64,000 nt of DNA from an uncultured bacterium (GTDB lineage Bacteria; Cyanobacteriota; Vampirovibrionia; Gastranaerophilales; Gastranaerophilaceae), in assembly GCA_902797985.1 (NCBI GenBank), contig CADBUZ010000008.1:1-64000 (forward strand), in the 5' to 3' direction. Of this stretch, positions 1 through 64,000 are shown in pieces; within the stretch, counting starts at the first letter, position 1, and every line of letters starts with the position of its first letter. Both the position numbers and the translations under genes were made by a program. Below the pieces are notes generated by a model. The model had not been told where the DNA came from, did not search any database, and saw nothing but the letters and a program-made list of their open reading frames with translations.

Positions 1-24
1 TCGGCTTTGCCGACTAAATGAACC

Positions 25-56
25 TAACGTCTTAACGACTTAACGTCTTAACGACC
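25..56. repeat. 16-bp tandem direct repeat (two copies)
   Basis: Two head-to-tail copies of TAACGTCTTAACGAC(T/C) occupy 25-40 and 41-56 and differ only at the last base. They follow a small perfect hairpin at 1-13 (TCGGC, loop TTT, GCCGA) and precede a longer hairpin at 57-93. The block lies downstream of the response regulator gene. Its function is unknown; it looks like an intergenic repeat cluster cut by the window edge. Confidence 0.7.
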
Positions 57-93
57 ATAGTTTAGCGACGAACTTCGTTCATCGCTAAACTAT
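57..93. other. Long hairpin downstream of response regulator
   Basis: The arms at 57-72 and 78-93 form a 16-bp stem with one mismatch around the loop CTTCG. It sits just beyond the stop codon of the minus-strand response regulator. No T-run follows on the minus strand, so it is not a canonical intrinsic terminator. It may act as an mRNA 3' end stabiliser or belong to an intergenic repeat family. Confidence 0.55.
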
Positions 94-96
94 AAT

Positions 97-759
97 TTAT
101 ACCAACCCTTCTTTGAGTGCTTTTACTGCAGCCTGAGTTCTGTCATCAACGACGAGCTTTTGTATTATATTGCAAACGTGCGCTTTCGCAGTGTGTTCAC
201 TTATTGTTAACGTTTTGGCTATTTCATTATTTGTTTGTCCCTCTACAACTAATTTCAGTACTTCGTACTCTCTTTGTGTCAGGTTTGAATGTGTTTCTCT
301 AAATCCTGCTCTTGATAGCTGTCTTGCCGGTATTATACTGCTGTTTTTATCTTTTATAAACGGTACAACCTTTGGATCTAACCACATTGCACCCTCTTTG
401 ACGGTTCTTATTATCATCATTAAATATTCCGTGTTTATATCCTTTAAGATATAACCGTTTGCCCCTGCCATTAACGATTCTTTTACCTCTTGTTCTGATA
501 TATGCGATGTCAGCATTATTACTTTTACATTGTGTCTGCATTCTTCTAAAATACGTTTTGTTGCTTCAATACCGGTGATATCTGGCAGCCCAATATCCAT
601 TAAAACTATTTCAGGTTTCTGTAATTTTGTTTTTTCAATTGCATCTTTTCCGTTTTCTGCTTCTGCTATTATTTCCATCTCCGGATATTCATCAAATAAT
701 GATTTTAACCCTATACGCATTAGCTTTTGGTCTTCTACTAATAATATCTTTATACTCAT
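97..759 (-). CDS. NarL/FixJ-family response regulator
   Basis: This is a two-domain transcriptional response regulator of 220 residues, the usual NarL-family length. The receiver domain (about 1-125) starts KILLVEDQ and has the predicted phospho-acceptor Asp55 in the segment VLMDIGLPD. The C-terminal LuxR-type helix-turn-helix (about 155-215) begins LTQREYEVLKLVVEG and contains NEIAKTLTISEHTAKAHV. The ATG is preceded by AGAGGA at good spacing. No sensor kinase is adjacent, so it is an orphan regulator here; the partner and target genes cannot be inferred from the window. Confidence 0.93.
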   Translation of the reverse strand: MSIKILLVEDQKLMRIGLKSLFDEYPEMEIIAEAENGKDAIEKTKLQKPEIVLMDIGLPDITGIEATKRILEECRHNVKVIMLTSHISEQEVKESLMAGANGYILKDINTEYLMMIIRTVKEGAMWLDPKVVPFIKDKNSSIIPARQLSRAGFRETHSNLTQREYEVLKLVVEGQTNNEIAKTLTISEHTAKAHVCNIIQKLVVDDRTQAAVKALKEGLV

Positions 760-982
760 ATTAATTTCCTCTCTTGTTTCTTATTCTTAGATTATCAAGC
801 AGAAATTAATACTTTATCGGTTGAATATCCTTATTTGTTGATATTATTTTGAAATTATGATTGATAATATGTATTTAATCTCTAATTTAAAAAAATATAT
901 AGAGGAAAAGTTTAATTCAAATTTTATACTTGCTTTTATTTTTCCTTGATTTTTTTGCTTAAAATTATAAAATAATTCTACT

Positions 983-1681
983 ATGAATATTCTATCCGTT
1001 GAGCCGATTAGTTTTAATACAATATGTAAGGTTATAGGGGCAACTCATATATCTGCATATCAAAAAGAGAAATTTTTTCATAATCATAGTATTGAAATTG
1101 GTAGAATTATGGAGAGTAAAATTTCAAGCGGTGAGTTTCAAGGAATGATGTCAAATCGACCTTTGGTTTTGTTTAAACCTATTAAAAACTCATTCACGAA
1201 AGCAGGTGATAAAATGCTTTTAGCTGAAACATTAGGTATAAAACCAAAGGAAGTTACATCATATGTTCGTAATGTTGTTGATGCGATAAAATCTGGTAAT
1301 ATTGATATAATACCTGAAGATAAGCTGGAAACGGTAAAAACATATGTTTACCGACATGGAAAAAAAGGGGATGTTATAGACTTTCTCGATTATGAGTTGG
1401 CTTATGCCGGTGATATTCTAGGTGTATTATACAGGACACTTTCTTATAATGCAGGTGGTGTAGCAGACTATTTTGTCAGACCTATTCATAGAATGAATAA
1501 TTCTACATTGGTTAGTGTGTATGATGTTATTGATAAAAATCTAAAGAATGCAAAACATGTTGGAAATATATCTGTTGAAGAATGTGATAAAACTTCTGAA
1601 TGGGCTTTGGTTCGTATTTATGAAATTCAAAACAATCAAAAATTGCGTAATGCAGTTAAATTGCGTGATGAATTAAGTTAA
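983..1681 (+). CDS. Hypothetical protein, 232 aa
   Basis: I do not recognise this family. The ORF is long, has normal codon usage and stands alone between the response regulator and tRNA-Arg. There is no signal peptide or membrane segment. The middle (about 70-130) is helical and charged. The N-terminus contains VEPISF, a short phi-x-F element loosely like those at the N-termini of other lineage-specific proteins in the window. No clear Shine-Dalgarno sequence precedes the ATG, so the start is less certain than the frame. The 223 bases upstream hold nothing recognisable beyond AT-rich sequence. Confidence 0.7.
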   Translation: MNILSVEPISFNTICKVIGATHISAYQKEKFFHNHSIEIGRIMESKISSGEFQGMMSNRPLVLFKPIKNSFTKAGDKMLLAETLGIKPKEVTSYVRNVVDAIKSGNIDIIPEDKLETVKTYVYRHGKKGDVIDFLDYELAYAGDILGVLYRTLSYNAGGVADYFVRPIHRMNNSTLVSVYDVIDKNLKNAKHVGNISVEECDKTSEWALVRIYEIQNNQKLRNAVKLRDELS

Positions 1682-1705
1682 TAAATTTATATATTAAAAA
1701 ATAAC

Positions 1706-1733
1706 TTGCAAAAACAGTTTGATATGTTATCCT
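1706..1733 (+). promoter_or_regulatory. Putative promoter of tRNA-Arg
   Basis: A TTGCAA (-35) at 1706-1711 and TATCCT (-10) at 1728-1733 are separated by 16 bp. They would start transcription about 10-15 bases before the mature tRNA 5' end. The call rests on position and consensus similarity only. Confidence 0.45.
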
Positions 1734-1752
1734 ATATTTATAACCTAGTTAA

Positions 1753-1805
<53 letters not shown>

Positions 1806-1826
<21 letters not shown>

Positions 1827-2214
1827 AATTTTATTAAATAACTGGATTAGGGATGTCTTGTAAATTAAGGTTTACAAAATTTTCCCCGGGCGACCCGAAC
1901 GCACCATCCATTTGCTTATTCTTTGAAAATTAAATAAAGAAAGAATTGACGCAAAACGTGACATTTAGTCACCTTTTGCTCGACGCAAACGGAGTCCTTG
2001 TTCGAATCGCATCCAGGGTAAATTTTATTAAATAACTGGATTAGGGATGTCTTGTAAATTAAGGTTTACAAAATTTCCCACGGGCGACCCGAACGCACCA
2101 TCCATTTGCTTATTCTTTGAAAATTAAATAGAGAAAGAATTGACGCAAAACGTGACATTTAGTCACCTTTTGCTCGACGCAAACGGAGTCCTTGTTCGAA
2201 TCGCATCCAGGGTA
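1806..2214 (+). repeat. 194-bp tandem repeat seeded by the tRNA-Arg 3' end
   Basis: Unit 1 (1806-1999) starts inside the tRNA T-arm, unit 2 is 2000-2193, and a 21-base partial third copy is 2194-2214. The periods are exactly 194 bp and the units differ by only a few substitutions. Each begins with the tRNA tail from GTTCGAATCGC to CCAGGGTA. Each contains several possible hairpins: TGTAAA/TTTACA, CGGG-CGA-CCCG, ATTCTTT/AAAGAAT, and GCAAAACGTGAC with GTCACCTTTTGC. Each also has a 26-codon ORF (1853-1933 and 2047-2127). A T-run follows the last copy at 2215-2220. The organisation resembles the tyrT/rtT repeats of E. coli. Confidence 0.9.
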
Positions 2215-2243
2215 TTTTTTATTAGCTATTACAAATATTTATT

Positions 2244-3134
2244 ATGAAAAAGTTTTTTTTATTGGCGTTAATATTGTTTTTTTCGGTAGGAAATATTTCT
2301 GCCTTTGCTGATGACTTGCCAATTAAACAAAAGTTGAATAACTCAAAACCAACTTTTGCTAATAAATATTCTATTGTTAAGTTCTTTCAAGAGCACGTTG
2401 ACTACGCTAATCAGAATAATTTAGAGCATTTTATTAAATCGTATGCGCCTTCTTATATTAGTAATGATGGTTTTAATTTGGATTCTACTAAAAGTTTGTT
2501 TCAAGATTTGTGGAAACAATATAACGGTATTAAATATAAGAATAATGTCAATTCTGTTGCTTTTTATGGGGATGTCGCTGTTGCGAATGTGTCTGAAACA
2601 GCTCAAGCCAGCATATCAACAGATTCTAAAAAAGGTGAATTAAAAAGTTATGTAGATGTTATATATTATCTTGAAAGAAAAGGGAAAAGCTGGATAATTA
2701 CCGGTGAAAATGTTCTTACCGAAGAAATTAGCGTTATTTGGGGTGATGCCCGTAGTGTTGCTATGTATCTTGAAGCTCCTCAATTAGTTGGCGCAGGTGA
2801 AGAATATAGTGCTAAATTGTTTATTGCTCCTCCTCAAGGAATTTTTGCTATCGGGTCTATTAGTACAGAAATTGTTTCCTATCCACAAAAACCTCAAAAA
2901 GATGTATTTAAAAAATTTGCATCGGATTTTTCTCTTGAAAGATTAGTTAGAGCTAATACGCAAAATACTAACGAATATGTTGTTGCATCTATTGGTTTTT
3001 CAAGACCTACTATGTCCAGAACTAATAATCTTAATATGAATTTATCCGGTTATGCTTGTTTGATTAGAAGAGTTAATGTTGTTCCTGTTAATAAATATAT
3101 AGAGATAAAAAATGATAAAAAACAATCAAAATAA
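2244..3134 (+). CDS. Secreted NTF2-like domain protein
   Basis: The N-terminus has a classical Sec signal peptide (KK, a hydrophobic stretch to about residue 19, then SAFADD with likely cleavage after AFA). There is no lipobox Cys, so it is predicted periplasmic or secreted. Residues of about 44-155 look like an NTF2/SnoaL-type domain: VDYANQNNLEHFIKSY is followed by a strand-rich part ending GKSWIITGENVL. The remainder, about 160-296, is beta-rich and unassigned. It overlaps lspA by 23 bases, so the two are probably co-translated. No strong ribosome-binding site is visible; the start is set by the signal peptide. Confidence 0.72.
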   Translation: MKKFFLLALILFFSVGNISAFADDLPIKQKLNNSKPTFANKYSIVKFFQEHVDYANQNNLEHFIKSYAPSYISNDGFNLDSTKSLFQDLWKQYNGIKYKNNVNSVAFYGDVAVANVSETAQASISTDSKKGELKSYVDVIYYLERKGKSWIITGENVLTEEISVIWGDARSVAMYLEAPQLVGAGEEYSAKLFIAPPQGIFAIGSISTEIVSYPQKPQKDVFKKFASDFSLERLVRANTQNTNEYVVASIGFSRPTMSRTNNLNMNLSGYACLIRRVNVVPVNKYIEIKNDKKQSK

Positions 3135-3597
3135 TAAAGTAAATCCTATACCGTATTTTTTAATTTGTTTAATCACCTCTATATTGCTGGATTTGCTTCT
3201 AACTAATCATATTTTACATGATATATTTATTTCTACTACAAAGTCTAATATAATCGATATTACTTATGTCCAAAATACAGGTGCAGCTTTTTCATCTTTT
3301 CAACACTCAACGTTGTTTTTAATTGTGATTTCAGTTGTTGCCGTGATAGCTATAATATTTGAATTGTTTAAAGATTTGTATAAATATTCTTTTTCTATGC
3401 ATTTTGCATCTGCAATGCTTGTCGCAGGCATTTTATGTAATACTTGGGAAAGAGTTCATCTCGGATACGTTCGTGATTTTATTAATTTAAAATTTGTTGA
3501 ATTTCCGGTTTTCAATATTTCGGATATCTTAATAAATTTGGGTGTTCTTGCTATAATATTTCTGATTATTACTAAGAAATATAAAAGAAATGTCTAA
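3112..3597 (+). CDS. lspA: Signal peptidase II (LspA) with altered catalytic motif
   Basis: LspA removes prolipoprotein signal peptides in the cytoplasmic membrane. The 161 residues give four hydrophobic segments and the family landmarks: Asp27 in the first helix, YVQNTGAAFS (52-61), the RDFI segment (121-124), and FNISD with the second catalytic Asp138. The usual GNxxDR motif carrying the first catalytic Asp reads CNTWER (109-114), so Asp is replaced by Glu113. The DQxxK start motif is also eroded (LDLLLT). It sits between a secreted protein gene and a pseudouridine synthase gene with overlaps at both ends. LspA and RluD-type synthase genes are common neighbours, which supports the assignment. 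Activity is uncertain because of Glu113. Confidence 0.85.
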   Translation: MIKNNQNNKVNPIPYFLICLITSILLDLLLTNHILHDIFISTTKSNIIDITYVQNTGAAFSSFQHSTLFLIVISVVAVIAIIFELFKDLYKYSFSMHFASAMLVAGILCNTWERVHLGYVRDFINLKFVEFPVFNISDILINLGVLAIIFLIITKKYKRNV

Positions 3598-4504
3598 ACA
3601 AATTTTTAAAGTTGATGAATCTGAGTCAGAAATAAGGATTGATACGTATCTTTCCTCTATGTTTTCTGATATTTCAAGAACAAAAATACAAGAACTTATT
3701 AAACAAAAACAGGTTTTGGTAAATGATAAAACTTGTAAGCCTTCTTATATTATTCATACGGATGATGATATTGTTTGTGATTTTTCTTCGGCAGAAATCT
3801 CTATTGAGCCGGAAAATATTCCTATAGAAATAGTATATGAAGATGACTATTTTGCTGTTGTTAACAAACCTTCAGGTATGCTTACTCACCCTACATCTAA
3901 AGAGAAATCCGGTACTCTTGTTAATGCGTTGTTATATAAGTTCGGGGAGGATTTATCAAGCATAAATGGAATTTATCGTAGAGGCATTGTTCATAGATTA
4001 GATAGAAACACTTCAGGCTTGCTAATTGTTGCTAAAACTAATGATGCTCATGAAAAATTTGCTAAAATGATTAAGGATAGAAATGTCGAAAAACATTATA
4101 GAGCTATTGTAAAAGGAAGAATGGATCAAAATATTGTTATTAATGAACCGATTGCAAGATCTAAAACAAATCCTAACAAAATGTGCGTTTCTCCTGACGG
4201 TAAACAAAGTGTTACAGAGATTAGTATTATTGAGCAATTTGACGAAGCTACTTATTTAGATATAAACTTGAAAACAGGTAGAACTCATCAAATAAGAGTT
4301 CATCTTTCACATATCGGTCACCCTGTATTTAACGATACTTTGTACGGTTTTGGTAAAATGAAAATTAAAACTGAAGAACAAGTTTTGCAGTCTTATAAAT
4401 TGAAGTTTATTCATCCTTTTTTTAATAAAATTTGTGAGTTTGAAATACCCGCGGATGAAAAAATTGATAAGGTTTTGTTGTACTTAAAAGAGAGAAGGAT
4501 ATAA
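3590..4504 (+). CDS. RluA/RluD-family 23S rRNA pseudouridine synthase
   Basis: The enzyme isomerises specific uridines in rRNA. An S4-like RNA-binding domain occupies about residues 1-75 (RIDTYLSSMF, SRTKIQELIKQ). The catalytic domain includes YFAVVNKPSGMLTHP and the diagnostic HRLDRNTSGLLIVAKT with the nucleophilic Asp near residue 138. Later motifs TGRTHQIRVH and LYG are intact. The length, 304, is normal for RluD. Its ATG lies inside the end of lspA (8-base overlap), so the genes share an operon. The exact target uridines cannot be told from sequence. Confidence 0.92.
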   Translation: MSKQIFKVDESESEIRIDTYLSSMFSDISRTKIQELIKQKQVLVNDKTCKPSYIIHTDDDIVCDFSSAEISIEPENIPIEIVYEDDYFAVVNKPSGMLTHPTSKEKSGTLVNALLYKFGEDLSSINGIYRRGIVHRLDRNTSGLLIVAKTNDAHEKFAKMIKDRNVEKHYRAIVKGRMDQNIVINEPIARSKTNPNKMCVSPDGKQSVTEISIIEQFDEATYLDINLKTGRTHQIRVHLSHIGHPVFNDTLYGFGKMKIKTEEQVLQSYKLKFIHPFFNKICEFEIPADEKIDKVLLYLKERRI

Positions 4505-4506
4505 AT

Positions 4507-4842
4507 ATGAAAAAACATTTTATGAAATTATTATGGATTTTATTGTTGGGTGAAGCAATTTATTTAGCATATAAATTGGGAGTAAATATTTGCGGAACAT
4601 ACGATAAAGAAGTTTTAACAATTATTACAAAGATGGGGGTATATACTTTTGTGGCAGGTATGGCTTTTGTAGCATTTGTATATGAGTTTTTGACTTCCGC
4701 TACTTCTAAGTCATTAAATGCGTATAAAAGAGAATTAGAAAAAGAATCTATTGATAAAACAGAAAGTTCTTCAAAAATTAAAGTTCTTGAATCTAAGATA
4801 GAAGTTTTAGAAAAAGCGCTTGATGAAGCTTTGAAAAAATAA
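4507..4842 (+). CDS. Small membrane protein with C-terminal coiled coil
   Basis: This 111-residue protein has two predicted transmembrane helices (about 5-25 and 40-62). A charged helix follows from about 75 to 110, rich in Glu and Lys with heptad-like VLESKIEVLEKALDEALKK. The arrangement resembles LapA-type small membrane proteins, but no family can be named. It starts 2 bases after the pseudouridine synthase stop codon, so it is the last gene of the lspA operon. The function is unknown. Confidence 0.7.
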   Translation: MKKHFMKLLWILLLGEAIYLAYKLGVNICGTYDKEVLTIITKMGVYTFVAGMAFVAFVYEFLTSATSKSLNAYKRELEKESIDKTESSSKIKVLESKIEVLEKALDEALKK

Positions 4843-4874
4843 ATTCTCATATAATAAGAGGATTTTTGCTTTAT

Positions 4875-4892
4875 TATGTAAAGTTTTGTAAC
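4875..4892. promoter_or_regulatory. HLR1-like box upstream of the 82-aa gene
   Basis: Read on the minus strand the site is GTTACAAA-AC-TTTACATA. This is a full match to the cyanobacterial HLR1 consensus: two (G/T)TTACA(A/T)(A/T) repeats separated by 2 bases, bound by RpaB. It ends 83 bases before the ATG at 4975. Equivalent sites occur at 25652-25669 and 39040-39057. Binding by an RpaB orthologue is inferred; no rpaB gene is in the window. Confidence 0.6.
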
Positions 4893-4974
4893 GTCTTGCC
4901 GTCAATAATTTTGACTTATTAAAAATCATTATTAAATAAGATATTGAAAGGTTTGATAAAAAAGGTTTGATATT

Positions 4975-5223
4975 ATGGCAGGAATCGTAAGTTTACTAAC
5001 AAAAGTGCTTGTGCCTAGCACTAACAACGCAGCAGCAGTAGCTACAACTGCACAAGGCACATCTTCAATCGGCGGTAATCCTTTTGGAAATCCGTTTGTA
5101 AATTCAAGAGCATATTCTTATTCAGGTTATGCAAAGAACAGACCTGTTAGCGGTGGATATTTTGCAGGTTATTACAATAACAAGCCAAATATCGTAGGTC
5201 AACGTTTATTCTTGGAAGTTTAA
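4975..5223 (+). CDS. Small Gly/Tyr/Asn-rich hypothetical protein, 82 aa
   Basis: I do not recognise a family. Residues 1-14 are hydrophobic (MAGIVSLLTKVLVP), followed by an Ala/Thr/Gly/Ser-rich linker. The C-terminal half is rich in Gly, Tyr and Asn (GYAKNRPVSGGYFAGYYNNK). It has its own leader with an HLR1-like box and is followed by two possible terminators, so it is probably an independently and strongly transcribed gene. A direct repeat AAAGGTTTGATA stands twice just before the ATG. Confidence 0.65.
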   Translation: MAGIVSLLTKVLVPSTNNAAAVATTAQGTSSIGGNPFGNPFVNSRAYSYSGYAKNRPVSGGYFAGYYNNKPNIVGQRLFLEV

Positions 5224-5230
5224 CTAATCT

Positions 5231-5271
5231 GCTTTATGCCTCTTTGTGAGTGCTAACTAAAGCAAAGAGGC
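5231..5271 (+). other. Competing hairpins after the 82-aa gene
   Basis: A 9-bp perfect stem pairs 5238-5246 (GCCTCTTTG) with 5263-5271 (CAAAGAGGC). A second stem, GCTTTA at 5231-5236 with TAAAGC at 5258-5263, shares base 5263, so the two folds exclude each other. No T-run follows directly. It could be a processing site or attenuator. The 110 bases after it hold no convincing gene. Confidence 0.4.
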
Positions 5272-5381
5272 AAAATCTTCTTTTAATTCCCGTGGGTAAT
5301 GTGTTGAAAGAAGGAAAAAGTGTAAGTGTGTACGTAGATGGAAGGCAATCCAACAGGTTAAAATCAATTAACAACAAAATT

Positions 5382-5411
5382 AAAAATCCGATTACAAATC
5401 GGATTTTTTTT
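5382..5411 (+). terminator. Intrinsic terminator
   Basis: The stem AATCCGATT (5385-5393) with AATCGGATT (5397-5405) has a 3-base loop and is followed by a run of T. It ends the plus-strand transcript of the 82-aa gene. Confidence 0.85.
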
Positions 5412-5413
5412 AT

Positions 5414-5443
5414 TAAAAAAAGCCGTATTTTTAAAATACGACT
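5414..5443 (-). terminator. Intrinsic terminator of glucokinase gene
   Basis: Read on the minus strand, a stem of CGTATTTT with AAAATACG is followed by a run of seven T (complement of 5414-5420). It lies 25 bases beyond the glucokinase stop codon. Confidence 0.75.
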
Positions 5444-5467
5444 TTTATCATTATGAATTTAATCTGA

Positions 5468-6415
5468 TTAAGATTTAATTAAAAGGCTTGCACCAATAAC
5501 GCCCGCTGTGTTACCTAATTGAGCAGGAACAACTTGAACTGTTGAGCCCGAAATAGGCATTGCTCGCTTAACCAAAGTTTCTTTTATTGGATTCATTAAG
5601 ATATCCCCTGCTGCTGCAACCCCACCACCAATAATAATCTTTTCAGGATTAAGAAGGTTAACTACGCTTGCAAGACCGACACCGATGTATTCACCCATAA
5701 TTGTGAAAATTCTTTTTGCTACAGCATCACCTTGTTTAGCTGCTTCTGATACGATATATGGTGTAATATCAGGATTAGCTAATTCTCTATATTTGGTTGA
5801 TTTGCCGCCTTTGATGTATTCTTCTGCCATAGCTACAATACTAGGTCCTGATGCAAATGCTTCTAAACAGCCTCTGTCTCCACAGCCACATAATGGACCA
5901 CCATTCATATCTAATTTGATATGACCTATTTCTCCCGCTGCGTTGCTTGCTCCTCTAACAAGTTTCCCATTTACAATCAGACCCGAGCCTATGCCTGTGC
6001 CAACCGTGATGCAAATAAGGTTTTCACATCCGACGCCTGCTCCGAAATTTAACTCTCCTAATGCTGCACATCTTACGTCATTGTCAACTCTGGTTGGGAT
6101 GCCAAATTCTTTTTCCATTATTTCTGCAATAGGTACATCAACCCAGCCCGGAATGTTTGGCGCTAATCTAACAATGCCTTTTTGACAATCAATTTGTCCC
6201 GGAAAACCAAAACCCATTCCTTCTATATTTTTTGGTTCTGATTTTGTTTCTTTTAATAATTCCTTGATTGCTTCTTTCATATTATTAATCGTATATTCAT
6301 ATCCCATTTCAGCTCTTGTTGGGATTGAGTTTGAATATATGATACTTCCTTTTTCGTTTACTAATGCGATTTTTACATTAGTACCACCTACGTCTATTCC
6401 TATTCTATTTCCCAT
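5468..6415 (-). CDS. glcK: ROK-family glucokinase
   Basis: The protein phosphorylates glucose with ATP at the entry of glycolysis. It has 315 residues, typical of bacterial ROK glucokinases. Visible motifs are the ATP phosphate loop IGIDVGGTNVKIALV at the N-terminus, catalytic VDNDVRCAALGE, ITVGTGIGSGLIV, the zinc-site GEIGH, and CGCGDRGCLEAFASG. It is monocistronic, diverges from the GGDEF gene across a 136-base gap and has its own terminator. A different sugar substrate within the ROK family remains possible. Confidence 0.9.
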   Translation of the reverse strand: MGNRIGIDVGGTNVKIALVNEKGSIIYSNSIPTRAEMGYEYTINNMKEAIKELLKETKSEPKNIEGMGFGFPGQIDCQKGIVRLAPNIPGWVDVPIAEIMEKEFGIPTRVDNDVRCAALGELNFGAGVGCENLICITVGTGIGSGLIVNGKLVRGASNAAGEIGHIKLDMNGGPLCGCGDRGCLEAFASGPSIVAMAEEYIKGGKSTKYRELANPDITPYIVSEAAKQGDAVAKRIFTIMGEYIGVGLASVVNLLNPEKIIIGGGVAAAGDILMNPIKETLVKRAMPISGSTVQVVPAQLGNTAGVIGASLLIKS

Positions 6416-6511
6416 TAGTTTCTCCTTTTCAGCTATATTTAAATATTAACTTAAACATTGATTTTCGTAAAGAAATAAAAATTTTCTGTAGTATATATGT
6501 GGAAAATAGTG

Positions 6512-6517
6512 TATAAT
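6512..6517 (+). promoter_or_regulatory. -10 element for GGDEF gene
   Basis: A perfect TATAAT lies 35 bases upstream of the ATG at 6552, which is preceded by GAGG. This argues against the upstream in-frame ATG at 6516, which overlaps the -10. No good -35 hexamer is seen. Confidence 0.5.
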
Positions 6518-6551
6518 GAGAATATCTTACACATTAATGCACGAGGATAAT

Positions 6552-8438
6552 ATGGGCTTTTGGGACAAAATTAATAATTTCAGAGAAAGAGTTAACGAGT
6601 TAGAAAGCAATATATATACTTCCGGAAAAGACTTGATGGAAGTATATGAAAAAAATATTCAGCTTGAAGCTGAAATAAAAGAACGAACAGAAGAATTAGA
6701 AGTTGCTAACCAAAGATTGGTAACGGTTCAGCATATTTGGGAAATGATGAATTCTTCTCAACCCCTTACTAATGTTTTGGATTCGATAGTAAATAGTTTG
6801 CAAGGTGAATTGGGATACCTATTTAGTTGTATAGTTAAGAAAAAAGTTGATTTTCAAGGTCAATATTTAGATTTGTTAGCTGAGTCCAGATGCACTTTTG
6901 CTGATTACGTTCACGAAGTAATCGGTAAGCCTCTTTATGAAGCACGATTGCATTGGAGCGTTGATAAGAATGTTGATTATTATCTTGAAAATAATAAGAT
7001 ATACCAAAGTAAGGATGTTATGTTTACTTTGAGGTATTTGTTCCCTGATTTAGATAAAAATTCTATGGAAGAAATTATAAAAAAAACAGGGATGAAGTCA
7101 TATATTCTGGTTCCATTGAAAAGCAACGGGAAACATTTTGCTTCATTAGTTGTATATTCGTCACGTCCGGTCGCTGAGGATGCTGAAATAAACTTTATAA
7201 AGCTGTTTTCAAAACAGATTGAGCTTGCAATAACTGTGGCAGAATTGTTCCAAACTGTAAAAGAACAAGCAATAACGGATGCTTTGACTGGTTTGAATAA
7301 TAGAAGGTATTTTGAAGAAGAAGCACAAAAAGAAGTGTTACGTGCGCAACGTCAAAATCAAAAGTTTACTGTTATCGGATTAGATTTAGATCATTTAAAA
7401 CAAATAAATGACAAGTATGGACACTCTTGTGGTGATATTGCAATTAAAACTATTGCAGAAGTTTTAAAAACAAATGCCAGATCAATTGATACGGCAGCAA
7501 GAATGGGTGGTGAAGAATTTAATCTTTTATTGCCTGGGGTAGATCATGTTGGCGGACTTATTGCTGCTGAGAGAATTAGAAAGGCAATTGAAGAAGTTCC
7601 AATCGAAGTGTTGGGACACGTTACTGCAAGTATTGGGGTTGCGACTTTTGGAGAACACGCAGATAATCTCAATGATGTTTTAGAGTTGACCGACCAAGCT
7701 ATGTATACCTCTAAAAAGAATGGTAGAAACAGAGTTACTCTTGCAAATCCTGAAGATTTGGATTCTTGGCAAGATATTGCCGTCGATTCGCTAGTGGAAA
7801 TTCTTAAGAATAAGAAAATGCCGATTGATAAAGAAATATCCCAAAAATTGCGTAAAATGTTGAGGAAACTCGATACAGGTTACGATGCGCTTTATACGGT
7901 ATCTGATATGCTCTCTGAAATGTATAATCCAAATCATAAAGATGGTTCATCAAAAGAAAAAATATTGATTGCAAATATGCTTGCTAAAAGATTTGAACTT
8001 TCAAAAGAAGAAACGGATAAATTAAAAATTGCTATTTTATTATATGATATTGGAAATATGATGCTTCCAAAAGAAATTTTGTTAAAAAGAACTCCATTAA
8101 CAGAGGAAGAAAAAAATGTGATAAAAACACATCCTGTTATTGCAGCAAAAGAAATATTACAGCCAATATCCGTGATTCAAGATGTTATTCCAATTATTGA
8201 GCATCACCATGAAAATTGGGATGGTTCAGGATACCCTAATAAAGAAGCAGGTCAAGATATCCCGTTGTGTTCTCAAATGGTATTGATTATTGATGCTTAT
8301 TTTGCACTTATTGAGCCAAGACCTTACAGACAAGCTAAAACAAAAGATGAAGCTATTGCTATTATTAAAGAAGGTATTGGTACAAAGTGGAATCCAAAAA
8401 TAGCTGAAGAATTTTTCTCAATAATTTATCAAGAATAA
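6552..8438 (+). CDS. GAF-GGDEF diguanylate cyclase with degenerate HD-GYP-like domain
   Basis: This is a predicted cytosolic cyclic-di-GMP enzyme of 628 residues. The order is a coiled coil (about 10-70), a GAF-like sensor domain (about 75-240), GGDEF (about 245-410) and an HD-GYP-like domain (about 470-625). The GGDEF signature is GGEEF (about 319-323) and the inhibitory-site RSID sits five residues before it, so cyclase activity and product inhibition are expected. In the HD-GYP part, HHHENWDGSGYP is kept, but the HD pair reads Tyr-Asp (LLYDIGN), which removes a metal ligand. Phosphodiesterase activity is therefore doubtful and the domain may only bind or regulate. The start at 6552 is chosen for its ribosome-binding site. 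Confidence 0.9.
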   Translation: MGFWDKINNFRERVNELESNIYTSGKDLMEVYEKNIQLEAEIKERTEELEVANQRLVTVQHIWEMMNSSQPLTNVLDSIVNSLQGELGYLFSCIVKKKVDFQGQYLDLLAESRCTFADYVHEVIGKPLYEARLHWSVDKNVDYYLENNKIYQSKDVMFTLRYLFPDLDKNSMEEIIKKTGMKSYILVPLKSNGKHFASLVVYSSRPVAEDAEINFIKLFSKQIELAITVAELFQTVKEQAITDALTGLNNRRYFEEEAQKEVLRAQRQNQKFTVIGLDLDHLKQINDKYGHSCGDIAIKTIAEVLKTNARSIDTAARMGGEEFNLLLPGVDHVGGLIAAERIRKAIEEVPIEVLGHVTASIGVATFGEHADNLNDVLELTDQAMYTSKKNGRNRVTLANPEDLDSWQDIAVDSLVEILKNKKMPIDKEISQKLRKMLRKLDTGYDALYTVSDMLSEMYNPNHKDGSSKEKILIANMLAKRFELSKEETDKLKIAILLYDIGNMMLPKEILLKRTPLTEEEKNVIKTHPVIAAKEILQPISVIQDVIPIIEHHHENWDGSGYPNKEAGQDIPLCSQMVLIIDAYFALIEPRPYRQAKTKDEAIAIIKEGIGTKWNPKIAEEFFSIIYQE

Positions 8439-9272
8439 TTACCAATCTATGTCTACACTAAACATTGGCTCTTTATTGTTTATACAAGAGATGCAATGTG
8501 GTGTTTCAAGTCTGACTGTTTTTGAATAATTCGTAAAATCACTTCCTGTTCTGCCTCTATAGTCATTTGATAAAAACGGACATGAAAAAATTCCATTTTC
8601 TGTTAAGGTTCTGCTTGTTGTACAGTCAAAACTACCTTCTATAGTTAAAAACTCTCCGTCTGCTTCTTTGCTCCATTCGTTTATTTGAACTATTGCATCT
8701 TCTATGCCTATGGATGATAATTTTTCTTTAAATTTTGATAGTATGACACTATGATCTTCACAATAATAATTTGACACATTTATTATATTGGTAAAATCAT
8801 ATTTGTCTAAACATTTAAGTGCATAAATATTTTGTCTGTAAGCACCTCTTGAGCGAATGTTATCATTTTTTATTTCGTCATAGTGTGCAAATGAAAGTTT
8901 AAAGATAATTTTTTTATTCAATTCTTTTTCTACCTTTTTTAAAAATCTTGCTTTTTTTTCATTTATAAAAGAGGCATTTGTGAAAATACAAACATTTGCT
9001 TTTTCAAGACATAATCTAAGTATAGAATTGAAATCAGGATGAGTCATTGGCTCAGCTCCCGTTAAATAAATGCATCTAATATTATTTTCTTTTAATTCCA
9101 ATAAAGCTTTTTTTACTGTATCAACTTTTATAAAATCTTTTATATTTTTAGTTAACGGAAAATCAATATAACATTGTCGACATCTTTGATTGCAATTTTT
9201 TGCAGTCAGTTCAATAAATATATCTTTTAATTCTTTTAATTCACTCACGGGTGATGTACAAATAGCTACCAT
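8439..9272 (-). CDS. Radical SAM protein with SPASM-like Cys-rich C-terminus
   Basis: The [4Fe-4S]-SAM binding motif is CNQRCRQCY near residue 33, followed by LTGAEPMTHP, the usual GGE-like SAM site variant. The C-terminal 60 residues contain four cysteines (CTTS, CPFL, HCISC) and may bind an auxiliary cluster, as in SPASM/twitch enzymes that modify peptides or other substrates. The length is 277. No precursor peptide gene is visible nearby, so the substrate is unknown. It is downstream of nadK in the same direction after an 86-base gap and converges end to end with the GGDEF gene. Confidence 0.85.
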   Translation of the reverse strand: MVAICTSPVSELKELKDIFIELTAKNCNQRCRQCYIDFPLTKNIKDFIKVDTVKKALLELKENNIRCIYLTGAEPMTHPDFNSILRLCLEKANVCIFTNASFINEKKARFLKKVEKELNKKIIFKLSFAHYDEIKNDNIRSRGAYRQNIYALKCLDKYDFTNIINVSNYYCEDHSVILSKFKEKLSSIGIEDAIVQINEWSKEADGEFLTIEGSFDCTTSRTLTENGIFSCPFLSNDYRGRTGSDFTNYSKTVRLETPHCISCINNKEPMFSVDIDW

Positions 9273-9358
9273 ATTTCCTCCTTTATATAGATAGTATCTT
9301 TATAAAGAAAAAAATAAATTAGCCACTCAGGTATTTAAAAATATTATTGGGATAATTT

Positions 9359-10153
9359 TTATATTTCAGATACAGGTGAAATTCCCCAATACAGTTTGTT
9401 TTTTAAAACGGAATAAAAGTTATCATCTTTAGGGAATGCAAGTTTGGCAGTATATTCAGATTTAGTAATAGTTACTTCTTTTAACTCAGAAATATTTTCT
9501 TGTCCGTCGCATGAAACATCTAAAAGTTCATCAACTGTTTTAACAGTAATCTTTTCATAAGATGGAACAACCAGTGGACGAGCAGTCATTGTGTGAGCGC
9601 AGATAGGTACAATCACCATTGAATTTAAACTTGGATGCAAAATAGGACCTCCTGCTGATAATCCGTATGCGGTAGAACCTGTTGGGGTAGAAATAATAAT
9701 TCCGTCTGCAATATAATCACTCACTAAAATATCATTTATATATAAATCAAACTTAGAAGTTCTAACATGAGAATGACCTTTTATTACGATGTCATTAAGT
9801 GCGTGAAATTCTTTTGATTTCAGCATTAATCTATCTTTTACAATATAAGATTTATTTTTTATAATTTCTCCCAATAAATGAATTTCTTCAGGTGTTACAA
9901 GTGAAAGAAAACCTAATCTTCCTAAGTTTACGCCCATCACAGGAGTGGATGTTTTTGCATAATATCTGGAGGTTTTTAGAATTGTTCCATCTCCGCCTAT
10001 TGCACAAACGAAATTATAACCTTGTTTTAGATTATCTATGTCTAATAAATCAAAATTCAATTCAGATAACTCAAATGTATTTGTTAAATCGTTAATAACT
10101 TTATCTGTTTTGTCTATTTTTGAATTTAAAATAATAGCGATTTTTTCTTTCAT
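9359..10153 (-). CDS. nadK: NAD kinase
   Basis: The enzyme phosphorylates NAD to NADP. The diagnostic GGDGTILK (about residues 53-60), NLGRLGFL and TPTGSTAYGLSAGGPILHP are all intact, and the length of 264 is normal. GGAAG precedes the ATG. It follows the TPR gene by 12 bases on the same strand, so co-transcription from the upstream UPF0173 gene is likely. Confidence 0.95.
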   Translation of the reverse strand: MKEKIAIILNSKIDKTDKVINDLTNTFELSELNFDLLDIDNLKQGYNFVCAIGGDGTILKTSRYYAKTSTPVMGVNLGRLGFLSLVTPEEIHLLGEIIKNKSYIVKDRLMLKSKEFHALNDIVIKGHSHVRTSKFDLYINDILVSDYIADGIIISTPTGSTAYGLSAGGPILHPSLNSMVIVPICAHTMTARPLVVPSYEKITVKTVDELLDVSCDGQENISELKEVTITKSEYTAKLAFPKDDNFYSVLKNKLYWGISPVSEI

Positions 10154-10165
10154 TAAAACAACTTC

Positions 10166-12721
10166 CTATTTTCCTTTGTGCATTTTCTTTTCTGCGTATA
10201 TAAGATATTTTTTAGTTTCTTCATTATCAGGATTAATATCATGTGCTTTAGAAAAATCTAAATATGCATTTGTATAATTTTTAAGCATTAAATAAGCCAT
10301 ACCTCTGTTAAAATAAGGATTTTCAATATTAGGACTAAGTTCTATTACTTTTGAACAATCACTCACAGATCCGTCATAATCTTTTAAAAGGTATTTTAAA
10401 GCACCTCTATTAGTCAATGCACCTATGTGATTTGGATTTAATCTAATAGCTTTGTTAAAGTCCTCCAGAGCATCTTCTTTTTCGTTTATTTGATATTCCA
10501 TTACCCCTTTATTGTAATAAATGTCTGCATCTTCAGAGTTTATTTTTAGCGCGTATTCTAAATCTTCTATTGCTTTTTTAGATTTACCTTTTTTAAAATT
10601 CAAAAGTCCTCTTGCAACATAGGCTTGATAGCACTTCTCATCAAAGCTTATAGCTCTTGTGTAATTATCAATGGCTTCATCAATTTTGTTCAATTGTTCT
10701 TTAGCAACAGCTTTATTGAAGTATATTTTTGCATCATCAGGCTTATAAGAGATAGCCTTTGTAAAATCTTTTATTGCACCTTCATAATCTGCAATGTTAA
10801 ACTTTGCAATTCCTCTGTTATAGTATAAATCTGAGGATTTTGGATACATTTTTAAGGCAACTGTATAATCTGATATTGCGCCTTTGTAATCTCCTTGTTT
10901 TACTCTAATAACAGCTCTTGCATTGTATGCAGGAACAAAATCTGCGTCTTTAATTATTGTTTTATTATAATCATCATATGCTTTTTCTTGTTCGCCTATT
11001 TCTTGATATGCGATTGCTCTGTTATAATATGCATCTCTTTTGTTCTCATCATACAGCAATGTTTTTGATAAATAATTGATTGCATTTTTATAATCCTTTA
11101 ATTGCATATAATTCATACCTATATTATAAAGAATAGGTGCATCGTTTTTTGTACTCGTTAGAACTTTGTTATAATGATTAATTGCAGCTTTATAGTCTTT
11201 TTGTTCTTCATACATTACAGCAATACTCATATGGGCATCAGCATCATCGCCGTTCAATACTATTAGTTGTTCATAATCTTTTAGAGCAGATTTTGTATCT
11301 TTTAATTTTTCGTACGTTGCTGCTCTATTTATTAATGCTTCTCTTGATTTAGGGTTAATTTCTATTGCTTTTGTGAAATCATCAATAGCACCTTTATAGT
11401 CTTTCAAGCTTTCATATTTTATTTTACCGCTTTCTATATAAGAATAATCAGAAGGGTTTAAATAGATTGCACGTTTTAAATCTTCAAGAGCCCCTTTTCC
11501 ATCTCCTATATTTTCTTTTGCTATTGCTCTTGTATAGTATGCTTTTTCATACATAGGTTTAAATTCAAGAATCCAATTACATTCTTCTAAGGCTTTGTCA
11601 TACATATTGTAGTTAATATAATGTAAAGCTCGTGCATAGTATAAATCTATGTTTTGATTGTTTTTCTTTATTTTTGCATTGATTAATTGAAGTTCTTTTT
11701 CTTGTTTTAAATCAGTTGGGTTTAGTGTTTCATTATTAGCTTCTTCATTAATTGGTTCTGTTTTATCAGATATTTCTTTATTTTCTTCTTTTTCTATTTG
11801 TTTAACTTCTTCGGTTGGAGTTATAACTTCTTCTTTTTTAGGTTCTAAATAGTTATTTAGTCTGTCATTATATTCTTTATCACCTTCTTCTATCATAGAT
11901 GGAGGTGGAGTTGGCTCATCTGCAGGACTATATGTTGGAGTTTTGTCTTTTTCTCTCTTTTCAACTTTTTTTTGTTTTTTATTCTTTTTCCCTTTTTTAT
12001 TTAAATCTATATCTTGTAAATTTTTTTCTTTTATTTTTTCATAATCGTCATTAATTATTTTATTTTTGTTTTCTTTTATTTTATTTTCATTTTTCTTTGA
12101 TTTTTTTTGTTTTTTTAGATTCTTTTTAATATCTTTTTCACTGATTTCTTGTAAATTTTTTTCCTTGATTTTTTCGTAATCGTCTTTTATAACAGTTTTT
12201 GTTTCATCTTTTTTATTTTTAGTTTTAGATTTTTTGTTTTTAGATTGGTTTTTTGTTATGTCGTAAGCGTTGTTTATAGCTGAATCGAAAACATTTCCGC
12301 CAACTTCTCTCCTTTGGGAGTTAGATATTTCTTTTTGTCGTAGGTTGGTGTCCATTTTATCTTTTTCATTTAATCCTTGAGAATTAATTTTGTTTTCAGA
12401 AGGAATCGTTATTGATTTTTTTGGAAGGTTTTTATCTATTGATAAATCTATTTCTTTTGGAATTGATTCTTTTGACTTAAGTTTTTGTGATGGCAAAGGA
12501 TCTATTTTTATACTTTTTTCCATTTGCAATTTGTCAAAAATTTGTAGATTTCCTTGCGTAGCTTCAATATCATCAATGTTTTGGTTTAATTCAATATAAT
12601 CGGAAGAATATGATTTATCAGGAGTTGTCTTTGATTTTGACAGGGCAGACTCCTGAGAGAATAATCCTATACAGGATATTAGTAAAACACTTGCAAAAAT
12701 TTTATTTAAATCTTTAATCAT
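10166..12721 (-). CDS. Exported TPR-repeat protein with Lys-rich linker
   Basis: The 851 residues start with a signal peptide (about 1-28, ending SALS). A disordered Lys/Glu/Asn-rich stretch runs to about residue 340. About 14 consecutive tetratricopeptide repeats then fill 348-845, recognisable by recurring phrases such as YYNRGIAKFNIADYEGAIKDF and KAIEINPKS. The linker carries a near-exact internal duplication of DDYEKIKEKNLQ(E/D)I about 50 residues apart. TPR arrays mediate protein-protein contacts, so this is probably a periplasmic scaffold. It is transcribed between the UPF0173 hydrolase and nadK with 9- and 12-base gaps. Confidence 0.85.
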   Translation of the reverse strand: MIKDLNKIFASVLLISCIGLFSQESALSKSKTTPDKSYSSDYIELNQNIDDIEATQGNLQIFDKLQMEKSIKIDPLPSQKLKSKESIPKEIDLSIDKNLPKKSITIPSENKINSQGLNEKDKMDTNLRQKEISNSQRREVGGNVFDSAINNAYDITKNQSKNKKSKTKNKKDETKTVIKDDYEKIKEKNLQEISEKDIKKNLKKQKKSKKNENKIKENKNKIINDDYEKIKEKNLQDIDLNKKGKKNKKQKKVEKREKDKTPTYSPADEPTPPPSMIEEGDKEYNDRLNNYLEPKKEEVITPTEEVKQIEKEENKEISDKTEPINEEANNETLNPTDLKQEKELQLINAKIKKNNQNIDLYYARALHYINYNMYDKALEECNWILEFKPMYEKAYYTRAIAKENIGDGKGALEDLKRAIYLNPSDYSYIESGKIKYESLKDYKGAIDDFTKAIEINPKSREALINRAATYEKLKDTKSALKDYEQLIVLNGDDADAHMSIAVMYEEQKDYKAAINHYNKVLTSTKNDAPILYNIGMNYMQLKDYKNAINYLSKTLLYDENKRDAYYNRAIAYQEIGEQEKAYDDYNKTIIKDADFVPAYNARAVIRVKQGDYKGAISDYTVALKMYPKSSDLYYNRGIAKFNIADYEGAIKDFTKAISYKPDDAKIYFNKAVAKEQLNKIDEAIDNYTRAISFDEKCYQAYVARGLLNFKKGKSKKAIEDLEYALKINSEDADIYYNKGVMEYQINEKEDALEDFNKAIRLNPNHIGALTNRGALKYLLKDYDGSVSDCSKVIELSPNIENPYFNRGMAYLMLKNYTNAYLDFSKAHDINPDNEETKKYLIYAEKKMHKGK

Positions 12722-12730
12722 AAAAATCCT

Positions 12731-13393
12731 TTATATTTCAACTGACTCTTCAATCCCTAATACAAGCGGGGTTTGACCTTGTTTTGTTAATCCGTTTTTA
12801 AAATCATCAATATTTACATTTATTTGAGGGAATGTATTGTAGTGCATTGGGACAATTGTTTTAGCGCCAATCCACTTTGAAGCAATTAAGGCATTTTCAA
12901 TATCCATAGTGTAATGTCCGCCTATAGGTAGTATTGCAATATCAGGTTTGTAGATTTCGCCTAATACTTTCATTTCAGAGTTAAGGCAGGTGTCACCTGC
13001 GTGAAAAATTCTTTTTCCTTCAATTTCAAATAAATATCCAACAGGACATCCTGTATAAGTGCCATCATCAGATGAGCTCGAATGAAAGGCAGGTAAAGCT
13101 ATTACTTTACCCCAATCATAGTTTATCCAGCCACCTAATGAGATTCCGTTAACGTTTACACCGTATCTTGAACAGTACTTTGCAAGTTCAAAAACGGCAG
13201 TGATTACAGCATCTGTTTTTAGGGCTATTTGCGGTGCTTTTCCAAGATGATCTGCGTGTCCGTGTGTTACAAATATATCTGTAACATTTGAATAATCATA
13301 ATTAGGACATTTTACTAAAAACGGATCAATAAGAATTTTGTTATTGTTTATATTAATTTCAAAAGCACTATGTCCTAAATATTTTAATTTCAT
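12731..13393 (-). CDS. UPF0173-type metal-dependent hydrolase
   Basis: This is a metallo-beta-lactamase-fold protein of 220 residues. The signature THGHADHLG (near residue 44) supplies the metal ligands, with further ligands in FHAGDTC and in PMHYNTFPQ. The N-terminus KLKYLGHSAFEI is typical of the UPF0173 (YtkL-like) family, whose substrate is unknown. It is the first gene of the cluster with the TPR protein and nadK, and it diverges from ribD. Confidence 0.88.
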   Translation of the reverse strand: MKLKYLGHSAFEININNNKILIDPFLVKCPNYDYSNVTDIFVTHGHADHLGKAPQIALKTDAVITAVFELAKYCSRYGVNVNGISLGGWINYDWGKVIALPAFHSSSSDDGTYTGCPVGYLFEIEGKRIFHAGDTCLNSEMKVLGEIYKPDIAILPIGGHYTMDIENALIASKWIGAKTIVPMHYNTFPQINVNIDDFKNGLTKQGQTPLVLGIEESVEI

Positions 13394-13446
13394 AATTCAC
13401 ACCTTCCCCTGTTAAATTTTACCATTGTTTAGGTTAAAATACAAAC

Positions 13447-14505
13447 ATGACTGATTATAAAAAAATAATGAAACGATGTATAGCTTTAGCGAAAAAAGCC
13501 GGAGGAAAAACTTCTCCAAATCCTCTTGTAGGATGTGTTGTATTAGACAAAAACGGTGTCGTTATATCAGAAGGTTATCATCATAAATATGGTGATGCAC
13601 ACGCAGAAAGAGATGCATTATTAAAATTAAAAAATGGAGAAGAAAAAGAAGGTACATTAGTTGTTAATTTAGAGCCTTGTTCACATTATGGCAAAACTCC
13701 TCCTTGTGCAGATTTGATTGTAGAAAGAGGATTGAAAACGGTTGTTATCGGTTGCGGAGATAATAATCCCAAAGTTAACGGAAAAGGTATTCAAAAGTTA
13801 AAGCAAGCAGGGATTGATGTCATTTGCGGGATATTAGAAGATGAATGCCGCGAATTGAACGAAGTCTTTTTTACCGATATTGAAGAAAAAAGACCATTTG
13901 TTGCAATAAAAACGGCAACCACTATTGATGGGAAAATATCAACTTGTATTGGGGATTCAAAATGGATTACCTCTGAAAAATCAAGAAAATATGGGAAGAA
14001 GTTAAGACTTTATTATGATGCTATTTTGACAAGTTCAAATACTGTTGTTTCAGATAATCCTGTGATGAAGCATAAAATTAATATTATTTTAGATAAAGAT
14101 TTTAAAACAGATATAAATTCTGAAATATATAAAAATGAAAAAGTAATTCTTGTAATAGGGGAAAAAACTGAAATAAAAGCAGAGCTTCCTAATAACATAT
14201 CTGTTATAAAATGCGGACTAAAAAATAACAAAATTGACCTAAGGGTTCTTTTGAAAGAAATATATAAATTAGGGATTAAGTCAGTATTTGTTGAGGCAGG
14301 CGGAGAGCTGTGCGGTTCTTTTATAAAAGAAAATTTAGCTGATAAAATATATCACTTTATTGCTCCAAAAATTTTAAATGATAATAGTGGAAAATCTTGT
14401 TTTAATGGAGATGAAATAGAAAAAATATCCCAATCGAAAATATACCGTTTAGTTTCAGTAAAGAAATTGGGTGACGATATTCTTATAACATACAAAAAGG
14501 GTTAA
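13447..14505 (+). CDS. ribD: Bifunctional riboflavin biosynthesis protein RibD
   Basis: RibD deaminates and then reduces the pyrimidine intermediate in riboflavin synthesis. The N-terminal deaminase has the zinc motif HAERDAL followed by PCSHYGKTPPCADLI. The reductase domain (about 145-352) starts FVAIKTATTIDGKISTCIGD, with FVEAGGELCGSF near the end. The length of 352 matches bifunctional RibD. No other rib gene or FMN riboswitch is visible in the 53-base upstream gap. The gene ends directly against the convergent DUF6485 gene. Confidence 0.95.
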   Translation: MTDYKKIMKRCIALAKKAGGKTSPNPLVGCVVLDKNGVVISEGYHHKYGDAHAERDALLKLKNGEEKEGTLVVNLEPCSHYGKTPPCADLIVERGLKTVVIGCGDNNPKVNGKGIQKLKQAGIDVICGILEDECRELNEVFFTDIEEKRPFVAIKTATTIDGKISTCIGDSKWITSEKSRKYGKKLRLYYDAILTSSNTVVSDNPVMKHKINIILDKDFKTDINSEIYKNEKVILVIGEKTEIKAELPNNISVIKCGLKNNKIDLRVLLKEIYKLGIKSVFVEAGGELCGSFIKENLADKIYHFIAPKILNDNSGKSCFNGDEIEKISQSKIYRLVSVKKLGDDILITYKKG

Positions 14506-14712
14506 TTATAGACCGTATTTACCTCTCATTGTTTGGATGAAGTTTTTAACAGATCTGTCATAAGTTCTTTCTCCTGATGCAGAGAAGAAGCATCCCGGAA
14601 TTTCGTTATTTTCTCTGTGGTGTCTGACGCAATCACAACAAAATCCTCTGTTCCCACAGGAAGTGTATGTGCAGCTGCAACCTATTTTGTTTTCTTCGTG
14701 TTTACATTCCAT
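14506..14712 (-). CDS. Small Cys-rich DUF6485-like protein
   Basis: The 68 residues contain eight cysteines in the pattern CKHEENKIGCSCTYTSCG then FCCDCVRHHRENNEIPGCFF, which strongly suggests a metal-binding fold. It matches what I recall of DUF6485, a short family of unknown function common in anaerobes. It is the last gene of the minus-strand kinase/VKOR/queH cluster. Redox or zinc binding is inferred from the cysteines only. Confidence 0.75.
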   Translation of the reverse strand: MECKHEENKIGCSCTYTSCGNRGFCCDCVRHHRENNEIPGCFFSASGERTYDRSVKNFIQTMRGKYGL

Positions 14713-14775
14713 ATCATATTCCCTTTCTATAAAACTAAAATTTTTGCAACATTTTCTCCGCTATTTACTTTATAT

Positions 14776-15336
14776 TTATCTCTTATTTTTTGCAAAAATA
14801 CATCCACAATAGTTTTGTCTGTATAAACCTAAATCTTTTGAAATTTTATTTGTCTTTAAAAATCCGTCTTTTTTCTTGAAATCCAGTCCTAAAAATTCTA
14901 GTCCATATTCTTTTCCAACAGATTCACCTACGGCACACAGGTTTTTAAAATTCTTATGTGGACTTATTATCATTGATGTCGTAAAAATATCAATTCCTAA
15001 TTCTTTTGCTTTTTTTGCAGATTCTTTTAAACGTAATTCAAAGCATTTTATGCATCTTGCCCCACCTTCAGGTTCATTTTCCAATCCTTTTATATAGTCA
15101 ATATAAATTTGTGGGGTGTATGGTTCTACTAATAATTCAACCCCAAAATGCTTGCATAAGGTCTTTTCTGCCTCTAATCTTCGGTTGTATTCATCAATTG
15201 TATCAAAATTATTATTGCAAAAATATACTATAACATTATATCCTAACTCTTTTAATAAAGTTATTGGATATCCGGAACAAATCGCACAACAGGCATGTAG
15301 AAGTATTTTTTTATTAGTTTCTTTTTCTAAATTCAT
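14776..15336 (-). CDS. queH: Epoxyqueuosine reductase QueH
   Basis: QueH carries out the last step of queuosine tRNA modification and is the non-cobalamin alternative to QueG. Diagnostic features are the N-terminal LLHACCAICSGYP, the CIKCFELRL pair near residue 95, TTSMIISPHKN and the C-terminal CGC that completes the cluster ligands. The length of 186 is normal for the DUF208/QueH family. It lies 5 bases downstream of the VKOR-DsbA gene. The pathway partner queE is elsewhere in the window (40121-40855). Confidence 0.93.
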   Translation of the reverse strand: MNLEKETNKKILLHACCAICSGYPITLLKELGYNVIVYFCNNNFDTIDEYNRRLEAEKTLCKHFGVELLVEPYTPQIYIDYIKGLENEPEGGARCIKCFELRLKESAKKAKELGIDIFTTSMIISPHKNFKNLCAVGESVGKEYGLEFLGLDFKKKDGFLKTNKISKDLGLYRQNYCGCIFAKNKR

Positions 15337-15341
15337 ATATT

Positions 15342-16496
15342 TTATTTCCTAATAATAAGTTTTTCTAATTCAAAATAGGGTTTAGCACCATGATACATTC
15401 TATCATCAACAATGATAGTTGGAGTACCGTCAACACCTTTATTTATAGCTTCATCTATTTCTTCTTGTAAGCGTTTATTTGTTTCTATTGAATTTATGTC
15501 GGCAATAAATTTTCCAACATCCAGTCCTATTTTTGAAGCGATTTCAATTCCTTCTTCATCGTTTTTAGGATTCTTTTCAAAAATAGCATTTGCCATATCC
15601 CAATATTTACCCTGATTTTCTGCCGCTATCCCGTATCTTGCCAAACGGCATGCACCTTTATGCATTTGTTTTTCAAGATACTTATTACACTCGGTATCTA
15701 ATGGGAAATTGTGATGTATAACAAGAATATTATTATGTTTTTTGACAAGTTTGTGAAGCATTATATTATATGAATGGCAGACAGGGCAGGCAAAATCGGT
15801 ATATAATTCTATTCTGATTTCACCTGTCGGATTTCCTAAAAAATTACCGCTAACTTTGTAAGGGTTATTTTTCATAAACATAAAATGTTTAATAGATTGT
15901 TTCCTTGAGGCAAAAGGCATTTCAATTGTTGTATATGAAAGAAAAATTCCACCTAGCATCAATGCTATTAAAAATGGAACAGTTGCTTCTTTTACTCCGG
16001 AGATGAAGTCATAATAGCTATCTTTTAAACTTTTTTTAAATCCTCCGTTATTAAAATCTGTAGCAATTAAACCTATTGCAAGATTAATAAAATAAGTTAC
16101 AAAACAAAGAATACATATTTTATGGATTTGAAAAATGCTTACAAATGCCAGAAAAACTGATATTATAAATGATATTATCCCTAAAACAGATATGTATGAA
16201 TATGGGTTTTTAAAAACTTTTAAAAACCATAACCCTTTCAAAATTTTTAATTTATCAATATTTAGTAGCATTAAAATAAAGAAATATAAGAAAAAGCCCC
16301 AATATGTAAGAGGAATCCCTAAAAATACCGCTTTTGAAGTTTGTGCTACTCCGTCACAGTCAACGAAGGTGTTTATGTTACAGAAACTAGGCTCTGAATA
16401 TGGGTTGTAATTAGCTTGATAATATACTATCGCTAACTCAACACAGCATAAAATCCCTAAAATTGTTAATCCGTTTAAGATTTGGTTCTTTTTCAT
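15342..16496 (-). CDS. VKOR-DsbA fusion for disulfide bond formation
   Basis: This is a membrane fusion of a vitamin K epoxide reductase homologue with a periplasmic thioredoxin-like domain. Together they oxidise protein thiols outside the membrane and pass electrons to quinone. The VKOR part (about 1-200) has several membrane helices, the loop cysteines in FCNINTFVDCDGVAQT and the active-site CILC. The DsbA-like part (about 210-384) has CPVC within FACPVCHSYN and a cis-Pro segment GVDGTPTIIVDD. Such fusions are well known in cyanobacteria and some other bacteria. It is co-directional with the kinase upstream (17-base gap) and queH downstream. Confidence 0.92.
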   Translation of the reverse strand: MKKNQILNGLTILGILCCVELAIVYYQANYNPYSEPSFCNINTFVDCDGVAQTSKAVFLGIPLTYWGFFLYFFILMLLNIDKLKILKGLWFLKVFKNPYSYISVLGIISFIISVFLAFVSIFQIHKICILCFVTYFINLAIGLIATDFNNGGFKKSLKDSYYDFISGVKEATVPFLIALMLGGIFLSYTTIEMPFASRKQSIKHFMFMKNNPYKVSGNFLGNPTGEIRIELYTDFACPVCHSYNIMLHKLVKKHNNILVIHHNFPLDTECNKYLEKQMHKGACRLARYGIAAENQGKYWDMANAIFEKNPKNDEEGIEIASKIGLDVGKFIADINSIETNKRLQEEIDEAINKGVDGTPTIIVDDRMYHGAKPYFELEKLIIRK

Positions 16497-16513
16497 ATTT
16501 TTATATTTTAATA

Positions 16514-17275
16514 CTAAGTTATCCCTTTTTCAATCGGAAGCTTAACGATAAAAGTTGAACCTTTTTCTATTTCCGATTCTACACAGATAATACCATCGTG
16601 CGCATCGGTAATAGCTTTGCAAAGAGATAACCCTATCCCTGAACCCCGTTTTCTTTTAAATAAATCTTCTGATACTTGTGAAAAAAAATTAAATATTTTG
16701 TTTTTATTATCATCCGATATTCCCTCTCCATAATCAGTAATTTCAAAACAAAACATTTCTTTTTCTAAATATGTTATTATTTCTATTTTTTGTTTGTCTG
16801 AACTAAATTTTAGTGCATTTGAAATAAGATTATAAATTAGTTGTTTAAACCGTGTATAATCAGCGCATATCATTTTTTCTATAAGAGTATAGTCAATATT
16901 GTCTGAATTAAAATTGTTTATAATATTTTCAATTGTAGTTTTAGTGTCGAAAAAGCTATATGACAGTTCTAATTTATTGTATTGAGAACGGACAATATCA
17001 ATTATATTATTAACTAAATCAAATATATGCTCGGAGCAGGTTTTTATATTAGAAATGTAATCTTTCGATTTTTCGTCATGTTCAAGTGTTTCTAACAATT
17101 CTGTAAATCCAATGATAGAATTGAGCGGAGTTTTCAGCTCGTGAGAAAATTTTGCGATAAAGATTTTTACACTATCCCAAATCTGCGTGAGCTCGTTTTT
17201 TAATCGAGTATTTTCTGTATACAATCTTTTTGTCTCAGAGATTAATTCCTCTTTAGACAATTCTTCCACTTCCAT
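16514..17275 (-). CDS. Sensor histidine kinase without sensor domain
   Basis: The 253 residues consist of an N-terminal coiled coil (1-35), the dimerisation/phospho-acceptor helix with His45 in FSHELKTPLNSIIGF, and the ATPase core. N, G1 and G2 boxes are visible as NLISNALKFS, DYGEGI and GSGIGLSLCKAI. There is no membrane segment and no PAS or GAF domain, so the signal must come through the coiled coil or a partner protein. No response regulator gene is adjacent. It is the first gene of the cluster with VKOR-DsbA and queH. Confidence 0.92.
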   Translation of the reverse strand: MEVEELSKEELISETKRLYTENTRLKNELTQIWDSVKIFIAKFSHELKTPLNSIIGFTELLETLEHDEKSKDYISNIKTCSEHIFDLVNNIIDIVRSQYNKLELSYSFFDTKTTIENIINNFNSDNIDYTLIEKMICADYTRFKQLIYNLISNALKFSSDKQKIEIITYLEKEMFCFEITDYGEGISDDNKNKIFNFFSQVSEDLFKRKRGSGIGLSLCKAITDAHDGIICVESEIEKGSTFIVKLPIEKGIT

Positions 17276-17322
17276 TCATTGATAATAACTAAAAATAAAC
17301 AAAGTGTTTATTAGTCGTATGA

Positions 17323-17748
17323 CTAATTTTGTTTCTCACCATGTTCTTTTATGTAATTGGCTGTTTTTACCCCCAGAGCAACACCACCTGCAACAAGTAG
17401 CGGTGCAGATAAATATGTGATATATGCTTTTGTATAATTGCCTGCAATTTTTTGTAAAACGTCTTTAGGCAAATGTTTTGACGCAAGTTTTAAACCTTTA
17501 TAGCTTGCCATTCCTTCTTCTGCCATTAGTGGAAGATAACATGCCGCTGTTAATTTTCCAACATTGTTCGATACAAAATCCATAGTCTTTTCAAGTTTAC
17601 TTTTTTCAGGTTTAGGTTTGTTTTTATCGGGTTTGTGTAAAAGTCCTATTCCAAGGATTATAGGTGCAAATATAGATATATTGTGAGGGAGAGTGTGTAA
17701 ACCTTTTATTATTGCTTTATTAAAAAGATTACCTTTTTGTTTGTTCAT
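17323..17748 (-). CDS. C-terminal fragment of the interrupted HExxH protein
   Basis: This 141-codon ORF starts at the Met directly after HEIGHA and holds two hydrophobic segments (IFAPIILGIGLL and LSAPLLVAGGVALGV). No ribosome-binding site precedes that Met, so separate translation is doubtful. See the combined entry. Confidence 0.45.
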   Translation of the reverse strand: MNKQKGNLFNKAIIKGLHTLPHNISIFAPIILGIGLLHKPDKNKPKPEKSKLEKTMDFVSNNVGKLTAACYLPLMAEEGMASYKGLKLASKHLPKDVLQKIAGNYTKAYITYLSAPLLVAGGVALGVKTANYIKEHGEKQN

Positions 17749-17856
17749 AGCATGTCCAATTTCATGATAAATGGAGGATGTTAAATCCTTATGAACTACT
17801 ATATAGTTTGAGTCATGAAAATATGCGGCATTTGCTCCTTTTGAGAATAGCTCAAA

Positions 17857-18294
17857 CTAATTATTTTGTTTTCTTCTTTGGTATGCATTAGGATTTTTAT
17901 AGAGTCCCTCTATCATTCGTTTAAAATCTTGAACCCCTTCTTCCCCTTCAATTATATTTAATTTAACACCTTTTTTATTAAGCCCTGTTTCTTCCATGAT
18001 TTTGTTAACAGTATTTTTTGTGTTTTCTAATGATTCACAATTAGGTAAAAATGATTGCATTATCTCTGCATTACTTTTTGCTGTGGTTGGAGTTTCTTTT
18101 GATAATTCATCTTTTATCAAATATATTGGGGCTGCAAGACCAATAATTGCTCCAATAATATTAGCAAAAGTATTTTTATTTTGTTTAGAAGGTTTTTTTT
18201 CGGCTATATCTGTTTGCACAAATTTTTCGGCAGGTCTTGGACTAATTTTGAATTGGTTGAAATTAGAATTTATATTATTGATACTTGAAACCAT
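17857..18294 (-). CDS. N-terminal fragment of the interrupted HExxH protein
   Basis: The 145-codon ORF has a good start (AAAAGGG before the ATG), a low-complexity Asn-rich N-terminus and one membrane segment (NIIGAIIGLAAPIYLI). It ends at the in-frame TAG. It would be translated as a truncated product lacking the HExxH motif unless TAG is read through. Confidence 0.6.
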   Translation of the reverse strand: MVSSINNINSNFNQFKISPRPAEKFVQTDIAEKKPSKQNKNTFANIIGAIIGLAAPIYLIKDELSKETPTTAKSNAEIMQSFLPNCESLENTKNTVNKIMEETGLNKKGVKLNIIEGEEGVQDFKRMIEGLYKNPNAYQRRKQNN

Positions 18295-18395
18295 GCAAAA
18301 CCCTTTTACGCACTACTATGTTTTTTTAAAGCGTAAAAAACTATAAATTTGCTGATTTATGAACAAATTTTAACAATAACTGTATAGAAGCAGTT

Positions 18396-19406
18396 TTACA
18401 CTTGCATTTCTTTTTCAAAACCAAATAAAGAACTAACTGACTCGTCATCGTGGATACGAGAAATAGCCTGTGCAAGTAGAGGCGCAACAGAAAGTTGAGT
18501 AACGTTAGAAGGTAAATCTTCTTCTTTCCAAGGAATAGTATTAGTAACAATACATTCCTTTATTGGGGCATTTTGAATTTTTTCTTTTGCAGGGCCTGAG
18601 AAAACAGCGTGAGTCGCAGCCACATAAATAGCTTTTGCACCGTGTGATTTTAATAATTTAGCAGCTTCCGTAATAGTACCTGCAGTATCGATAAGGTCGT
18701 CAAACATTAAACAAATTTTGCCTTCAACATCCCCAATGATATGAGCTGCAATAGCTTCATTATGTTTATCACGACGTTTATCAATGATGGCAAGCGGGCA
18801 TCCGAGCCTTTTAGCAAAAACTCTTGTTCTTTGAACTCCGCCTGTATCAGGGCTAACTGCAACCATTTCATCTTCAGATATGTTTAGTCCTTTGATGTAA
18901 TCTACAAGAATAGGAGTAGCATAAATGTGGTCAACAAGAATATTAAAGAACCCTTGAATTTGTCCGGTGTGCAAATCCATAGCTAGAACTCTGTCAGTTC
19001 CTGCTGTTGTTAATAAATCAGCAACAAGTTTTGCAGTAATAGCCTCACGACCGGAGGTTTTTCTGTCTTGTCTTGCATATCCATAGTATGGGATAACTGT
19101 TGTAATGCTTTTTGCACTGGCACGTTTGAATGCATCTATAATGATTAAAAGCTCCATTAAATTTTCATTAACAGGGTTGCATAAAGGCTGGATAATGAAT
19201 ACATCATCTCCTCTAACACTTTCTTTTACTTGAACATATATTTCGCCATCAGCAAAATTTTTGACTACCATCGGACCAACTGTTGTCCCTAAATAATCTG
19301 CAATTTCTTGAGCTAATTTAGGATTTGATCTCCCTGCAAACAGTTTTATGTCATGAGTAGGATTAACTGCTCTTTCTAAGTCAGGATAAGTCATTTCAAG
19401 TACCAT
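18396..19406 (-). CDS. prs: Ribose-phosphate pyrophosphokinase (PRPP synthase)
   Basis: Prs makes PRPP from ribose 5-phosphate and ATP for nucleotide, NAD, His and Trp synthesis. The 336 residues show the class I features: KLFAGRSNPKLAQEIA, FADGEIYVQV, PYYGYARQDRKTSGREAI, the phosphoribosyl site DLIDTAGTI and the VVSPDTGG-like VAVSPDTGG. AGGGATG before the ATG supports this start. It is monocistronic, in a 169-base gap from the BI-1 gene upstream. Confidence 0.97.
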   Translation of the reverse strand: MVLEMTYPDLERAVNPTHDIKLFAGRSNPKLAQEIADYLGTTVGPMVVKNFADGEIYVQVKESVRGDDVFIIQPLCNPVNENLMELLIIIDAFKRASAKSITTVIPYYGYARQDRKTSGREAITAKLVADLLTTAGTDRVLAMDLHTGQIQGFFNILVDHIYATPILVDYIKGLNISEDEMVAVSPDTGGVQRTRVFAKRLGCPLAIIDKRRDKHNEAIAAHIIGDVEGKICLMFDDLIDTAGTITEAAKLLKSHGAKAIYVAATHAVFSGPAKEKIQNAPIKECIVTNTIPWKEEDLPSNVTQLSVAPLLAQAISRIHDDESVSSLFGFEKEMQV

Positions 19407-19523
19407 TATATTACATCCCTTTCACACTATGCTATGTATATAAATTGATTTGTATTTTCATTGTAATACTAAACACCACTTCCTGTCACAATTTATAACA
19501 AAATATTAAGTAACAGATAGTAA

Positions 19524-19560
19524 AAATCGAGATATGATATTCATATCTCGATTTGATTTT
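19524..19560 (-). terminator. Terminator of the BI-1 family gene
   Basis: A perfect 14-bp stem pairs 19524-19537 with 19541-19554 around a 3-base loop. On the minus strand it is followed by TTTTT; on the plus strand by GATTTTTTT. It lies about 20 bases past the minus-strand gene end and may work in both directions. Confidence 0.88.
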
Positions 19561-19574
19561 TTTATTAAATATTT

Positions 19575-20297
19575 TTATCTGTCTCTTAATTTCGCTAACA
19601 ATCTGAGAATTTCAATGTATAACCAAACAAGAGTAACCATTAGCCCAAATGCGCCAAACCATTCGTAATCTTTTGGCAGCATTGCTTGTGCCCCACGTTC
19701 GATAAAATCAAAATCTAATATTAAATTTAATGCAGCTATAGCAACAACAAGTACACTAAATCCAATCCCTATTGTTCCTGAACCAAATATTGCAGGAATA
19801 CTGTAATGGAAGAATGAGCCTATCCATTGAATTAGGTATAAAACAGCTATTGATATAGTTGATATAAAAATAATACTTCTAAACTTGTCAGTACATTTGA
19901 TTGCACCAATTCTGTATAAGCCAAGCATAGTGAACATTGCTGCAAATGTTGCTAATACCGCTTGGATAACAATCCCAGGATATGCTTGATTGAATACTGC
20001 AGAAATTCCGCCTAAAAATAATCCTTCACATGCAGCGTAAAGTGGTGCAAAAATTTTATTTCTCGTAAAACTAACAATTAGTGCAAATACAAACCCCACA
20101 ATTGCCCCAATCATCATTAACATATTTGCCTTATCTGTGAATCCTGCCATGTATTGCTGCCAAGTGTAAAATGCAGGTAATAATGCACATAAAAATAATA
20201 AAAATGTTTTATCTAATGTTCCGTTAACTGTCATAATTTGACCGCTAACTGTTCTGTCAGATTCGATAAATCTTTCATTTAATATAGGATTTGCCAT
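19575..20297 (-). CDS. Bax inhibitor-1/YccA-family membrane protein
   Basis: The 240 residues carry seven hydrophobic segments and the family's characteristic end (DFDFIERGAQAMLPKDYEW then GLMVTLVWLYIEILRLL). The N-terminal MTVNGTLDKTFLLFL and ACEGLFLGGISAVF also fit the YccA-like branch. BI-1 homologues are calcium-leak or stress-related membrane proteins, but the bacterial role is unclear. It is monocistronic with its own terminator. Confidence 0.9.
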   Translation of the reverse strand: MANPILNERFIESDRTVSGQIMTVNGTLDKTFLLFLCALLPAFYTWQQYMAGFTDKANMLMMIGAIVGFVFALIVSFTRNKIFAPLYAACEGLFLGGISAVFNQAYPGIVIQAVLATFAAMFTMLGLYRIGAIKCTDKFRSIIFISTISIAVLYLIQWIGSFFHYSIPAIFGSGTIGIGFSVLVVAIAALNLILDFDFIERGAQAMLPKDYEWFGAFGLMVTLVWLYIEILRLLAKLRDR

Positions 20298-20444
20298 ATA
20301 TTTTCTCTCCTTTTCTACACACCCATATTATACACTATTTATGAATAATTAACATCGCTTTAATTTTTTTTTAATGATTTGTTTTGCATTAATATCTTTA
20401 GCATGTTATTTTATTACCAAGTAACAAACAATAAGGAGTAAAAA

Positions 20445-20669
20445 ATGCTTTGTCCATATTGCAAAGGTGAAGTTCCTGATGATGCGAAGAAATGTATGAA
20501 TTGCGGGGAATGGATTGATCCTGCGTATAGAAAACCACAAAAAGAAGAACAGGGCTTTTTTTCTGCCGTTGCTGAAACAGCGATTAGTATATTGTTCTGG
20601 GTTTTTATTTTAATCATTGCAGTTGTTGCTGCATATGCATTTCTTGATTACAACGGATTGATTAGTTAA
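20445..20669 (+). CDS. Zinc-ribbon membrane-anchored small protein
   Basis: The 74 residues begin with a four-cysteine zinc ribbon (CPYCKGEVPDDAKKCMNCGEW). One C-terminal transmembrane helix follows (about 45-66). AAGGAG lies at ideal distance before the ATG and a terminator follows, so it is an independent gene. The function is unknown; such proteins often anchor or regulate membrane complexes. Confidence 0.8.
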   Translation: MLCPYCKGEVPDDAKKCMNCGEWIDPAYRKPQKEEQGFFSAVAETAISILFWVFILIIAVVAAYAFLDYNGLIS

Positions 20670-20694
20670 GTATTTTTAAATAATAAATAAAATG

Positions 20695-20725
20695 AAAAGT
20701 TGGATTTTCCCAACTTTTTATTTTT
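20695..20725 (+). terminator. Intrinsic terminator of zinc-ribbon gene
   Basis: AAAAGTTGG (20695-20703) pairs with CCAACTTTT (20710-20718) and a T-rich tail follows. Confidence 0.85.
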
Positions 20726-20729
20726 GTGC

Positions 20730-20760
20730 AAAAAAAAACAGGTCGGAAATCCTTCCTGTT
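20730..20760 (-). terminator. Terminator of the sigma/prepilin-peptidase operon
   Basis: On the minus strand AACAGG (20760-20755) pairs with CCTGTT (20742-20737) and is followed by a run of T. It lies about 75 bases beyond the prepilin peptidase stop codon. Confidence 0.6.
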
Positions 20761-20834
20761 AAGATTTTACACTAGCCGAAATATAAATAGCATGTTTATT
20801 ATAGCTTTTTTTTTTAACTTGTGCAAGTTTTACT

Positions 20835-21734
20835 TTACATTAAAAAAAACAAACAAGCCAATGCTAAAGCAGGTGCTATTGGACAATATGACTGATTTTC
20901 CTGTGTTTTTATTGCGTAGAATAAATCCTGCACAATTTGGCATGCTAAATATAAAATGTAAATTAAACACCCTATAAATATTAGATTTGAACCCCAAAAG
21001 GACATGTTTCTAAAAACGTAAAGAAATAAGCATGCCAAAGAAAAATATATTAAGTATTTTAAAGTTTTTTCGTTTCCTGTTTTAATCAAATTAGAAATAT
21101 ATTTAGGTAAAACGAAGAACAGTTCTGCAAAGAGTGCATAAATTAAAAATAAGAATAACTTATTAAATCCTACTACAGCACCAAATGCACCAAGTAAATA
21201 TATATCTCCCTCACCAAATGTTTCTTTTTTTAATAGTTTTAGACCTAAATATATAAATAAATAAACTAATCCTGCTCCGACAATACCGCCAAGGATTGAA
21301 TTCATCAAGTCAAATCTGTTAAATAGCAAACCTGCAAAAGCAATTATTATTGTTTGATAAGTAGAAATCTTTTTATCTTTTATATCAGAATAAGAAATAG
21401 ATAGAAACATTGATAAAATTATTACAACTGCCAATGCGTCATAGATAGATACATATTTATTAAAAGAAAATAACCATATAACTAATCCTGTAATCTCAAA
21501 TATAATGTATTGTATAGAGATTGGAGCATTACAAAAATAACATTTACCCTTAAGTATCAAAAAGGATATTATAGGAATTTTGTGCCACCATAAAAGTGGT
21601 TTATTGCAAGAAGTACAATGTGATTGAGGATATAAAATGCTTTCTTCTTTTAAAGTACGCATTACTAATACACTGAGAAAACTCCCCCAGCATAATCCCA
21701 TTAAACATACTAAGAATAACCAAAATCCACTCAT
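20835..21734 (-). CDS. pilD: Type IV prepilin peptidase/methyltransferase
   Basis: This enzyme cleaves and N-methylates type IV pilin precursors at the inner membrane. The N-terminal domain has GSFLSVLVMR and two zinc CxxC pairs (CTSC, CYFC). The peptidase aspartates are in SYSDIKDKKIS and GEGDIYLLGAFGA. About eight membrane helices are present in 299 residues. It follows the sigma factor gene by 5 bases. Its presence implies type IV pili or a type II secretion-like system, although no pilin genes are in this window. Confidence 0.93.
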   Translation of the reverse strand: MSGFWLFLVCLMGLCWGSFLSVLVMRTLKEESILYPQSHCTSCNKPLLWWHKIPIISFLILKGKCYFCNAPISIQYIIFEITGLVIWLFSFNKYVSIYDALAVVIILSMFLSISYSDIKDKKISTYQTIIIAFAGLLFNRFDLMNSILGGIVGAGLVYLFIYLGLKLLKKETFGEGDIYLLGAFGAVVGFNKLFLFLIYALFAELFFVLPKYISNLIKTGNEKTLKYLIYFSLACLFLYVFRNMSFWGSNLIFIGCLIYILYLACQIVQDLFYAIKTQENQSYCPIAPALALACLFFLM

Positions 21735-21739
21735 AGAAA

Positions 21740-22531
21740 TTATTCTTCCAAATCATTTTTCTTAATCATATTGTACATTAGGCTAAATGCTTTTTTTAGT
21801 CTTCTTGAAACCATCATTTGATTTAAATCAAGTCTTTGAGCAATTTCTGTTTGTTTCATATCTTCATAATAAAACAATTCAACAACTTCTTTATATTCGG
21901 AAGGTAGTTTTTTGATGATTTCGTCAATCTGCATTTGCATATCTTGTTGTTCTGAATATTCTTTGTAATCATAAGCAGGGGTTAAATCACCAATAGAAGT
22001 TTTGTTTCCGTCTATATTTATTATTTCATCAAGAGATGTAATTTTTTTACGTCGGTCAACATCTATAGCTGTATTAACTTTTTGTATAGGAATATCAAGA
22101 GCTTGCGCAACTTTTTCACTTGTCATGTTATCCATTTCTTCTTCGTCTAAATCTTTAACAAAGTTTTTTATACGCATAGCAAGTTCAAGAATTTCTCTAG
22201 GTACTTTTATTAATGATACTTTATCTCGCATATAATGCTGCATTTCGCCAACAATTAAATACCCTGCATATATTCTAAATTTTGGGCATAATTCAGGATT
22301 ATAGCGTTCTATTGCTTTAACTAAACCAATAGAACCTGCTTGAATTAAATCTTCAACAGGGTCTTCTGCACGACGGGCAATAGAGTTTGCAATCTTTTTT
22401 ACAACAGGCATCATTGCAACGACTATTAGGTTCATAAGTCGTTTCTTTTTCTTTGAACTGTGTGTTTGGCTGTATTCTGATAACCAGTCTTGAATTTTTA
22501 TGTAGATTGAATCGTCGATATTATTAGCCAC
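21740..22531 (-). CDS. Alternative sigma-70 family RNA polymerase sigma factor
   Basis: The 263 residues cover regions 2, 3 and 4 of a group 3 (SigF/SigB/FliA-like) sigma factor. Region 2 includes DLIQAGSIGLVKAIERYNP and FRIYAGYLIVGEMQHYMRD; region 4 includes LPSEYKEVVELFYYEDMKQTEIAQRL with the HTH. Cyanobacterial SigF, the pilus-related sigma factor, belongs to this group. Linkage to a prepilin peptidase gene makes a pilus or envelope regulon a reasonable inference, not a proof. Confidence 0.9.
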   Translation of the reverse strand: MANNIDDSIYIKIQDWLSEYSQTHSSKKKKRLMNLIVVAMMPVVKKIANSIARRAEDPVEDLIQAGSIGLVKAIERYNPELCPKFRIYAGYLIVGEMQHYMRDKVSLIKVPREILELAMRIKNFVKDLDEEEMDNMTSEKVAQALDIPIQKVNTAIDVDRRKKITSLDEIINIDGNKTSIGDLTPAYDYKEYSEQQDMQMQIDEIIKKLPSEYKEVVELFYYEDMKQTEIAQRLDLNQMMVSRRLKKAFSLMYNMIKKNDLEE

Positions 22532-22661
22532 AAGTATCTCCCAAATGTATTGCTATCATTAAGAATAACATGTTCAAACTGAAAATACAATTATAAAACT
22601 TCTCTTGAAAAAATGATGCCTTTTTGGTAAAATCATGGCATTATAGAGGTGAGGGAAAGAT

Positions 22662-25649
22662 TTGACAGCTGTAGTAAAAGAGTTAGATATAGATTTATCT
22701 TTTAAAAAGAATAATGTTGATGAATTATTTTTTAATTTAAGTGAAAATCCAAATGGTTTTAAGAATAAAGATTTTAGATATACGCTTAGCTTAATATATC
22801 AGTTAATAGAAGATGAGTTTGAAGGTATATTTTTAAGCCCGAATGCTCCTGTCAGAAATACAGATTTCTTTTTGATTAATGATGGAACTGCTGAGGATAG
22901 CAAATTATCGTTCTTTGTTACTCCTACAAACAATTTCCAGTATTATCTTAAATCAAAAGGTTCTATGTTTAGATTTTCTTCTAAAGAAGTAGAAGGAGAA
23001 ATCGGATATGTTATGCCTTTAGATTTAGTGCTTGATTATTTTGGCGGTTTTGGGGATATAGTTGATTTTTCTTCACTAACAACGACGTTTGCGTATTTTA
23101 ATAAGTTGACTCAATTTGTGATGAAACTTGTGGAAAAATTGTATTTTATTCCGACTGTAAAACGTAAAAACGGATATTTTAGAATAGTATATGAACCAAT
23201 TATTTCTAATCAGAAAATTGCCAGAATAATAAATGATTTAGAACGCTGCATGCCTGAAAATTTATTCATAAGAGGTGAACGTCCTAAAAAATTCGTGAAT
23301 GATTTTATACATAATTATTTGAACTACATTGTGTATAAATTTCTAAGCATTAAAAGTTATAGATTTAAAGATGTTAAATCAGGAAACTATTTAATAAAAG
23401 ATATTGAACAAAAATCCTTGTTAAAAGGTAAAGATTTAGCGGAAGATTTTGATCAATGGTTTGATGAGCTATATTTGGGTAAGTATGATGTTATCCCTTA
23501 TTTCAAAATAAATAAATATGATGAAGACAATTTTGAGTTAAAAATATATATTAAAAACAGAAAGTTGAATGAGTCTGTTTTAATAGATGATTTGTATGTA
23601 AAAGATACAGTATGGGATGCAGAAAGTGCAGATATTGCCAAAATTGTAGAAAAACAATTGAATTTCGCAAACAGATATATGCCGGAGCTTGAACAATTGT
23701 TTGAGGAGGGTAACGAGTTATCTTTGAAGCTTAACCTTGCAGAGGTTTATAAAATAATTGCTCAAACGTCGTATTATTTACAAAAAGCGCAGATTGAAGT
23801 AATCCTGCCTGACGAATTGAATAATATTATTATTCCTAGAGCTTCTATCAATGCTAAAGTGAAAGCATCTCGTTCGGGAGAGCTTATGGATATCTTTAAT
23901 ACGGTATCTTCAAGTAAGATATCTTTGGATGATATTCTTGAGTTTAACTATGAAGTTGCTATCGGTGATGAAAAGCTTTCTCTTGAAGAATTTAATAAGT
24001 TGGCGGAATCATCAAACGGACTTGTAAAATACAAAGATATGTATGTTCTTGTTGATAAAGAGGAAAGTAAAAAGCTTGCTGAACAAATTTTAACAGCTGA
24101 TCATAAGAAAATGACAAGATTACAGCTTTTACATGCTTCTATGTCAGGCAGACTTCAAGAATATGATTTTAATTATGATGAAGCTTATGCAAATGTCATT
24201 AAAGATTTTGCAAAATCTGTTGAAGTAGATCCGCCAAAAGAGCTTAAAGGGGAATTAAGACCTTATCAAAAAACAGGTTTAAAATGGCTATGGACTAATG
24301 TTTCAAAAGGTTTTGGATGCTGTATGGCAGATGATATGGGGTTAGGTAAAACTATTCAAGTTATATCATTAATGCTAAAGCTTAAAGAAGACGGAAAATT
24401 AAAATCACCTGCTTTAGTTATTTGTCCAACTACTCTTATGGGTAACTGGATGAAGGAATTGCAAATGTTTGCACCTAGTCTTAAAGTTGGAAAATATCAC
24501 GGATTAGACAGAAAACTGGATACAAAATTAGATGTAATTCTTACAACTTATGCTATTATGCGTATTGATATTGAAGAAATGAAAAAACAAACTTGGGGTA
24601 TGATTGTTGTTGATGAAGCACAAAATATTAAAAATCCTGATACTGCTCAAACAATGTCAATTAAGATTTTAAAATCTGATATTAAAATTGCAATGACAGG
24701 TACTCCTGTTGAAAACAGGCTTACCGAGTTGTGGAGTATTTTTGATTTTATAAATACAGGGTATTTAGGCTCTCTTAAAGAATTTCAAAAAAGCTATGCT
24801 ATTCCTATTGAAAGGTTTAAAGAAAAATCAAGGGCATCAAAACTTAAGATGTCAGTATCACCTTTCGTTCTAAGACGTTTAAAAACTGATAAAACAGTTA
24901 TTTCGGATTTGCCTGATAAGGTTGTTATAAATGATTATTGTTATTTAACGAAATCTCAAACATTGCTTTATGAAAAGACATTAAATGAAATGATGGATAA
25001 AATCAGTGGATTTACCGGCGTAAACAGACGTGGAAATATCTTTAAGTTAATTACTTCGTTGAAACAGATATGCAATCATCCATATCAATTTTTGAAAGCC
25101 GGTGAAATGACAAAAGAAATGTCGGGGAAAATGGAAAAATGCGTTGATTTGGTTACGAGTATTTTAGATAATAACGAAAAAACTTTGATATTCACTCAGT
25201 ATAAAGAAATGGGTGATGTGTTGACTCATATACTTGGTGAAGAATTTAATGAGGAACCTCTATTTTTCCATGGTTCATTGACAGTTGGTCAACGTGAAAA
25301 AATGATTGAAGAATTTCAAAATAATGATGACAAGCACATGATGGTACTGTCTTTAAAAGCTGGCGGAACGGGTTTAAACCTTACAAAAGCCACTAATGTT
25401 ATTCACTATGATTTATGGTGGAATCCTGCAGTAGAAGATCAAGCGACTGACCGTACATATCGTATTGGTCAGGATAAGAATGTAATGGTTCATAGAATGA
25501 TTACATTAGGAACTTTTGAAGAAAAAATTGATGAAATGTTGAAATCAAAGAAAGAACTCGCTGATTTAGCCGTATTTGAAGGTGAAAAAATTATTACAGA
25601 ACTTTCTGATGAAGAAATTTATGAAATCTTTACCCTGTCTGCTATATAG
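22662..25649 (+). CDS. SNF2-family DEAD/H helicase-like ATPase
   Basis: This is a 995-residue Swi2/Snf2 ATPase that would translocate on double-stranded DNA. The N-terminal 500 residues are a lineage-variable region. The motor spans about 535-985: motif I DDMGLGKTIQ (about 556), motif II DEAQ (about 650), motif III MTGTPVENRL, and motifs V-VI GGTGLNL and QATDRTYRIGQ. The start is TTG at 22662 with GAGG and GGGAAAG upstream. It stands alone, and no methyltransferase or restriction gene is nearby, so it need not be a defence gene. Stand-alone SNF2 proteins of this kind may remodel DNA-bound RNA polymerase. Confidence 0.92.
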   Translation: MTAVVKELDIDLSFKKNNVDELFFNLSENPNGFKNKDFRYTLSLIYQLIEDEFEGIFLSPNAPVRNTDFFLINDGTAEDSKLSFFVTPTNNFQYYLKSKGSMFRFSSKEVEGEIGYVMPLDLVLDYFGGFGDIVDFSSLTTTFAYFNKLTQFVMKLVEKLYFIPTVKRKNGYFRIVYEPIISNQKIARIINDLERCMPENLFIRGERPKKFVNDFIHNYLNYIVYKFLSIKSYRFKDVKSGNYLIKDIEQKSLLKGKDLAEDFDQWFDELYLGKYDVIPYFKINKYDEDNFELKIYIKNRKLNESVLIDDLYVKDTVWDAESADIAKIVEKQLNFANRYMPELEQLFEEGNELSLKLNLAEVYKIIAQTSYYLQKAQIEVILPDELNNIIIPRASINAKVKASRSGELMDIFNTVSSSKISLDDILEFNYEVAIGDEKLSLEEFNKLAESSNGLVKYKDMYVLVDKEESKKLAEQILTADHKKMTRLQLLHASMSGRLQEYDFNYDEAYANVIKDFAKSVEVDPPKELKGELRPYQKTGLKWLWTNVSKGFGCCMADDMGLGKTIQVISLMLKLKEDGKLKSPALVICPTTLMGNWMKELQMFAPSLKVGKYHGLDRKLDTKLDVILTTYAIMRIDIEEMKKQTWGMIVVDEAQNIKNPDTAQTMSIKILKSDIKIAMTGTPVENRLTELWSIFDFINTGYLGSLKEFQKSYAIPIERFKEKSRASKLKMSVSPFVLRRLKTDKTVISDLPDKVVINDYCYLTKSQTLLYEKTLNEMMDKISGFTGVNRRGNIFKLITSLKQICNHPYQFLKAGEMTKEMSGKMEKCVDLVTSILDNNEKTLIFTQYKEMGDVLTHILGEEFNEEPLFFHGSLTVGQREKMIEEFQNNDDKHMMVLSLKAGGTGLNLTKATNVIHYDLWWNPAVEDQATDRTYRIGQDKNVMVHRMITLGTFEEKIDEMLKSKKELADLAVFEGEKIITELSDEEIYEIFTLSAI

Positions 25650-25651
25650 TC

Positions 25652-25669
25652 TTTGTAAATAATTGTAAC
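25652..25669. promoter_or_regulatory. HLR1-like box upstream of the beta-helix gene
   Basis: On the minus strand the site reads GTTACAAT-TA-TTTACAAA, a full match to the cyanobacterial RpaB-binding HLR1 consensus. It begins 2 bases after the helicase stop codon and ends 117 bases before the ATG at 25786. Confidence 0.6.
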
Positions 25670-25785
25670 AAACTTTTGTGAGGACCTAAAGATTTGTGAG
25701 TTATATCCGTAAATCATGGCGTATCAATAGGATTTAAAATTTTCGCGAACTATCTTATTAGATACGGAATAGGGAAAACAAACGA

Positions 25786-25866
25786 ATGGGAATGTCGTCT
25801 TCACAAGCAAGATTGCTCAGCTTAACGGCTAGGATGCATGACATAGAGTATAGGGCTCAAAAGTAG
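25786..25866 (+). pseudogene. Detached N-terminal module of the beta-helix protein
   Basis: The 26 codons starting MGMSSSQARLLSLTARMHD and ending RAQK, then TAG, match the first 25 residues of the protein at 39139 almost perfectly. Reading then resumes one frame back at 25863 as VALDAKKVQLKT and stays open through the beta-helix ORF. A frameshift or a small deletion between two CAAAA sequences explains this best. Confidence 0.75.
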
Positions 25867-26081
25867 CCCTAGATGCTAAAAAAGTACAATTAAAAACGAT
25901 TGATAAAAATGGCTCAATCACCCCAATTGATGCTACTTATCAAAATTTAATTGATAACGGATATACTGTTACATTTAAAGGCTTTGGTTTTGGTCTGGAT
26001 CATGATGTCTATGAAAACTTTGTAACAGCTACACATAACAAAACACAGTTTACTGATGGTAACAGAGAATATTTTGCGGCT

Positions 26082-27716
26082 TTGCAAACAAACAAGACAA
26101 CCCCTGTTGCTACATCAGGAAGCCTGTTAGCGCAAAGTGATGATGGGTATTATGAAGTATATACATCTAAACAACTTGCTGAAATATTAAACGAAAGTCA
26201 TAATGGAATAAAAGTCAGACTAATGAGTGATGTTTCTATGTCAGGTGTAAGCTATGAAATGCATAACTTAAACGGTAGTGTATTTGATGGGAACGGACAT
26301 ACTATATCAGGATTGACAAAGTCATTATTTAACTATATTCAAAGCGGTTCTACTGTTAGCAACTTAAATATTTCAGGTAATATTGTAACAGATGCAGCAA
26401 ATGATAATGGTTTGGGACTATTTGCAAATAAAGTAAAGTCTTCGACTATAAAAAATGTCAGCGCAACAGGTTCTGTTAGAGCATCTGATTCTAGTGACGT
26501 CGGTGGTTTTATATCAAGTATTAGTGATTCTATAATTCAAAATTGTTCAGCAAATGTTAATGTGACAGGGGAAAGCTCTGTCGGTGGATTTGTTGGCTAT
26601 GTTGACAATTCTTCAATAGAAAATTGTTCTTCATCCGGAGATGTATATGCAAATATGCGTGCCGGAGGTTTTGCAGGTACTCTTTCTAATGTTTCAGTAA
26701 AAAATAGCTCTTCTTCCTGCAATATAACAGTCGATTCTACAATGTTCCCTGCAGAGTGGGGTTATAATGAAAGTGGGAACTGGGTTCTTATCAGCGGACA
26801 TCATCCTGACAGTGGTGGATTTATTTCATCATTAAAGGGTGGTGTTATAGAAAATTGTGTTGCAAGAGGAAGCCTTACTGACTTGAGCGGTGTTAGTGAG
26901 GATTTGAGTGATGATAGAAATAAACCTTCTATTATTGCAGGATTTATGGCAATAGGTTATGGTACTATTAAAAATTCTGATAGTTATGTAGATGTTACAT
27001 CTACACACACTACTCATGTCTCAGGATTTACTTCAAATTATAATAATAATCCATTAACTGTAGAACATTGTAATTATTACGGTACTACATCGATAAATTA
27101 TAATCATCCGTCCAATTCAAGTTTTGCAACAGGAGTAAACTCTGCTATAGATATAAAAGACTGTTATACTGCTGATAATAATTTTGATTTTGCCAAGGGT
27201 GATGTATCGAATCAGACAACAAACGCATCTTCTCCATATACAAATTTAATTAATGTTGCATCTCCAACTATTGCAACAACTGTGCAATTAGGTGCTGATG
27301 CTGATTATTGGAGAGCTATATATGATAATGTTATGAAAGTAGGCGCTGATGAAGTCTATGATTTGAGCAATCAAGATCCTTACGGATTAAATTCTCATAA
27401 AAATGATTCTACTTGGCTTACTAATTTATTAACAGAAGGATATTGTTATTTACACAAAGTTGATGCAAATGGTGATGTATATGATACAAGTGTATCAACC
27501 GAAACAATGTTAATAGAGGTACAAGATGAAGTAGGTTTGAGAAAAGCTGAAGCAAAATACGAAGCAGATATGCGTCAAATTGATATGAAAGATAGAAGAT
27601 ACGATACGGAACTTGCTGCTGTTGATGCAGAAAGAAATGCTATTAAGCAAGAAATGGATACTTTAAAGACAGTTATTAAAGATAATGTTGAGATGAACTT
27701 TAAGTTATTTAGTTAG
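26082..27716 (+). CDS. GLUG-type beta-helix protein with conserved C-terminal coiled coil (5' frameshifted)
   Basis: The first usable start in this frame is a TTG, but homologous coding extends back to about 25863 and joins the detached N-terminal module. Residues of about 60-320 are repeats of the GLUG/right-handed beta-helix type, with phrases such as GLGLFANKVKSSTIKNV, SVGGFVGYVDNSSIENC and AGGFAGTLSNVSVKN. Beta-helices of this kind often bind surfaces or sugars. The last 65 residues form a charged coiled coil ending KDNVEMNFKLFS, closely like the end of the 39139 protein. No signal peptide is present. Whether the protein is made is uncertain because of the frameshift. Confidence 0.7.
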   Translation: MQTNKTTPVATSGSLLAQSDDGYYEVYTSKQLAEILNESHNGIKVRLMSDVSMSGVSYEMHNLNGSVFDGNGHTISGLTKSLFNYIQSGSTVSNLNISGNIVTDAANDNGLGLFANKVKSSTIKNVSATGSVRASDSSDVGGFISSISDSIIQNCSANVNVTGESSVGGFVGYVDNSSIENCSSSGDVYANMRAGGFAGTLSNVSVKNSSSSCNITVDSTMFPAEWGYNESGNWVLISGHHPDSGGFISSLKGGVIENCVARGSLTDLSGVSEDLSDDRNKPSIIAGFMAIGYGTIKNSDSYVDVTSTHTTHVSGFTSNYNNNPLTVEHCNYYGTTSINYNHPSNSSFATGVNSAIDIKDCYTADNNFDFAKGDVSNQTTNASSPYTNLINVASPTIATTVQLGADADYWRAIYDNVMKVGADEVYDLSNQDPYGLNSHKNDSTWLTNLLTEGYCYLHKVDANGDVYDTSVSTETMLIEVQDEVGLRKAEAKYEADMRQIDMKDRRYDTELAAVDAERNAIKQEMDTLKTVIKDNVEMNFKLFS

Positions 27717-27837
27717 TAATTTGAGTAAAGTTTTTATAAGGACTTGAAATTATTTGCAATTAGGTGTATTATACATGTATGTTACCCGTAATTTAGGGAG
27801 ATTATTTATTATTAACCGTGATTAAGAGGCTTGTATT

Positions 27838-28911
27838 ATGTATGTAAATAAATGTATTAAATGTGGGTCTGAATTTGAGACCAAAAACCCCAAACGTGTG
27901 ATTTGTCCTAATTGTTTATATGCGGAAAAAAGTGCAGATGATGGGGCAGATAACCAATTAAAGAGTTATAGTTCATACTCTGCAGGAGATGATAGAAGAG
28001 AAAATTCTCCTCGTCCGTATAATAGCGGGTATAACAGAAATAACAATCGTTCATACAATAATAACAGACGTTTTGATAATAATAGGGGTGGCGATAATAG
28101 AGGCGGATATCAACCTCGTAGAAGCTTTAATAATAACGGTGGCGGCGGTTATAATAATAATCGTGGCGGATATAATCAAGGTGGTAATAGTTTTGGCGGT
28201 GGTCAACGCAGACCAAATAATCGTTTTCAACAAGGTGGTAATAGAAGACCAAATAAACCGCAACCTAGAAAACAAGCTAAGCCTCTATTGATTAGCAAAG
28301 AGCAATTAGAAAAAATCGAAGCATTATATAAAACTATGCTTCCTTTACCTAATCCTGACGCTCATGAGGTTATTGGTGCGCATTTAGAAATTGAACCAAG
28401 AAAGGTTTTCTTCGGTATCAATTTGGTCAGACAAAAATTAATGTTGCCTAAGCTTCCGTTCCCTAAACGTAAGCTTGCGGTTACTCCTGATCAAATGACA
28501 GCAATTAAGAGTTTGTATACTCCATTGCTTCCTTTACCTCCAATTGGATGTCATAAAATTATTGCTGCTCAGCTTAGAATTGATGAGTGGCGTGTGCATG
28601 TAGCTATTAAGTTGATTCGTGCTCAAATGGGATTGGATAGGTGGAATGAGGATAGACCTGACAAACCTGCAGATTATATGGTTCCAAAATATCCTGCTCA
28701 AGAAGAAGCTTTGAAGAAAGCTGAAGAAAAAGCGTCTGAACAAAAAGCTGAACCCCCTGTTGAAGAACCGGTTGAAGAAGAAAAACCAAAGAAACGCGGT
28801 CGCAAGAAAAAAGAGGAAACCGAAGAACCCCCTGCTGAAGTTCAAGAAGAAACCATAGAGGAAGAAAAACCTAAAAAACGTGGACGTAAGAAAAAAGAAG
28901 ATGCTGAATAG
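27838..28911 (+). CDS. Zinc-ribbon/RGG-rich protein with KRGRKKK tails, probable RNA or DNA binder
   Basis: I know no named family. The 357 residues have four parts. A zinc ribbon (CIKCGSEF and CPNC) occupies 1-30. A disordered Gly/Asn/Arg-rich segment (about 55-145) is full of RGG and NNRGG units. Two tandem copies of an about 55-residue helical module follow (160-215 and 220-275), sharing LYxxxLPLP then HxxIxAxLxI and (V/I)xLIRxQxxL. An acidic-basic tail contains KPKKRGRKKKEE twice, similar to AT-hook cores. It stands 23 bases before rimM, where many bacteria have other RNA-binding genes, so an RNA-related role is inferred. Confidence 0.75.
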   Translation: MYVNKCIKCGSEFETKNPKRVICPNCLYAEKSADDGADNQLKSYSSYSAGDDRRENSPRPYNSGYNRNNNRSYNNNRRFDNNRGGDNRGGYQPRRSFNNNGGGGYNNNRGGYNQGGNSFGGGQRRPNNRFQQGGNRRPNKPQPRKQAKPLLISKEQLEKIEALYKTMLPLPNPDAHEVIGAHLEIEPRKVFFGINLVRQKLMLPKLPFPKRKLAVTPDQMTAIKSLYTPLLPLPPIGCHKIIAAQLRIDEWRVHVAIKLIRAQMGLDRWNEDRPDKPADYMVPKYPAQEEALKKAEEKASEQKAEPPVEEPVEEEKPKKRGRKKKEETEEPPAEVQEETIEEEKPKKRGRKKKEDAE

Positions 28912-28934
28912 ACAGGTTTTGCACGGAGTTTGGT

Positions 28935-29444
28935 GTGGATAAATATATTTCAGTAGGTAAAATTCTTAATTTTCACGGAGTAAAAGGTGAGGCTAAAATT
29001 GGGTATTCTAAAAATCAACGTGATTTTGTCGAGTCGCTTGAACACGTTTATATATTGAAAGATAATGTTTATTTGCCTTTTGACATAAAGTCTATTAAAT
29101 TTAACTCTAAGTTCGCTATTATAAAATTTGACGGGATTGATACAGTCAACGATATTGTGAATTATAAAAATTGTCTTATCTTCGTAAAAGAACAAGAAAT
29201 TCGTGAAAAACTTAATGAAGATGAATTTTTGATAGATGAGCTTGTCGGAATGTCGGTTGTATCGGATAACAAACAGGTGGGTACAGTTGTAGGTGTTTCT
29301 AATAATGGTGCATCTGATTTGTTGTCTGTAAAATCAAATACAGGGAAAATTTGCCTTGTTCCTTTCGTAAAAGCTATTGTTCTGAATGTAGATATAAAGT
29401 CAAAGATAGTTACTGTTGAAAATATTCAGGGGTTAATTGAATGA
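28935..29444 (+). CDS. rimM: Ribosome maturation factor RimM
   Basis: RimM assists assembly of the 30S head. The 169 residues begin ISVGKILNFHGVKGEAKI, the hallmark of the family, and the PRC-barrel half includes LIDELVGMSVVSD and VPFVKAIV. The start is GTG at 28935 with GGAG upstream. It overlaps trmD by 4 bases (ATGA), the standard rimM-trmD arrangement. Confidence 0.95.
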   Translation: MDKYISVGKILNFHGVKGEAKIGYSKNQRDFVESLEHVYILKDNVYLPFDIKSIKFNSKFAIIKFDGIDTVNDIVNYKNCLIFVKEQEIREKLNEDEFLIDELVGMSVVSDNKQVGTVVGVSNNGASDLLSVKSNTGKICLVPFVKAIVLNVDIKSKIVTVENIQGLIE

Positions 29445-30133
29445 GATTTGATGTATTAACATTATTTCCTGAAATGATAACGGATGCTTGTTCTCACAGT
29501 ATCATAAAAAGGGCTATTGATACTGATATTATTGAAGTAAACACAGTTAATCCCAGAGATTATACTTTAGATAAGCATAAAAAGGTTGACGATACACCGT
29601 ATGGCGGCGGAGCGGGTATGGTATTGATGGCTCAGCCATATGTTGATGCGTATGAAGCTATAACAAAACTTGAAAATTCTATTACATTAATGATGAGTCC
29701 GCAAGGTGAAGTTTTTGACAATAATTTATGTAGAAATCTCTCTAAGTATGAACAAGTTATCATTTTATGTGGTCATTATGAAGGTTATGATGAAAGAATT
29801 AGAGAAATTATTAAACCTAAAGAAATTTCGATTGGAGATTTTGTTTTAACGGGAGGAGAACTCCCTGCTTTGTGCGTTATTGATAGTGTGAGCAGAAAAC
29901 TTGAGGGCGCTTTAGGTAAAATAGAATCAATGGAAGAAGATAGTTTTGAAAATGGACTTTTGGAATACCCTCATTATACAAAACCAAGAGAATATCGTGG
30001 ATTAAAAGTTCCTGAGGTGCTGCTTAACGGAAATCATTCTTTAATTGAGGAGTTTAGATTTCAACAACAAATAGATAGAACTAAAGCTCGCAGACCTGAT
30101 TTGTACGAAAAATGGAAAGGTAATAATTCATAA
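29441..30133 (+). CDS. trmD: tRNA (guanine37-N1)-methyltransferase TrmD
   Basis: TrmD methylates G37 next to the anticodon and prevents frameshifting. All motifs are present: FDVLTLFPEMI, DDTPYGGGAGMVLMAQP, the trefoil-knot SAM site LCGHYEGYDERI, and SIGDFVLTGGELPAL. The length of 230 is normal. It ends a transcription unit shared with rimM and probably with the RGG protein. It converges on recJ with only 6 bases between. Confidence 0.97.
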   Translation: MRFDVLTLFPEMITDACSHSIIKRAIDTDIIEVNTVNPRDYTLDKHKKVDDTPYGGGAGMVLMAQPYVDAYEAITKLENSITLMMSPQGEVFDNNLCRNLSKYEQVIILCGHYEGYDERIREIIKPKEISIGDFVLTGGELPALCVIDSVSRKLEGALGKIESMEEDSFENGLLEYPHYTKPREYRGLKVPEVLLNGNHSLIEEFRFQQQIDRTKARRPDLYEKWKGNNS

Positions 30134-30139
30134 GCTTTT

Positions 30140-32482
30140 TTAAACTAATTCTTTTATGTCAGCACTCATATATATTTTTCTTTGGTTCATAACCTCTGAA
30201 AGCATTTCTTTGAACTCTTTATAGTATTCATCTTTTTCTAAATTTATAGTTTGCTGCAGGTTAAATTTGTCTATAACAAAGAAATCTTCTCCACGTTCTA
30301 ATATTTCTATGCATCCGCAATTTTCATACATATCAAGAAGTGTTTCAACCATATTATTAGTTATTCCTAAAAAACATGCACTGCTGTTTAAGTCAAATTT
30401 ACCGTTTTTAGAATTACAAACATATTTCATCATACCGGCAATAGTTTTTATATAGTCAAAGTTGTTTTCAGTTTCTATATCATAATTCATATAATGAATA
30501 CGAATAGGATTTACCTTGTTTATAATATCTTTCATTATTTCTTCTGTTGGAGGGTAATCAAAGAACATTATTCCTTCGTAAGGTTTAAGTGAATTTCTGT
30601 CAAGTATTCGTTTGTATATTTCCGGATATTTTTTTAATTTTTCTTTTATTGAATTTTTTTCTGCAAAAACACAAAAATTAAATTTTGCAGTTTTCAGATA
30701 CTCGTTTACTTTATCTAAAATATTTGTTTTTTTCCTGTTATCATACGTTATTACGTTAGCGACTTCTTCTTCTGCAAAACAATCAGAATGGACATCTTTT
30801 ATAATAAGCTGAATAGATGTATTTCCATTGAAAGAGTTTATTTGAGGCGAAAATGCGATATCCAGTGTGTCGTCTTTCTTTAATCCAATGTCACCGTAAG
30901 ACCACCATATAGCATTAAAAATCAGACCATTTTTTCCTACCGTTAAACGCAAGTGTTCACTGTTTGAACCCATAAGTTTTTTTTCTTTCAATTGAAAATT
31001 GTTTATTGAAAATATTGGAGAAGGATTTGATGCTCCAAATGGTTCTAATCTTGAAATATCTTTAATTAAATTTTCAGTCAAATCTTCAGGTTCAATTTCT
31101 AAATCTACATTTAAAATAGGAGTTGGAGCTTTATTATCAGAAGCTTCATTATAGGATTTGATTAGAGCTTCTTTAACTTTTTCAAAGGAAGTTTTTTCCG
31201 GTGAAAAATATAGACCTGCAGCAAGTGCGTGTCCGCCAAATCCGTCAAGCATATCTGATATATTTTCAATAATATCGTGCAGGTTTAAATTTTCACATCC
31301 TTCAACCCCTCTGGCAGAGCATCTGATTTGTTTTGTTTCTTCTGAGTATGTCATTAAGAAAGTTGGTTTGCCATATTTTTCAACAAGTTTTGAAGCAACT
31401 ATTCCTATTATTCCGATATGCCAATCTTCTTTATATAGAATGAGTATATTATCTCTTATTTTTGAGGCCATTTCATCAGCTTGTAAAAATATTTCATTAC
31501 ATAATTCTTGTCGAATTTTGTTATAATTTTCCAAAGCCATAACTCCAAGTTCTATTTCTTGTTTGTTGTCGCTTATCATAACATTTAAAGCTTCATCAAC
31601 TGTACCTAATCTACCGCAAGCATTGATTCTTGGTGCAACCCCAAAAGCTATTTGTTCTGATGTTATCCCTTCTTCTATATTTGTGTATCCTGCAGATTCA
31701 AGAATACGTCTTATTCCATAGTGACGACCTTTTGATATTAAATCTAAACCTTTAATTATATAGTATCTGTTTTCGCCTATAAGCGGGACAATATCTGCAA
31801 TAGTGCCGACTGCTACATAAGGTAATATATCTGAAGAATATTCAAGTTTGTTATATTTTTCCAGAACTCCTTGTGCAAGTTTAAAAGCTACTCCAACACC
31901 TGCCAATGAGGTTAAATATGAAATTTCTTTTGTACTCAAGTTTTCATTTAGTGAGTTTTGAGCTTTTGGATTTATTATTGCGTAAGCTTCGGGTAAAATG
32001 TCACCTGACTCGTGGTGGTCAGTTATAATAACATCTTTTTTAAAGCTGTTTATAAATTTAACTTCATCTATGTTACTAATTCCGCAATCTACAGTTATAA
32101 TTAAAGATGGTTTTACTTTAACCATTAATTTGACTAATGCTTTTGAGTTTAGACCATGTCCGTCTAATTCTCTTGAAGGGATAAAATATTCAACGTTTGC
32201 ACCAAGATAATTAAATGTCTTATATAACAAAGAGGTTGAGGTTATTCCGTCTGCATCAAAATCTCCATATATAAGGATTTTTTCTTTATTATCTATAGCT
32301 TTTGTAATTCTCTCTACTGCTTTTTGCATATCAGAAAAAGCATTTGGATGAATTAGTGTCATTTCAAGAGGGTTTAAAAATTCGATTTCTTGTTCTTTTG
32401 GGATTCCGCGCACTGACAAAAGCCGCTCAATAAGCGGCTTTGTTTTTGTTGTATTATTTGTTTTCCATTCTTTTTTTATCAT
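30140..32482 (-). CDS. recJ: Single-stranded-DNA exonuclease RecJ
   Basis: RecJ degrades single-stranded DNA 5' to 3' in recombination and mismatch repair. The DHH phosphoesterase core has YGDFDADGITST (about residue 70), ITDHHESG (about 155) and the DHHA1 signature GGHALAAGL (about 410). An OB-like domain follows. The 780-residue length includes an extra C-terminal domain of about 200 residues, as in long RecJ forms of Firmicutes. It starts 2 bases after the ctpA stop codon, so the two are co-transcribed. Confidence 0.93.
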   Translation of the reverse strand: MIKKEWKTNNTTKTKPLIERLLSVRGIPKEQEIEFLNPLEMTLIHPNAFSDMQKAVERITKAIDNKEKILIYGDFDADGITSTSLLYKTFNYLGANVEYFIPSRELDGHGLNSKALVKLMVKVKPSLIITVDCGISNIDEVKFINSFKKDVIITDHHESGDILPEAYAIINPKAQNSLNENLSTKEISYLTSLAGVGVAFKLAQGVLEKYNKLEYSSDILPYVAVGTIADIVPLIGENRYYIIKGLDLISKGRHYGIRRILESAGYTNIEEGITSEQIAFGVAPRINACGRLGTVDEALNVMISDNKQEIELGVMALENYNKIRQELCNEIFLQADEMASKIRDNILILYKEDWHIGIIGIVASKLVEKYGKPTFLMTYSEETKQIRCSARGVEGCENLNLHDIIENISDMLDGFGGHALAAGLYFSPEKTSFEKVKEALIKSYNEASDNKAPTPILNVDLEIEPEDLTENLIKDISRLEPFGASNPSPIFSINNFQLKEKKLMGSNSEHLRLTVGKNGLIFNAIWWSYGDIGLKKDDTLDIAFSPQINSFNGNTSIQLIIKDVHSDCFAEEEVANVITYDNRKKTNILDKVNEYLKTAKFNFCVFAEKNSIKEKLKKYPEIYKRILDRNSLKPYEGIMFFDYPPTEEIMKDIINKVNPIRIHYMNYDIETENNFDYIKTIAGMMKYVCNSKNGKFDLNSSACFLGITNNMVETLLDMYENCGCIEILERGEDFFVIDKFNLQQTINLEKDEYYKEFKEMLSEVMNQRKIYMSADIKELV

Positions 32483-32484
32483 AG

Positions 32485-33855
32485 TTATTTCGTATTTTGT
32501 TGAATAGGTAAAGAACGTTCAAGATAAATAGTACTATCTTCTAAAGATTTTTCTTGTTTTTGTTCAACTTTTCCTTCTTCTCCGGATTTTTTGATGTCAG
32601 CTTTTTTATTGCTTTCTGCACTTGCTACAGGTGCATTCAAGTAATCAGGAATAGGTTCGCCACATTCTTTTAAAAGAATTTTTAACCCTTCTTTAAGTTG
32701 AACATCATTTTTGTTTTTTACATCTTCATTTGTTAATTTTACTGCATAGTCTGGTGTGATTCCTTTTTTATGGATATCTGTTCCGCTAGGAGTAAGGTAT
32801 CTTTGGATTGTTATATTAACACCGGCTTCATCAGATAGTTTATTTATTTCTTGTACTAATCCTTTTCCAAAAGTTTGTTCGCCAACCAAGATAGCTCTAC
32901 AGTTATCTTTCATTGCTCCTGAGAAAATCTCACTTGCTGAAGCAGAACCTTTGTTTACCAAAACTACTAAAGGTTTGCCTGTTATTCTAATTTTAGCAGC
33001 TCTTGTAGTATCTTTGTATCCATATCTGTCAACTGTACTAACAATACCACCGCCTTGTAAGAACATATCAGACATTAAAATAGCGTTGCTTAAAAGTCCT
33101 CCCGGGTTTGAACGCAAGTCTAAAATATAACCTTTTTTTGTATTTGAGGTTGATTTAAGAATGTTCAAAACCTCTTGTGATGCGTTTTTGCTAATAAAAG
33201 AACTTAATCTGATATATTGTATACTATCAGGTATTTTTGTTTCAATAGGAGTCTTTGTTGAAACAGATTTGATTTCTATTTCTGCACGAGTAATAGTATA
33301 TGTTTTTGGTTCTACGTCTTTTCTTTTAATAAGCAAAGTTACTTGTGTACCGGAATTACCTCTGATTTTATCGGCAGCTTTGTCAATTGTAATACCTTTT
33401 GTGCTGACTCCGTCAATTTCTAAAATAAGGTCGTCTGTTAGGATGCCGGCTTTATCAGCAGGTGAACCTTCAATAGGTGCAATTACAACAAGGTTACCGT
33501 CTTTCATCCCTATTTGGATACCGATGCCTTGTAATGAACCTTTGATAGAAGATGTTTCTTCTGCAAATTCTTTTGGATCTAAAAATCTTGTGTAAGGGTC
33601 ATTTAAACTTGCAAGCATTGTGTCAATTGCAACATAGGCATCTTCTTTTGTTTTCATTTGATTATCATATCTATGACGCCATATTGCCCAGTCTTGAGAG
33701 TTATCTGTCTGATCAACATATTTTAGGTTAATCAATCTCCAAACTTCATCATATAACTGTGCAGGTGTAACCGCAAAACATGTTTGTAATCCGCTAAATA
33801 ATAGTGCAAAAAACATTCCAAATATTATAAAATTCTTCTTATTTAAAATCTTCAA
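32485..33855 (-). CDS. ctpA: C-terminal processing peptidase (S41), exported
   Basis: This is a periplasmic serine protease with a PDZ domain. The PDZ part (about 95-185) includes GIGIQIG and SPADKAGILTDDLILEIDG. The catalytic Ser is in NKGSASASEIFSGA (near 305) and the Lys in TFGKGLVQE. The start is taken as TTG at 33855, because AGGAGG lies at ideal spacing and the resulting N-terminus, KILNKKNF then a hydrophobic stretch ending TCFA, is a clean signal peptide. An upstream in-frame ATG at 33906 has neither. The C-terminal 60 residues are charged and disordered. Confidence 0.92.
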   Translation of the reverse strand: MKILNKKNFIIFGMFFALLFSGLQTCFAVTPAQLYDEVWRLINLKYVDQTDNSQDWAIWRHRYDNQMKTKEDAYVAIDTMLASLNDPYTRFLDPKEFAEETSSIKGSLQGIGIQIGMKDGNLVVIAPIEGSPADKAGILTDDLILEIDGVSTKGITIDKAADKIRGNSGTQVTLLIKRKDVEPKTYTITRAEIEIKSVSTKTPIETKIPDSIQYIRLSSFISKNASQEVLNILKSTSNTKKGYILDLRSNPGGLLSNAILMSDMFLQGGGIVSTVDRYGYKDTTRAAKIRITGKPLVVLVNKGSASASEIFSGAMKDNCRAILVGEQTFGKGLVQEINKLSDEAGVNITIQRYLTPSGTDIHKKGITPDYAVKLTNEDVKNKNDVQLKEGLKILLKECGEPIPDYLNAPVASAESNKKADIKKSGEEGKVEQKQEKSLEDSTIYLERSLPIQQNTK

Positions 33856-33952
33856 AATAATTCCTCCTACAAACGAGAATATCCCATAATCGATTATACT
33901 TATCATTATACACTAACTAATTTTTATTTCCAATTTTTAATTAAATTTTTAG

Positions 33953-34657
33953 TTATTTTACCCCTAAATAAAATTTTCTCTCAACCTCAGGTAAACGTTC
34001 TATTGCATAACGGAGCATTACCCTAGGCATTTTATTTGCATATTTATCTAAAAAACTGTATAGTTCTTTAATGTCTTGTTTCCCAAGTTCTCTAAGCATC
34101 CATCCAACTGCTTTATGGATTAAATGATGTGGATGATTAAGATATTTTTCTGATAGTTTAATGGTTGGTTCATAAAATCGTTTTTTTATTAAATATTGGG
34201 TAGAAACTATTGCAATTCTTTGTTTCCAGATATGGTTTTTGTTTGATAAATCATATAATATATCTAATTTGTCACGATTGGTGTATACATAATCTCCTAC
34301 TATATTTGGAGCTGATACATCTACTAAGTCCCAATTATTTATGTAATCAGCATTATTCAGATATATTTTGACATAATTTTCTTTTTTGTATTTTTCTGTT
34401 TTATACTTGTGTATTAAAATCATTAAAGCAAGCATTCTAACTTCGTGATAATCATCGTGGAGTAATACTTCTAAATCATTTGTTGATATATTATAATATT
34501 TTTTTGCAATTTTTCTTAAAATAGGAGTTCTGACTCCGTATAATTTATCATTTTCTCCATATCCGCCTTCGGTTACTTGTAAGATTGGAGCAACCCATTT
34601 TGCATAATCTTTCTCTGAATTTGATATGATTTCTTTTATTATTTCTTCAGTTATCAT
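33953..34657 (-). CDS. AlkD-like DNA alkylation repair glycosylase
   Basis: This HEAT-repeat DNA glycosylase family removes alkylated bases. The 234 residues show YGVRTPILRKIAKKY, HEVRMLALMILIHKY, the conserved catalytic-site segment NNWDLVDVSAPNIVG, and KAVGWMLRELGK. The length is as for AlkD. Its start overlaps the end of the LdpA-like gene by 4 bases, so the two are translationally coupled. Confidence 0.92.
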   Translation of the reverse strand: MITEEIIKEIISNSEKDYAKWVAPILQVTEGGYGENDKLYGVRTPILRKIAKKYYNISTNDLEVLLHDDYHEVRMLALMILIHKYKTEKYKKENYVKIYLNNADYINNWDLVDVSAPNIVGDYVYTNRDKLDILYDLSNKNHIWKQRIAIVSTQYLIKKRFYEPTIKLSEKYLNHPHHLIHKAVGWMLRELGKQDIKELYSFLDKYANKMPRVMLRYAIERLPEVERKFYLGVK

Positions 34658-35601
34658 TTTGTACTCATTTCTACTAAATTTTTTGCAATTTTTAATCCTT
34701 CATTAAAAATTGATTCGTTATAAAAATTTTCATTTTTTATATATTGTTTTACTATTTTTCTTGCATAAGAACCTATCGCTATTCCGTTGTAATCAATATT
34801 ACAAAGCTTTGCAAGATCAGATGTTTTAGAGTTTGTCCCTCCTGAGATAAGTGTGTAACATGGCAGACCTTCATCTTGTATAATTTCAGCCATAGCTACA
34901 GCCTGCAAAGTTGTTTTGTAATCATTTTTACTTCCACTCATTGGAATACCGTCTGCTTGAATAATTGTTGTATAGGGTTTCCTATTTTTAATCATTTTTT
35001 TTAATCGTAGAAGAACTTGTTTGTTCCCAAGATTTAATCTGTCTATGCATATTGATAAAATACCATCAAAGGTTTGATTTATAATTTCCCATTTATCCCA
35101 GATATCTTCATCTAATTCAGAAGTTGCGTGTAATTCAATACAATCAATGCCTTTTTCTATTAATATTGGAAGAATTTTGTTTAAATCTTGTTCTGTTTCA
35201 ATCATATTTATTGCATTATTTTGACATCCTTTTTTGCAGATTCCGCAGCCTATGCAATTTTCAGTGATAATAGAATTGTTTTTAATTGCATCATTAGGGC
35301 AAACTTCTTCACATATTCCGCAAAAGTTATATTTTTCGTTGTCAATTTTTGCTTTAAATATGTGTGGATCACCTTTCATTCCGACGCTTACGCAAATATA
35401 TCTGTCTTTGTTTATGCGGGCTTTTTCCAGCCCTCTTTTAGCTGCATCAAGAATTTCAGGTTTTGCACATATATCAAATATTTGTGCTCCGGCCTTTGAA
35501 TATAGTGCAGTTAATCTTTCTACATCCTGTTCGCATTCATTTCCTGCACCACATACAAGTTTAAATACTTTGTTATTCTTATCTAAAAATTCTTTTAGCA
35601 T
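34654..35601 (-). CDS. ldpA: LdpA-like iron-sulfur protein
   Basis: In cyanobacteria LdpA is a redox-active Fe-S protein that adjusts the circadian period to light and redox state. This protein of 315 residues has the same order of parts: an N-terminal FKLVCGAGNE segment with a barrel-like domain, a double 4Fe-4S segment (CGICEEVCPNDAI then CIGCGICKKGCQNNAI), and a C-terminal domain with IQADGIPMSG, ISGGTNSKT and AIGSYARKIV, which I recognise as the LdpA C-terminal domain. The start at 35601 is chosen for its AGGGG ribosome-binding site. No kai genes are seen here, so the role is presumably a general redox or metabolic one. Confidence 0.78.
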   Translation of the reverse strand: MLKEFLDKNNKVFKLVCGAGNECEQDVERLTALYSKAGAQIFDICAKPEILDAAKRGLEKARINKDRYICVSVGMKGDPHIFKAKIDNEKYNFCGICEEVCPNDAIKNNSIITENCIGCGICKKGCQNNAINMIETEQDLNKILPILIEKGIDCIELHATSELDEDIWDKWEIINQTFDGILSICIDRLNLGNKQVLLRLKKMIKNRKPYTTIIQADGIPMSGSKNDYKTTLQAVAMAEIIQDEGLPCYTLISGGTNSKTSDLAKLCNIDYNGIAIGSYARKIVKQYIKNENFYNESIFNEGLKIAKNLVEMSTK

Positions 35602-35660
35602 AATACCCCTATCAAAAATATTATACACTTAATAAAATTGAAGTGATATACTGATGATTA

Positions 35661-36881
35661 ATGAATAGAGTGAAAAAGATAGTTTTTATAATATTTTGCA
35701 CAGCTTTTCTCTCAATAAATTGTCTTGCATCTGAAGGGAAAGTTCTTGATACAATTGTGCTGGAGAAAACTGAACCTCCTTTCGAAACGGAAGTTATAGA
35801 AGAAGATTATCTTGAAGATAATATAGAAGAAGAACCTGCGCCTAAAATAATACGAACTGATAAAACATTAAAAGAAAAAATTAATGATGTTTTTAATCTT
35901 CAAGTTTCTGATAATGAACACATTGAATATCTTTTAGACAGTATCCTTACTAAAAAATTCGATAAAGGTCCGTTTGATAACGTAGGAATATGGGGACTTT
36001 GGCGAGGTGGAATGACTGAAACCTTTGTAAAGTCAAACAATCATACAAATGTTAATTATGATGTATTGGAAACGCGTCTGCATGGAACTTTTAAAAATAA
36101 AAAAACTTCCTTTGTTATAACAACAAGGTACGTTCCGCAAAAAGAGTTTAAGTTTATGCAGAATTTGTTTTCTGACGTATTTATAAGACATAGATTTAAT
36201 AAACATGCTGTTCTCACTATTGGTAATACCAGAACTCATACAGGGGAAGAAGGTAGCTGGAGTGAACTTTTAATACCGTTTTATCAAAGGTCACAAATAA
36301 GCAGACAATTTGGGAATATAAGAAAAGTTGGTGTTCGTTTATCCGGTGAATTTAAGTATATGGACTATGATATAGCCGGAAATTCGTCAGGTACTTATTT
36401 TACATCGTTTTTCCCCGGCGCAGAATTTTGCGGATGGTTAAACTTTAAACCGCTTGCAAACACAAATGGAAAATATGGTGATTTAAAGATTGGCGGTGGA
36501 ATAACTGCCGGCAGGCGACATTTTAATTACAATAATATTGGGGTTTATGTAGGTTATAAATATAAGAGGTTTAAGGCTGATTTTGAATTTGCAAACGGAG
36601 ATGGTTATAACGGAAGAATGGGACCTGCAAATATCCACGCAAGAGGATATTACACTACTCTTTATTATGATTTAACAAAAAAATTACAATTAGTTGCGCG
36701 ATTTGATGAATTTACTCCTAATTGTAATAATTCCGCTCACAGAACCCGTGAATATTCAACAGGGTTAAATTATTTCATAAAAGGACAAGCACTAAAAGTA
36801 ATGTTAAATTACGTGTTTAGAGAAGATTCTTCTCTCGGAAACTCTCATAGGATAATAATTGGAACGCAAGTTGTGTTATAA
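35661..36881 (+). CDS. Outer-membrane beta-barrel (porin-like) protein
   Basis: A signal peptide (about 1-23, ending CLAS) is followed by an acidic disordered stretch (about 40-65). From about 105 to the end come alternating aromatic/hydrophobic strands typical of a barrel, for example NVGIWGLWRGGM, KTSFVITTRYVP, GVYVGYKYKRFKADFEF and LQLVARFDEF. It resembles phosphate-selective porin (OprO/P)-like proteins in style, but the family is not certain. Its existence indicates an outer membrane. It overlaps the convergent recO gene by 6 bases. Confidence 0.75.
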   Translation: MNRVKKIVFIIFCTAFLSINCLASEGKVLDTIVLEKTEPPFETEVIEEDYLEDNIEEEPAPKIIRTDKTLKEKINDVFNLQVSDNEHIEYLLDSILTKKFDKGPFDNVGIWGLWRGGMTETFVKSNNHTNVNYDVLETRLHGTFKNKKTSFVITTRYVPQKEFKFMQNLFSDVFIRHRFNKHAVLTIGNTRTHTGEEGSWSELLIPFYQRSQISRQFGNIRKVGVRLSGEFKYMDYDIAGNSSGTYFTSFFPGAEFCGWLNFKPLANTNGKYGDLKIGGGITAGRRHFNYNNIGVYVGYKYKRFKADFEFANGDGYNGRMGPANIHARGYYTTLYYDLTKKLQLVARFDEFTPNCNNSAHRTREYSTGLNYFIKGQALKVMLNYVFREDSSLGNSHRIIIGTQVVL

Positions 36882-37640
36882 AACCTCTGCTAATACTTTA
36901 TCTGTTTTAAATCGTTTATCTGTGTGTGCTGAAATATATTCTTTTAATAAATTAAAACAGGCAGAACAAACTTTATCCGTTGCTTTTTCGTCATAATCAC
37001 TTTTATAATCAAAATCAAATTGGAGCATAGCAGTTAAGAAATCTCGAAGTTTATAATGTAGTTTTAATGGGATATGAAGATGTGAATTACATTCAGAGCA
37101 AAAAACTCCGCATCTTTCTTTTGAAAAATACATAGCTTCATCTATTATACGTTTGCCACAATGCAAGCAAGTGTCCAGTTCCGGGATTATTCCTGATATT
37201 AACATCATTTTTAGTTGAAATTTAATAACAGAAATAAGTATGTCTTTTTTTTCTTTCGCTTCTGATATGTGATTTAGTGCGGAATAAAGTAGATTATATG
37301 TTTCTTTTGAGCAGGGATCGTTTTCTAAGCCAAAATTAGAAACAATTTCTGATATGTAAGAAGAACACATTAGTTTAAGCATATCTTTACGAATTCCTTT
37401 GAAGGAATTTATTGTATTAGCTTGACAAATCGTATCAAGATTTCTTCCTCTTGAAAATTGTAAGGTGTTTGCAATTAATGAATCCATTCTTCCGCCAAGC
37501 TTGCTTTTAGGTTTCTTGACCCCTTTTGCAACAGAGCGAATAATGCCTTTGTCTTTAGAATACATGACAACGATTTTATCGGCATCACTAAGATTATAAG
37601 AGCGCAAATTGATTGCATCAGTTGTGTAATTCTTATCCAT
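36876..37640 (-). CDS. recO: DNA repair protein RecO
   Basis: RecO anneals DNA and loads RecA with RecF/RecR. The N-terminal OB fold reads YTTDAINLRSYNLSDADKIV and then GIIRSVAKGVKKPKSKLGGR, which is typical. The zinc motif is present as CLHCGKR and CSEC (about residues 155 and 180). The length of 254 is normal. The ATG at 37640 has GGGAG upstream and is preferred to the ATG at 37652. Confidence 0.92.
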   Translation of the reverse strand: MDKNYTTDAINLRSYNLSDADKIVVMYSKDKGIIRSVAKGVKKPKSKLGGRMDSLIANTLQFSRGRNLDTICQANTINSFKGIRKDMLKLMCSSYISEIVSNFGLENDPCSKETYNLLYSALNHISEAKEKKDILISVIKFQLKMMLISGIIPELDTCLHCGKRIIDEAMYFSKERCGVFCSECNSHLHIPLKLHYKLRDFLTAMLQFDFDYKSDYDEKATDKVCSACFNLLKEYISAHTDKRFKTDKVLAEVL

Positions 37641-37713
37641 CAAATCTCCCATAAATATTTTATTCTTAAATAAACCGTATGTCTATATGTAAATTATTAA
37701 GAATTTATTTCTA

Positions 37714-37742
37714 TTCACATTCAATTATGTTTTAGATATAAT
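37714..37742 (+). promoter_or_regulatory. Sigma-70 promoter of pgk
   Basis: TTCACA (37714-37719) and TATAAT (37737-37742) are separated by 17 bp, 35 bases before the ATG. This is the best housekeeping promoter match I found in the window. Confidence 0.75.
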
Positions 37743-37776
37743 CAAATTGCTGAGTAAATAAGAAAGGGACTATAAA

Positions 37777-38979
37777 ATGAAAAAATCAGTAAAAGATTTA
37801 GGTGACGTTAAAGGTAAAAGAGCATTAGTAAGAGTTGATGTCAATGTACCTTTAGACGCTGACAAAAATGTAACAGATGATACAAGAATACAAGCTATCA
37901 TCCCTACAGTTAGATACTTACAAGAAAAAGGCGCAAAAATTATTCTTATGGCTCATTTAGGCAGACCAAAAGGAGAATGGAATCCTGAATTTTCATTAGC
38001 ACCTGTTGCAAAACATATGTCAAAAGTTTTAGGTGAAGATGTTTTATTTGTTTCTAAACCGGTAGGAGAAGGTGCTGCTGAAGAGTTAGCTAATTTAAAA
38101 GACGGTCAAGTAGCATTATTAGAAAATATTAGATATTACAAAGCTGAAGAAGCAAAAGATGATGATATGACGTTTGCAGAAGAATTAGCAAAACTTGGTG
38201 ATTTCTATGTAAACGATGCATTTGGTGCTGCTCACAGAAAACATACTTCAACAGCAAAAGTTGCTAAGTTATTATCACCTGCAGTTTCAGGTTTGTTAAT
38301 GGAAAAAGAATTAAGATGTTTATCTCAAGCATTAGATAATCCTACAAGACCATTCACAGCTGTTGTTGGCGGTGCTAAAGTTTCTTCAAAAATCGGTGTT
38401 TTAGAAAACTTGTTAGATAAAGTTGATAATATGATTATCGGTGGCGGTATGGCTTATACTTTTGTAAAAGCAAATGGCGGCAAAATCGGTAATTCAATTT
38501 GCGAAGACGATCAAATCGACACAGCTAAAGCAATTGAAAAGAAAGCACAAGAAAAAGGTGTTAAACTTGTTATGGCAACAGATGTATTAGTTACAGACGA
38601 TTTTTCAGGTAACGGTACTAACAAGTTCGTTAAAATTAATGAAATTCCTGACGGATTTGAAGGTGTTGACGCAGGTGAAGCATCAAGAAAAGCATTCGCT
38701 GACGTTTTGAAATCATCAAAAACTATTTTGATGAACGGTCCTGTCGGTGCATTTGAAAATCCTGCTTTTGCAGAAGGAACAAAAGCTGTTTTAGCTGCTG
38801 TAGTTGATGCAACTAAAAATGGTGCAACTTCTGTTATCGGTGGTGGGGATTCAGTTTCCGCAGCTAAGAAATTCTTCTCTGCTGATGACTTTACTCACGT
38901 TTCAACCGGTGGCGGCGCTTCATTAGAATTTATTGAAGGTAAAGTTTTGCCTGGTGTTGATGCATTAGACGAAGCTTAA
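37777..38979 (+). CDS. pgk: Phosphoglycerate kinase
   Basis: Pgk makes ATP and 3-phosphoglycerate in glycolysis. The 400 residues are full length: RVDVNVPLD, MAHLGRPKGE, FVNDAFG-like YVNDAFGAAHRKHTST, VVGGAKVSSKIGVLENL, the hinge MNGPVGAFE and the ATP-site GGGDSVSA. AAAGGGA precedes the ATG, and a strong promoter and terminator bracket the gene. Codon use is more biased than in its neighbours, which fits high expression. Confidence 0.98.
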   Translation: MKKSVKDLGDVKGKRALVRVDVNVPLDADKNVTDDTRIQAIIPTVRYLQEKGAKIILMAHLGRPKGEWNPEFSLAPVAKHMSKVLGEDVLFVSKPVGEGAAEELANLKDGQVALLENIRYYKAEEAKDDDMTFAEELAKLGDFYVNDAFGAAHRKHTSTAKVAKLLSPAVSGLLMEKELRCLSQALDNPTRPFTAVVGGAKVSSKIGVLENLLDKVDNMIIGGGMAYTFVKANGGKIGNSICEDDQIDTAKAIEKKAQEKGVKLVMATDVLVTDDFSGNGTNKFVKINEIPDGFEGVDAGEASRKAFADVLKSSKTILMNGPVGAFENPAFAEGTKAVLAAVVDATKNGATSVIGGGDSVSAAKKFFSADDFTHVSTGGGASLEFIEGKVLPGVDALDEA

Positions 38980-38996
38980 TCAGATAGATTTTATAT

Positions 38997-39033
38997 AAAA
39001 TAGGGGTGATTTTTATAATCACCTCTATTTTTT
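38997..39033 (+). terminator. Intrinsic terminator of pgk
   Basis: A stem pairs AATAGGGGTGATT with AATCACCTCTATT (one G-T) around 5 bases and is followed by TTTTTTA. It begins 18 bases after the pgk stop codon. Confidence 0.9.
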
Positions 39034-39039
39034 ATCTCA

Positions 39040-39057
39040 ATTGTAAAGTTTTGTAAT
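39040..39057. promoter_or_regulatory. HLR1-like box upstream of the MGMSASQ gene
   Basis: On the minus strand the site reads ATTACAAA-AC-TTTACAAT. It matches the HLR1 consensus except for A instead of G/T at the first position. It ends 82 bases before the ATG at 39139, nearly the same spacing as at 4875. The 14 bases GTAAAGTTTTGTAA are identical in both. Confidence 0.55.
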
Positions 39058-39138
39058 GATTTCCTTTAAAATATTAAAGTTCAAATGAAAATGTGCCGTT
39101 AATTATTCCAAAGGGAATAAAACTAAGGAGACTACATT

Positions 39139-40050
39139 ATGGGTATGTCAGCGTCACAGGCACGTTTACTATCTTTAACAGCTAGAATGCACGATCTTGA
39201 ATTTCAAGCTCAGGCTATCCAGTATTCTAAGCTTGATTTAGTAGACTCAAAAAGTGAAGTATATGATGAATACCTTGAAGCACTTGATTCTACAAAATAT
39301 CAAATGGCTGTAGTAACTGCTGACGGTAATAAGTTCCAAGATATTACTTATACAAATATGATAATGTCAAATACCGGTGGTGTACACTCTATGTATATTA
39401 TAACCGGACCAAAAGGAGAAGTTTTACTGCCGGAACAAATCGCTGCAAAATTAGGACCTTCTCCTAGTAATCAAGATTTTAAAGAATTTCCAAATTTTGA
39501 TGATTTTATGCTTACTGTTGCAAAAAATTATTTGTATTCAAGCAGACTTGATATAACAGAAGATAATGAATATATTAGTGAAATGAAATCAGATGGTAAC
39601 TATGATTATTGGAAAGGAGTATATTATCAAATCATAGGTTACAATGATGAAAAAGGAACTCCAATTGCAGGCAGAGGATTCAGTCCTATTAGCAGAGAAA
39701 ATGCTACGGATAGAGGATGGCTGGAAAAGGCACTAAATAGTGGTGAATGTCAACTATTCAAAATGACTAAAGAAACAATTTCTGTTGATAATGGAAAGAT
39801 GAATATCTTTGCTGAAACGGGTCTTGGAGTTGATCAAGATTTAGCTGAAGTTTCTAATACTGAACTTATTGAAATGGCAACTATTGAATATGAAAAAGCT
39901 ATAAAAGATATTGATTCAAAAGAAACTAAGCTTGATTTACAACTTTCACACATTGATCAACAACACAATGCCTTAAAAACAGAATATGATGCTGTTAAAC
40001 AAATCGTTAGTAAGAATATTGACAGATCATTCAAGAGTTTTAATGCATAG
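39139..40050 (+). CDS. Lineage-specific MGMSASQ-family protein with variable middle
   Basis: The first 25 residues (MGMSASQARLLSLTARMHD, then LEFQAQ) and the last 60 (a charged helix ending KNIDRSFKSFNA) match the protein at 25786-27716. The middle (about 45-235) is unrelated to that protein's beta-helix and is not recognised. There is no signal peptide or membrane segment. Conserved helical ends around a variable core recall flagellin, hook-associated or type III-secreted proteins; that is an analogy only. TAAGGAG gives a strong start. It has its own HLR1-like box and terminator, so it is regulated alone. Confidence 0.75.
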   Translation: MGMSASQARLLSLTARMHDLEFQAQAIQYSKLDLVDSKSEVYDEYLEALDSTKYQMAVVTADGNKFQDITYTNMIMSNTGGVHSMYIITGPKGEVLLPEQIAAKLGPSPSNQDFKEFPNFDDFMLTVAKNYLYSSRLDITEDNEYISEMKSDGNYDYWKGVYYQIIGYNDEKGTPIAGRGFSPISRENATDRGWLEKALNSGECQLFKMTKETISVDNGKMNIFAETGLGVDQDLAEVSNTELIEMATIEYEKAIKDIDSKETKLDLQLSHIDQQHNALKTEYDAVKQIVSKNIDRSFKSFNA

Positions 40051-40084
40051 TAAATTATTTAGCAAGTTATAAGTATTACTATTG

Positions 40085-40115
40085 AAAAGGACAATCATTT
40101 TGATTGTTCTTTTTG
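40085..40115 (+). terminator. Intrinsic terminator
   Basis: AAAGGACAATCA (40086-40097) pairs with TGATTGTTCTTT, one G-T, around TTT and is followed by T-rich sequence. It ends the MGMSASQ transcript. Confidence 0.85.
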
Positions 40116-40120
40116 TATTA

Positions 40121-40855
40121 TTATTCAACATCAATGAATTTATGAACTTGAGGGATTAATCTTACATATTTATAATCTTTTACGAATTTTTCAAAGGTTT
40201 GCATCATTATGTCAGAGTTTATAGCCGGCTTATTTTCTATCATTCTCGGCTGTAATATTATTTCAAAATTATATTTTTTCGCAAGGTTTATTGTATTTAT
40301 AATTTCTTCTTCTAAAATATTGTCATCAAAAACAACTTTGGCAAAAAAGTTATTATTATTAATGGAAAAAGGTATTTTATTTTTACCTAAAGTTGATGAT
40401 ACGACAGAAAAGAATTTGTCGTGTAAATCAAATGCGTTTTCTATTCCTGAACAGCTTGGAAGTTTTACGTCCCCTGCAATAATATCTGTATAAGGTAGTA
40501 TTATTTTTGCATTATCGTCTATTGTTGCATTAGTTTCCAAATAATATTTAATATCAATCATTGGCATGAATTCTTTTAAAAAATCAACCCATATTAATGG
40601 TTCTCCTCCTGTAAGAGAAATAGAATGAGTTGATTTTATATCAAAATTATTTTTTATGTATTCTGCCAATTCTTCAGGCGTAAATTCAAAATAAGTGTTT
40701 TTGTCATTAATATTTGTAGGATAATAATCTGTATCGCAATAACAGCATTGCAGATTACATGCGCAAAATCTTATAAAAATTTGTTTGCATCCAATATATA
40801 AACCTTCTCCTTGAATAGATGAAAATATTTCTTTTATTTTTGCTTTGTTATCCAT
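40121..40855 (-). CDS. queE: 7-carboxy-7-deazaguanine synthase QueE
   Basis: QueE is a radical SAM enzyme that forms the deazaguanine core of queuosine. The diagnostic N-terminus FSSIQGEGLYIG is followed by the cluster motif CNLQCCYCDTDY (Cys33, Cys37, Cys40) and SLTGGEPLI. The 244-residue length is normal, with some extra residues in the middle. It is monocistronic and complements queH at 14776. Confidence 0.94.
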   Translation of the reverse strand: MDNKAKIKEIFSSIQGEGLYIGCKQIFIRFCACNLQCCYCDTDYYPTNINDKNTYFEFTPEELAEYIKNNFDIKSTHSISLTGGEPLIWVDFLKEFMPMIDIKYYLETNATIDDNAKIILPYTDIIAGDVKLPSCSGIENAFDLHDKFFSVVSSTLGKNKIPFSINNNNFFAKVVFDDNILEEEIINTINLAKKYNFEIILQPRMIENKPAINSDIMMQTFEKFVKDYKYVRLIPQVHKFIDVE

Positions 40856-41000
40856 ATTTAAATATTATCACGAAAATCATTGATTTTTAAATGTCTATAA
40901 CTACAGTTGTGTTTAAAAATTTTTTACATAAGCTTTATTCTGTATCATATTTGGTTTATTATAGTTGTGTTATATTGTGTATATAAATAAAGGGATTTTT

Positions 41001-41507
41001 ATGAAATGTAATGGGATAACTGTTGTTAGTGACGGGATGAAATCATTAAAAGGTGTGTATAAAGAATCAAAAGAATTAATAAAAGAATATAATATTTTTA
41101 AAACAATAAAAAGTGACTTAAAAGAATTTGTAACAGGCGTCGACGAATCTGTATACCGTGGGAATGTTAATACGGATGGTATAACCGATGATAAAGCCAG
41201 ACAAATCATTGATACAAGTAAAAGTGGATTAAAAGCTTATGCTAAGGCAAATAATTTAAATATTGTTATACATACTCCTCAAAAATATGAATCAGGTGCA
41301 AATAGTTTTGAAAAACCTTTGTCTGTTAGTGTTACTTCTAACGAATTGGTAAATAGTTATACTGATAACAAAGTTATAAACGGTGATACCACTAAAACAT
41401 CTTTATATTTAACGGATAAATTAACTGCTGAAGATACTTTCCTTAGACGTGTGTATAGAACGGTTGATGAATTAAAAAATAATATAGAAAATAAAAAGAA
41501 AAATTAA
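41001..41507 (+). CDS. Hypothetical protein, 168 aa
   Basis: I do not recognise a family. The start at 41001 is preferred because AAAGGGA precedes it; an in-frame ATG 36 bases upstream has no such site. The product is soluble, rich in Lys, Asp and Thr, with helical ends and a middle strand segment NIVIHTPQKYES. There is no signal peptide. The gene is isolated, with AT-rich flanks, and a perfect 22-bp palindrome at 41535-41556 lies after its stop codon. Confidence 0.6.
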   Translation: MKCNGITVVSDGMKSLKGVYKESKELIKEYNIFKTIKSDLKEFVTGVDESVYRGNVNTDGITDDKARQIIDTSKSGLKAYAKANNLNIVIHTPQKYESGANSFEKPLSVSVTSNELVNSYTDNKVINGDTTKTSLYLTDKLTAEDTFLRRVYRTVDELKNNIENKKKN

Positions 41508-41534
41508 GAGTTTTAATTTCTTCAAAATAAGCAG

Positions 41535-41556
41535 TTACATAATATTTATTATGTAA
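41535..41556. other. 22-bp perfect palindrome
   Basis: TTACATAATATTTATTATGTAA, here described as TTACATAATA and its complement around TT, lies 28 bases past the 168-aa gene. It has no T-run, so it may be an operator or an mRNA end structure rather than a terminator. Confidence 0.4.
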
Positions 41557-41596
41557 AAATTGCTGTAATATTGTATATAATTATCAAAAGTTTTTA

Positions 41597-41625
41597 TTTA
41601 CAAGGTAATTAAATAATGTTATCAT
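41597..41625 (+). promoter_or_regulatory. Sigma-70 promoter
   Basis: TTTACA (41597-41602) and TATCAT (41620-41625) are separated by 17 bp, 27 bases before the ATG at 41653. Confidence 0.6.
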
Positions 41626-41652
41626 ATTGTTAAGTTGAATAAGGAGATTATT

Positions 41653-41826
41653 ATGGCAAGATTAGTAAGACCTACATGGGCAATAAGATGTACACAATCA
41701 GGTTGCAGAACTTTGTTTGAAGTTGCTCAAACCGAAGATGGAAGACAACAAGAAGTTGTTTGTCCAAACTGTGGTGAACATTATGTATATCCGATTAAAG
41801 ATGATGACGAAGGTAATAACAATTAA
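41653..41826 (+). CDS. Small zinc-ribbon protein, 57 aa
   Basis: The protein starts MARLVRPTWAIRCTQSGC and has a CX4C and a CX2C pair (CPNC), giving one probable zinc site, and an acidic tail. The ATG at 41653 has AAGGAG upstream; an earlier in-frame ATG does not. It is followed 5 bases later by the TIGR01212-like radical SAM gene, so the two are co-transcribed. The function is unknown. Confidence 0.72.
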   Translation: MARLVRPTWAIRCTQSGCRTLFEVAQTEDGRQQEVVCPNCGEHYVYPIKDDDEGNNN

Positions 41827-41831
41827 TCTTC

Positions 41832-42767
41832 ATGGAATTTAACGGAACAGACAAACGATATAATCAATTTAGCGCCTTTCTTAAAAATAAGTTTGGCGCT
41901 AAAGTTTATAAAATCACTATTGATGCGGGATTTTCATGCCCTAACAGAGATGGAACAATCTCTAAAGGTGGTTGTATTTTCTGTGATGAAAGCGGAAGTT
42001 TTTCGCAGGCTCACTCAAATATTTTATCGGTATCTGAACAGATAAACATTGGTGCAGAAACTTTATCTAAACGATTCAAAGCTGAAAAATTTATGGCTTA
42101 TTTTCAAGCATACTCTAACACCTATAAACCCGTAGACGAACTTAAAAAAATATATGATGCGTCACTCAACCATAAAGATGTTGTAGGTATTTCGATTGGA
42201 ACTCGTCCTGATTGTATTGATGATGATAAGCTTAAACTAATCTCATCATATAATGATAATTATTACACTTGGCTCGAATACGGACTTCAATCTTCTAACA
42301 ACAAAACGCTTAAAAAAATAAATAGAGGACACGATTATGAAACTTTTGTAAAAACGTACAAAAAAACAAAAGAATACGGAATAAATGTGTGCGTTCACGT
42401 CATTTTAGGATTATGGGAAACTCACGATGAAATGATGGAAACCGCTAAAAGATTAGCTGAATTAAATATAGACGGAATAAAAATCCACATGCTGTGTGCT
42501 TTAGAAGACACTAAACTCGCTGATTTATACCAAAAAGGTGAAATAGATTTTATGAGTGAAGATGAATATATTTCTACAGTATGTGATTTTTTAGAATACT
42601 TACCCCCTCAAACTACAATTCACAGATTAGCAGGAAACGGTCTAAAAAAAGAACTCATAGCTCCCAGATGGATTGGAAAAAAATTAGATGCTTTGAATAA
42701 AATAGATAGAGAATTTATAAAAAGAAATTCATATCAAGGCATTAAATATGATAAATATTATATATAA
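41832..42767 (+). CDS. TIGR01212/YhcC-family radical SAM protein
   Basis: The 311 residues carry CPNRDGTISKGGCIFCDESGS, the cluster-binding segment typical of TIGR01212, then SIGTRPDCIDDD, WLEYGLQSSNNKTL and LAELNIDGIKIHMLC. Members are elongator-protein-3-like radical SAM proteins of unknown substrate. The start codon is 5 bases after the zinc-ribbon gene. Its last codons lie in a 42-bp palindrome. Confidence 0.9.
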   Translation: MEFNGTDKRYNQFSAFLKNKFGAKVYKITIDAGFSCPNRDGTISKGGCIFCDESGSFSQAHSNILSVSEQINIGAETLSKRFKAEKFMAYFQAYSNTYKPVDELKKIYDASLNHKDVVGISIGTRPDCIDDDKLKLISSYNDNYYTWLEYGLQSSNNKTLKKINRGHDYETFVKTYKKTKEYGINVCVHVILGLWETHDEMMETAKRLAELNIDGIKIHMLCALEDTKLADLYQKGEIDFMSEDEYISTVCDFLEYLPPQTTIHRLAGNGLKKELIAPRWIGKKLDALNKIDREFIKRNSYQGIKYDKYYI

Positions 42768-42783
42768 TATTTATCATATTTAA
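42742..42783. terminator. 42-bp perfect AT-rich palindrome, likely bidirectional terminator
   Basis: The left arm 42742-42762 is exactly complementary to the right arm 42763-42783. It overlaps the last 26 bases of the radical SAM gene and reaches to 2 bases before the convergent transporter stop codon at 42786. The all-AT stem except two G-C pairs gives a long weak hairpin usable in both directions. Confidence 0.6.
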
Positions 42784-42785
42784 AT

Positions 42786-44240
42786 TTACCTGTATATCCC
42801 AACATTATATTTCTTACAGTATCTTTTTGTTTCTTTTATTACAATCCCTGATAACGCAAATACTGCTATTAAATTAGGAACACATAAGAACAATGTCACC
42901 CCATCAGATAAATTTATTATACTTTTAAAATTCATTGCAGAGCCTGCAATTATACACAAACAATATATTAACTGAAAAACTCTTGTTTTAGCTTTACCCT
43001 CTCCGAATAAAAACGTCCAAGCCTTCACCCCATAATATGAACCGCAAAGCATTGTGGAAAGAACAAAACAAGATACCATTACTGTTAATAAAACAGGGAA
43101 AAACGGACAAATTGTACCGAATGCTTGAGATGTAAGTTCTATCCCGGCTAAACCATTAAATGCTAAATATTGCTTTGACACAACAATTACAAACGCAGTT
43201 GCGCTACTAACGATTACAGTATCCACAAATGGTTGAAGCATAGATATAAATGCCTGTGAAACAGGTTTGTTTGTATGAACGGCCGAAAACGCAATAGATG
43301 CAGTTCCCAATCCTGATTCATTTGCAAACATTGCTCTCCTAAACCCCCACAATAGACACGCAAATGCACCGCCTTGAACTGCTTTTGGAGAAAATGCTTC
43401 CCTTATTATCAAATTTATTGTTTCCGGAACATGGTGTATATTTAATATACACACAAGAATTGCACTTGCGACGTACAACGTACACATTAAAGGAGTAACC
43501 TTTGATGTAAATTTACCAATAGATTTTATTCCACCTATGATAGTGAACCACGTTATTATCGCTACAATAACCCCTAACGCCCAACCGTTGTCGTAAAAAA
43601 TACTATTTACACCGCCTGTCACCTCTGTTATTTGCGAGGTCATTGCATTTATTTGGAATAAATTCCAACCGCCAATCATTGCAAACACACAACATACTGC
43701 ATAAATTTTTGCAAGAATTGGTGCGTATTTTTTTACTCTTTTATCTCTCAACCCTTTTAAAATATAGTACATAGGGCCGCCTGACACAGTACCATCAGGA
43801 TTTGCTTGTCTAAATTTTAATCCCAATAGCACTTCTGAATATTTCAATGCCATAGAAAAAATTCCGGCAACAATTATCCAAAAAATAACTCCCGGACCAC
43901 CTATTGATACGGCAGCGGCTGAACCTGCAATATTACCTATACCGGCTGATGCCGAAATAGTTGCACTCAGCGCTTGAAATGATGAAACCTCTCCCTTTTT
44001 CTTTCTTTCAAAACCTTCTTTTTTGTGTTCATAAGTTTTTGTTATTAAATCTATAGCGTGTTTAAACCCCCAAAAACCTATAAACCTAGTTCTAATTGTG
44101 AAAAATACTGCTGCAAAAATCAAAAGTGCTACAATGAACTCTATCTTTACTCCACCAATCGTTACATAAGAAAAAATTATTCCTGATATCTTATCTGCAA
44201 TCGGTGATAATAAACTATCTATCAAGCTATCTATATTCAT
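42786..44240 (-). CDS. Alanine/glycine:cation symporter (AGCS family)
   Basis: This is a sodium-coupled amino-acid importer in the inner membrane. The 484 residues have about eleven hydrophobic segments, with the family motifs ISASAGIGNIAGSAAAVS-type near 90, GGPMYYILKGL (about 150), and FANESGLGTASIAFSAVHT (about 305). It starts 42 bases after the thrB stop codon, and may be the last gene of that unit. The precise amino acid cannot be told. Confidence 0.93.
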   Translation of the reverse strand: MNIDSLIDSLLSPIADKISGIIFSYVTIGGVKIEFIVALLIFAAVFFTIRTRFIGFWGFKHAIDLITKTYEHKKEGFERKKKGEVSSFQALSATISASAGIGNIAGSAAAVSIGGPGVIFWIIVAGIFSMALKYSEVLLGLKFRQANPDGTVSGGPMYYILKGLRDKRVKKYAPILAKIYAVCCVFAMIGGWNLFQINAMTSQITEVTGGVNSIFYDNGWALGVIVAIITWFTIIGGIKSIGKFTSKVTPLMCTLYVASAILVCILNIHHVPETINLIIREAFSPKAVQGGAFACLLWGFRRAMFANESGLGTASIAFSAVHTNKPVSQAFISMLQPFVDTVIVSSATAFVIVVSKQYLAFNGLAGIELTSQAFGTICPFFPVLLTVMVSCFVLSTMLCGSYYGVKAWTFLFGEGKAKTRVFQLIYCLCIIAGSAMNFKSIINLSDGVTLFLCVPNLIAVFALSGIVIKETKRYCKKYNVGIYR

Positions 44241-44282
44241 ATTTATATCTTAATATAACCAAAGCATTCGGTAAAGGATAAA

Positions 44283-45224
44283 TTATTCTGATAAAATTTC
44301 AGCGCCGTTTTGCTCTACTTTAAGAGTTCTAATATCAGCTCTGACATTTAGATTCTCCATTATTTCTTCCGTAACAGACTTAACTTTGTCAACTGCACTA
44401 TACTTGGAAATTATCAACATTGAAGAACCTGCTCCGCTCAAAACACATCCGAGCACATCTTCTTCATGTTTAAATGCTTCACACAATTCCTTTAATCCCG
44501 GAACGAGCTTTTCTCTATAAGGCTGATGAAGTTTATCAGTAAGAGCGACCTTCATAAGTTCAGAATCACAAGAATTAACAGCCTCAACGAACATACCCAT
44601 TCTTTTTAGATTAAATACGGCATCTTCAATAGAAACCTCTTTAGGAATAACTGATCTTGAAATCTCGGTAGCAAGCTCAACATCAGGAATACAAACAGTA
44701 ATCGCCCAATCTTCAGGCCAATCAAGCTTTCTATAAATAATACTGCCATCATTCTCCAATGAAGACATTACCAATCCGCCAACAATTGCAGGAGTAACAT
44801 TATCAGGATGTCCTTCTACCTCTGTTGCAATAGACAATAATGCAGATTCATCCGCAGGATCACCCAAAAGCTTATTCGCTGCAATCAAAGCACCCACAAT
44901 TACCGCCGCAGAACTTCCTAACCCCCTTGTTACAGGAATTGATGTTTGTATATTTATTTTTAACTCTGAAGGAGTCTGACCAATAGAATTGTAAAGCATT
45001 TCTACTGCTTTATACACAACACTGGTTTCATCTCTTGGAATATGGTCAATTATTAAATTATCGACTTCTTCTTCATCAGATAATATGTTTATTTCGACTC
45101 CTGTTCCCGGTAACACTGTTTCGTCTATAGTAACAATATTATAAATTGGCAATGCCATACCCAAACAATCGAATCCCGGTCCTATATTTGCTGATGTAGC
45201 AGGTACTTTAACACTAACCTTCAC
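44283..45224 (-). CDS. thrB: Homoserine kinase
   Basis: ThrB phosphorylates homoserine in threonine synthesis. The GHMP-kinase motifs are VKVPATSANIGPGFDCLGMAL at the N-terminus, PVTRGLGSSAAVIVGALIA (about 95) and VLSGAGSSMLIIS (about 260). The length of 313 is normal. thrA and thrC are not in the window. A neighbouring amino-acid transporter lies downstream on the same strand. Confidence 0.95.
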   Translation of the reverse strand: MKVSVKVPATSANIGPGFDCLGMALPIYNIVTIDETVLPGTGVEINILSDEEEVDNLIIDHIPRDETSVVYKAVEMLYNSIGQTPSELKINIQTSIPVTRGLGSSAAVIVGALIAANKLLGDPADESALLSIATEVEGHPDNVTPAIVGGLVMSSLENDGSIIYRKLDWPEDWAITVCIPDVELATEISRSVIPKEVSIEDAVFNLKRMGMFVEAVNSCDSELMKVALTDKLHQPYREKLVPGLKELCEAFKHEEDVLGCVLSGAGSSMLIISKYSAVDKVKSVTEEIMENLNVRADIRTLKVEQNGAEILSE

Positions 45225-45307
45225 TTTTTATCTCCTTCATTTCCACATTATAACAAAAACAAATTAAAAATATACCTGTTTGCTATGAACCTGTCAATGT
45301 CACAATA

Positions 45308-46135
45308 TTAAAGCATTCCTGCACTAATTTTCCCGAATTTTGCAGACAAATCATCAATATGATGAACAAAATAAACATATGGCTCTAAATCTTTTTCATT
45401 CAAATCCACAATTGCACCCCAATCAGCTCTGGCATGGTGTGCTGCTATCATTTTTGCAACTTCTTTAAAACCTTTGCTCATACATAAAGTATACGCAAAC
45501 TGCGAATGCGTAAACCATTCTCGCTTGAAATTTTCGTCATAATCTATAATACCGTTTTCTTCGTCAATCGTATATTCATATATTTTACCGATATCATGAA
45601 GCGCACATGCCGCAATTGCATTATCCTTATTTATTGATTGGAATGAACAATCAATAACCTTTTTTGCCAACTCTATGCATTCAAGTGTGTGAACCAACAA
45701 TCCACCCATATAATTGTGATGCATAGATTTTGCAGCAGGCGATATTTTTATTTTATCTTTATTATCCATAAAATATTCAAGAACAAAACTTCTTAATTTT
45801 TCGTCTTTTATCTCATTGAGATTAGTCAAAATTTCATTGAAAACCTCATCTTGCTCATTAGGTTCCAACCCCATTTTTGCTTCTTTTATCAATTCTAAAG
45901 AAGATACAAGACAGTTATTAAATCTTTCATTGAAAGTTGCCGTAACAATTCTTACAAGATTTCCTACTCTAAAAAGTTTTACATCTAATCTGTTTATTGT
46001 TTCTTCCCACATTATACAATTCAAAGTTGAATTATCTTCTGTATTTTTCAACTGAAGCTTTCCCATCTTTGTACCGGCTTTAGTATCACCAACACTATAA
46101 GATATTACTTCATATATTGCAGTTGTGCTAAACAC
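45308..46135 (-). CDS. YhaM-like 3'-5' exoribonuclease
   Basis: The N-terminal OB fold (about 1-90; STLNCIMWEETINRLDVKLF) is followed by an HD phosphohydrolase domain. The metal-site residues are visible as HHNYMGGLLVHTLECIELA (about 140), LHDIGKIYEY (about 185) and AAHHARADWG. This layout is that of YhaM/CBF1 nucleases acting on RNA and single-stranded DNA. The start is GTG with AGGAG upstream. At 275 residues it is somewhat shorter than B. subtilis YhaM. It is 26 bases downstream of the PurH-like gene. Confidence 0.85.
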   Translation of the reverse strand: MFSTTAIYEVISYSVGDTKAGTKMGKLQLKNTEDNSTLNCIMWEETINRLDVKLFRVGNLVRIVTATFNERFNNCLVSSLELIKEAKMGLEPNEQDEVFNEILTNLNEIKDEKLRSFVLEYFMDNKDKIKISPAAKSMHHNYMGGLLVHTLECIELAKKVIDCSFQSINKDNAIAACALHDIGKIYEYTIDEENGIIDYDENFKREWFTHSQFAYTLCMSKGFKEVAKMIAAHHARADWGAIVDLNEKDLEPYVYFVHHIDDLSAKFGKISAGML

Positions 46136-46161
46136 GTTTTTTCTCCTATAACTATAATTTT

Positions 46162-47073
46162 TTATACCAAAGAAAAATTAGATATGCCTGTAGTAATAAC
46201 AGCCACATTAAATTTATCTGCTTGTCTTAATACATCTTGAGTTACACCCGGCTGTATAATCAAAGAAATTCTATTTTGAACGGCAACATTCAAATCATGA
46301 ACAGTCATTGGAACATCTGCAGCAAGAACAGCTTCTTTGGCATTATCGCATGATAAATTTAAAGCATACTCAAAAGCAGAATTTTGCATTCCTTGAGATA
46401 TACCAACCGTCTTAAAATCCTTAACGACAACGACTGCACTACTTCTTAAATATTTTGATATTTTCCACGCAAAAATAGAATCTTCAACCTGTTCTACATT
46501 GGGTTTTGTCTTTGAAACTACTTGAAACGAGTCTTTATCCAACTCTTTTTTATTCATATCTTGAACAATTGTCCCGAAAGGAGTTGAAAAATATTCTTCT
46601 TTCAAATAATTCTTATATTCGTTCAACGGAGTTTTTATAGTAACATACTTAATCTTAGAAGCTTCTAAATGCTCAATTGCTTCTTTAGAAAATTCAGGAG
46701 CAACAATCAAATGTTGAGAAGTCAGCAATTTCACAAGCTCACCTTCAGCTTTTTTCGTAACAGCAACAACCCCGCACAAAGCATCAATCGGATTAGAATC
46801 AACCGCTTTCCCGAAAGAATCAAACATTGTTGAACCCAGTGCTACACTTGTTAAAGTATTGTTTTTTACAAACACGGTAGCGCAAACATCAAAAAACTCA
46901 GAAGCAATATTCAGTGCAAGAGTCATATTTACAATATCAGAATAAGATAATTCATCAGATGATACATAATCAATAATATCACCTGTTTTATATAACTTTG
47001 CGCTCTGGGAAAAAGTAGCGCCTGCCGATAAAGTGTTTATATATTCCATTTCGTTCAATTTTGTATTTTCCAT
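46162..47073 (-). CDS. Degenerate PurH/AICAR transformylase-like protein
   Basis: The 303 residues follow the transformylase domain of PurH: LSYSDIVNMTLAL resembles the LSYNN segment, DSNPIDALCGVVAV resembles DPxSAFGGIIA, DSIFAWKISKYLRSSAVVV resembles DLxFAWKVxKHxKSNAIV, and SLIIQPGVTQD resembles IIQPGGSxRD. The catalytic KHxNPCG segment is replaced by KNNTLTS (Lys70 kept, His to Asn71). The cyclohydrolase (IMPCH) domain is absent. The enzyme is therefore probably inactive as a transformylase or uses a different substrate. It is transcribed 14 bases after PBP1A. Confidence 0.75.
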   Translation of the reverse strand: MENTKLNEMEYINTLSAGATFSQSAKLYKTGDIIDYVSSDELSYSDIVNMTLALNIASEFFDVCATVFVKNNTLTSVALGSTMFDSFGKAVDSNPIDALCGVVAVTKKAEGELVKLLTSQHLIVAPEFSKEAIEHLEASKIKYVTIKTPLNEYKNYLKEEYFSTPFGTIVQDMNKKELDKDSFQVVSKTKPNVEQVEDSIFAWKISKYLRSSAVVVVKDFKTVGISQGMQNSAFEYALNLSCDNAKEAVLAADVPMTVHDLNVAVQNRISLIIQPGVTQDVLRQADKFNVAVITTGISNFSLV

Positions 47074-47087
47074 ATTTCTTTCCGTTT

Positions 47088-49211
47088 CTAAAAATCTTGA
47101 CCTGCCGTAGGTATTGGAGGATGTGCCGTTGACTGAGGAACAGGAGCATTGCCTTGTTTGATTTGAGGAACATAATAAGACTGTTGACCGTCATTCGAAA
47201 CAGGCGGTTTATAACTATTCACCTGAACAACATCTTCTGTTGGAGCTGTTACATCTGAGTCATCGTAATATTTTTCAGTATTTTTTGAATTTGTTAATTG
47301 AGAAACATTTTTTCCTTTTTTAGTTGCCAACATATCAGGATAACCAAAATCCTCATTACCATATGGCTCAGTTGCTTTTCTCATAACATCACGCCATATA
47401 ATAGCAGGTACTGTACCACCTGTAAGTCCGCCCATTCTTGTATTGTCATCGTTTCCTACCCATACACCTGTAACTACTGATGGCGTATAACCTACAAACC
47501 ACGCATCTTTATAATCATCGGTTGTACCTGTTTTGCCGGCACAAGGTTTCCCTATATTAGCCGCCATGCCTGTACCGTTTCTGATTACTGTTTTTAACAT
47601 AGACGTCATAATAGCCGCAACTTCTGTATCCAAAACTTTTTCTACTCTTGCTCTTGGGGCAGAATACAACACTTTTCCTCTTGAAGATTCTACTCTTTCG
47701 ATAGCATAAGGTTCAACCTTATAACCACCACTAGCGAATATTCCGTATGCTCTTGTCAATTCAAACAACTTAACACCGTTTGAACCTAATGCAATAGTAT
47801 GGTCATACTGAAGCGGAGTATTTATACCCATAACACGAGCAACTTGTATAACCGCACGAACACCAACATACTCTATAAGTCTTGCTGCACATACATTTGA
47901 AGAAACCATTAATGCTTTATACAAAGGAATACGACCTCTATATTTATTTCCATAATTATGTGGTGCCCAATTACCTATTTTATAAGGAGTATCGTCAATC
48001 ATATCATTTGGATTAAGTCCTTTTTGAATAGCCGCAGTATAAATGAATGGTTTAAAAGCTGATCCGGGAGGTCTTATAGCTTGTGTAACCCTGTCATATT
48101 GACTTTCTGCGTAATTTTTACCACCGGCGTACACGAGAATTTTTCCATCTACCGGACTAAATGAAAATATTGCCGCTTGACTGTTCGCCCCGCGCATTCC
48201 CCACGCATTTAAATCATTAATCAATGCTTCATTTGCCACTTTTTGTGCATTATAATCTAATGTCGTAATAATCTTATACCCGCCTGATGTAATTTCTTGT
48301 TCTGTAAAACCGAGTCTTGCAAGTTCTCTTATAACATAATCGCAAAAATAAGGCGCTTTATTCAATGTGTAATACTTTGGCATAGATGTAAGCTTAACTT
48401 TTTCTTCTTGAGCTTTTTTCATCGTATCTTTATCTATATAATGCATTTTATACATTCTTTCTAACACACGATTACGACGTTTTATAGCCAAGTTCAAATT
48501 GTTAAACGGAGAATAAACAGAAGGTGCTTGAGGTAACCCTGCAATTAATGCCATTTCTCCGAGAGTTAATTGATTTAAGTTTTTATTAAAATATGTTTGA
48601 GATGCCCCTTGCACACCATATGCTCCTGAGCCTAAATAAACATTATTTAAATACATCTCTAATATTTGATTTTTATTTAAAGATTTTTCAATTTTTGCCG
48701 CTATAATAATTTCTTTTAATTTTCTGGAATAAGTTTGTTCATTTGATAAAAACAACATTCTTGATAACTGCTGAGTAATAGTACTACCACCTTGCACAAC
48801 TCTCCCTGCTATTAAGTTTTCTATCATTGAACGAGTTAAACCAAACAAATCATATCCGTTATGATTATAAAAATTCTTATCTTCTGTCGCTATTATTGCT
48901 TGTTGAAGTTCTTTTGGCACATCTTTAATGCTTACCTTTGAAAAAGTACAAGCATTAAATGTTTTTATAACTTCTCCATCTGATGAATAAAAAGTAGTAA
49001 CCATATTAGGTCTAAACTCAGATAAATTCGCAATTGGAGGAACTATTGCCAAATAAGCTTTCAATGAAACTAAACCGCCCAATACAACCGCAGCACCTAC
49101 AATCAATAATCTTTTTAATGTATCAAAGATTGAATCTTCAGATTCTTCTTTATAATTCTTTGAAACTCGTGTCTTGAAATCTTCATAATCATTTTTATTA
49201 TAACGTGACAT
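47088..49211 (-). CDS. mrcA: Penicillin-binding protein 1A (bifunctional)
   Basis: This is a class A PBP for peptidoglycan polymerisation and cross-linking. One N-terminal membrane anchor (about 30-52) is followed by the GT51 glycosyltransferase domain with EDKNFYNHNG, GGSTITQQLSR and EMYLNNVYLGSGAYG. The transpeptidase domain has SAFKPF (SxxK, about 385), SSNVCA (SxN) and GKTGTTDDYKDAWF (KTG). The C-terminal 80 residues are disordered and Pro-rich. The length is 707. Confidence 0.96.
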   Translation of the reverse strand: MSRYNKNDYEDFKTRVSKNYKEESEDSIFDTLKRLLIVGAAVVLGGLVSLKAYLAIVPPIANLSEFRPNMVTTFYSSDGEVIKTFNACTFSKVSIKDVPKELQQAIIATEDKNFYNHNGYDLFGLTRSMIENLIAGRVVQGGSTITQQLSRMLFLSNEQTYSRKLKEIIIAAKIEKSLNKNQILEMYLNNVYLGSGAYGVQGASQTYFNKNLNQLTLGEMALIAGLPQAPSVYSPFNNLNLAIKRRNRVLERMYKMHYIDKDTMKKAQEEKVKLTSMPKYYTLNKAPYFCDYVIRELARLGFTEQEITSGGYKIITTLDYNAQKVANEALINDLNAWGMRGANSQAAIFSFSPVDGKILVYAGGKNYAESQYDRVTQAIRPPGSAFKPFIYTAAIQKGLNPNDMIDDTPYKIGNWAPHNYGNKYRGRIPLYKALMVSSNVCAARLIEYVGVRAVIQVARVMGINTPLQYDHTIALGSNGVKLFELTRAYGIFASGGYKVEPYAIERVESSRGKVLYSAPRARVEKVLDTEVAAIMTSMLKTVIRNGTGMAANIGKPCAGKTGTTDDYKDAWFVGYTPSVVTGVWVGNDDNTRMGGLTGGTVPAIIWRDVMRKATEPYGNEDFGYPDMLATKKGKNVSQLTNSKNTEKYYDDSDVTAPTEDVVQVNSYKPPVSNDGQQSYYVPQIKQGNAPVPQSTAHPPIPTAGQDF

Positions 49212-49260
49212 TTTTATCCCTTTACTGACAATAATAAAACAAATTTATTATCATATCCTT

Positions 49261-49695
49261 GTGCATGCTATTATTTTATCAGAAATAAATTATTATTACA
49301 AAATGATTATAGATTTTTTAGCAAATATAAAAAACGAATTTTTATCATACTTCGTGCCTGAAAGAGTAGAGTATGAAGTAGTAGGCAGCTGCAAAAAATG
49401 TGGTAAATGCTGTCGTTACATGTATAGCTTTGATACCTATTCCGAAAAAGAATTTAAAATTATGCAATTTCTGTTTCCTGCCTATAAAAGATTTTATATA
49501 AAAGGTAAAGACGAAGATGGAAATCTGATATTTGCCTGTAAATACGTAACAGACGAAGGTCTTTGCTCAGTATATGAAAAAAGATTACCAATGTGCAAAA
49601 AATATCCCGCCAGAAAAATATACTACAAAGCAGGCTTGCATGAAGGCTGTGGATACAAAGTTATTGATAAAAATTTTGAAGATTATTTAAAATAA
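49261..49695 (+). CDS. YkgJ-type Cys-cluster protein
   Basis: The protein has the CKKCGKCCRYMYSF cluster (about 45), CKYVTDEGLCSVYEKRLPMCKKYPAR, and a last Cys in HEGCGY, the pattern of the YkgJ/UPF0153 putative zinc or iron-binding family. Function is unknown. The frame opens with GTG at 49261, but an internal ATG at 49303 (about 130 residues) is equally possible, since no ribosome-binding site is clear at either. It converges with the coiled-coil gene with a 13-base overlap. Confidence 0.82.
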   Translation: MHAIILSEINYYYKMIIDFLANIKNEFLSYFVPERVEYEVVGSCKKCGKCCRYMYSFDTYSEKEFKIMQFLFPAYKRFYIKGKDEDGNLIFACKYVTDEGLCSVYEKRLPMCKKYPARKIYYKAGLHEGCGYKVIDKNFEDYLK

Positions 49696-49916
49696 TCACA
49701 AATTAAAGTTTTTTGACGCTTTGGCACAAGCTTTTTAAATCCTTCTACAATCGGATTTTTATCACAGTCCTTTAACTGTTTTACTAAAATAGCTTTGTCT
49801 AATATAGCTTTATCATACAAATCTTCACACAAATCAGAAGTTTTTAATCTTTTCTTAAATTTTTTGATTTGTTCGTCGGTTTCTTCGATTTTTTTTAAAA
49901 TTTCTTCTTTTTTCAC
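49683..49916 (-). CDS. Small coiled-coil protein, 77 aa
   Basis: This is a Lys/Glu-rich helix (residues 1-35, KKIEETDEQIKKFKKRLK) followed by a less charged part. The start is GTG with GAGGAA upstream. No family is recognised. It is upstream-adjacent to nothing on its strand, so it is probably monocistronic. Confidence 0.6.
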   Translation of the reverse strand: MKKEEILKKIEETDEQIKKFKKRLKTSDLCEDLYDKAILDKAILVKQLKDCDKNPIVEGFKKLVPKRQKTLICDYFK

Positions 49917-49995
49917 TAAAACTATTCCTCAAATTTACTATATTAGAATAACGTCTTTTTGAAAATAATACATCCGCTTTTTGGTCGAAATTAAA

Positions 49996-50538
49996 CTAAG
50001 CAGTGACCAACTTATCAATACCCAACATTATGGCTTCCATATTTGATTTCGCAAGTTTTTTCCTTTCTTCAGGCAAAACTATATCGATTGCTTTTTCTAA
50101 AATCTCTACATTAAGAGCGGTTTCTTCGTTAGAAAGAACCCCTAAGGATACCATATTAGTTAACTTAGGATTTCCTGAATCAACTGCTTTATCAGTCATA
50201 GGACTAAAAATATAACTAATATCTTCACGAGGTCTGATTTCTTCTATCAAAGAAGAATTACAAATCAACATTCCGCCTTTTTTTATTCTGGAGATAAATC
50301 TGTCAAAAGATAATTGATTTAAAGCAATGACACAATCTACATCTTGCTTATGGACAGAACTAACTTCATCATCAGATACGACAATCTCGCAATTAACCGT
50401 ACCCCCTCTCATTTCAGCACCATAACACGGATACCAAGTAACGTTTTTACCTGCAAGCATAAATGCATTTGCAAGCACTTTTCCCGCAAATAATACACCT
50501 TGTCCGCCAAAACCAGCTATTATATAATTCTTTTCCAT
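49996..50538 (-). CDS. 2-oxoacid:ferredoxin oxidoreductase, gamma subunit
   Basis: This subunit of 180 residues belongs to a pyruvate/2-oxoacid:ferredoxin oxidoreductase. It begins YIIAGFGGQGVLFAGKVLANA and has TWYPCYGAEMRGGTVNCEIVV, both typical of the gamma domain that holds the other subunits together. It is the last gene of the operon, 1 base after the beta-subunit gene. Together the four genes oxidise a 2-oxoacid with CoA and ferredoxin. Confidence 0.93.
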   Translation of the reverse strand: MEKNYIIAGFGGQGVLFAGKVLANAFMLAGKNVTWYPCYGAEMRGGTVNCEIVVSDDEVSSVHKQDVDCVIALNQLSFDRFISRIKKGGMLICNSSLIEEIRPREDISYIFSPMTDKAVDSGNPKLTNMVSLGVLSNEETALNVEILEKAIDIVLPEERKKLAKSNMEAIMLGIDKLVTA

Positions 50539-50539
50539 A

Positions 50540-51286
50540 TTAATTATCCTCAGTTTTATCTTTGAATATTCCTAAAGGGAATACCGGAATCATCTCATTT
50601 TTAACTCTTTCGTGTGCTTCTTCCGGAGTCATTTTCCAATTAGTAGGACAGGTAGATAATATTTCTACAAACCCATAGCCAAGACCGTCCAATTGTACTT
50701 GAATAGCCTTTTTTAAAGCTTTTTTTGCTTGATTTATATGCGGAACAGTATCAAGAGCAACCCTTGCACTAAAAGCAGTTCCTTCACACAAGGCAATATG
50801 TTCGGCTATTCTGACAGGATAACCGTACGTTTCTTTAAACCTTCCCATAGGTGATGTCGTTGTTTTTTGACCTATCAATGTAGTAGGACCATGTTGACCG
50901 CCTGTCATTCCGTATGTTGTATTGTTAATACAAATACCTGTCAAATTCTCAGCTCTTAAAGCCGCATGTGACGATTCCGCAAATCCTATTGATGCAAAAT
51001 CACCATCACCTTGATATGTAAAAACAAATTTATCAGGTCTTGCACGTTTTACCCCTGTTGCTTCTGCCATCGCACGTCCGTGAGGTGCCTCTATACAATC
51101 AACGTTTAAAAAATCATATAAGAACACCGAGCAACCAATTGAAGTTGCACAAATTGTTTTTTCCTGTAAACCCATTTCATCAAGCAATTCCGCAATTAAT
51201 CGAATAGCAATACCGTGATCGCACCCCGGACAAAAAGTATATTTAAACCCTTTTTTCATAGACTCAGGTATCTTAAACACTTGCAT
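50540..51286 (-). CDS. 2-oxoacid:ferredoxin oxidoreductase, beta (TPP) subunit
   Basis: The thiamine diphosphate-binding subunit shows TFCPGCDHGIAIRLIAE, IGCSVFLYDF and GDGDFASIGFAESSHAALRAEN with the TPP motif ending INNTTYGMTGGQHGPTT. The length of 248 is normal. It overlaps the alpha gene by 14 bases. The substrate (2-oxoglutarate, branched-chain or pyruvate) is not settled by these motifs, but the four-gene delta-alpha-beta-gamma order is usual for Kor/Vor enzymes. Confidence 0.93.
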   Translation of the reverse strand: MQVFKIPESMKKGFKYTFCPGCDHGIAIRLIAELLDEMGLQEKTICATSIGCSVFLYDFLNVDCIEAPHGRAMAEATGVKRARPDKFVFTYQGDGDFASIGFAESSHAALRAENLTGICINNTTYGMTGGQHGPTTLIGQKTTTSPMGRFKETYGYPVRIAEHIALCEGTAFSARVALDTVPHINQAKKALKKAIQVQLDGLGYGFVEILSTCPTNWKMTPEEAHERVKNEMIPVFPLGIFKDKTEDN

Positions 51287-52355
51287 AGGTTTTATCTCCT
51301 ATAATATTTTTTACTCCTGCGACAATTTCTTCAACGCTTAGCCATTCTCCAACAGGTCTGTTTACTAATTTCACATCTGATTTTCCGTTAACAGCAAGCT
51401 TAACATCATTAATCATTTGTCCCATATTCATTTCGACAACGACAAACTTATCAACACTATCAGCCAACTGATTTAGTCTTTCTGTAGGGAACGGAGACAA
51501 GGTAACAGGTCTGAAAGCACCTGCTTTTATACCTTGAGAGCGAAGAACCTTCATCGCAGCTTTTATATTTCTTGTCATACTTCCAAACGCAACAAGAACA
51601 ACGTCTGCATCTTCTGTATTAAATTCTTCCCAAGTAGTTTCTTCCTTTGCAATTAAATCATATTTTTCAAACAAACGGCGAATCTTTGCATTATGCTCGT
51701 CTTCATCTCTTGCACAAGAATATATGGCTCTGCCTTCACGACCTTTTGCACCAGTAAGAGCCCAAGAAGAATTATCCACTTCAGGATACGGATACTCACC
51801 AAAACTTGCCGGTTCCATCATTTGTCCCAACAATCCATCTGCTAAAACCATAGTAGGATTACGCCATTTTTGAGCAAGATAAAATGCTCTGTATGTCAAA
51901 TCAATACATTCCTGAACATTTGATGGAGCAAGGACTGTAAGCTTATAATCACCATTTCCGCCACCATAAACAGATTGGAAATAATCACCCTGTGCAGGAT
52001 AAATATAACCTAATCCCGGACCTGCTCTCATAACATTGATAAGAACAACAGGTAATTCATCACTACAAGCGTAAGATAAAGCCTCTTGCATTAAAGCAAC
52101 CGCACAAGAAGAAGATGATGTCATAGCCTTTGCGCCTGTTGATACAGCACCTATAACCATATTTATAGCTGCAAGTTCGCTTTCCGCACACACATAGCCA
52201 CGTTTTAAATCATACATTCTTTGACTTAAATACTCACCTATTTCTGTCTGCGGTGTAATAGGATAACCGAAATAGCACTCACAACCCGCTTTAACTGAGG
52301 CTTCTGCTATTGCATAATTACCTTTTATCAATTGTTTATCAGAATAACTTACCAT
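51273..52355 (-). CDS. vorB: 2-oxoacid:ferredoxin oxidoreductase, alpha subunit (Vor/Kor type)
   Basis: The 360 residues carry the alpha-subunit motifs GYPITPQTEIGEYLSQRM, MTSSSSCAVALMQEALSYA and RAGPGLGYIYPAQGDYFQ, the last close to proteins annotated VorB (3-methyl-2-oxobutanoate dehydrogenase subunit). The C-terminal half has a pyruvate-ferredoxin oxidoreductase domain II (FGSMTRNIKAAMKVLRSQG). It lies between the ferredoxin subunit gene and the beta gene. Confidence 0.92.
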   Translation of the reverse strand: MVSYSDKQLIKGNYAIAEASVKAGCECYFGYPITPQTEIGEYLSQRMYDLKRGYVCAESELAAINMVIGAVSTGAKAMTSSSSCAVALMQEALSYACSDELPVVLINVMRAGPGLGYIYPAQGDYFQSVYGGGNGDYKLTVLAPSNVQECIDLTYRAFYLAQKWRNPTMVLADGLLGQMMEPASFGEYPYPEVDNSSWALTGAKGREGRAIYSCARDEDEHNAKIRRLFEKYDLIAKEETTWEEFNTEDADVVLVAFGSMTRNIKAAMKVLRSQGIKAGAFRPVTLSPFPTERLNQLADSVDKFVVVEMNMGQMINDVKLAVNGKSDVKLVNRPVGEWLSVEEIVAGVKNIIGDKTYASV

Positions 52356-52376
52356 TTTTCACTTTCAACTTTCAAC

Positions 52377-52586
52377 TTATTTATAAACCTCTGTGATTGC
52401 CATATCAGGGCAGCGAGTGGCACACATAGCACATCCTAGGCACTCATTGTTTTCATCAACAAACTCAACGTATCTATCACCCAAAGTGCTCATCCTGTCG
52501 CTTTTCTTTATCAAACCCTTAGGACAAGTATTTACACATATAAAACATGATTTACATCTTGTCTCATCAATAACTATATGTGCCAT
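52377..52586 (-). CDS. 2-oxoacid:ferredoxin oxidoreductase, delta (ferredoxin) subunit
   Basis: This is a 69-residue two-cluster ferredoxin. The motifs CKSCFICVNTCPKG and CLGCAMCATRCPD bind two [4Fe-4S] clusters. It is the first gene of the operon and passes electrons to ferredoxin. The start is the ATG at 52586, preferred over the GTG 6 bases earlier because GAGGTG lies at a proper distance. Confidence 0.92.
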   Translation of the reverse strand: MAHIVIDETRCKSCFICVNTCPKGLIKKSDRMSTLGDRYVEFVDENNECLGCAMCATRCPDMAITEVYK

Positions 52587-52683
52587 ATACACCTCAATTC
52601 TTTAAATCCCCTACGTATAAATTATATCACTAATAATGAATTACATCACGAAAACACGACATGGTTAAGTTATGTTACATTTT

Positions 52684-53421
52684 TTATTTTTTGTCGTTAA
52701 ACTCTAATTTCATAGTTGTCTTATTGTAAGACCAATTATCGGTTAATTTGTAAACAGAAAAAGACGTTCCCTTACCATGTTCTTCAAGCCACATCATATT
52801 ATCAGTACAATCACTCATTTCTTGTCCATTACCATTGGTAATTGCAATATGACCGTCTAACCCTTCTTTGGAGTATACAATAATATATCCGGCAGGAAGT
52901 GTTTTTAAATTTTTTGCTTCTACATTAACTTTCTCAAATTTATTGGGATATTTATCAAAATATTCTTTTGCCTTATATGCACTACCTAAAGGCATATCTC
53001 CGTAATCGTTTAATACTCCTGAACTCCATAGAGCATGTTTTACTCCAGTATAACAAGCCATTGCAGTATCCATAGTCTCAGCAACCTTCAAAGAATACTT
53101 TGCTAAACAAACATCAATCTGACGTGCTCCTTTAGGGTTTATACCTTTGTTTTGCTCTACTTTATACTTACCAAATGGTTTATAAGTCAAATACAATCTA
53201 CTCATATTCTTATAGGGACTCTTTATAACTGAATCAGGAATATTGTGAATTTTGCCAATTGGAGTAGAACCAACAAGACTACAATAATTCTCTATGGATG
53301 GAGATACATGGCGCTTATCTACACGACAACAATCTGGCTGACAAATGTACGGTTGTCTTGTATAGTTAACTTTATTCGTCATTACTGTTGGTTTTTTCGT
53401 TACACCTTGCGGTCCGGGCAT
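52684..53421 (-). CDS. NlpC/CHAP-like Cys-peptidase domain protein, no signal peptide
   Basis: The 245 residues have a Cys-rich N-terminus (CQPDCCR) and a C-terminal domain. There, ACYTGVKHALWSSGVL (about 117), PLGSAYKAKEYF, LPAGYIIVY and LDGHIAITNG (about 190) are arranged as in papain-like NlpC/P60 or CHAP amidases. The Cys and His would be the catalytic pair. No export signal is seen, so it is either cytoplasmic or secreted by another route. The family call is tentative. Confidence 0.5.
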   Translation of the reverse strand: MPGPQGVTKKPTVMTNKVNYTRQPYICQPDCCRVDKRHVSPSIENYCSLVGSTPIGKIHNIPDSVIKSPYKNMSRLYLTYKPFGKYKVEQNKGINPKGARQIDVCLAKYSLKVAETMDTAMACYTGVKHALWSSGVLNDYGDMPLGSAYKAKEYFDKYPNKFEKVNVEAKNLKTLPAGYIIVYSKEGLDGHIAITNGNGQEMSDCTDNMMWLEEHGKGTSFSVYKLTDNWSYNKTTMKLEFNDKK

Positions 53422-53509
53422 AATAACTCCTATTATATATAATTTATATAAGTTTTATATATAATAAAAATTGCTTTTTTATATTAAATATTTAAGATAT
53501 ATTACAAAT

Positions 53510-53989
53510 TTATTTTTTTATGGTCAATCTTTCCAACCAACGGACAAACCTTGTCGGAACACCTTCATTTTCTGCGTTAATAGAACCGACGAGAATTGTT
53601 GTACACCCCAATCGTTTCCCGCATAAAATATCAGTTAACGGTCTGTCACCAACCATTACACATTCATTCTTATTCAACCCGCAATTTGAAACATATTCTT
53701 CAATCACAGCCGTATCTGGTTTCGCACACGAACCCAATACATCAAAATCTGATATTGCACGAACCTTTTCAATATAATCAGACCTATTGTTATTAGAAAC
53801 AACCGCTATTTTAAAATCTTGCTTCACCTTATTCAACCAATCAATAGTTTCCGGCAAATATTTACCTGACTTAGATACCATTAGTGTACTATCCAAATCA
53901 AATAAAATTAACTTAATTCCATTTGATTTAAGTTTATCTAAATCAATCTCGTAAATATTTTTCAGATTATAATCAGGAACTAAAAACAC
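53510..53989 (-). CDS. YqeG-family HAD phosphatase
   Basis: This is a HAD-superfamily class IIIA phosphatase. The nucleophile motif FDLDSTLM, AVVSNNNRSDYI (motif II) and KPDTAVIEEY then MVGDRPLTDILCGKRLGC (motifs III-IV) are complete. Typical YqeG proteins start a few residues before DYNLKNIYEIDLD, so I use the GTG at 53989. An ORF extension to 54049 or 54076 would overlap the U32 gene and is less likely. The ribosome-binding site here is weak. The substrate is unknown. Confidence 0.82.
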   Translation of the reverse strand: MFLVPDYNLKNIYEIDLDKLKSNGIKLILFDLDSTLMVSKSGKYLPETIDWLNKVKQDFKIAVVSNNNRSDYIEKVRAISDFDVLGSCAKPDTAVIEEYVSNCGLNKNECVMVGDRPLTDILCGKRLGCTTILVGSINAENEGVPTRFVRWLERLTIKK

Positions 53990-54017
53990 TTTCTTCTTTT
54001 CACCTTCAAAGTTTTCT

Positions 54018-55250
54018 TTATTTGATTCCCACAGTACGAACAAGAGCATACTTATAATCTTTAATCTCGTCCGCAAATTTTACCCATAATTCATCATTTG
54101 TATTTGCAAACTCTTTCTGTTCGCCGTCTGATGTTTTCATTTCAACAGCTTTCGTAATAAATCTTTCAGAAGGAGATATTACCTCAATTTCGTTATTTAT
54201 AAAAAATTTATTCTTTGTTTTTATAAGGTAATAGTCCTCTTTTCTGTCATGAACTTCACACAAGAAATCAGCGCCTGCCAAACCCTTTGAAATGTCATAG
54301 CTATAACCGTCAGTCGGATATTCACCATCTCCAAGATAAAAACCTGTAGTATAACCACGGTTCCCCACTTTTAACAACTCATTAAAATATGGTGTCATAT
54401 CAGCATTTTTATCCTTGTAAACAGCATCAATCGCTTCTCTGTAGGTTTTTGCAACTGCTGAAACATAGTACAAACTTTTTGTTCTGCCTTCAACTTTTAA
54501 AGAATCTACACCTGCATCAATAAGCTTATTCAAATGATGAACAAGACACAAATCTTTTGTACTCATTATATGAGTACCTCTTTCTGACTGTTCTATTTCA
54601 TAATATTGTCCGGGACGGGTTTCTTCCACAAGTTTATAACTCCATCTGCAAGGCTGACAACAATTACCCTGATTAGCTTTTCTTTCACCATTCGTCATAT
54701 AATCACTAATCAAACATCTGCCTGAAAAAGAAACACATTGTGCACCATGAACAAAAACTTCTATTTCCATATCTGGAACTTTGTTTTTAATTTCAGCCAT
54801 ATCGTTAATATTTACTTCACGGCCTAGAATAACACGAGTTGCCCCATAATCTTGCCAAAATTTAACAGCTTCATAATTCAACGCACTGGCTTGTGTGCTT
54901 ACATGAATTGGAGTGTTTGGCATATATCTTCTTGCCACATTCATTATACCAACATCACTCATTATAAGAGCATCAGGATTTGCATCTGCTATTCTTTCGG
55001 CACATTCTTCTAGTTGTTTTATATCTTTATTAAATGCAAAAATATTTAAAGTTAAATATGTTTTTTTGCCTAAATCGTGAGCTAGATCAGTAACTTCTTT
55101 TAGGTTATCAAGAGTGATAAGTTCACCTTTTCGCATTGCTCTAAGACTGAAATCAACCATTCCGAAATAGACAGCATCCGCCCCATATCTGATTGCATAT
55201 TCCAATTTTTCTTTGCTTCCCGCCGGAAGTAACAACTCTATCTTTTCCAT
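54018..55250 (-). CDS. Peptidase U32-family protein
   Basis: The 410 residues have LLLPAGSKEKLEYAIRYGADAVYFG at the N-terminus, LTLNIFAFNKDIKQLEECA, EVFVHGAQCVSFSGRC and QGNCCQPCRWSYKL (about 200), which define the U32 family. Members such as TrhP and RlhA are linked to tRNA or rRNA hydroxylation rather than proteolysis. It lies before the YqeG gene on the same strand, so the two probably form an operon. Confidence 0.92.
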   Translation of the reverse strand: MEKIELLLPAGSKEKLEYAIRYGADAVYFGMVDFSLRAMRKGELITLDNLKEVTDLAHDLGKKTYLTLNIFAFNKDIKQLEECAERIADANPDALIMSDVGIMNVARRYMPNTPIHVSTQASALNYEAVKFWQDYGATRVILGREVNINDMAEIKNKVPDMEIEVFVHGAQCVSFSGRCLISDYMTNGERKANQGNCCQPCRWSYKLVEETRPGQYYEIEQSERGTHIMSTKDLCLVHHLNKLIDAGVDSLKVEGRTKSLYYVSAVAKTYREAIDAVYKDKNADMTPYFNELLKVGNRGYTTGFYLGDGEYPTDGYSYDISKGLAGADFLCEVHDRKEDYYLIKTKNKFFINNEIEVISPSERFITKAVEMKTSDGEQKEFANTNDELWVKFADEIKDYKYALVRTVGIK

Positions 55251-55375
55251 ATAAATATTTTATCATAAACAAACATAACTTTTGTCTGGCATTTAATGTT
55301 AAATTTACTTAACATACTGGTATTTTTTTATGTTTTTGGTTATAATAAAATCTCAGTATTACTAGAGGTTAGTTA

Positions 55376-55840
55376 ATGAATATACATCCTATCCAAAAAA
55401 ATAAACTGTCCTTTAATGGCTTTGAGGCTAAGACCGATGCGGGTAATAGCTACGATATGAGCTACAAAGGCAAAGCATTAGGATTATCAGCAGGATTAAT
55501 TCTATCAGGTGGTTTGATGTATTCACAAATTGCCTCTATTAAAACATTTGAAGGGAAAAGAAGCCTCGTTGAAAGCTTTCAAGAAAGAGGAAAATCGCTA
55601 AATGATATTATTGCAAAAACTGTTGAAAAAGATGAGGCGGGAAAAATAATACCAACCGTTTCAAAAATTTCAAATAGAGCCAATAAAATTTTCAACAGAT
55701 TTAAAGCACATTTATCTCTAAGTTGTTTAGGTTTAACCGTTTTAGCCACAGGTGTTGGTCACTTACTTGATATGAATAATAATCTTTTAAGAGCCCGAAA
55801 AGCTGATGATAAGGATTTTGCTAAATCTTTAGAACGTTAA
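55376..55840 (+). CDS. Lineage-specific small membrane protein
   Basis: The 154 residues include two hydrophobic segments (about 37-55, LGLSAGLILSGGLMYSQIA; about 115-132, LSCLGLTVLATGVGHLL) separated by a charged loop. The N-terminus MNIHPIQKNKLSFNGFEAK has a short LSFNGF element, which recurs as VAFQGY in the GH13-like giant. Function is unknown. AGAGG stands before the ATG. The last 12 bases overlap the convergent ispD gene. Confidence 0.7.
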   Translation: MNIHPIQKNKLSFNGFEAKTDAGNSYDMSYKGKALGLSAGLILSGGLMYSQIASIKTFEGKRSLVESFQERGKSLNDIIAKTVEKDEAGKIIPTVSKISNRANKIFNRFKAHLSLSCLGLTVLATGVGHLLDMNNNLLRARKADDKDFAKSLER

Positions 55841-56497
55841 CTTTTCTAAGTCCTCTTTGTACGTTATTTTAATATTCTTAATAGAACCGTCTATTGTGTA
55901 TATATCAGCTAAATTATAATGCATAATTAACCCGCAATCATCTGTAACATAACAATGTTTATCACTATTAGCCAATTGATGCGCTTTTTTTATGACAGAT
56001 AATTTAAAACACTGAGGAGTCTGCGCTCTTTTTAAAAAATTTCTGTTTGGAATATCTTTAATTATTCCTCTTTCATCTATATTAAAAATAGTATCAGTTG
56101 AATCAATTGTAACGCATACAGCATCTTTTGTTTTTAAAGCCTCTACACATCTATTAATTATTTCATCAGACACAAACGGACGGACACCGTCATGAATAAG
56201 AACATTACACTCTGATTCTTTTATTGAAAAAATCCCGTTGTAAGAACTGTCTTTTCTTGTTTCTCCACCTTTTACAACACTAACCACCTTTGAATAATTC
56301 TTAGATAAATCGGACACCTTTGAAACATATTCTTCATTTGTAACGAGGTATATTGAATCAATTGACGAATTATTTTCAAATTTTTCTATAGTATACTCAA
56401 TCACAGTTTTTCCATTGATTTGTGCAAACTGTTTTGGATAATTAAGTCCGCAACGAGAACCTGTACCTGATGCTAATATTAATGCAACATTCTTCAT
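55829..56497 (-). CDS. ispD: IspD-family cytidylyltransferase
   Basis: IspD makes CDP-methylerythritol in the MEP isoprenoid pathway. The 222 residues show ILASGTGSRCGLNYPKQFAQI, VLIHDGVRPFVSDEIINRC, KRAQTPQCF and TDDCGLIMH, with the end GSIKNIKITYKEDLEKL. TarI ribitol-phosphate cytidylyltransferases share these motifs, and the VRPF segment resembles both. IspD is the more general choice in an isolated gene. It is monocistronic, convergent with the small membrane protein gene. Confidence 0.85.
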   Translation of the reverse strand: MKNVALILASGTGSRCGLNYPKQFAQINGKTVIEYTIEKFENNSSIDSIYLVTNEEYVSKVSDLSKNYSKVVSVVKGGETRKDSSYNGIFSIKESECNVLIHDGVRPFVSDEIINRCVEALKTKDAVCVTIDSTDTIFNIDERGIIKDIPNRNFLKRAQTPQCFKLSVIKKAHQLANSDKHCYVTDDCGLIMHYNLADIYTIDGSIKNIKITYKEDLEKLTF

Positions 56498-56618
56498 ACA
56501 ATAATTTTACAACAAAAAGAGTTTTTAAAATCGTTACTATTAATAATACATTCAATTACTACTTATAATATTTAATTCATGTTATAATTATCTCGCTAGT
56601 AAAAAAAGGAGTTTATAT

Positions 56619-56897
56619 ATGAAAGTTAGAGCAAGTCATATTTTAGTAAAAACAGAAGAAGAAGCAAAAGATTTATACGAACAAATCCAAAACGGAGCAG
56701 ATTTTGCAGAATTAGCAATGGAACATTCATTATGTCCATCAAAACGTGATGGTGGTGATTTAAGATTCTTCGGACGCGGTATGATGGTTAAACCATTTGA
56801 AGATGCTGCCTTCGATATGGAAGTAGGTCAAGTATCAGAACCGGTAGAAACTCAATTCGGATGGCATTTGATTAAACTTACTGATAAAAAGGATTAA
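56619..56897 (+). CDS. Parvulin-type peptidyl-prolyl isomerase (PpiC-like)
   Basis: A minimal parvulin domain of 92 residues: VRASHILVKTEEEAKDLYEQ, FAELAMEHSLCPSKRDGGDL, FGRGMMVKPFEDAAF and TQFGWHLIKL. There is no signal peptide, so it is cytosolic and single-domain like PpiC. AAAGGAG precedes the ATG. It is the first gene of an operon with the M24 peptidase and the RNA methyltransferase. Confidence 0.94.
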   Translation: MKVRASHILVKTEEEAKDLYEQIQNGADFAELAMEHSLCPSKRDGGDLRFFGRGMMVKPFEDAAFDMEVGQVSEPVETQFGWHLIKLTDKKD

Positions 56898-56898
56898 A

Positions 56899-58473
56899 AT
56901 GAATTTTAATGAACTGGGTGTAGACTATTTGTTGGTAAACACAACAAATCAGTTTTTATTGGAATATGCGCCAATAGAAGAAAATTCTTGCCACAATCTC
57001 ACCGGATTCACCGGTGATACCGGTGATGCTTTGTATTGTGCAAATGAAAAAATTTATTTGTTTGTTGATGGCAGATACCACACTCAAGCTGATTTAGAAG
57101 TTGACAAAGACAAAGTATCCGTTGTAAAACTAAAACTTGGAGAAAAACAAGACGAGGCTATATGTGAAAGAATTTTGCCAAATTCAACATTAGGGATTGT
57201 TTTTTCAAAAGTTTCTCAAAAAAGATATGAATACTTTAAAACCTTACTTAAAGTATTGAACGTAAAAATAAAACTGCTTGATATTGATATTTTTGAAAAA
57301 CCTTACAAAAAAACTTCTGCTAATGCAGAAATTATTTCTCCAAACTATACAGGAAAAACTTTTACAGATACCGTTAAAAAGCTTGAAAAACCTGTTTTAT
57401 TTACTAATTCTGAAGAAATTTCTTATATTTGTAATTTGAGAGATTTCTCTAAAAATTATGCGGTAAAAATAGACGGAAAATTATTAATAACAGAAAATGA
57501 CACTATCTTGTTTACGGATTCAAACATATCTCACGAAGAAAACCTTGACTTTAAAGTTAATAAATTAGAAGAATTTAACAATATTATAAAAAATATAACT
57601 TCTCCAATTCTTGTTGATAAAGCAACAATAACAGCAAAAGATTATTCATTAATTAAAAAGCCTATATACAAAGAATCCCCTATCAAACTTTTTAAATCTG
57701 TCAAAACAAAACAAGAATTAGAACATATGAAATACTGTTTTGAAATGACGGATAAAGCACTTACATCAACAAGAAATTATATATATGAAAATGAAAATTT
57801 ATCCGAATATGATATTGAAAAAGAATTAGAATCTAATTTCAAAAAATATGATGCAAAATCACTTAGCTTTAAATCAATAGTCGCAAGAAATCAAAATTCC
57901 GCTCAAGCTCACTATATGAATTCTTCAAAAAAAGAAATATTAAAAGATGGAGATTTAATATTAATTGATTGTGGGGCATATTACGAAGGAGGACTTGCAA
58001 CAGATATAACCAGAGTTTTTGTAAAAGGGGAACCCCTTCCTATTCAAAAAAAAGTTTATACAACCGTTCTTAAAATGTTTTTATTTGCCTTTAATCACAA
58101 AGTAAAAGAAGGTACAACGACAGGGTTTGAAATAGATAACGATACAAGAGGCTTTCTTGAAGAACATAAAATAGACAATTTCGTTTTTTCTCACGGATTA
58201 GGACACGGTATTGGAGTGTGCGTCCACGAAGCACCTCCGAATTTAAGCAAGAATGACATCGCAAAAACTCCTATTAAAAATAATATGTGTTTTACGATAG
58301 AGCCGGGATTATATAACGATAAAGCTTTTGGAGTAAGGTTAGAAAACACATGCTATCTTGAAAATGGTGTTATTAAATCTTTCTCAAATATGTGTTATGA
58401 AAAAAAACTAATTGATTTTTCAATGTTAACAGATATAGAAAAAAGTCAATTAAACAATTTTAAGGTTTTATAG
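56899..58473 (+). CDS. M24-family aminopeptidase P-like metallopeptidase
   Basis: The protein has 524 residues with an N-terminal creatinase-like domain and the M24 catalytic core. The metal ligands are in IDCGAYYEGGLATDITRVF (two Asp, about 357), HGLGHGIGVCVHE (His, about 435), TIEPGLY and VRLENT (Glu residues). Extended aminopeptidase P proteins have the same layout. It begins 1 base after ppiC, so coupling is close. The first 40 residues differ from E. coli PepP, so the exact peptide preference is unknown. Confidence 0.9.
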   Translation: MNFNELGVDYLLVNTTNQFLLEYAPIEENSCHNLTGFTGDTGDALYCANEKIYLFVDGRYHTQADLEVDKDKVSVVKLKLGEKQDEAICERILPNSTLGIVFSKVSQKRYEYFKTLLKVLNVKIKLLDIDIFEKPYKKTSANAEIISPNYTGKTFTDTVKKLEKPVLFTNSEEISYICNLRDFSKNYAVKIDGKLLITENDTILFTDSNISHEENLDFKVNKLEEFNNIIKNITSPILVDKATITAKDYSLIKKPIYKESPIKLFKSVKTKQELEHMKYCFEMTDKALTSTRNYIYENENLSEYDIEKELESNFKKYDAKSLSFKSIVARNQNSAQAHYMNSSKKEILKDGDLILIDCGAYYEGGLATDITRVFVKGEPLPIQKKVYTTVLKMFLFAFNHKVKEGTTTGFEIDNDTRGFLEEHKIDNFVFSHGLGHGIGVCVHEAPPNLSKNDIAKTPIKNNMCFTIEPGLYNDKAFGVRLENTCYLENGVIKSFSNMCYEKKLIDFSMLTDIEKSQLNNFKVL

Positions 58474-58477
58474 AATT

Positions 58478-59230
58478 ATGGAAATTACTGCAATAAATAA
58501 TCAAATAGTTAAAGAAACTGCAAAACTTCAACAAAAAAAATATAGAGAAGAAACTAATTTATTTTTACTTGAAGGTTATAAATCTGTTTATGAAGCTGTT
58601 CAATGCGGAATAGAACTTGAACGAGTTTTTGTTCTATCTGAAAAAGCAAATAAATACAACTTCATAAAACAAGAGTTAATAAAAACCACCTCAGCCGTAT
58701 TAAAAAAACTATCAACGACCGAATCTGCCCCTGAAGTCGTAGCAGTTGGAAAACAACTTAAAAATGACTATGAAAAATTAAAATCTGCAACAAATGTTAT
58801 TTTACTTGAAAACATATCTGATGCAGGCAATCTGGGAACAATAATTAGAAGTGCTGCAGCATTTAATATAGATTCTATTATCTTATACGGAAATACTGTT
58901 GATTTATATAATCCAAAATGTGTGAGAGCCTCCGTAGGAAATCTTTGGAAAATTAATATTATTGTTATTAAATCTTTTGAACAACTAAAAAAATTCTTTA
59001 ATGATTACGAACGTGTAGCTACATTACCAAAAACAGATGATAGCGTATTTTTAAAAAATTGGACAAGCAAGAAAAAAACGCTGGTAATGTTTGGTTCAGA
59101 AGCAGATGGTTTATCTGATGAATTAATAAACTATTCAACACAAAAACTTACAATTGAAATGAGAAATGATGTTGAATCTTTAAATTTAAGCACCTCTGCA
59201 AGTATAGTAATGTATAAACTTACAAATTAG
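58478..59230 (+). CDS. SpoU/TrmH-family RNA 2'-O-methyltransferase
   Basis: This SAM-dependent rRNA or tRNA ribose methyltransferase has 250 residues. The N-terminal substrate-binding part starts NNQIVKETAKLQQKKYREET. The knotted catalytic domain shows the three SpoU motifs: NLGTIIRSAAAF, GSEADGLSDELI and SLNLSTSASIVMY. It ends the operon and is followed by a strong hairpin. The modified nucleotide cannot be predicted. Confidence 0.93.
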   Translation: MEITAINNQIVKETAKLQQKKYREETNLFLLEGYKSVYEAVQCGIELERVFVLSEKANKYNFIKQELIKTTSAVLKKLSTTESAPEVVAVGKQLKNDYEKLKSATNVILLENISDAGNLGTIIRSAAAFNIDSIILYGNTVDLYNPKCVRASVGNLWKINIIVIKSFEQLKKFFNDYERVATLPKTDDSVFLKNWTSKKKTLVMFGSEADGLSDELINYSTQKLTIEMRNDVESLNLSTSASIVMYKLTN

Positions 59231-59260
59231 AAAGCGGTAAATAATTTACCGCTTTTATAA
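59231..59260. terminator. Bidirectional terminator
   Basis: AAAGCGGTAAA pairs with its complement TTTACCGCTTT around about 3 bases. It begins right after the methyltransferase stop codon and ends a few bases before the stop of the minus-strand GH13-like gene. The plus-strand side has TTTTATAAAATT. Confidence 0.8.
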
Positions 59261-59262
59261 AA

Positions 59263-62200
59263 TTATTTCGATGTTACATCGATATTTTTACCTTTTTTAG
59301 CTTCAGGCTTTCCTGTATCTGCATATGCATTATTTTTTGGAATATTGTACATGTGATTAAAGTATTCACGAACTCTTGTCTTTTTATTTATTAAAGAAGT
59401 TCTTTCATTGGCAACATTTTCAGGAATATGATAAAGCATCATTACACCATCCGGAGAAGTATTACCATCCATAAGAATACCATCTTCTTTTCCGTCTACA
59501 ATTCGTTTAATAAAGTAGTCATCACCGTTATTGCAAACCTTATATATTGCATTGTCATTAGGGTTAACATTTTTGAATATTGTACCTGCATTTAAGGATA
59601 TTTTACCTTTTGGTCCTTTTAAATATATACTGTCTAACCAAGCATCTGAAGGATGAAGGTGACTAACAGGTACTTTTGGATCTGTAGATACACCGTTAGG
59701 GTTGAATACAGATATTGTCATTGCACCATTCGATGCTTGTGACATAACTGCTGAACATTCCATAACCTCGCTAGATCCGTTCTTAAACGCTGATTGTTTG
59801 TCCAATTTATACATTGTACCATTATTTAATGCTTCTAGCATATTTATATCATCGTCTTTTCTATTAGCAGAAATATCCATAATTTGATTTCTATAATCAG
59901 CTATATCTGCCCTGAAATTACCTGAGTCTTTATCTAAAACGGATTCATCTAACGCATTACGGTTTTGAAGATATGTGTTTTGACATTTATCTTCTCCACC
60001 TGTCATACCTAATTCATCCCCTGCATACAATGTAGGGTTTCCTGATAATGCACCGAGATATCGCATAATCATTCTGGTTTTTACACGACCGACTTCCGTT
60101 GCTTTTGAATCAACTCTATTTCTATAGTTGTTAAGAGCATCCTTGTCTAAAAGTCCCTTTACACCATATTTTTCTTCAGCTTGATCAAACACTATATCGA
60201 ATGCATCAGGGATTGGTTTTGAGCCAAAGCCATCTTTTTCAAGCACTTTTTTATAACTGTCAGGATTAGCAGAACTATGTTTATCATCAGCATTTTTATA
60301 ATACTTACCATTTACAACGTCTGCTACTGATTTTGATAAAGCAGAATATAACTTATTATATTTATCATCAATTTCTGCGTATTTTGCTTGTTTTTTATCT
60401 TCGCTTATATTGCTTTCGCTAACCTTGCGTTTTTCTTCATTTTTCAAATCATTGTTTATAGCACCTATGCTGTTTCTTAATAATTCACCATTTGCAACAG
60501 CTTTAGCACTTGAATTTTTGAAAAATTCATTGTCATTATAAATGATGTTTTTATCATAATCAGAAAGTTCACTTTCATTCATAATATCATTCATAATCAT
60601 ATATGCTGTTTTTCTATGACCAACATCATCTTTATTCATTAAATCTGCGTTATACAAGCTCATATCCATTGACAAGAAATGTACCATTCTTGGCTTATCG
60701 TGGTTACTTGCGAATGTATATGAATTTCTTTTGTAATCAATTGGTTTATCGGCAAATCTGGAAATAGAATCTTCCAATTTTCTAATTCTTTCAGAATCTT
60801 TGTTTCCGACTTTATCATCACCCGTTACAAAATCATACCCAAACATATTTGTTATTCCGTCAAAGAAATATGAATAGTTAGCCTCAGAAGTTATACCCGC
60901 TAAATCAAGAAGTGAGCCTATTGCTTTTCCTTCATTATCATATATAACATCACCATTGTCAGGCATTGTATCCCTAATAATTCCGTCAACGTCTGTCAAT
61001 TCGGCTACCGTATATGAATTAGGATTTTCTTTTTTGATAACTTCGACCATATTTCCCCAGAATTTAATATTATTATTCCAAGCAGTATCGAATCTTTGGT
61101 CGCCATTTCTAACAGAATCAAAATCGGCAACGTCTTTTGCAGCATCAAATCTCCAATCAAGACCTAATCCCGAACGATCAACCATAACTTCTGCCAGTTT
61201 AAAACTGTTTGCGTTTGTATTTTGAATACGTTTATTAATAGAAGATGCAACAAAAGTAATGTCTTTTGTTTCAAGATTACTAATACCTTTCTTCATTCTG
61301 TTAACAATTTGAGAAGCTTCATTTTCTTGACTGTCACCATTGATTCCAAAATGTTTCAAAGTACCTTTCTTCATCATATCGTCATAATCATATGCAATTT
61401 CACCATTTTCAAGCTTTTTAACTTTCGCATCAGGCATAAAGGCCTTTACAATAGCATATTTTGCTATATCTTCTGCCACTAATGGTATTACATATTGACC
61501 ATATTCTGTAAGATTGTCACCATCAAATAAAGGTTCTTTTGAATTTTTATCTACCTCATTAAGAACTTTATCTGCAAATGCTTTAATATCTTCTTTAAAT
61601 ACGCTGTTCATCTTATCATATGTTTTTGCATATTCTTTAGGAACATTATATGTAGAATCAACCATTGCCTCATATCTTGATTGACCAATATGATCCTCAT
61701 CAGGTGAACGTTTTGACAAATAAGGTGATGACAATGCACCTTGCATATCCGGAGCAAATTCAATAGAATCAAGTGGTAACTCCATCAATGATGAAATCAA
61801 TAATTCATCATAGTCATCCGATTTTGGACGCATTTCATAATTATCTTCAAGTACATTTTGAATAACTTGTCTTGAAAGTCTGACATCTTCAGGCAATTTA
61901 GGATTGTCAGGATTTTGTGAATTTAAAATACCTTCAATTCTGTTATATGCTTTTGCTGGTTTATCTGAAATTTCACCAATTGTTTTTGCAACATACTCAT
62001 TGTGAACATTTCTAACATGTCTTGTCCAATATTTTGCAGCACCTGCTGCTAAATCTTGAACCTCAGCATTTGCTCTGCGTAATCTATTCATTTCTACTGC
62101 ACGTTCTGCAGGATCTTTTATATCTGACAATAGTTCATTATCATAATTAGATGTGAAATAATTAAGCTTTGACATATCCGTATATGCGTTCCAGCATACA

Positions 62201-63564
62201 AATCCGCCTTCATTTTTTTCTTCAATACTTATACCGGACATAGCTCCTACAAACATTGTCCCTCTTGGAGAATCAAGTTTTACTCTGTTTGCTTTTTCTC
62301 TTGTTGCATTTACTTCATTTAGGTTTTCAACATTCTTTCTATACTCATATGGATCGACTTCAAAAGCATATGGAATTACAGTATCATCATGAGTATTAAT
62401 TGCAAGTTTATTTCCGTTAGGATTTGTCTTTGAATAATGATCAATAATTGATGTAGTATCTTTGCGTTCTTTGTCTGTTACCATTGAGTTGTCAAAAATT
62501 TGAAGTGTTGTTGGTTTATCAGGATCATATTTTTTATTTTCTGAAATTTTATATTGACCATTACTTTGAAGTGAATATTCAAATGGTGAATTTACTAATT
62601 TATGATTTAAATTTTCGTAATTAGCAGGAATAACCCCCATGCCAAGAGCATTATCTTTTAACCCACTCATACGGAAATAGTAATATTCTGCAGGTTTTTC
62701 ATCATTATCCATCCATTTTATAGCACGTTGGAAATGAATACCTTGCAAACCTTCTGATGTAAAGGTTCCGTCATCTACTAAATTCATACCATTTTTAAAG
62801 GCTTCTCTTTGAAGAGAATTATAATTATTAATGGTACCTGCACCACCTGCCATAAGCATGTTATTTTCATTCCAATAACCGAATCTTGATGCATTACTAG
62901 CACCCTTAAGAGGAGTTGTAATTAAACGTTTAAACCCTTTTTCTCTAAGCTCATGAAGTTTTGCCTCAAGCCCTGCCATACTTCCGCCAAATGAGTTTGC
63001 GAAAGTACGATTAGAATTTCTAATCTTATCAGCAATAGCTTTCTTTTCATCTGCCGTTTCCGGCTTAATAATCTTTCCTGTATCTTTATCATTGAAGCCG
63101 GCATAAACATACCCCGGTGCAAATGAATCATGCATTGCAAGATACATTGGACCTTGTTTTGTTACACTTGTTCCTTTTCTTGTAACTATTGAACAGCCGT
63201 CTTTTTCATTATTGTCTTCATGGATATATTTAACTACATTTCCTGTATTTTTATCTTTAATAACCATTCTATATGCAAACGGTTGAGTATCTTCTAAGTC
63301 TAAATCATATCTTGGTTCAACTACCACACCACTCTTTGGTACATCAGCAGTAAAAAATGGTTCCATGCTTCCGTCAGAACCTCTTTCCACAAAGAAATTA
63401 TTCTTCTTATCAATTCCTACTCTGAAGAATTGAACCTCGCAATCATATTTTGAGGAATCATAAACACAATTGAACTCGTAGGCTTGAGCACCTGTATCGG
63501 TTTTCTTGTGTTGATATCCTTGAAATGCTACATTTCTTACTTGATTTGACTTATTAATTTCCAT
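59263..63564 (-). CDS. Giant GH13-like alpha-amylase-family protein, no signal peptide
   Basis: The 1433-residue protein carries the alpha-amylase catalytic signatures: WRFDAAKD (nucleophile Asp, about 806), VAELTD (acid/base Glu, about 855), SNHDKPR (transition-state Asp, about 956), and the substrate-lining GNPTLYAGDELGMTGGED. An NGMNLVDDGTF segment near 270 resembles conserved region I. The distance between region I and the nucleophile is several times that of normal GH13 enzymes, so a large insert is present. The N-terminus MEINKSNQVRNVAFQGYQH has no export signal. It may degrade storage glycan inside the cell or be secreted by an unknown route. Confidence 0.8.
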   Translation of the reverse strand: MEINKSNQVRNVAFQGYQHKKTDTGAQAYEFNCVYDSSKYDCEVQFFRVGIDKKNNFFVERGSDGSMEPFFTADVPKSGVVVEPRYDLDLEDTQPFAYRMVIKDKNTGNVVKYIHEDNNEKDGCSIVTRKGTSVTKQGPMYLAMHDSFAPGYVYAGFNDKDTGKIIKPETADEKKAIADKIRNSNRTFANSFGGSMAGLEAKLHELREKGFKRLITTPLKGASNASRFGYWNENNMLMAGGAGTINNYNSLQREAFKNGMNLVDDGTFTSEGLQGIHFQRAIKWMDNDEKPAEYYYFRMSGLKDNALGMGVIPANYENLNHKLVNSPFEYSLQSNGQYKISENKKYDPDKPTTLQIFDNSMVTDKERKDTTSIIDHYSKTNPNGNKLAINTHDDTVIPYAFEVDPYEYRKNVENLNEVNATREKANRVKLDSPRGTMFVGAMSGISIEEKNEGGFVCWNAYTDMSKLNYFTSNYDNELLSDIKDPAERAVEMNRLRRANAEVQDLAAGAAKYWTRHVRNVHNEYVAKTIGEISDKPAKAYNRIEGILNSQNPDNPKLPEDVRLSRQVIQNVLEDNYEMRPKSDDYDELLISSLMELPLDSIEFAPDMQGALSSPYLSKRSPDEDHIGQSRYEAMVDSTYNVPKEYAKTYDKMNSVFKEDIKAFADKVLNEVDKNSKEPLFDGDNLTEYGQYVIPLVAEDIAKYAIVKAFMPDAKVKKLENGEIAYDYDDMMKKGTLKHFGINGDSQENEASQIVNRMKKGISNLETKDITFVASSINKRIQNTNANSFKLAEVMVDRSGLGLDWRFDAAKDVADFDSVRNGDQRFDTAWNNNIKFWGNMVEVIKKENPNSYTVAELTDVDGIIRDTMPDNGDVIYDNEGKAIGSLLDLAGITSEANYSYFFDGITNMFGYDFVTGDDKVGNKDSERIRKLEDSISRFADKPIDYKRNSYTFASNHDKPRMVHFLSMDMSLYNADLMNKDDVGHRKTAYMIMNDIMNESELSDYDKNIIYNDNEFFKNSSAKAVANGELLRNSIGAINNDLKNEEKRKVSESNISEDKKQAKYAEIDDKYNKLYSALSKSVADVVNGKYYKNADDKHSSANPDSYKKVLEKDGFGSKPIPDAFDIVFDQAEEKYGVKGLLDKDALNNYRNRVDSKATEVGRVKTRMIMRYLGALSGNPTLYAGDELGMTGGEDKCQNTYLQNRNALDESVLDKDSGNFRADIADYRNQIMDISANRKDDDINMLEALNNGTMYKLDKQSAFKNGSSEVMECSAVMSQASNGAMTISVFNPNGVSTDPKVPVSHLHPSDAWLDSIYLKGPKGKISLNAGTIFKNVNPNDNAIYKVCNNGDDYFIKRIVDGKEDGILMDGNTSPDGVMMLYHIPENVANERTSLINKKTRVREYFNHMYNIPKNNAYADTGKPEAKKGKNIDVTSK

Positions 63565-63646
63565 GCAAAGACACTCCTATTTCACATTAATAAGAAACCT
63601 GAAAACAAGATTTTTTGCTACTGTGATAACAATATATTAATAAAAA

Positions 63647-63662
63647 TTTACATTAATGTAAA
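63647..63662. promoter_or_regulatory. Perfect palindrome TTTACATTAATGTAAA
   Basis: The 16-bp perfect palindrome TTTACATTAATGTAAA lies in the divergent region between the GH13-like gene (start 63564) and the small charged gene (start 63771). Its half-site TTTACATT is the same as an HLR1 half, but in inverted order, so it is a possible operator rather than HLR1. Confidence 0.45.
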
Positions 63663-63770
63663 GAGAATTTAAGAGTCTTAAAAAATTTATTTTTATAAAT
63701 TTAATATAACCCATGTACAAAATTAAAAAAATAATTTATACTAATGTTAGAGAATAAAAAAGGACAAATT

Positions 63771-63977
63771 ATGGCATTCGGAATAAACGGCAGTGATCCA
63801 TTCAAATCATATCAGTCACACGCTGATGCAGGTGGCGGAATGGGCGTTTTTGCAAAAAGAAAAAGAAAAGACGAAAAGAAAAAGGATGATGAAAACGATA
63901 AACTATTAGAAATGGACGATGATCAAGATGATGATAATCTAGAAATTGATTTTGATGACTCTGATTTCTTAGAATAG
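63771..63977 (+). CDS. Small charged hypothetical protein, 68 aa
   Basis: The product begins MAFGINGSDPFKSYQSHADAG, then a basic KRKRKDEKKK stretch and an acidic Asp-rich tail ending DDSDFLE. No family is recognised. AAAGGAC precedes the ATG at 63771, which I prefer over the upstream in-frame ATG at 63744. The mixed-charge low-complexity tail could bind a partner or metal. Confidence 0.6.
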   Translation: MAFGINGSDPFKSYQSHADAGGGMGVFAKRKRKDEKKKDDENDKLLEMDDDQDDDNLEIDFDDSDFLE

Positions 63978-63980
63978 TTT

Positions 63981-64000
63981 ATGAGTCAGCATTTAATAGA
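63981..64000 (+). CDS. Possible start of next gene (partial)
   Basis: An ATG at 63981 opens a frame reading MSQHLI to the window end, 3 bases after the previous stop codon. No ribosome-binding site is visible. Too little sequence remains to identify it. Confidence 0.25.

Follow-up and report, generated by a model that had tools for sequence, protein, structure and literature searches.

By its sequence, the protein described here is a full-length member of the LdpA family and an orthologue of the cyanobacterial LdpA proteins; the bacterium that encodes it is a gut-type relative of the cyanobacteria that does not photosynthesize and probably has no clock. We propose, with a probability of roughly 0.6, that LdpA is an ancestral TIM-barrel redox enzyme carrying an iron-sulfur insert, a paralogue of DUF561/Ycf23, which was later recruited as a clock input. 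LdpA has so far been treated as a clock-input protein of photosynthetic cyanobacteria and is known only for clock tuning. The gene lies in the window, by which we mean the whole 64,000-nucleotide stretch that was analyzed. The genome that contains the window measures 1.86 Mb (97.7% complete), and the named genomes closest to it are assemblies of Candidatus Gastranaerophilales, many of which come from animal guts. The features are as follows.

33953 to 34657, minus strand: AlkD-like DNA alkylation repair gene (PF08713, E 8.8e-56), lineage-specific and not judged part of the system
34654 to 35601, minus strand: ldpA-family gene, 315 amino acids from its ATG (LdpA Pfam and NCBIfam matches; profile A1 over full length)
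34774 to 35142, minus strand: predicted C-terminal part of the barrel, strands 4 to 8 (residues 154 to 276), with E156, H158, Q215, D217 and the glycine-rich loops that follow strands 7 and 8 (AlphaFold, invariance, LdpA_C match)
35197 to 35358, minus strand: ferredoxin-like Fe-S insert (residues 82 to 135), predicted between strands 3 and 4 (Pfam, AlphaFold, hhalign gap against DUF561)
35224 to 35256, minus strand: second cysteine group, C116xxC119xxC122xxxC126, invariant in 27 of 27 diverse LdpAs
35299 to 35322, minus strand: first cysteine group, C94xxC97xxxC101, conserved in all 52 close sequences
35329 to 35331, minus strand: codon TAT for Y91, a cysteine position in the family (alignment of close and diverse LdpAs)
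35383 to 35568, minus strand: predicted N-terminal part of the barrel, strands 1 to 3 (residues 12 to 73), with K14, D43 and S72 (AlphaFold, invariance)
35661 to 36881, plus strand: divergent Porin_O_P-like gene upstream (PF07396, E 4.4e-11), not part of the system

The open reading frame runs from 35601 to 34654 on the minus strand, and an alternative GTG start is possible nine codons upstream of the ATG. The motifs from which the initial annotation recognized an LdpA-like protein are all in the translation: FKLVCGAGNE (residues 13 to 22), both cysteine groups, IQADGIPMSG (214 to 223), ISGGTNSKT and AIGSYARKIV. The identification itself is borne out by the two LdpA Pfam domains, which occur in order and above their curated cut-offs (PF25160, LdpA_Fe-S-bd, 31.3 bits against 27.6; PF12617, LdpA_C, residues 147 to 292, 66.2 bits against 22.2, E 3.7e-18). 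Also, the NCBIfam model NF045992 (CircClkLdpA) matches residues 9 to 291 at E 4.5e-38, with the N-terminal, Fe-S and C-terminal parts collinear, and profile A1, made from diverse LdpAs, matches over the full length at 363.8 bits. An unrelated ferredoxin family might have matched better; the best one after NF045992 reaches 9.8e-9, which is far weaker.

An AlphaFold model of the window protein, based on 52 sequences (mean pLDDT 90.7, pTM 0.86), places eight barrel strands at residues 12-16, 41-45, 68-73, 154-158, 181-186, 212-217, 249-253 and 273-276; the Fe-S module sits between the third and fourth. These predictions indicate that LdpA is a single (beta/alpha)8 TIM barrel into which a ferredoxin-like module is inserted and, because the eight predicted strands flank the Fe-S module, that the Pfam "C-terminal domain" is just the second part of the split barrel. 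The best solved folds in a Foldseek search were TIM barrels, tryptophan synthase alpha first and thiamin phosphate synthase and ribulose-5-phosphate epimerase among them, with TM-scores that are moderate (0.4 to 0.6) because the insert breaks the alignment. Among the matches listed for an LdpA profile against PDB sequences, the ferredoxin module alone was covered and the barrel part was not. A Pfam search of LdpA gave no significant match to phosphate-binding TIM-barrel enzyme families and, to our knowledge, the known catalytic residues of those enzymes are not common to LdpA.

Conservation is concentrated in the predicted strands. Twenty-seven diverse LdpAs share without exception K14, G18, D43, S72, D78, H80, C97, C101, C116, G118, C119, C122, C126, E156, H158, Q215, D217, G218, G223, G254, G255, G273 and G277. 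With glycines and cysteines set aside, nine invariant residues remain, and seven of them fall in barrel strands, which make up 13% of the sequence (hypergeometric p 1.4e-5). Those on strands occupy alternating positions, as expected of inward-facing side chains.

The iron-sulfur module of the window protein has a peculiarity of its own. An extra family cysteine lies three residues before the first motif in 26 of 27 diverse LdpAs and in 51 of 52 close sequences; the window protein alone has tyrosine there (Y91), so that it holds seven of the eight cysteines typical of the family, and cluster I is without one expected ligand. This private change may be a real mutation or an assembly or strain variant.

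Further insight into the barrel comes from its kinship with DUF561, also known as Ycf23 (PF04481). In a Pfam search, 10 of the 27 diverse LdpAs matched DUF561, down to 3e-5, and it was the sole barrel family to recur to such an extent. Direct comparison of the two profiles by hhalign gave a probability of 98.7% (E 1.8e-16), with a gap falling on the Fe-S insert; removal of the insert raised this to 99.1% (E 1.1e-18), and an unrelated HMGL-type TIM barrel, used as a negative control against insert-free LdpA, gave 0.6% (E 0.1). The aligned invariants are K17, D46, S68, E87, Q153 and E155 in DUF561 and K14, D43, S72, E156, Q215 and D217, respectively, in LdpA. In a joint tree the two families lie on opposite sides of one branch (100/100), each as a clade of its own and LdpA not inside DUF561. 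LdpA is thus best described as a paralogue of DUF561/Ycf23, a homology shown by profile comparison and shared invariants. As a separate observation, no DUF561 match was found in G004, G033, G039, G052, G079 and G081, six members of the family to which the window belongs; all of them have LdpA, and they have DUF561-positive relatives.

We know of no substrate, cofactor or activity for LdpA or DUF561. Its sequence and predicted structure suggest that LdpA most likely works as an enzyme, and the following scheme would accommodate these features. An ancestral barrel enzyme would have been duplicated, after which the Ycf23 copy stayed plain and the LdpA copy took in a ferredoxin module. The loops that follow strands 7 and 8, putative phosphate-binding loops by motif resemblance, might hold a phosphorylated small molecule, on which K14, D43, S72, E156, H158, Q215 and D217, possibly with D78 and H80, would act at the barrel mouth. 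The Fe-S insert would pass electrons to or from this ligand, or sense redox state. In photosynthetic cyanobacteria, the clock would later have come to read the redox state of the module, as seen in the effect of LdpA on CikA and on period. We hold, tentatively and at a little under even odds, that LdpA and Ycf23/DUF561 are paralogous enzymes of a phylum-specific metabolic step older than the class split, that LdpA gained its ferredoxin module within the barrel, and that the clock later tapped it as a metabolic or redox input.

The conserved barrel could instead be a non-catalytic ligand sensor. LdpA might always have been a redox sensor whose TIM barrel has decayed, binding a metabolite and signaling redox state through its clusters to partners that differ among lineages. 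The sole experimental role of LdpA is indeed redox sensing that affects CikA (PMC13421787), and the way in which it exerts this control is listed as an open question in a 2026 review (PMC13421787). CikA would be the partner in photosynthetic cyanobacteria; others elsewhere might be, for example, RpaA, RpaB or NblS, homologues of which are reported in Melainabacteria, without SasA (PMC3787301, PMC4040986). We consider this reading unlikely, for K, D, S, E, H, Q and D are strictly kept in the barrel strands of sequences that have otherwise diverged widely, and six such positions are also invariant in DUF561, which itself has no Fe-S cluster, as expected of an active site. Moreover, the cluster I ligands are more variable than the polar residues of the barrel.

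LdpA is nearly universal in its phylum. PF12617 was found in 286 of 291 sampled phylum genomes and in 147 of 194 genomes of the window's class, as well as in Synechococcus elongatus alone among 14 control organisms; the 13 named non-cyanobacterial controls had no match, nor did plasmids or phages. Every carrier found lies within Cyanobacteriota in the GTDB sense, with coverage beyond the phylum consisting of those 13 controls, plasmids and phages, and a study of 11,264 genomes has called LdpA exclusive to Cyanobacteria (PMC5520375). The claim in the initial annotation that LdpA occurs outside photosynthetic cyanobacteria is therefore right as regards a non-photosynthetic lineage; "outside cyanobacteria" would depend on the taxonomy adopted.

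A wider profile built from the 27 diverse LdpAs proved more sensitive than the Pfam model. Losses apparent by Pfam in G281, G148, G348, G021, G031 and G061 were false, for in these genomes the wider profile recovers genes of full or nearly full length. It found no LdpA in G131, G322, G035 or family f8 (G007, G013), where f and a number denote family labels in the genome sample. The first three are near-complete genomes without a full-length LdpA, and are possible natural losses; G322 belongs to a photosynthetic-type family and comprises 5.8 Mb in two contigs. In the joint tree, the LdpAs of photosynthetic genomes group as one clade (100/98), and the deeper-branching non-photosynthetic ones as another (96/87); those of the window's class do not form one clade, and its families fall in three groups, some weakly joined. 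These groups make deep presence clear and fall short of demonstrating strict vertical descent. One genome labelled as another class, G216, has an LdpA (L107) nested among those of the window's family and a DUF561 (L219) that groups with other deep lineages; with 750 contigs, it is probably a chimeric assembly.

Within the window's class, LdpA is dissociated from KaiB and KaiC. The initial annotation had suggested a check for kai genes, and searches of the window genome found neither KaiB nor KaiC, its matches to the KaiC-type ATPase domain being RadA, RecA and DnaB. KaiB was likewise not found in any sampled f1 genome. It occurs in 15 of the 194 class genomes (14 from family f3 and one from f7), and KaiC (E<=1e-40) in 14, all f3, of which 8 pass the curated cut-off. 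No f3 genome of the sample has LdpA by Pfam, and 14 of them rechecked with the wider profile gave none. Family f1 thus has LdpA without KaiB/KaiC, and f3 has KaiB/KaiC without LdpA. Elsewhere in the phylum, 13 of 15 deeper-branching non-photosynthetic LdpA carriers have no KaiC match and two have relatives below the cut-off; KaiC was found at about 800 bits in 11 of 11 photosynthetic genomes tested.

The KaiC-like genes under the curated cut-off, in deeper-branching LdpA carriers, are on contigs C17 and C167 of G202 and on C232 and C465 of G220. Adjacent kaiB-kaiC pairs occur in f3 genomes, which are large (3 to 9 Mb) and may be of the Obscuribacterales type, at G088:C186:1757-3527 (L229), G120:C250 (L071, L230), G054:C33 (L073, L231) and G086:C4 (L072, L232), and these pairs possibly constitute a Kai system without LdpA.

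These distributions bear on the age of LdpA. That it predates the clock, as had been suggested from its presence here, does not follow from presence alone, given that one family within this class does have KaiB and KaiC; a LdpA older than the Kai clock is plausible and compatible with the data, and it is unproven because Kai genes could have been lost. On such a history, the phylum ancestor would have possessed LdpA along with a Kai-type clock; Gastranaerophilales would then have lost Kai and retained LdpA for a secondary use, and f3 would have kept KaiBC and lost LdpA. The kaiB and kaiC genes of f3 and the KaiC-like genes of the two deeper-branching genomes fit this account, which is nonetheless unlikely, as it requires that almost every non-photosynthetic carrier of LdpA lost Kai (all of f1 and 13 of the 15 deeper genomes), and that LdpA nearly always outlasted the clock. 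Such retention itself implies another function.

The recruitment of an older enzyme by the clock, our preferred reading, also draws on this pattern. Its near phylum-wide occurrence, clockless gut bacteria included, and its enzyme-barrel look together suggest that timekeeping was probably not the original job of LdpA; for a protein found in a non-photosynthetic genome without KaiB/KaiC, a role other than timekeeping, such as the redox or metabolic one proposed by the initial annotation, is the most natural reading. The window's lineage is reported to have neither quinones nor a linked electron transport chain (PMC3787301), and the persistence of LdpA in such fermenters speaks against plastoquinone sensing as the original role and for its being a later use. 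A weak UbiA-family match (60 bits) in the window genome tempers this argument as regards quinones.

In the window, the start of the AlkD-like gene overlaps the ldpA stop (ATGA), so the coupling of the two genes noted earlier is real here; it does not hold generally. Among 80 close loci of Gastranaerophilales type, collected with a seven-sequence LdpA alignment, 79 have a downstream gene, and AlkD follows ldpA in 6 of these, all nearest relatives. AlkD is a recent, local neighbor, and the coupling was rejected as a functional clue. Neighbors vary among these loci, with a beta-lactamase-like enzyme upstream in 38 and an HAD phosphatase (21) or an HMGL-like gene (11) downstream. In 14 of 20 deep loci, both photosynthetic and non-photosynthetic, ldpA is directly followed on its own strand by a gene for a SpoIIIAA-like AAA ATPase, an arrangement that supports the orthology of photosynthetic and non-photosynthetic LdpA. 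Photosynthetic ldpA thus adjoins this ATPase gene and not kai genes, and the contrast drawn earlier between AlkD and clock-gene neighbors was misplaced. None of the Gastranaerophilales loci examined showed this arrangement, and a search of the window genome, run without a positive control, did not find the ATPase gene. Separately, ldpA of families f5 and f7 is closely preceded by a same-strand gene for an Orn/Lys/Arg decarboxylase-like protein (L081, L086, L077, L080); in L077, L081 and L086 the two genes are direct neighbors whose coding ends overlap.

The window protein scores 131 bits against the 450-bit equivalog cut-off of NF045992, and other non-photosynthetic LdpAs score 149 to 191. This cut-off is no clean border, because two photosynthetic LdpAs, from f36 and f42, fall below it too (318 and 405 bits). 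That the low score betrays an unrelated ferredoxin-containing protein merely resembling LdpA is extremely improbable, since the match is full-length with both barrel parts, the Pfam cut-offs are passed, the photosynthetic proteins miss the same mark, and the downstream ATPase is conserved across photosynthetic and non-photosynthetic lineages. An unrelated-ferredoxin identity is in practice refuted, as no other family scores near LdpA.

If LdpA is an ancestral enzyme that fermenters without a clock have retained, then the clock would read metabolic flux or cofactor state. Our literature searches found no publication treating LdpA together with Melainabacteria or stating its occurrence there, and it is not mentioned in the passages found in Di Rienzi et al. 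(PMC3787301) and in Soo et al. (PMC4040986). Searches for DUF561 by its Pfam name, for LdpA with Ycf23 and for LdpA with TIM barrel likewise returned no publication, and none was found that states the kinship of LdpA and Ycf23. This kinship offers a handle on Ycf23, candidate residues for mutation of the LdpA barrel are now named, and two nearly phylum-wide paralogues make a good target for understanding what sets the phylum apart.

LdpA can be compared with four known systems. Its counterpart in photosynthetic cyanobacteria (PF12617, PF25160 and NF045992; Synechococcus elongatus) is homologous over the full length at 24 to 31% identity, with the same order of parts, invariant residues, cysteine groups and C-terminal motifs, and has an ATPase neighbor that is conserved also in related lineages. 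The window protein differs in its sequence divergence, its genome without KaiB/KaiC, its other immediate neighbors and its missing cluster ligand. Bacterial-type 2[4Fe-4S] ferredoxins (Fer4) share with the insert the pattern CxxCxxCxxxC...CxxCxxCxxxC; unlike them, the LdpA insert is a mere module in a barrel, about 54 of 315 residues. The predicted fold is that of thiamin phosphate synthase, tryptophan synthase alpha and ribulose-5-phosphate epimerase, and LdpA has in common with such phosphate-binding TIM barrels the glycine-rich loops that follow strands 7 and 8, although these enzymes carry no Fe-S insert; DUF561 matches TMP-TENI at 1.7e-7. Finally, DUF561/Ycf23 differs from LdpA in having no Fe-S insert and in forming a separate sister clade, yet it resembles LdpA in its eight-strand barrel, its six corresponding invariant polar positions and its near phylum-wide occurrence (110 of 116 genomes), with one copy in the window genome too.
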